DNA of 14,690 nucleotides. Source: Candidatus Nitrosopumilus sp. (GTDB lineage Archaea; Thermoproteota; Nitrososphaeria; Nitrososphaerales; Nitrosopumilaceae). A program made the position numbers and the translations under genes. The stretch covers positions 1-14,690 of the forward strand of contig JAEMQG010000070.1 of the NCBI GenBank assembly GCA_022758935.1. The letters run 5' to 3'. The notes beneath the pieces are model-generated. The model was given only the letters and a program-made list of their open reading frames with translations, had not been told where the DNA came from and searched no databases. Position 1 is the stretch's first letter; each line of letters opens with the position of its first letter. Below, one piece after another: positions 1 through 14,690 of this stretch.

Positions 1-225
1 ATCAATCGTCTTACAATTACCATAATAGAGATATTCAGCGTCAGCAGGTGGAGTAAATTTTATCGAATCTTTATCAGCGCCAGCAAATGTAATACCTGGA
101 ATTTCACATGTTTCAGTATAAGAAATTACAAGTGAGAATAAAAAATTTCCAGGCTTGATTGTATGAATAAAATCTTGAGCTTTGCTTACATTACCAAAAA
201 ATTCAAAATTTTCCAGATATGTCAT
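1..225 (-). CDS. CobT-like nicotinate-nucleotide phosphoribosyltransferase, archaeal type (N-terminal part)
   Basis: Only the first 75 codons are inside the window; the gene continues past base 1. The ATG at 225-223 overlaps the TAA stop of the upstream hydrolase gene by one base (TAATG on the minus strand), so it is the third gene of that operon. The visible protein contains ISYTETCEIPGITFAGA (about residues 35-50) and FTPPADAEYLYYG (57-69). These resemble the start of the archaeal CobT-like family (TIGR00303). That family is thought to transfer phosphoribose from nicotinate mononucleotide to the lower-ligand base in cobamide assembly, which fits an organism group that makes its own B12. The family call is from memory of these motifs and the C-terminal catalytic part is not visible, so the exact reaction is inferred. 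Confidence 0.7.
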   Translation of the reverse strand, partial: MTYLENFEFFGNVSKAQDFIHTIKPGNFLFSLVISYTETCEIPGITFAGADKDSIKFTPPADAEYLYYGNCKTID

Positions 226-833
226 TATCCCATCATATCAACAAATTCTTGTTCTGTTCGCTTTTGCATGACAGGATTGGTTATTTTTTCCTGTCCAATT
301 GTAGATGATGAAGAATGTCCATAATTATGACCGGGGTAAATAACTAGATCATTATTCAAAGAATAAATAATATCAAAAAGACTATGATAGAGATCCTTTG
401 CACTTCCTCCGGGAAGATCTGTACGCCCACAGTTTCCTACAAAAAGAGTATCTCCAGAGAAAAACAAACCATCGCCAATCAAGCATATACTGTCTTTGGA
501 ATGACCAGGAGTATGCAAAACAGTTAATTTTGAATCTCCAAATTCAATTATATCACCATCCTTAACTGCAATATCGTGTTTTAATTCAGATTCCTCATGT
601 TGAATTATTTTTGCATTAGTTAATTCATTCATTCCTTCATTTCCCAAAGTATGATCAAAATGATGGTGGGTATTAACGATGTACTTTATTTTCAAATTAT
701 TTCGTTTAATGATTTTCTCAATTTGATCAAGATCCCAAGAAGGATCAATTATTATTCCTTCATTTGTATTTTCGTCTTCTACCACATAGGTAAAATTCTG
801 CATGTTTCCAACTTGAATTTGATGAATCTTCAT
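225..833 (-). CDS. Metallo-beta-lactamase-fold hydrolase (glyoxalase II / persulfide dioxygenase-like)
   Basis: A 202-residue protein with the full metal-binding pattern of the metallo-beta-lactamase fold: THHHFDHT at about residues 55-62 (H56, H58, D60, H61), H111 in HTPGHS, D128 in FSGDTLF and H169 in YPGHNYG. The segment GNCGRTDLPGGSAKDLYHSL (133-152) and the later SSTIGQEKITNP are typical of the hydroxyacylglutathione hydrolase-like and ETHE1-like branch. Thiol-ester hydrolysis or persulfide oxidation is therefore plausible, but the substrate cannot be read from sequence. There is no signal peptide, so it is probably cytoplasmic. Its ATG overlaps the epimerase stop as ATGA (833-830), and its stop overlaps the next start, which indicates translational coupling. 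Length is normal for a single-domain member. Confidence 0.88.
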   Translation of the reverse strand: MKIHQIQVGNMQNFTYVVEDENTNEGIIIDPSWDLDQIEKIIKRNNLKIKYIVNTHHHFDHTLGNEGMNELTNAKIIQHEESELKHDIAVKDGDIIEFGDSKLTVLHTPGHSKDSICLIGDGLFFSGDTLFVGNCGRTDLPGGSAKDLYHSLFDIIYSLNNDLVIYPGHNYGHSSSSTIGQEKITNPVMQKRTEQEFVDMMG

Positions 834-1477
834 AGTATACCTTCTTCAGCTTCTGGAGGAATTCCTATTTTTTCAACATAGATTTCGCCACATACATCTT
901 TTCTTTTTGGCATTCCTCTCTTCATTTTATGAAATGTAACTGTCATGTTACTTTGTACAAAGATATTTGCAGTTTCTCCGTTATCAGGATTAACACCAGA
1001 AGGTACATCAACTGAGATTTTGAAACAGTTTGAATCATTAATGTACTTTATTGCACTTGCATAGGGTTCCCTTATCTCTCTTGAAATTCCAGTTCCAAGT
1101 ATTCCATCCACAATTATGTCAGGATTCAAATTAGTGATTTTATTCATATCAGAGATCAATTGAACAGATGGCATTTTTTCAAGTAACGCCCAATTCCATT
1201 GACTTTCTTCATTTTTTATTCTATCAGGAGTTCCAAGTAAAACTACCGTAACTTTTGAGCCATAACCTGCAAGATGTCGAGCCATAACCAATCCATCACC
1301 ACCATTATTTCCTAATCCGGCAAAAACTAAAATATTCTTTGATTCAATATTATCAAATTTTTCGGCTAATCTTTTAACTGCTATAGCACCAGCATTTTCC
1401 ATCATAAATTTTTTTAAAAATCCCATACGATGTCCTTTATTTTCAATTTGCATCATTTGATCTACAGATATTTCCAT
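830..1477 (-). CDS. nnrE: NAD(P)H-hydrate epimerase (YjeF N-terminal domain protein)
   Basis: A 215-residue protein that would interconvert the R and S forms of damaged, hydrated NAD(P)H so that a dehydratase can repair them. Rossmann-like YjeF_N motifs are clear: GLGNNGGDGL (54-63), VDGILGTG (123-130) and DVPSGVNPDNG (157-167), followed by TFHKMKRGMP. The frame is open up to 1516, but I chose the ATG at 1477. The family begins near this MEISVDQ segment, and a TATA-like element lies 23-24 bases upstream, matching a leaderless transcript. Many archaea and bacteria fuse this domain to the ADP/ATP-dependent dehydratase; here the protein stops after the epimerase domain and no dehydratase gene is visible in the window. 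It is the first gene of a minus-strand operon and is divergent from the translin-family gene. Confidence 0.9.
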   Translation of the reverse strand: MEISVDQMMQIENKGHRMGFLKKFMMENAGAIAVKRLAEKFDNIESKNILVFAGLGNNGGDGLVMARHLAGYGSKVTVVLLGTPDRIKNEESQWNWALLEKMPSVQLISDMNKITNLNPDIIVDGILGTGISREIREPYASAIKYINDSNCFKISVDVPSGVNPDNGETANIFVQSNMTVTFHKMKRGMPKRKDVCGEIYVEKIGIPPEAEEGIL

Positions 1478-1496
1478 AAATGAAAGAAAGTAGAAG

Positions 1497-1504
1497 TAAA
1501 ATAA
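1497..1504 (-). promoter_or_regulatory. Probable TATA box for the epimerase operon
   Basis: On the minus strand the sequence reads TTATTTTA. Its centre is about 23-24 bases upstream of the epimerase ATG at 1477, the distance expected for an archaeal leaderless transcript. It is AT-rich and non-diagnostic alone; the spacing is the main argument. Confidence 0.45.
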
Positions 1505-1520
1505 GAGCTTTGGCAAACGA

Positions 1521-1528
1521 CTTTATCC
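1521..1528 (+). promoter_or_regulatory. Probable TATA box for the translin-family gene
   Basis: The sequence CTTTATCC has its TTTATC core centred about 27 bases before the ATG at 1552. This supports that ATG as the start over the upstream in-frame ATG at 1480, which would lie upstream of this promoter. Confidence 0.45.
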
Positions 1529-1551
1529 TGGTTTTTGTTCATAAACAAATA

Positions 1552-2166
1552 ATGACATTGAAAAATGTAAAGATGTCTTTGAACAAGATTGAAAAAACAT
1601 TATCAAATGTCCAAGATTCCAGAGAATTTTTGCTGAAAAATACTAGAGAAATAATAATTCTTTGCAGCAGATCCATTATATCAACACATAAAGGAGATAT
1701 GAAATCGGCAAAAAATAATCTAAAACAAGCAGATGCATTACTAAAAAAATACAAGAAAAAAGTTACTTCGGATCTTCGAAGATATATGATTACTCCAGAG
1801 CAAGAATTTGTCGAGGCAGCATCTCTAATTGCCATTGTTGAAAAAAGAGAAATCCCTTCAGAAACAGAATTGGGTGTGATGCCAGAATCATATGTTTTAG
1901 GATTAATGGACTGTGTAGGAGAGCTAAAACGAATGGTTTTTGATAAAATCAGAGTTGGGGATATTGATAATGCCTCAAAGATTTTTGAAATAATGGAAAA
2001 CTTGTATCTTCATTTGTATCCATTTTCAATATATGATAAAGTAGTAAAAGAAGCTAGAAGGAAAATAGATGTAGATCGTATCTTAGTTGATGATGTTAGA
2101 AGTGCAATCACCGAAGAGAAACGACGTTCAGAATTAATCAAAGCATTAAACAAACTGCAAAAATAG
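1552..2166 (+). CDS. Translin/TRAX-family RNA-binding protein, probable RNase
   Basis: A mostly helical 204-residue protein of the translin superfamily. Eukaryotic translin and TRAX form the C3PO nuclease; archaeal members form oligomers that bind and cut RNA. The TRAX active-site acidic pattern is visible: QEFVEA holds E85 and E88 in the Glu-x-x-Glu spacing of TRAX, and LMDCVGELKR supplies D120, matching the catalytic Asp region. The protein is thus more like catalytic TRAX than inactive translin. The open frame begins at 1480, but the 24 extra residues do not look family-like, and the promoter at about 1525 favours ATG 1552. ATG 1573 (MSLNKIE) is another possible start. The gene appears monocistronic; it is divergent from the epimerase operon and convergent with tRNA-Leu. 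Some databases mislabel such proteins as haloacid dehalogenase. Confidence 0.85.
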   Translation: MTLKNVKMSLNKIEKTLSNVQDSREFLLKNTREIIILCSRSIISTHKGDMKSAKNNLKQADALLKKYKKKVTSDLRRYMITPEQEFVEAASLIAIVEKREIPSETELGVMPESYVLGLMDCVGELKRMVFDKIRVGDIDNASKIFEIMENLYLHLYPFSIYDKVVKEARRKIDVDRILVDDVRSAITEEKRRSELIKALNKLQK

Positions 2167-2189
2167 AGTTTTTGCAAAATAAAATTTAG

Positions 2190-2274
2190 TGCGGGTGATG
2201 GGATTTGAACCCATGAACTCCTAAGAGACTAACCCCTCAAGCTAGCGCCTTTGGCCAGGCTGGGCGACACCCGC
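2190..2274 (-). tRNA. tRNA-Leu (anticodon GAG)
   Basis: An 85-nt class II tRNA read from the minus strand. Acceptor strands GCGGGTG and CACCCGC pair fully, with discriminator A. The anticodon arm is CTAGC / TTGAGGG / GCTAG, giving anticodon GAG for CUC and CUU leucine codons. A long variable arm (CTC-TTAG-GAG) and T arm ATGGG-TTCAAAT-CCCAT complete the fold. The D stem has only three good pairs, which is common in tRNA-Leu. There is no intron and CCA is not encoded (CTA follows). Its promoter appears to be the palindromic TATA element at 2297-2304, shared with rpo10. Confidence 0.96.
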
Positions 2275-2296
2275 AATAAAAATTTCTTGTATGGTT

Positions 2297-2304
2297 TTTA
2301 TAAT
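2297..2304. promoter_or_regulatory. Palindromic TATA element shared by rpo10 and tRNA-Leu
   Basis: TTTATAAT contains the perfect palindrome TTATAA at 2298-2303, centred at 2300.5. The centre lies 26.5 bases from the rpo10 ATG at 2327 on the plus strand and 26.5 bases from the tRNA-Leu 5' end at 2274 on the minus strand. One TBP site could therefore start both transcripts. The spacing is measured directly; dual use is inferred. Confidence 0.65.
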
Positions 2305-2326
2305 CCTTGATTACTTTTTTCTTTAT

Positions 2327-2563
2327 ATGCTAATTCCTGTAAGGTGTTTTACTTGTGGAAATTTAGTTGCCGATAGATTCGAAGATTATCAAAATAAAAT
2401 AAGGACTGGGGAAGATCCAGCAAAAGTATTAGATGCTTTAGGAATCAAGAGATATTGTTGCAGAAGAATGTTATTAACTACTGTTGAAACCATTCAGCAG
2501 GTTATTCCATTTTATGAAGCAATACAGAAAAGACACCAAGAAGTCCAATCTGAGCTAGAGTAA
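2327..2563 (+). CDS. rpoN: DNA-directed RNA polymerase subunit N (Rpo10)
   Basis: A 78-residue zinc-binding subunit of archaeal RNA polymerase, homologous to eukaryotic RPB10; it is not the bacterial sigma-54 protein. The signature MLIPVRCFTCG starts the protein, and the zinc ligands are C7, C10, C44 and C45 (CFTC and RYCCRRM). The open frame reaches back to 2291, but the family starts exactly at MLIPVRC, and a TATA element sits 26-27 bases upstream of this ATG. It is the first gene of the long plus-strand operon; its stop is followed one base later by the enolase start. The C-terminus, after the usual core, is a somewhat longer charged helix. Confidence 0.97.
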   Translation: MLIPVRCFTCGNLVADRFEDYQNKIRTGEDPAKVLDALGIKRYCCRRMLLTTVETIQQVIPFYEAIQKRHQEVQSELE

Positions 2564-2564
2564 T

Positions 2565-3803
2565 TTGTCAAAAATAACCTCAATTGAAGGACGTATCCTT
2601 TACAACAGTCGAGGAAGTAAAACCATTGAAATAGACATTAAATCAGATAGTAAATTTCTCGGAAGAGTTTGTTCACCTTCTGGAGCTAGTGTTGGAAAAT
2701 ATGAAGCAGTTAGTTTTCCAAATGAAAAACCAGAAGAAAGTTTGAGAGTGTTAAATGAAAATTCTAAAAAATTTGTGGGGTTGGAAGCATCAGATCTTAA
2801 AACGATACATGAAACGTTAAGAAGTATTGATCAATCATCAAATTATTCAAAAATAGGAGGAGCATTAGCATTTGCAGTAACTATTGCTTCAATGGAATCG
2901 GCTGCAAAATCACAAGATAAATCTTTATTTCAAATATTATCCTCTGAATCATCTTTCAGATTTCCATTTCCATTAGGTAACATTTTAGGAGGTGGAGCAC
3001 ATGCAGGGCCAGGAACACCAGATATTCAAGAAATTTTGATTTGTGCAAAAGGTGCAAAAACAATCAGAGAGGCTATTGACACTAATTTGCTGGTTCATAG
3101 AGAATTACGCCGTGTTTTAGAAAAAGAGGATTCTAATTTTACTAATGGGAGAGGAGATGAGGGAGGATGGGCCCCAAAATTAAAAAATGACAAAGCATTA
3201 GAACTTTCAGCAAAAGCTTGTGAAAATTTAGGATTTACATTAGGAAAGGAAGTCTCTTTAGGAGTAGATTTTGCATCGTCAACTCAGTGGAGTGAAGAAA
3301 AACAAAAGTATGTTTATGATAGAGCTGGATTTGTAAATTCTTCAGAGCAACAAATTGAATTTGCTGCAGATATTATTAAAAAATATAAATTAATTTATGC
3401 AGAAGATGCAGTACACGAGGAATCTTTTGACGGTATGGCAGAATTAACGGCTAAATTTCCAAATACATTAGTGACAGGAGATGATCTTACTGTGACCAAT
3501 AAAGACATTCTAACTAAGGCAATTAAATTGAAATCTTGTAATGCTGCAATTCTTAAAGTGAATCAGGCAGGTAGTCTCTATGATGCGTTAGAATTTGCCA
3601 AAGTAGCAAATCAAAATAATATCAAATTAATCACATCACATAGATCTGGAGAATCTACGGATTCACATATTTCTCATATAGGATTGGCAACAAAATCAAA
3701 AATGCTCAAAGTGGGCATAGTTGGTGGAGAAAGAGTAGCAAAACTAAATGAGCTTATACGTCTATCAGAGCATGATTTAATACGCGGTATGGCAGAGATT
3801 TAA
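2565..3803 (+). CDS. eno: Enolase (phosphopyruvate hydratase), somewhat divergent
   Basis: A 412-residue cytoplasmic enzyme converting 2-phosphoglycerate to phosphoenolpyruvate, used in gluconeogenesis or glycolysis. Recognisable sites: loop PSGAS (38-42), GGGAHAGPGTPDIQE (142-156, H146), GDEGGWAP (197-204), metal ligand D235 in LGVDFASS, E280 in AEDA, D307 in GDDLTVTN, catalytic K331 in KVNQ, SHRSGE (358-363) and K382 near the C-terminus. The start is TTG one base after the rpo10 stop; the residues SKITSIEGRILYNSRG align with the family N-terminus. It is slightly short for the family (about 430). Oddities: EDA replaces the usual EDP, and the normally Arg/Ser-rich loop before the final ER reads VGIVGGER. 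Catalytic residues remain, so activity is likely. Confidence 0.93.
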   Translation: MSKITSIEGRILYNSRGSKTIEIDIKSDSKFLGRVCSPSGASVGKYEAVSFPNEKPEESLRVLNENSKKFVGLEASDLKTIHETLRSIDQSSNYSKIGGALAFAVTIASMESAAKSQDKSLFQILSSESSFRFPFPLGNILGGGAHAGPGTPDIQEILICAKGAKTIREAIDTNLLVHRELRRVLEKEDSNFTNGRGDEGGWAPKLKNDKALELSAKACENLGFTLGKEVSLGVDFASSTQWSEEKQKYVYDRAGFVNSSEQQIEFAADIIKKYKLIYAEDAVHEESFDGMAELTAKFPNTLVTGDDLTVTNKDILTKAIKLKSCNAAILKVNQAGSLYDALEFAKVANQNNIKLITSHRSGESTDSHISHIGLATKSKMLKVGIVGGERVAKLNELIRLSEHDLIRGMAEI

Positions 3804-3810
3804 AATCGCT

Positions 3811-4434
3811 ATGAGTGAACAAACAGAAATCACAGACATCAAAAAGAAGATCCTGTCAACAGGAATTAGAGTAGGGACACAGGTCAAAACAAAATTCATG
3901 GTCCCATTTATCACAAAAGCTAGTCCTGAAGGTCTATACATGCTGGACATAGATATAACTCTAGAAAAAATTAAAACAGCTGCTAAATTCATCAACCGTG
4001 TTGGAACCGATAAACTCATCGTCTGTTCTGCTAGACAATATGCAAATACTCCAATTGAGAAGTTTTGTGAAATGTTGGGCTCTAAAAAATTACTAGGCAG
4101 ATTTATGCCAGGAACCCTTACCAATCCTTCATTGCCATATTACATTGAACCAAGATTGGTTTTAATTTCTGATCCTCAAGTAGATGTACAAGCAATTACA
4201 GAGGCAACCAATGCAGGCATTCCTGTAATTGGATTAGCAAATACAGATAACATTACATCAAAACTGGATGTGATTATCCCAGCAAATAACAGAGGAAGAA
4301 AGGCTCTTGCTACAGTTTATTGGTTATTGGTTCGCCAAATTCTCATAGAAAGAGGTGAACTCAGAGAAGATGAACCAATGAAATTAGAAATTGATGATTT
4401 TGAAACAAAGATAACGGAAGAGGAAATAGAGTAA
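3811..4434 (+). CDS. rps2: Small-subunit ribosomal protein uS2 (archaeal S2)
   Basis: A 207-residue ribosomal protein of the 30S subunit, homologous to eukaryotic SA/RPSA. Characteristic segments are ILSTGIRVGTQVKTKFM near the N-terminus, LLGRFMPGTLTNPSLP in the middle, and DPQVDVQAITEATNAGIPVIGLANTDN, followed by PANNRGRKALATVYWLL. The acidic C-terminal tail (ITEEEIE) is typical of archaeal forms. The ATG is 7 bases after the enolase stop and the TAA stop overlaps the next ATG by one base (TAATG), so translation with the MEMO gene is probably coupled. Placement between eno and the MEMO/mevalonate kinase genes is conserved in many archaea. Confidence 0.97.
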   Translation: MSEQTEITDIKKKILSTGIRVGTQVKTKFMVPFITKASPEGLYMLDIDITLEKIKTAAKFINRVGTDKLIVCSARQYANTPIEKFCEMLGSKKLLGRFMPGTLTNPSLPYYIEPRLVLISDPQVDVQAITEATNAGIPVIGLANTDNITSKLDVIIPANNRGRKALATVYWLLVRQILIERGELREDEPMKLEIDDFETKITEEEIE

Positions 4435-5267
4435 TGCATATTAGAACACCGGCAGTAGCCGGAATGTTCTATTCCAATGAAAAAAAAGAGTTAAAAAAAT
4501 CAATCAAAGAATGTTTTTTACATAGATTTGGTCCAGGTAGGATTCCTCCATCTAAAGCTAAAAAGAAAATTTTTGGAATTATTTGTCCACATGCAGGGTA
4601 CATGTATTCAGGCCCAATAGCGTGTCATTCATTTTATGCAATATCATCAGAGATACCAGAATTATTCATAATAGTTGGACCCAATCATTGGGGAATTGGA
4701 AGTAGTGTCGCAACAATGAAAGATTGTAAATGGAATACACCGTTAGGAGATGTAGAAGTAGATTCAGAAGCAGCGGAAGAAATTTCGCGTCTATCAGAAA
4801 TTATCGATATAGATAGTCTGGCCCATACACGAGAACATAGTTTAGAGGTGCAAATACCAATATTACAGGAAGTTTTTTCTAATTTCAAAATATTGCCAAT
4901 ATCATTAATTAATCAAAATAAAGATACAGCTAAAAAAATAGGACATGCGATGGCAAAAATTGCCAAAAAAAAGAATACCATGATTATTGGTTCTTCAGAT
5001 TTTACTCATTATGAACAAAATGAATTTGCACATGAGCAAGATATGGCTTTAATTGAACCAATATTGAAATTAGACGTAGAGAAATTTTATAATGTTTTAA
5101 AAGATAGAGATGTAAGTGCTTGCGGTTATGGTGCAATTGCATCCACCATGATAGCATGTAAAGAATTAGGTGCTACAAAAGGAGAATTGCTCAAATATGC
5201 TACAAGCGGCGATATAACTGGAGATATAAATTCCGTTGTTGGTTATGGATCTATAGTGTTCACTTGA
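4434..5267 (+). CDS. MEMO-family (AMMECR1-partner/LigB-like fold) protein
   Basis: A 277-residue member of the MEMO1 family, structurally related to the class III non-haem iron dioxygenases such as LigB. Visible conserved segments: TPAVAGMFYS at the N-terminus, ICPHAGYMYSGP, GPNHWGIGSS, HTREHSLEVQIPILQ, SSDFTHYE and SACGYGAIAS near the C-terminus. The His of PHAGY, the His of GPNHW and the Cys of ACGYG correspond to the proposed metal site. The biochemical role of archaeal members is not established. Its constant position beside mevalonate kinase suggests a link to isoprenoid metabolism or metal/redox handling, which is inference. It overlaps rps2 by one base, and mevalonate kinase overlaps its end by four bases. 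Confidence 0.92.
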   Translation: MHIRTPAVAGMFYSNEKKELKKSIKECFLHRFGPGRIPPSKAKKKIFGIICPHAGYMYSGPIACHSFYAISSEIPELFIIVGPNHWGIGSSVATMKDCKWNTPLGDVEVDSEAAEEISRLSEIIDIDSLAHTREHSLEVQIPILQEVFSNFKILPISLINQNKDTAKKIGHAMAKIAKKKNTMIIGSSDFTHYEQNEFAHEQDMALIEPILKLDVEKFYNVLKDRDVSACGYGAIASTMIACKELGATKGELLKYATSGDITGDINSVVGYGSIVFT

Positions 5268-6211
5268 AATCAACAGCTTCTGCTCCTGGAAAGATAATTC
5301 TTTTTGGTGAGCATTTTGTAGTTTATGGAGTAAGCGCAGTACTTTGTGCAATAAACAAACGAATTACAGTAAGTGCCACTAAGATACAAGGAAATATAAT
5401 TTCAATTAAATCAAACATAGGAGATTTAATCACCACACCAAATAAACCAATTATAGAGATTAATTCTCCGTTAAAGCCATTTTATTTTATAGCAAATAAA
5501 ATGATAGAAAAATATAATCAAAACACAGGAATAGAAATTCTAATTCAGTCAGAAATTCCTTTAGGAGTAGGTTTGGGTTCATCCTCTGCTAGTTGTGTTG
5601 CAGGTGCAGCAGCAATCTCAAGATTATTTGCTAAAACATCAAAAAAAGAAATCCTCGATTTGGCAATTGAAGCTGAAAAAACTATTTTTCAAAATACGTC
5701 GGGAGCAGATTGTACAGTGTGTACATTTGGAGGAATTATGGAATACGATAGAAAGAATGGATTTTCAAAGATAAATTTAGAGCCAAATTTTCATTTGGTT
5801 ATTGCAAATTCAAAAATTGAGCACTCTACAGAAATTATTGTTTCAAATGTAAAACAATTCAAAGAAAAAAACGAGAATACATTCTCTAATTTATGTAAGG
5901 AAGAATCAAATTTGATCAATAATGTGTTAATTCTTTTGAAAAATAATGATTTGACAGGGTTAGGTAAAAACATGATAAAAAATCAAGAATATCTTGAAGC
6001 TATAGGCGTATCTAATGAGAAATTACGTTCTATGATTGAATTAGCCCAAAAATTATCATTTGGAGCAAAAATAACTGGCGCAGGAGGAGGGGGATGCATA
6101 ATTGCATTAACAAATGAGTCAAATGTAGAAAAGGTCATTGAGAGTTTCAAAGAGAAAAATTATGAGTGTTTTTCTGCAAAAATTGACTTCAGAGGATTGG
6201 ATACTTTTTAA
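5264..6211 (+). CDS. mvk: Mevalonate kinase
   Basis: A 315-residue GHMP-family kinase that phosphorylates mevalonate to mevalonate 5-phosphate with ATP. The three family motifs are present: SAPGKIILFGEHFVVYG (6-22), the phosphate-binding loop PLGVGLGSSSAS (99-110), and KITGAGGGGC (269-278). The catalytic Asp is D149 in NTSGADCTV, and K10 corresponds to the conserved lysine. The start is a TTG at 5264 whose last two bases belong to the TGA stop of the MEMO gene (TTGA overlap); the residues that follow match the family N-terminus immediately, and no nearby ATG fits. Length is normal for archaeal enzymes. It supplies the first committed phosphorylation of the archaeal lipid pathway encoded downstream. 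Confidence 0.95.
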   Translation: MKSTASAPGKIILFGEHFVVYGVSAVLCAINKRITVSATKIQGNIISIKSNIGDLITTPNKPIIEINSPLKPFYFIANKMIEKYNQNTGIEILIQSEIPLGVGLGSSSASCVAGAAAISRLFAKTSKKEILDLAIEAEKTIFQNTSGADCTVCTFGGIMEYDRKNGFSKINLEPNFHLVIANSKIEHSTEIIVSNVKQFKEKNENTFSNLCKEESNLINNVLILLKNNDLTGLGKNMIKNQEYLEAIGVSNEKLRSMIELAQKLSFGAKITGAGGGGCIIALTNESNVEKVIESFKEKNYECFSAKIDFRGLDTF

Positions 6212-6225
6212 TTGACTAAATATTT

Positions 6226-6230
6226 GGTGA
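6226..6230 (+). promoter_or_regulatory. Shine-Dalgarno site of isopentenyl phosphate kinase
   Basis: GGTGA lies four bases before the ATG at 6235 and is complementary to the UCACC near the 3' end of archaeal 16S rRNA. This is the widest gap inside the operon before GluRS (23 bases), so an independent ribosome site makes sense here, whereas other junctions overlap. Confidence 0.6.
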
Positions 6231-6234
6231 CAAC

Positions 6235-6987
6235 ATGATTCTAATAAAATTAGGTGGTTCAATTATTACTAACAAAGAAAAACCATTATCTCCAAGGAAA
6301 AAAATAATCAAAAATATTGTAAAAAATTTAAAAAAGATTGATGAGTCAATCATAATTGTTCATGGAGGAGGATCTTTTGTACATTATTGGTCTGTGAAAT
6401 ATAATATGCATACAAAACCAATGAATTATAGTGTACGGGGAGTCTCCACTGTCAAAAATTCAATGATCGAATTAAATAAAATTATTTTAGATTTATTTTT
6501 AGAAAATAAATTAAATCCATATTGCCTTCCTCCAACAGATTTTATGGCAGGAAATGATCCCATTATAAAGAAAGTAAAGGAAATTCAAAAAATTGCAAAT
6601 GCAGGATTGATTCCTATTACTTTTGGAGATGCCCTTTGGTACGGTCAGAAAAAAACATACATTTTATCTGGAGATAGAATTATGACGTATCTGTCAAAAA
6701 TTTTAAAACCAAGATTAAGTATTTTTGTTCTAAATGAAGACGGATTATATTCAGATTTGAAATCAAAAAAATTAATTTATGAAATAAATAAAAAAAATCC
6801 AATTATTTCAGAAAATAAAATGGACGTTACAGGAGGAATGACTAGGAAGGTTGAAGAGGCATCAAAAATTTCAAAGATGGGTATAGATGTATTTTTTGTA
6901 AATGGTAACAAACCTGAAAGAATTGTAAAAGCGGTTAAAAATAGGAAATTTGAAGGGACATTGTTTAGAGGAAAGAAAAATGCCTGA
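6235..6987 (+). CDS. ipk: Isopentenyl phosphate kinase
   Basis: A 250-residue amino acid kinase-fold enzyme that phosphorylates isopentenyl phosphate to isopentenyl diphosphate with ATP. This is the step characteristic of the archaeal modified mevalonate pathway. Motifs: N-terminal ILIKLGGSIITNK (2-14), HGGGSFVHYW (43-52) with the catalytic His at H50, YILSGDRIM (142-150) and DVTGGMTRKV (197-206). H50 is the residue that separates IPK from other amino acid kinases such as glutamate 5-kinase. Position 49 is Val where many family members have Gly. A Shine-Dalgarno GGTGA precedes the ATG. Its last eight bases overlap the start of the isomerase gene, indicating coupled translation. Confidence 0.95.
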   Translation: MILIKLGGSIITNKEKPLSPRKKIIKNIVKNLKKIDESIIIVHGGGSFVHYWSVKYNMHTKPMNYSVRGVSTVKNSMIELNKIILDLFLENKLNPYCLPPTDFMAGNDPIIKKVKEIQKIANAGLIPITFGDALWYGQKKTYILSGDRIMTYLSKILKPRLSIFVLNEDGLYSDLKSKKLIYEINKKNPIISENKMDVTGGMTRKVEEASKISKMGIDVFFVNGNKPERIVKAVKNRKFEGTLFRGKKNA

Positions 6988-7621
6988 AGAATATCTTATT
7001 TTAGTTGATGGAAATGACAATCCAATTGGTTCAGAAGAGAAAGTAAAGTGTCACCTACCAAATGGAATACTGCATAGAGCATTTACAGCACTATTATTTG
7101 ATAAAAATGGAAGATTAGTTTTAACCAGAAGAGCTTCAGAGAAGATGCTATGGCCAGGAGTATGGGATGGAACAGTAGCTAGCCACCCAAGAAAGTCTGA
7201 AACATACGTCACATCAGCAGAGAGAAGAATGCCAGAAGAGTTAGGCATTTCATGTAGATTAGATTATTTATTCAAATTCGAGTATCACGTACCATACAAA
7301 GATGTAGGTTCAGAAAATGAAATTTGTGGGACGATGATTGGAATAATCGATGATTCAACTAAACTTAGCCTGATCAAAGATGAGATAGATGAGATCAAAT
7401 GGATTTCAGCTCATGAATTACTTTCAGAATTGAAAAACAATCCAAAAATATATTGTCCCTGGATGTTAATTGCGTTAGAATTATTGAACAAATCAGAAAA
7501 AACAATGATGAAAAAATACCAATTTGTATTGTCTTCATGGATTGATTCGAATTTACAAAAAGAATTACAGGAAGCAATTAGAACTCATTTACCAGATAAT
7601 AAATGGAGATTAGTAAAATGA
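6980..7621 (+). CDS. idi: Isopentenyl-diphosphate delta-isomerase, type I (Nudix fold), catalytic Cys replaced
   Basis: A 213-residue Nudix-fold protein expected to interconvert IPP and DMAPP. The metal ligands of the E. coli enzyme have clear counterparts: H25 (KCHLP), H32 (ILHRAF), H69 (SHP), E112 and E114 (SENEIC). Also present are Y102 (FEYHV), W161 (CPWM) and the TRRASEKMLWPGVW segment. The catalytic Cys67 of E. coli corresponds to Ala67 here (TVASHP). The Nudix-like helix is ERRMPEELGI. The start is ATG 6980; the open frame extends to 6950 inside the IPK gene, but the family begins at this Met. There is a C-terminal extension of about 30 residues beyond E. coli length. It overlaps IPK by 8 bases and the next gene by ATGA. 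The family call is secure, the activity less so. Confidence 0.87.
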   Translation: MPEEYLILVDGNDNPIGSEEKVKCHLPNGILHRAFTALLFDKNGRLVLTRRASEKMLWPGVWDGTVASHPRKSETYVTSAERRMPEELGISCRLDYLFKFEYHVPYKDVGSENEICGTMIGIIDDSTKLSLIKDEIDEIKWISAHELLSELKNNPKIYCPWMLIALELLNKSEKTMMKKYQFVLSSWIDSNLQKELQEAIRTHLPDNKWRLVK

Positions 7622-8598
7622 AAAAAACAAAATCAATTGAAAAAAATGCGGTTATTGTTAATAAATATCTAAATTCAAAACTACACGGAACACCAAAGAC
7701 GCTTTATGATGCTGCATCTCATTTGATAATCCATGGTGGAAAAAGACTCAGACCATATATGGTAATTAATAGTTGTAAGATTTTGGGAGGCAATATCGCA
7801 GTTGCAATACCAGCCGCTAGTGCGGTAGAAATGATACACAATTTTACCTTAGTTCATGATGACATTATGGATAACGATGAGACGCGTCACGGCGTACCAA
7901 CTGTTCATAAAAAATTTGGAATGCCCATTGCAATACTAGCTGGTGACGTGCTGTTTTCAAAGGCATATCAGATAATTTCAAATTCAAAATTATCTAGTGA
8001 TGCAACGATACAACTGGTTTCCAGATTAGCAAGAGCATGCGTAGATGTATGTGAAGGACAATTACTGGATGTAAAAATGGCAGAGGAGAAAAGAATTCCA
8101 TCACAAGCAGAATACATTGCAATGATTGGAAAAAAGACCGCAGCATTATTTGATGTATCATGTTCGATGGGAGCAATTTGTGCAACAAGTAATCCAGAGG
8201 ATATTTCAAATTTATCTAGATTTGGAAGAAATTTGGGAATTGCATTTCAAATTACAGATGATCTTATTGGGGTTATGGGTGATCCAAAAATTACAAAGAA
8301 ACCGGTAGGAAATGATCTTAGAGAAGGAAAAAAATCACTTCCAATTCTATTAGCAATAAAATCAGCAAAAGGAGAAGACAAAAAAGTAATTCTAAAGACG
8401 TTTGGCAATCCAAAAGCAACTAAAAATGATCTCAGCGATGCAGTAGACGTGATCCGTTCACTTGGAATAGAGGAAAATGTAAGGAATCAGGCGTTAAAAT
8501 ACGCGGAGACAGCCAAGAAATCACTTTCAAAATATTCTGGTTCTGCTAAAACAGAATTAATAGATCTCTTGGATTTTGTTGTAAAAAGGAGTCTATAA
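7618..8598 (+). CDS. idsA: Short-chain polyprenyl diphosphate synthase, probably geranylgeranyl-diphosphate synthase
   Basis: A 326-residue all-helical trans-prenyltransferase that condenses IPP with allylic diphosphates. Landmarks: HGGKRLRP (39-46), first Asp-rich motif DDIMD (81-85), GQLLDV (about 147-152), and second Asp-rich motif DDLIG (214-218), followed by KKPVGNDLREGKKSLP. The fifth residue before the first Asp-rich motif is F76. In archaeal GGPP synthases an aromatic residue there limits the product to C20, so GGPP, the precursor of archaeal diether and tetraether lipids, is the likely product. I chose ATG 7618, which overlaps the isomerase stop as ATGA; the open frame reaches 7603. 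Chain length is inferred, not proven. Confidence 0.93.
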   Translation: MKKTKSIEKNAVIVNKYLNSKLHGTPKTLYDAASHLIIHGGKRLRPYMVINSCKILGGNIAVAIPAASAVEMIHNFTLVHDDIMDNDETRHGVPTVHKKFGMPIAILAGDVLFSKAYQIISNSKLSSDATIQLVSRLARACVDVCEGQLLDVKMAEEKRIPSQAEYIAMIGKKTAALFDVSCSMGAICATSNPEDISNLSRFGRNLGIAFQITDDLIGVMGDPKITKKPVGNDLREGKKSLPILLAIKSAKGEDKKVILKTFGNPKATKNDLSDAVDVIRSLGIEENVRNQALKYAETAKKSLSKYSGSAKTELIDLLDFVVKRSL

Positions 8599-8599
8599 T

Positions 8600-10309
8600 T
8601 TGAATGAAGAAGTAAGGAAGGAAATTAGAAAAATTGCACTGCAAAATGCATTTGAACACGAGGGAAAGACTCAAGATAAAATCGTACTAGTAAAAATTCT
8701 TAGTACAAAACCAGAATTTCGAACAAAAGTAAAAGAAATTGGTGAAGTCATTACAGAGATTGTTAATCAAGTTAATCAAATTTCATTCGATGGGCAAAGA
8801 AAAGAGATAGAAGAAAATTTTCCTGAAATTTTAATTCCAAAAGAAAAAATTGAGGAAAGAGAGGGATTACCGCCATTAGAAGGAGCTCAGCAAGGAAAAG
8901 TTGTAACAAGATTTCCACCAGAGCCTAATGGGTATCCACATATCGGACATGCTAAAGCAGCTATCATTAATGCCGAATATGCAAAGATGTATGATGGCAA
9001 ATTCATTCTAAGAATGGATGATACGAATCCAGAAGCTGAAAGAATGGAATATCACGCTGCAATTAAAGTTGGATTAGATTGGCTAGGGATCAAATTTGAT
9101 GTTATAAAAAATACTTCAGACGATATGGAGTTATTCTATAAAAAAGGAATTGAATTAATTAATTCTGGAAAAGCATATGTCTGCACCTGTAAGAGAGACA
9201 ACATTAGTAATAATAGGAGAGAGCGAAAAGTATGCAAGTGTAGCTTAGGAGACATCAAACATAATATTCAGGGTTGGGAGAAAATGTTTGAAAAATTTAA
9301 ACCTGGAGATGCAATTCTAAGATTTCGTGGAGACATGAAGGCAGACAATGCAGTAATGCGAGATCCAGTGCTATTTAGAATAATTGATGAGAAACACTAC
9401 ACACTCGGAAACAAATATCGAGTATGGCCAAGTTATGATTTTGCAGTAGCAATCGAAGATAGTAATGACGGGATCACTCATGCATTTCGTTCAAAGGAAT
9501 TTGAATTGCGAAAAGAGCTGATCGATGCAATCTTAGATGCACTTGGTATGCGAAAACCACATCAAGGTTTCTTTTCTAGACTTGAATTCAAAGGAATGCC
9601 AGTTTCAAAAAGAATTCTAAAGCCATTGATAGAAGAAGGAAAAGTATCATGGTATGATGATCCAAGATTGCCGACATTGGAATCCCTTAGGAGAAGAGGA
9701 ATAAAACCAGAAGCAATAAGAAAATTCATCTTATCTTTAGGATTAACCAAAGCGAATACACTAGCACCATTTGATGCACTTGAATCATTTAATAGAAAAT
9801 TTGTTGATGCAAATAGCATCAGATTGTATATGGTAAGTAAACCTATAAAACTTAGAATTAAAAATTTACCATTTTCATTTGTAGAAATTCCAAATCATCC
9901 AATAAAAGACATGGGTAAAAGAAAAATTGATTTAGACGAGAATTTCTATATTTCAGGAGAAGATGCAAAAAATATCAAAGAAGGTACTTCAATTAGATTA
10001 CTAGCATTAGGAAACATCATGATATCAAAAATGAATGGGGAATTGGAAGGAGAATTTGTAAAAAACGACAGTACTGTAGATATACAAAAAATTCAATGGG
10101 TTCCACAAAAAAATGCTCATGTGATTAAGATTCTTATTCCAAAACAATTGTTCATCGATGAAAAGTTTAATGAAGATAGTTTAGAGGAGTTGGTAGCATA
10201 TACTGAACCTCATTATTTACAATTAAAAGAGGGGGAAGAAATTCAATTTGTCAGATTTGGATATTGTAGAAAAGATTCCCAGAATCAAGCAATTTTTTCA
10301 CACAAGTAA
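8600..10309 (+). CDS. gltX: Glutamyl-tRNA synthetase, archaeal type
   Basis: A 569-residue class I aminoacyl-tRNA synthetase charging tRNA-Glu. The N-terminal archaeal extension (about 1-98) is followed by TRFPPEPNGYPHIGHAKAA with the HIGH motif at 114-117. GMPVSKRIL at about 332-340 is the KMSKS-equivalent. A Cys4 knuckle, CTC (195-197) and CKC (212-214), probably binds zinc. The C-terminal part (from about residue 400) is the beta-barrel anticodon-binding domain shared with GlnRS and eukaryotic GluRS. The start is TTG, one base after the previous stop; the only nearby ATG (8604) is out of frame. As in other archaea, Gln-tRNA is probably made by an amidotransferase rather than by a GlnRS, which is background knowledge. 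Confidence 0.96.
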   Translation: MNEEVRKEIRKIALQNAFEHEGKTQDKIVLVKILSTKPEFRTKVKEIGEVITEIVNQVNQISFDGQRKEIEENFPEILIPKEKIEEREGLPPLEGAQQGKVVTRFPPEPNGYPHIGHAKAAIINAEYAKMYDGKFILRMDDTNPEAERMEYHAAIKVGLDWLGIKFDVIKNTSDDMELFYKKGIELINSGKAYVCTCKRDNISNNRRERKVCKCSLGDIKHNIQGWEKMFEKFKPGDAILRFRGDMKADNAVMRDPVLFRIIDEKHYTLGNKYRVWPSYDFAVAIEDSNDGITHAFRSKEFELRKELIDAILDALGMRKPHQGFFSRLEFKGMPVSKRILKPLIEEGKVSWYDDPRLPTLESLRRRGIKPEAIRKFILSLGLTKANTLAPFDALESFNRKFVDANSIRLYMVSKPIKLRIKNLPFSFVEIPNHPIKDMGKRKIDLDENFYISGEDAKNIKEGTSIRLLALGNIMISKMNGELEGEFVKNDSTVDIQKIQWVPQKNAHVIKILIPKQLFIDEKFNEDSLEELVAYTEPHYLQLKEGEEIQFVRFGYCRKDSQNQAIFSHK

Positions 10310-10320
10310 ATGAGAGAATT

Positions 10321-11190
10321 ATGAAGATAGCACGATTATTACATGAGAATGGTGAGACGTACGGCTTTGTAAAGAATGGTAAAGTTGCAACAAAGGAGGA
10401 AATAACTTATCAGACAGGAGTTCCAATTCCACAGAGCATAAAAGATTTTCTCTTTGATGGATGGTATGATGAAATCAAGGATCAGTCAGATAGTTTGCCG
10501 TATGAAGAAAGTATTTCTAAATTTAAATTATTAAGTCCAATTCCAAATCCAAGTAAGATTATTTGTTTAGCGTTTAATTATGTGGATCATGCTAAAGAAC
10601 AAAATTTGTTACCTCCAGAGGAACCTGCCATAGTTCTAAAACCTAGAACTACACTAAATGGAACAGAATCAGATATAGTATGTCCAAATTTTGTAACTCA
10701 GTTGGATTATGAAGTAGAATTAGCCTTGATAGTAGGTAAAAATTGTAAAAATATAAGCGAGGAAGATGCAAAGGGAGTAATTTTTGGATACATGATTTTA
10801 AATGATGTTTCAGCTAGAGATATCCAATTCAAAGATAAACAATTTACCAGAGGAAAAAGTTTCGATACGTTTGCACCTTCTGGACCATGGATCACTACAT
10901 CAGATGAAGTAAAAAATCCACAGAATCTAAGACTTACGACCAAGATCAATGGGCAGATAAGACAAGACTCTTCTACAAATAACATGTTTATAAAAATACC
11001 AGAAATAGTTTCTAGCTTAAGTAAAGTAATGACTCTTGAAAAGGGAGACATAATTTCAACTGGAACTCCGGCTGGAGTTATGTTGAACAAACCAAATGCC
11101 ATATTTCTCAGAAATGATGATAAAATAGAAATGGAGATTGAAGGTTTAGGAGTTTTAAGAAATACAGTTAAATTTGTTAGTGAGAATTAG
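10321..11190 (+). CDS. Fumarylacetoacetate hydrolase (FAH)-family protein
   Basis: A 289-residue protein of the FAH superfamily, which includes hydrolases, decarboxylases, isomerases and hydratases of 2-oxo acids. The C-terminal catalytic domain starts near CLAFNYVDHAKEQN (82-95, H90). It has PAIVLKPRTTLNG (102-114), the metal ligands E131 and E133 in DYEVELA with D162 in NDVSARD, GKSFDTFAPSGPW (178-190) and STGTPAGV (246-253). The N-terminal 80 residues match the usual small domain (KIARLLHENGETYGFVKNG). The substrate cannot be told from sequence. The ATG is 11 bases after the GluRS stop, so it is probably the last gene of the operon. Its TAG stop overlaps the end of the convergent acetyltransferase gene by four bases. 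Confidence 0.9.
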   Translation: MKIARLLHENGETYGFVKNGKVATKEEITYQTGVPIPQSIKDFLFDGWYDEIKDQSDSLPYEESISKFKLLSPIPNPSKIICLAFNYVDHAKEQNLLPPEEPAIVLKPRTTLNGTESDIVCPNFVTQLDYEVELALIVGKNCKNISEEDAKGVIFGYMILNDVSARDIQFKDKQFTRGKSFDTFAPSGPWITTSDEVKNPQNLRLTTKINGQIRQDSSTNNMFIKIPEIVSSLSKVMTLEKGDIISTGTPAGVMLNKPNAIFLRNDDKIEMEIEGLGVLRNTVKFVSEN

Positions 11191-11975
11191 CATAATAATT
11201 TCTTCATTAAATTAAAGGTAATTTTATATTCCAAATTATTTATTAAAGATAATGTTTCCTTAGTTAAAATCTGTATTTTTTTATAATTTTTTTGGGCTCC
11301 ATAATTTTGTATGTATGAAATAAGTTCCAAAGTATTATTTTGAGAACCTGAAAATAGAGTAACAATCAAGGTGTTATCAAAATGTTGTGAGTCAGTTAAA
11401 ATTGCAATTGAAATATCACCAAATTTATCTGAAAAAATGATTCTATTTTGTGTAGACAATGAAAACAATGCTGTATTATCTAAGACTAGCCATCTCCATG
11501 ATTCTACATAATGCGAAATTTCTGGATAGTTTGAGAGATCACCAAATTTGATTTTATGATTGCGGGTAATTCCAGGTAAAAGTGAATAGAAGTTCCAAGT
11601 TTGAAATATTTGATAATTGAGATTTTTTGCCATTAAGAGAGAAGATGTGTTTTCAGTATCAATAAGCATTAATGAAAATGACATTTGTTTTTCTCTAGCG
11701 AGCGATTCTACATGCTTGACTAACTCTGAGGCCAAACCTTGCCTGCGAAAATTTGAGTCAATTCTGATTCCTTCTATCCATACTTGATTTTTAGAGAAAA
11801 ATGCGTGACACATGCCAACAGGGTATGATTTTTCAATAACAAGTAAATTTCCTTCTGCTAACCAATAATCCCAAACATCTTGAATATAATCACCCCATGA
11901 AAAAGTATTTTTACAAAAATTCAATACAGAGATTTTATCAGATTGTATTGCATTTCGAATCAATTTTTGCTCCAT
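11187..11975 (-). CDS. GNAT-family N-acetyltransferase
   Basis: A 262-residue protein. The first half carries a GNAT domain: RNAIQSDKISVLNF at the start, a beta strand VWIEGIRIDSNF (about 65-76) and the acetyl-CoA binding loop FRRQGLA (76-82) in the R/Q-x-x-G-x-G/A pattern, then LMLIDTENTSSLLMAKNLNYQ resembling the final GNAT strand and helix. The C-terminal 120 residues are not recognised; they might form a second degenerate GNAT-like domain, as in some two-domain family members. The acceptor substrate is unknown. The gene is convergent with the FAH-family gene, overlapping it by TTAG, and divergent from the Rieske gene with a 39-base gap. Confidence 0.8.
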   Translation of the reverse strand: MEQKLIRNAIQSDKISVLNFCKNTFSWGDYIQDVWDYWLAEGNLLVIEKSYPVGMCHAFFSKNQVWIEGIRIDSNFRRQGLASELVKHVESLAREKQMSFSLMLIDTENTSSLLMAKNLNYQIFQTWNFYSLLPGITRNHKIKFGDLSNYPEISHYVESWRWLVLDNTALFSLSTQNRIIFSDKFGDISIAILTDSQHFDNTLIVTLFSGSQNNTLELISYIQNYGAQKNYKKIQILTKETLSLINNLEYKITFNLMKKLLC

Positions 11976-11982
11976 ATACGAA

Positions 11983-11990
11983 AAAATATT
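11983..11990 (+). promoter_or_regulatory. Probable TATA box for the Rieske gene
   Basis: AAAATATT is centred about 28 bases before the ATG at 12015. It sits in the 39-base gap between two divergent genes and supports 12015 as the start rather than the upstream in-frame ATG at 11943, which lies inside the acetyltransferase gene. Confidence 0.4.
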
Positions 11991-12014
11991 AAGAATGATA
12001 GACTAAAAACCATA

Positions 12015-12323
12015 ATGGGCAAAATAATAGTGGGAAAAACCACAGATATACAACCAGGGAAAATGATCAAAGTTTCCGTCGATGGTAAAGAGATCATGGT
12101 TGCAAATATCAATGGTGACTATTGTGCCCTGGATGATTCTTGTACTCATTCAGGTGCAAGTCTTTCAGAAGGGAAATTGGATGGGTGTAAAGTGATTTGT
12201 GGATGGCATGCAGCTGAATTTGATTGTAAAACAGGCAAACTGATTAAATTTCCAGCTAAAATTAGAGATATATCATCATACAATGTCGTTGTAGAATCAG
12301 ACAATGTGTTTTTAGAGATGTGA
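12015..12323 (+). CDS. Stand-alone Rieske [2Fe-2S] ferredoxin
   Basis: A 102-residue single-domain Rieske protein. The cluster ligands are C43 and H45 in SCTHSGASL and C62 and H65 in CGWHAAEFD, the C-x-H ... C-x-x-H pattern in which two Cys and two His hold the cluster. GKLDGCKVICGWH and the later GKLIKFPA are typical of the soluble ferredoxin type related to NirD and dioxygenase ferredoxins. There is no signal peptide or membrane anchor, so it is probably cytosolic and carries electrons to an unidentified partner; no oxygenase is adjacent. The ATG at 12015 is preceded by a TATA-like element; residues upstream in the open frame do not fit the family. It appears to be transcribed alone, because the next gene has its own TATA box directly after this stop. 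Confidence 0.9.
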   Translation: MGKIIVGKTTDIQPGKMIKVSVDGKEIMVANINGDYCALDDSCTHSGASLSEGKLDGCKVICGWHAAEFDCKTGKLIKFPAKIRDISSYNVVVESDNVFLEM

Positions 12324-12324
12324 C

Positions 12325-12332
12325 TATATAAT
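12325..12332 (+). promoter_or_regulatory. TATA box for the UPF0147 gene
   Basis: TATATAAT, centred at 12328.5, begins two bases after the Rieske stop codon. Initiation 25-28 bases downstream would fall at about 12354-12357, just before the ATG at 12360 and after the in-frame ATG at 12348, so it decides the start. Confidence 0.65.
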
Positions 12333-12359
12333 ACGAATTCTCATCATATGGTATTAAAA

Positions 12360-12629
12360 ATGGCTGACAATAAACAAAACAAAGAATCAATGAGAGAGGC
12401 AATAGAGACGCTGAATCAAATTGCTACAAATCATTCAACACCAAAAACAATCAAAAAATCCATCAGTGATTTGATTGTTGAATTAAATAACGAGGTGTAT
12501 TCTCTATCAGTCAGAGCTGCCAATACAATCAGTTTGTTAGATGATGTAACACAGGATCCCAATATGCCTTCGTATGTAAGGACACAGTTATGGCAGGCAG
12601 TCTCAAAGCTTGAAAGCATAAGAGAATAA
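12360..12629 (+). CDS. UPF0147 family protein
   Basis: An 89-residue helical protein of a family found in archaea with no established function. The diagnostic part is SLSVRAANTISLLDDVTQDPNMPSYVRTQLW: arginine-alanine helix, an acidic Asp-Asp turn, then DPNMP and the conserved R-T-x-x-W. The N-terminus is polar and charged (MADNKQNKESMREA). The open frame starts at 12348, but the promoter places initiation after that codon, so ATG 12360 is preferred; it would have a leader of only a few bases. No membrane segment or metal motif is visible. The downstream methyltransferase begins 25 bases after the stop and may be cotranscribed. Confidence 0.88.
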   Translation: MADNKQNKESMREAIETLNQIATNHSTPKTIKKSISDLIVELNNEVYSLSVRAANTISLLDDVTQDPNMPSYVRTQLWQAVSKLESIRE

Positions 12630-12657
12630 ATTCCATATTGTTTTAATTCCAATATTG
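12629..12657 (+). repeat. Imperfect direct repeat upstream of the methyltransferase start
   Basis: AATTCCATATTG (12629-12640) recurs as AATTCCAATATTG (12645-12657), differing by one inserted A, with a period of about 16 bases. The second copy contains the TTG start codon of the methyltransferase gene. The inner parts ATATTG and CAATAT also form an inverted repeat. It could be an operator or chance in an AT-rich gap. Confidence 0.4.
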
Positions 12658-13410
12658 AAAATAGAAGAGTATCTAAAATCACTACCAGAAAACATAGTTA
12701 GTGGAGAAGATGTCCAATTGCCAGAAAAGTCATTTAGAGAGATTTTTAATTTTTTAAATTTAGGGGAAGATGATATTTTTTATCATCTTGGATGTGGGGA
12801 CGGAAAAGGGATTGAATTAGCTTTAAGAGAGTACAATGTAAAAAAGGCCGTCGGGATTGATAGTAATGCAGATAAAATCAAACAAGCAAAAAAAAGTCTA
12901 AGTCAAAATAACCTCTCAGCTGAATTAATTTGTGAGGACATACAAAATTCAAATATTTCTGATGCCACAGTAATTTTGTTCTGGTTTACTAATCAAGAGA
13001 TCATCAATAATATGATGACTAAATTTGAAAAACTTCAACCAGATACAAAAATAATCACTATTTGGGGTCCATTACCGGATTGTCTTCCTCAAAAAGTAGA
13101 ATTCCCTTACATAATCAATCAAATTCCTTTCAAAAAGGCAAATAGTTTGCAAGAACAAGTATTAGCTGTTTTTGGGGTGAAATGCATAGATTTTGTAACT
13201 GCATGGGAATTTGCAGAAAGATACACAAAAGCAATATCCAGTAAAATTGAAAATGATAGATTCTTGACAATTATTCAGACGTTGGTAATTTGGATTAATG
13301 CAAGAAATCTAGGAGTCTCCTGTGGAGAAAAAATCCCTGAGTCAATTAAGACGTATATCAATATAATGAAAACGCATTTTAATATCGATTTTGAGCATCT
13401 TTTAAAATAA
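12655..13410 (+). CDS. Class I SAM-dependent methyltransferase, substrate unknown
   Basis: A 251-residue protein. Motif I for S-adenosylmethionine binding is YHLGCGDGKGIELA (43-56), followed by the acidic strand end VGIDSN (about 66-71) and CEDIQ further on, so a Rossmann-type methyltransferase fold is likely for residues about 20-155. The segment VILFWFTNQEIINNMMTKFEKLQPDTKIITIWG resembles the motif IV region of DOT1-like and other protein methyltransferases, but this is not enough to assign a target. The C-terminal 90 residues appear helical and are not recognised. The start is TTG at 12655, 25 bases after the UPF0147 stop; there is no alternative ATG close by. An imperfect direct repeat covers the start region. 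Confidence 0.78.
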   Translation: MKIEEYLKSLPENIVSGEDVQLPEKSFREIFNFLNLGEDDIFYHLGCGDGKGIELALREYNVKKAVGIDSNADKIKQAKKSLSQNNLSAELICEDIQNSNISDATVILFWFTNQEIINNMMTKFEKLQPDTKIITIWGPLPDCLPQKVEFPYIINQIPFKKANSLQEQVLAVFGVKCIDFVTAWEFAERYTKAISSKIENDRFLTIIQTLVIWINARNLGVSCGEKIPESIKTYINIMKTHFNIDFEHLLK

Positions 13411-13424
13411 TTTGTGTGTAACCC

Positions 13425-13432
13425 TTTTATTT
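13425..13432 (+). promoter_or_regulatory. TATA box for the 115-residue hypothetical gene
   Basis: TTTTATTT, centred at 13428.5, is 24-25 bases before the GTG at 13453, as expected for a leaderless transcript, and it supports the GTG start. Confidence 0.55.
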
Positions 13433-13452
13433 TATGATAATCAATTTTAATC

Positions 13453-13800
13453 GTGCTTGGTAGAATAAACATCAATGTTTCTGCAATAGATTATGATAAT
13501 ACAAGTAAGGCATTAGAACATCAGTTGATGCTTTTAGAGGAGATGGTTCATGGCAAAGAGGATTTTGTCATGACAGATTCGGAATTTGCGTTTGGATGGC
13601 ATTTCTTTGTTGTCAGTGTAAACAAATCATTGGTAGAAAAATTAGTCGATCAGATGGGTTTGGATTTTGATAGATTGAAAGGAAAGGGCATGGAAAAGAA
13701 ATTTCTCACATGGCTTTCATCAAAGTTAGAGGGCAAAACCTCTAGATTCAAACTGGCTATCAAAGAAGAGATGGAATCAAGCAAATACGGTATTTTTTAA
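13453..13800 (+). CDS. Hypothetical protein, 115 residues
   Basis: I do not recognise the family. The protein begins from a GTG codon placed 24-25 bases after a TATA-like element. It has an N-terminal beta-like segment (GRININVSAIDYD), a helix (SKALEHQLMLLEEMV), an aromatic middle strand (EFAFGWHFFVVSVNK, about 44-58), and a basic helical C-terminus (FLTWLSSKLEGKTSRFKLAIKEEM). No cysteines, metal motif, signal peptide or membrane helix is present, so a small cytoplasmic alpha/beta protein is likely. Base composition matches the neighbours. The stop lies 10 bases before the 3' end of the convergent tRNA-His gene. The run of six T at the end of the coding frame may also serve in termination. 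Confidence 0.75.
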   Translation: MLGRININVSAIDYDNTSKALEHQLMLLEEMVHGKEDFVMTDSEFAFGWHFFVVSVNKSLVEKLVDQMGLDFDRLKGKGMEKKFLTWLSSKLEGKTSRFKLAIKEEMESSKYGIF

Positions 13801-13810
13801 AACCATTATG

Positions 13811-13883
13811 GGCCCTCGAGGGTAATCGAAACCCTGTCCGGGGATCCACAGTCCCCTATACTAGCCACTGTACTACGAGGGCC
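13811..13883 (-). tRNA. tRNA-His (anticodon GTG), with encoded G-1
   Basis: A 73-nt tRNA on the minus strand. Acceptor strands GCCCTCG (13882-13876) and CGAGGGC (13818-13812) pair fully. G at 13883 is position -1 and C at 13811 is position 73, the G-1:C73 identity pair of tRNA-His. The anticodon arm GGGGA / CTGTGGA / TCCCC gives anticodon GTG. The D arm is GTAC/GTAT. The T arm is AGGGT-TTCGATT-ACCCT, so the usual G53:C61 pair is U53:A61. There is no intron, and CCA is not fully encoded. A possible TATA element, ATTATTA on the minus strand, lies at 13910-13916. Confidence 0.93.
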
Positions 13884-13950
13884 ACAAGAATAAAAAATTG
13901 TTTGTCCTGTAATAATCTTTGATTTAATTCAGTGAATATTAGCCTCTAGA

Positions 13951-13958
13951 TTTATTAT
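13951..13958 (+). promoter_or_regulatory. TATA box for the 26-residue membrane peptide gene
   Basis: TTTATTAT, centred at 13954.5, is 25-26 bases before the ATG at 13980, the optimal distance for a leaderless archaeal gene. Short inverted arms TAACTA (13959-13964) and TAGTTA (13975-13980) lie between the box and the start. Confidence 0.6.
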
Positions 13959-13979
13959 TAACTAGTGTTAATTTTAGTT

Positions 13980-14060
13980 ATGAGACTATGGTGGATAGCT
14001 ATGGCAATAGCAATTGGACTCACTTGGGTTGGCGCTAATTACCTGATTCCATGGAAGTAA
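13980..14060 (+). CDS. Small membrane peptide, 26 residues, unknown function
   Basis: A short open frame, ATG at 13980 to TAA at 14058-14060, encodes 26 residues. It begins MRLWWIAMAIAIG and ends with GANYLIPWK. Residues about 4-23 form one unbroken hydrophobic stretch long enough to cross a membrane, with R2 and K26 as charged flanks and four tryptophans at W4, W5, W16 and W25, two near each end or the middle, as in interfacial aromatic belts. A TATA element 25-26 bases upstream of the ATG fits leaderless expression. There is no other gene in this gap. I do not recognise the peptide; it might be a small accessory subunit of a membrane complex, but this is only a suggestion. Confidence 0.6.
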   Translation: MRLWWIAMAIAIGLTWVGANYLIPWK

Positions 14061-14073
14061 TCTGAAATTCAGA
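14061..14073. repeat. Short inverted repeat after the small peptide gene
   Basis: TCTGAA (14061-14066) and TTCAGA (14068-14073) are inverted copies around one A, directly after the stop codon. As RNA it could form a five-pair hairpin with a three-base loop. Its role, if any, might be transcript end or regulator binding. Confidence 0.35.
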
Positions 14074-14107
14074 GACACTAGATTTGTAATTAAAGTAATT
14101 TATGTGT

Positions 14108-14131
14108 AAATTTAGCGAACGCTTTAAATTT
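14108..14131. repeat. Inverted repeat overlapping the corA promoter
   Basis: The order is AAATTT, AGCG, AA, CGCT, TT, AAATTT. The core AGCG-AA-CGCT is a perfect inverted repeat with flanking AAATTT on both sides. It overlaps the probable BRE/TATA region of the transporter gene, a position where a dimeric regulator could block or aid initiation. Confidence 0.45.
14123..14130 (+). promoter_or_regulatory. Probable TATA box for the CorA-type transporter gene
   Basis: TTTAAATT, centred at 14126.5, is about 28 bases before the TTG start at 14155. A second AT-rich stretch, TATATTA at 14134-14140, is too close to that start for a leaderless transcript. Confidence 0.5.
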
Positions 14132-14154
14132 GCTATATTAGGTTACCAGTCAAC

Positions 14155-14690
14155 TTGAGGAAAGGATTCATCACTAGTCGTCTACATGTAGGAAAAAAAT
14201 CCATAGAAACACCCATTGAAAAAAAGATAGAGACTTTTCAAGGTAAGGAATTTTTATGGATTGATTTACAAAGTCCAGATAGAAGTGATATTGAAAAATT
14301 AGCCGAACAATATCATTTCAATGCATTAAACATTGAAGACTGTATGACTAAATTTGAGCTTCAGAAATTAGATAGTTATGATGACCATTTCTTTGTAATA
14401 TTACATTTTCCGCCACTTGTTCAACAGGTTAAAATTTCAAAAAATAGTCAGCTCTCCATATTTGTAGGGAAAGATTTTCTAGTAACTGTTCATCAAGGAG
14501 ACTTGAAACCATTAGTGGATTTAGTAAATATTTGTAAAAATGATTCTGATCAACATAGAAAAGAAAGGTTACTTGGAAAATCATCTGGATTTTTGCTTCA
14601 TGAAATAATAGATATTCTGGTAGATGATCTCATGCACATATCAAGAAGGGTAATTGCTAATTTAGATGATTTAGAAGTTGGAGTGTTTGA
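14155..14690 (+). CDS. corA: CorA-type magnesium/metal transporter (N-terminal part)
   Basis: The first 178 codons are visible and the frame is open to the end of the window. The N-terminal cytoplasmic domain of the CorA family is recognised from FLWIDLQSPDRSDIEKLAEQYH, LNIEDCMTKFELQKLDSYDDHFFVILHF, LSIFVGKDFLVTVHQG and, after a helical linker, FLLHEIIDILVDDL. The two C-terminal membrane helices and the GMN signature that define the pore are beyond the edge. CorA proteins move Mg2+, Co2+ or Ni2+ as pentamers. The start is TTG: an in-frame TAA stop occurs at 14125-14127 and no early ATG exists, and the promoter spacing fits. An inverted repeat lies on the promoter, so metal-responsive regulation is possible but unproven. 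Confidence 0.88.
   Translation, partial: MRKGFITSRLHVGKKSIETPIEKKIETFQGKEFLWIDLQSPDRSDIEKLAEQYHFNALNIEDCMTKFELQKLDSYDDHFFVILHFPPLVQQVKISKNSQLSIFVGKDFLVTVHQGDLKPLVDLVNICKNDSDQHRKERLLGKSSGFLLHEIIDILVDDLMHISRRVIANLDDLEVGVF

Follow-up and report, generated by a model that had tools for sequence, protein, structure and literature searches.

A conserved 26-codon membrane protein gene between tRNA-His and corA in ammonia-oxidizing archaea, with a possible link to copper electron transfer

The gap between tRNA-His and corA in the 14,690-nucleotide stretch of DNA analyzed here (the window) almost certainly holds a real gene, at positions 13980 to 14060, and its 26-residue product is very probably a single-pass membrane protein. 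Comparisons among related genomes show a conserved frame, purifying selection, a fixed promoter spacing, and independence from corA. Judged from fusions and gene neighborhoods in one related genus, the protein may belong, as an accessory subunit or docking helix, to the copper-based chain of ammonia oxidation and respiration, a reading of the whole that we regard as evenly poised. The window comes from a draft genome of 1.6 Mb, and the features that matter here are as follows.

13810..13882, minus strand: tRNA-His gene, the upstream neighbor of the peptide gene
13944..13950, plus strand: bases just upstream of the TATA element, CTCTAGA in the window and CTGTAGA in at least 48 of 93 relatives; presumably the position of a BRE
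13951..13959, plus strand: TATA-like element TTTATTATT; relative to the ATG, the first T lies 29 bases upstream and the center about 25
13980..14060, plus strand: 26-codon gene for the single-helix membrane protein MRLWWIAMAIAIGLTWVGANYLIPWK, stop codon TAA, identified by its conserved frame and pN/pS
14123..14131, plus strand: TATA-like element of corA itself, TTTAAATTT (GCGAACGCTTTAAATTT), 32 bases before the corA start
14155..14690, plus strand: corA (Mg2+ transporter family; PF01544, E = 2.6e-28), cut by the contig end and a separate unit from the peptide gene

The first-pass annotation had described a 26-codon frame from ATG to TAA in this gap, and the frame can be read directly, with the ATG at 13980 and the TAA at 14058 to 14060. 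As had also been described, the 26-residue product consists of a single hydrophobic stretch, with a maximum 19-residue Kyte-Doolittle mean of 1.62, and has four tryptophans and basic residues, R2 and K26, at its two ends. Taken simply as an ORF it does not stand out: the window contains 60 ATG-to-stop ORFs of 22 to 45 amino acids, 11 of which, the peptide frame included, reach a Kyte-Doolittle 19-residue mean of at least 1.6, and two of which, the peptide frame being one, encode at least four tryptophans. What raises it above chance is its conservation in all 18 same-genus genomes, a pN/pS of 0.20 to 0.26, and a fixed promoter distance; a chance ORF is ruled out by the conservation of the frame and the selection acting on it. 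Positions 13453 to 13800 encode a 115-amino-acid protein with no Pfam match, which belongs to a cluster of 23 members in 32 neighborhoods of up to 10 kb and has its nearest named relatives in Nitrosarchaeum MAGs.

A conserved frame in relatives had been proposed as a check on the gene, and we found one at both the genus and the family rank. In tblastn searches the peptide was present in 18 of 18 Nitrosarchaeum genomes, the window's own included, and in 15 of 19 genomes from other genera of the family at E ≤ 0.06. We then built a profile of 35 forms, with rows drawn from family genomes, and searched 300 genomes of the order, 132 of them from the family and 168 from outside it. The profile matched 117 of the 132 family genomes at E ≤ 5e-6. 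One further genome (G018) had a match at E = 0.03 that is supported by the expected neighbor nearby and by the same promoter motif, and 14 of the 132, among the genomes listed, were without a match to this profile. In a wider draw of 250 family genomes, many of them incomplete, 180 matched an earlier profile at E ≤ 1e-3, and the remaining 70 comprised 34 that matched only at E > 1e-3 and 36 without a match. Eight of the 34 weakly matching genomes belong to genus g9, in which a profile of long forms, described below, does find the peptide. Among the 20 of the 36 matchless genomes that were listed, the gaps fall mostly in g19 and in part of g12 (Nitrosopumilus). Genomes of only 0.8 Mb in g5 keep the peptide, so a small genome does not in itself predict that the peptide is missing.

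The proposed search for frameshifts among strains turned up one, and the frame is otherwise conserved. The exception (L060 in G023) has a one-base frameshift in the last third of an otherwise intact ortholog, either a sequencing error or decay. A second, divergent copy of the peptide was seen on a 10-kb contig of one Nitrosopumilus genome (L131 in G161). Around the gene for the 115-amino-acid neighbor, 40 of 80 named loci hold the peptide by pattern, and L203 holds a further form. Six of the 80 loci end within 750 bases of that gene. Among 15 others that we inspected, four have a clean tRNA-to-corA gap without the peptide, ten carry neither a tRNA nor a corA mark, and one carries a tRNA mark only; the latter 11 point to other surroundings.

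Across the 168 genomes outside the family, there was no match at E < 0.01 except on two short contigs of one MAG. Weak matches (E = 0.01 to 0.93) occurred in 34 of these genomes, and we regard them as chance. At the three loci that were read (L123 to L125), the matches fell within frames of 215 to 228 amino acids that are amidotransferase-like genes and were rejected as chance. The MAG with the two strong matches (G340, from another family) has two similar copies of the peptide locus (L126 and L127) on contigs shorter than 5 kb, with sequence that resembles that of genus g42; these are probably contamination by mixed-in contigs.

Selection on the frame was measured in orthologs gathered by a pattern search over 213 loci, 130 of which matched, giving 93 distinct sequences. 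In 33 independent pairs taken from the 69 of these forms that have 26 codons, pN/pS was 0.20, whereas the two alternative forward frames gave 0.69 and 1.72 and the reverse-strand frames anywhere from 0.35 to 1.60; in the peptide frame, 127.5 nonsynonymous changes were observed versus 219 (standard deviation, 6.2) expected when the same changes were scattered. Nine positions are fixed or constrained by the search pattern and by the restriction to 26-codon forms, which makes column invariance in this set partly circular. With those nine codons removed, pN/pS was 0.26, and 112 nonsynonymous changes were observed versus 181 (standard deviation, 5.7) expected. The bias toward synonymous changes that the first-pass annotation had proposed looking for is thus seen with or without the pattern-bound codons. 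At least one true form (L203) escaped the pattern, as did the long forms of g9 and g6. Among the 35 aligned forms of the profile, every one has W4 and M8, and G18 and P24 are each conserved at 90% or more. Conservation is not concentrated on one face of the helix (P = 0.29).

The promoter is conserved along with the frame. A TATA element had been placed 25 to 26 bases upstream of the ATG, in agreement with the center of TTTATTATT. In 93 of 93 distinct orthologs a TATA-like element, mostly TAGATTTATTATT, begins 29 to 33 bases before the start codon, and its first T lies exactly 29 bases before the start in 73 of them, a distance that is favored by our scan, which selects the site nearest to 28 bases. 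The element is legible even in G+C-rich genomes (L077, L079, and L115). Archaeal TATA-to-start-site spacing puts the expected transcript start at the peptide start codon, so a leaderless message is the simplest reading, and we suggest that the gene has a TATA promoter to itself, from which a message with little or no leader would be transcribed. Archaeal leaderless genes are recognized by a TATA element about 25 to 30 bases before the start codon, as is found here. Conserved frame, synonymous bias, and fixed TATA distance together bear out the idea of a very short membrane peptide gene with its own promoter of leaderless geometry. The added statement that several other genes in the window share this geometry fared less well. 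With one loose pattern, which misses other TATA forms, and with some starts uncertain, a site was found 27 to 32 bases upstream of three of ten other starts (13453, 6235, and corA) and nearer (13 and 18 bases) to two, and there was none at five; TATATAAT, visible before the UPF0147 gene, is one form that the pattern misses.

The position of the gene directly upstream of corA in the window raises the alternative that the peptide regulates corA, as a leader peptide or otherwise, or that it is a small protein that works together with CorA. Known small regulators of Mg2+ transport include corL-type leader peptides and MgtS/MgtR, and the peptide resembles them in being encoded by a short ORF upstream of an Mg2+ transporter gene and in having a single helix. 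It differs from them in having its own promoter and a transporter neighbor that is not conserved: in 32 neighborhoods, a CorA-like gene lies downstream in the same direction in 18, is convergent in 8, and is absent from 6. By eye, the convergent gene of L055 belongs to the same type as corA in the window, and those of L065 and L067 belong to a second CorA-like type. Neighbors in the six corA-less loci include what we take to be alcohol-dehydrogenase-like genes, Twy1-like genes, and genes for ribosomal protein L21e or TFE. Moreover, corA has a conserved TATA element of its own, which, among the co-directional cases listed, often reads GCGATCGCTTTAAATTT or nearly so. It is retained where the peptide gene is missing: in seven Nitrosopumilus genomes without a peptide match (L104 to L110), tRNA-His is followed directly by corA with the TATA element kept, as judged by eye. 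A cis-acting leader of corA is contradicted by these orientation counts and by corA's own promoter, and we consider a leader, regulatory, or partner role with respect to corA very improbable. At 14115 to 14131, and at the same place in relatives, a palindrome-like sequence GCGATCGC (GCGAACGC in the window) stands directly before the corA TATA element; it is a possible operator.

Genera g9 and g6 encode a longer ortholog of 39 to 42 residues that ends in a C-x-P-x-E...C segment and lies between the same outer neighbors. A profile built from these long forms alone also detects, at E = 1e-6 to 0.01, the short locus of many genomes that belong to other genera, with no match in the window's own genome at E ≤ 0.01. 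Two profiles that share no member (A1 and A3) matched each other with 97% probability (E = 4e-11).

We also detected about 18 further copies of the peptide helix in g9. Seven of them form the N-terminal anchor of a type 1 cupredoxin (L118, L119, L120, L285, L286, L287, and L296, the last with half of the helix masked), and PF00127 exceeded its cutoff in all four of the fusions that were scanned. Each of the seven fused cupredoxins has its best match in the second domain of the dicupredoxin that is encoded directly after COX1, with identities of 64 to 70% to that of G025 and 52 to 57% to that of G008, compared with 40 to 50% for the first domains; the fused domain in G217 is 81% identical to the protein from that genome's own oxidase cluster. 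A match to this copper domain was present in 32 of 38 genomes tested, in carriers of the peptide and in 9 of 12 noncarriers alike, and also in G037, which belongs to another family. Three more of the extra copies anchor beta-propellers, in proteins of 382 amino acids (L282, L283, and L284, of which L282 and L284 read the same), and these fusions carry an N-terminal helix plus a C-x-P-x-E..C segment like those of the peptide family. The two that were scanned gave a partial match, over its cutoff, to the Cytochrom_D1 propeller. These gene structures show that the helix has been reused in g9 as an anchor of copper proteins and propeller proteins. The occurrence of propeller fusions alongside cupredoxin fusions fits a general anchor.

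Three further g9 copies stand alone and lie about 160 to 360 bases from an extra amoA gene, tail to tail with it in G217 and G241 and upstream in the same direction in G222, where amoA is cut by the contig end. The post hoc probability of such placement by chance is 2e-6 to 7e-6 if the three cases are independent and 3e-4 to 6e-4 for two, figures that were computed for 17 copies, the recount being about 18. Two full-length amoA matches were found in each of five g9 genomes (G208, G217, G238, G240, and G241), and two amoA fragments each in G222 and G234. In the stretches read, neither amoX nor amoC stands beside the amoA copies of G217 (contig C31), G241 (contig C12), G208, G238, G240, and G232, and the extra amoA loci of the last four genomes have no peptide copy nearby. 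The g9 amoA copies without amoX or amoC (L289, L291, and L332 to L335) sit in varied neighborhoods.

At the main locus, by contrast with these g9 paralogs, linkage to amo or oxidase genes is nearly absent. Within 5 kb, a search of ORFs of at least 70 amino acids with seven queries gave no match to AmoABCX, COX1, CuA, or dicupredoxin in 31 of 32 genomes; the sole match was an amoC gene 4.2 kb from the peptide gene in G027. In that genome (genus g11; L068), an amoA match lies about 43 kb from the peptide gene, on the same contig as the nearby amoC. Co-occurrence did not discriminate either, with COX1 and AmoA found in carriers and noncarriers: of 21 carriers tested, 19 had COX1 and all 21 had AmoA, and of 12 noncarriers, 9 had COX1, 9 had AmoA, and each had at least one of the two. 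Two single-contig noncarriers, G035 and G115, have both. Given the 9 of 12 noncarriers with COX1 and the 9 of 12 with AmoA, the peptide is not needed for AMO or the oxidase; gene content indicates that it is dispensable, since several small-genome lineages without it keep amoA and COX1.

We speculate that the peptide partners with the copper electron transfer chain, through either AMO or the heme-copper oxidase, and we place this a little short of an even chance because of the propeller fusions, the lack of a conserved helix face, and the single genus (g9) on which the link is based. In these archaea, the electron route that connects ammonia oxidation with the terminal oxidase is unsettled. 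By the positive-inside rule, a basis for orienting membrane helices, and from the position of the fused cupredoxins at the C-terminal end, the N terminus would be inside and the C-terminal PWK end outside. The free helix could then be an accessory or docking subunit that packs against AMO or against the heme-copper oxidase and its dicupredoxin. In the g9 fusions, the same helix would hold the oxidase-type copper domain at that complex. The first-pass annotation had suggested an overlooked subunit or regulator; the fusions and neighborhoods of one genus lend indirect support to this suggestion, and the subunit role itself is putative.

Alternatively, the peptide could be a small membrane protein with a general, nonrespiratory role, related to lipids or stress or acting as a generic anchor, with the g9 fusions being the product of routine domain shuffling that placed a copy of a convenient signal anchor ahead of secreted domains. 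We lean against this possibility but take it seriously. It would account for the fusion of the helix to two unrelated outer domains, the general lack of AMO or oxidase neighbors at the main locus, the absence of the peptide from genomes that keep amoA and COX1, and the lack of a conserved helix face. On the other hand, the helix is under selection as a free peptide, its invariant W4 and M8 and nearly invariant G18 and P24 are more than a generic anchor needs, a single oxidase-type copper domain recurs in 7 of the approximately 18 extra copies, and 3 of the copies adjoin amoA. We favor an accessory or docking helix over a generic anchor because selection acts on the free helix and because g9 has put it to use a second time, to tether an oxidase-type copper domain in the membrane. 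A more specific version of the docking proposal is rather unlikely in our estimation: the peptide might be a dedicated docking helix of a copper electron relay, a free subunit in most genera, fused as a cupredoxin anchor in one, and duplicated with extra amoA, marking a physical bridge between AMO and the terminal oxidase.

Neither Pfam nor NCBIfam contained a family that scored over its cutoff for the peptide, and the subthreshold names were DUF1003 (E = 0.052), CoxIIa (0.064), KGW_Acineto (3.3e-5), and PRK11638 (0.13). Among the matches listed, we found no description of the peptide in the literature on AMO structures, leaderless starts, small membrane proteins or ORFs, and oxidase small subunits. 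The peptide could conceivably be a small terminal oxidase subunit equivalent to CoxIIa (PF08113), subunit IIa of ba3 cytochrome oxidase, which likewise has about 30 residues and one helix. The g9 fusions, which pair the helix with a copper domain of the oxidase cluster, would agree with such an equivalence, as would the single member of 18 that touches PF08113, at the E value given above. However, none of 61 family genomes had a match over the PF08113 cutoff (matches reached down to E = 0.018), profile matches to solved structures all had E > 1 with no oxidase small subunit among them, and the peptide gene is not beside COX1 in the oxidase clusters read. There is also no similar small transmembrane ORF beside COX1 in L298 and L299, the sequence within 5 kb of the main locus contained no COX1 in any of 32 genomes, and COX1 is kept where the peptide is missing; we therefore consider equivalence to CoxIIa improbable.

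The membrane complex composition of ammonia-oxidizing archaea (AOA) is still being worked out, and AmoX, AmoY, and AmoZ have been described as extra membrane subunits of archaeal AMO (PMC10030591). According to the available portion of that study, AmoY and AmoZ are proteins of about 10 to 13 kDa that are conserved throughout the AOA and, in streamlined genomes, lie in linkage with amo genes, and the Nitrososphaera viennensis genome was screened for proteins with one to three helices that are conserved across all AOA (PMC10030591). As described there, such an AOA-wide filter would not catch a family-limited 26-mer. The peptide resembles AmoX, AmoY, and AmoZ in being a small helical membrane protein of ammonia-oxidizing archaea with some g9 copies adjoining amoA. 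Unlike AmoY and AmoZ, as far as that text describes them, it is about 3 kDa and family limited, is missing from several small genomes, and has a main locus that is not linked to amo. Presence in all ammonia oxidizers is not its pattern, as nine of the 12 tested noncarriers have amoA, and linkage to amoABC amounts to the one amoC among the 32 main loci and the three g9 paralogs beside extra amoA, with four extra amoA genes lacking one. A conserved 26-residue helix with ties to an oxidase copper protein and to amoA gives studies of native complexes a small and specific candidate to search for. More broadly, fixed TATA spacing combined with family-wide conservation can recover real genes of fewer than 30 codons from archaeal intergenic gaps.

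The remaining named resemblance is to the KGW motif small protein of Acinetobacter (NF040911). The window's own peptide has no match to this family and no KGW, and the best scores, 21.6 bits among members and 23.1 bits in five genomes, compare with a cutoff of 35 that none of the five genomes passed. Five of 18 members match it, the best at the subthreshold E value listed above, and some of them start with MKGKGW before the single helix.
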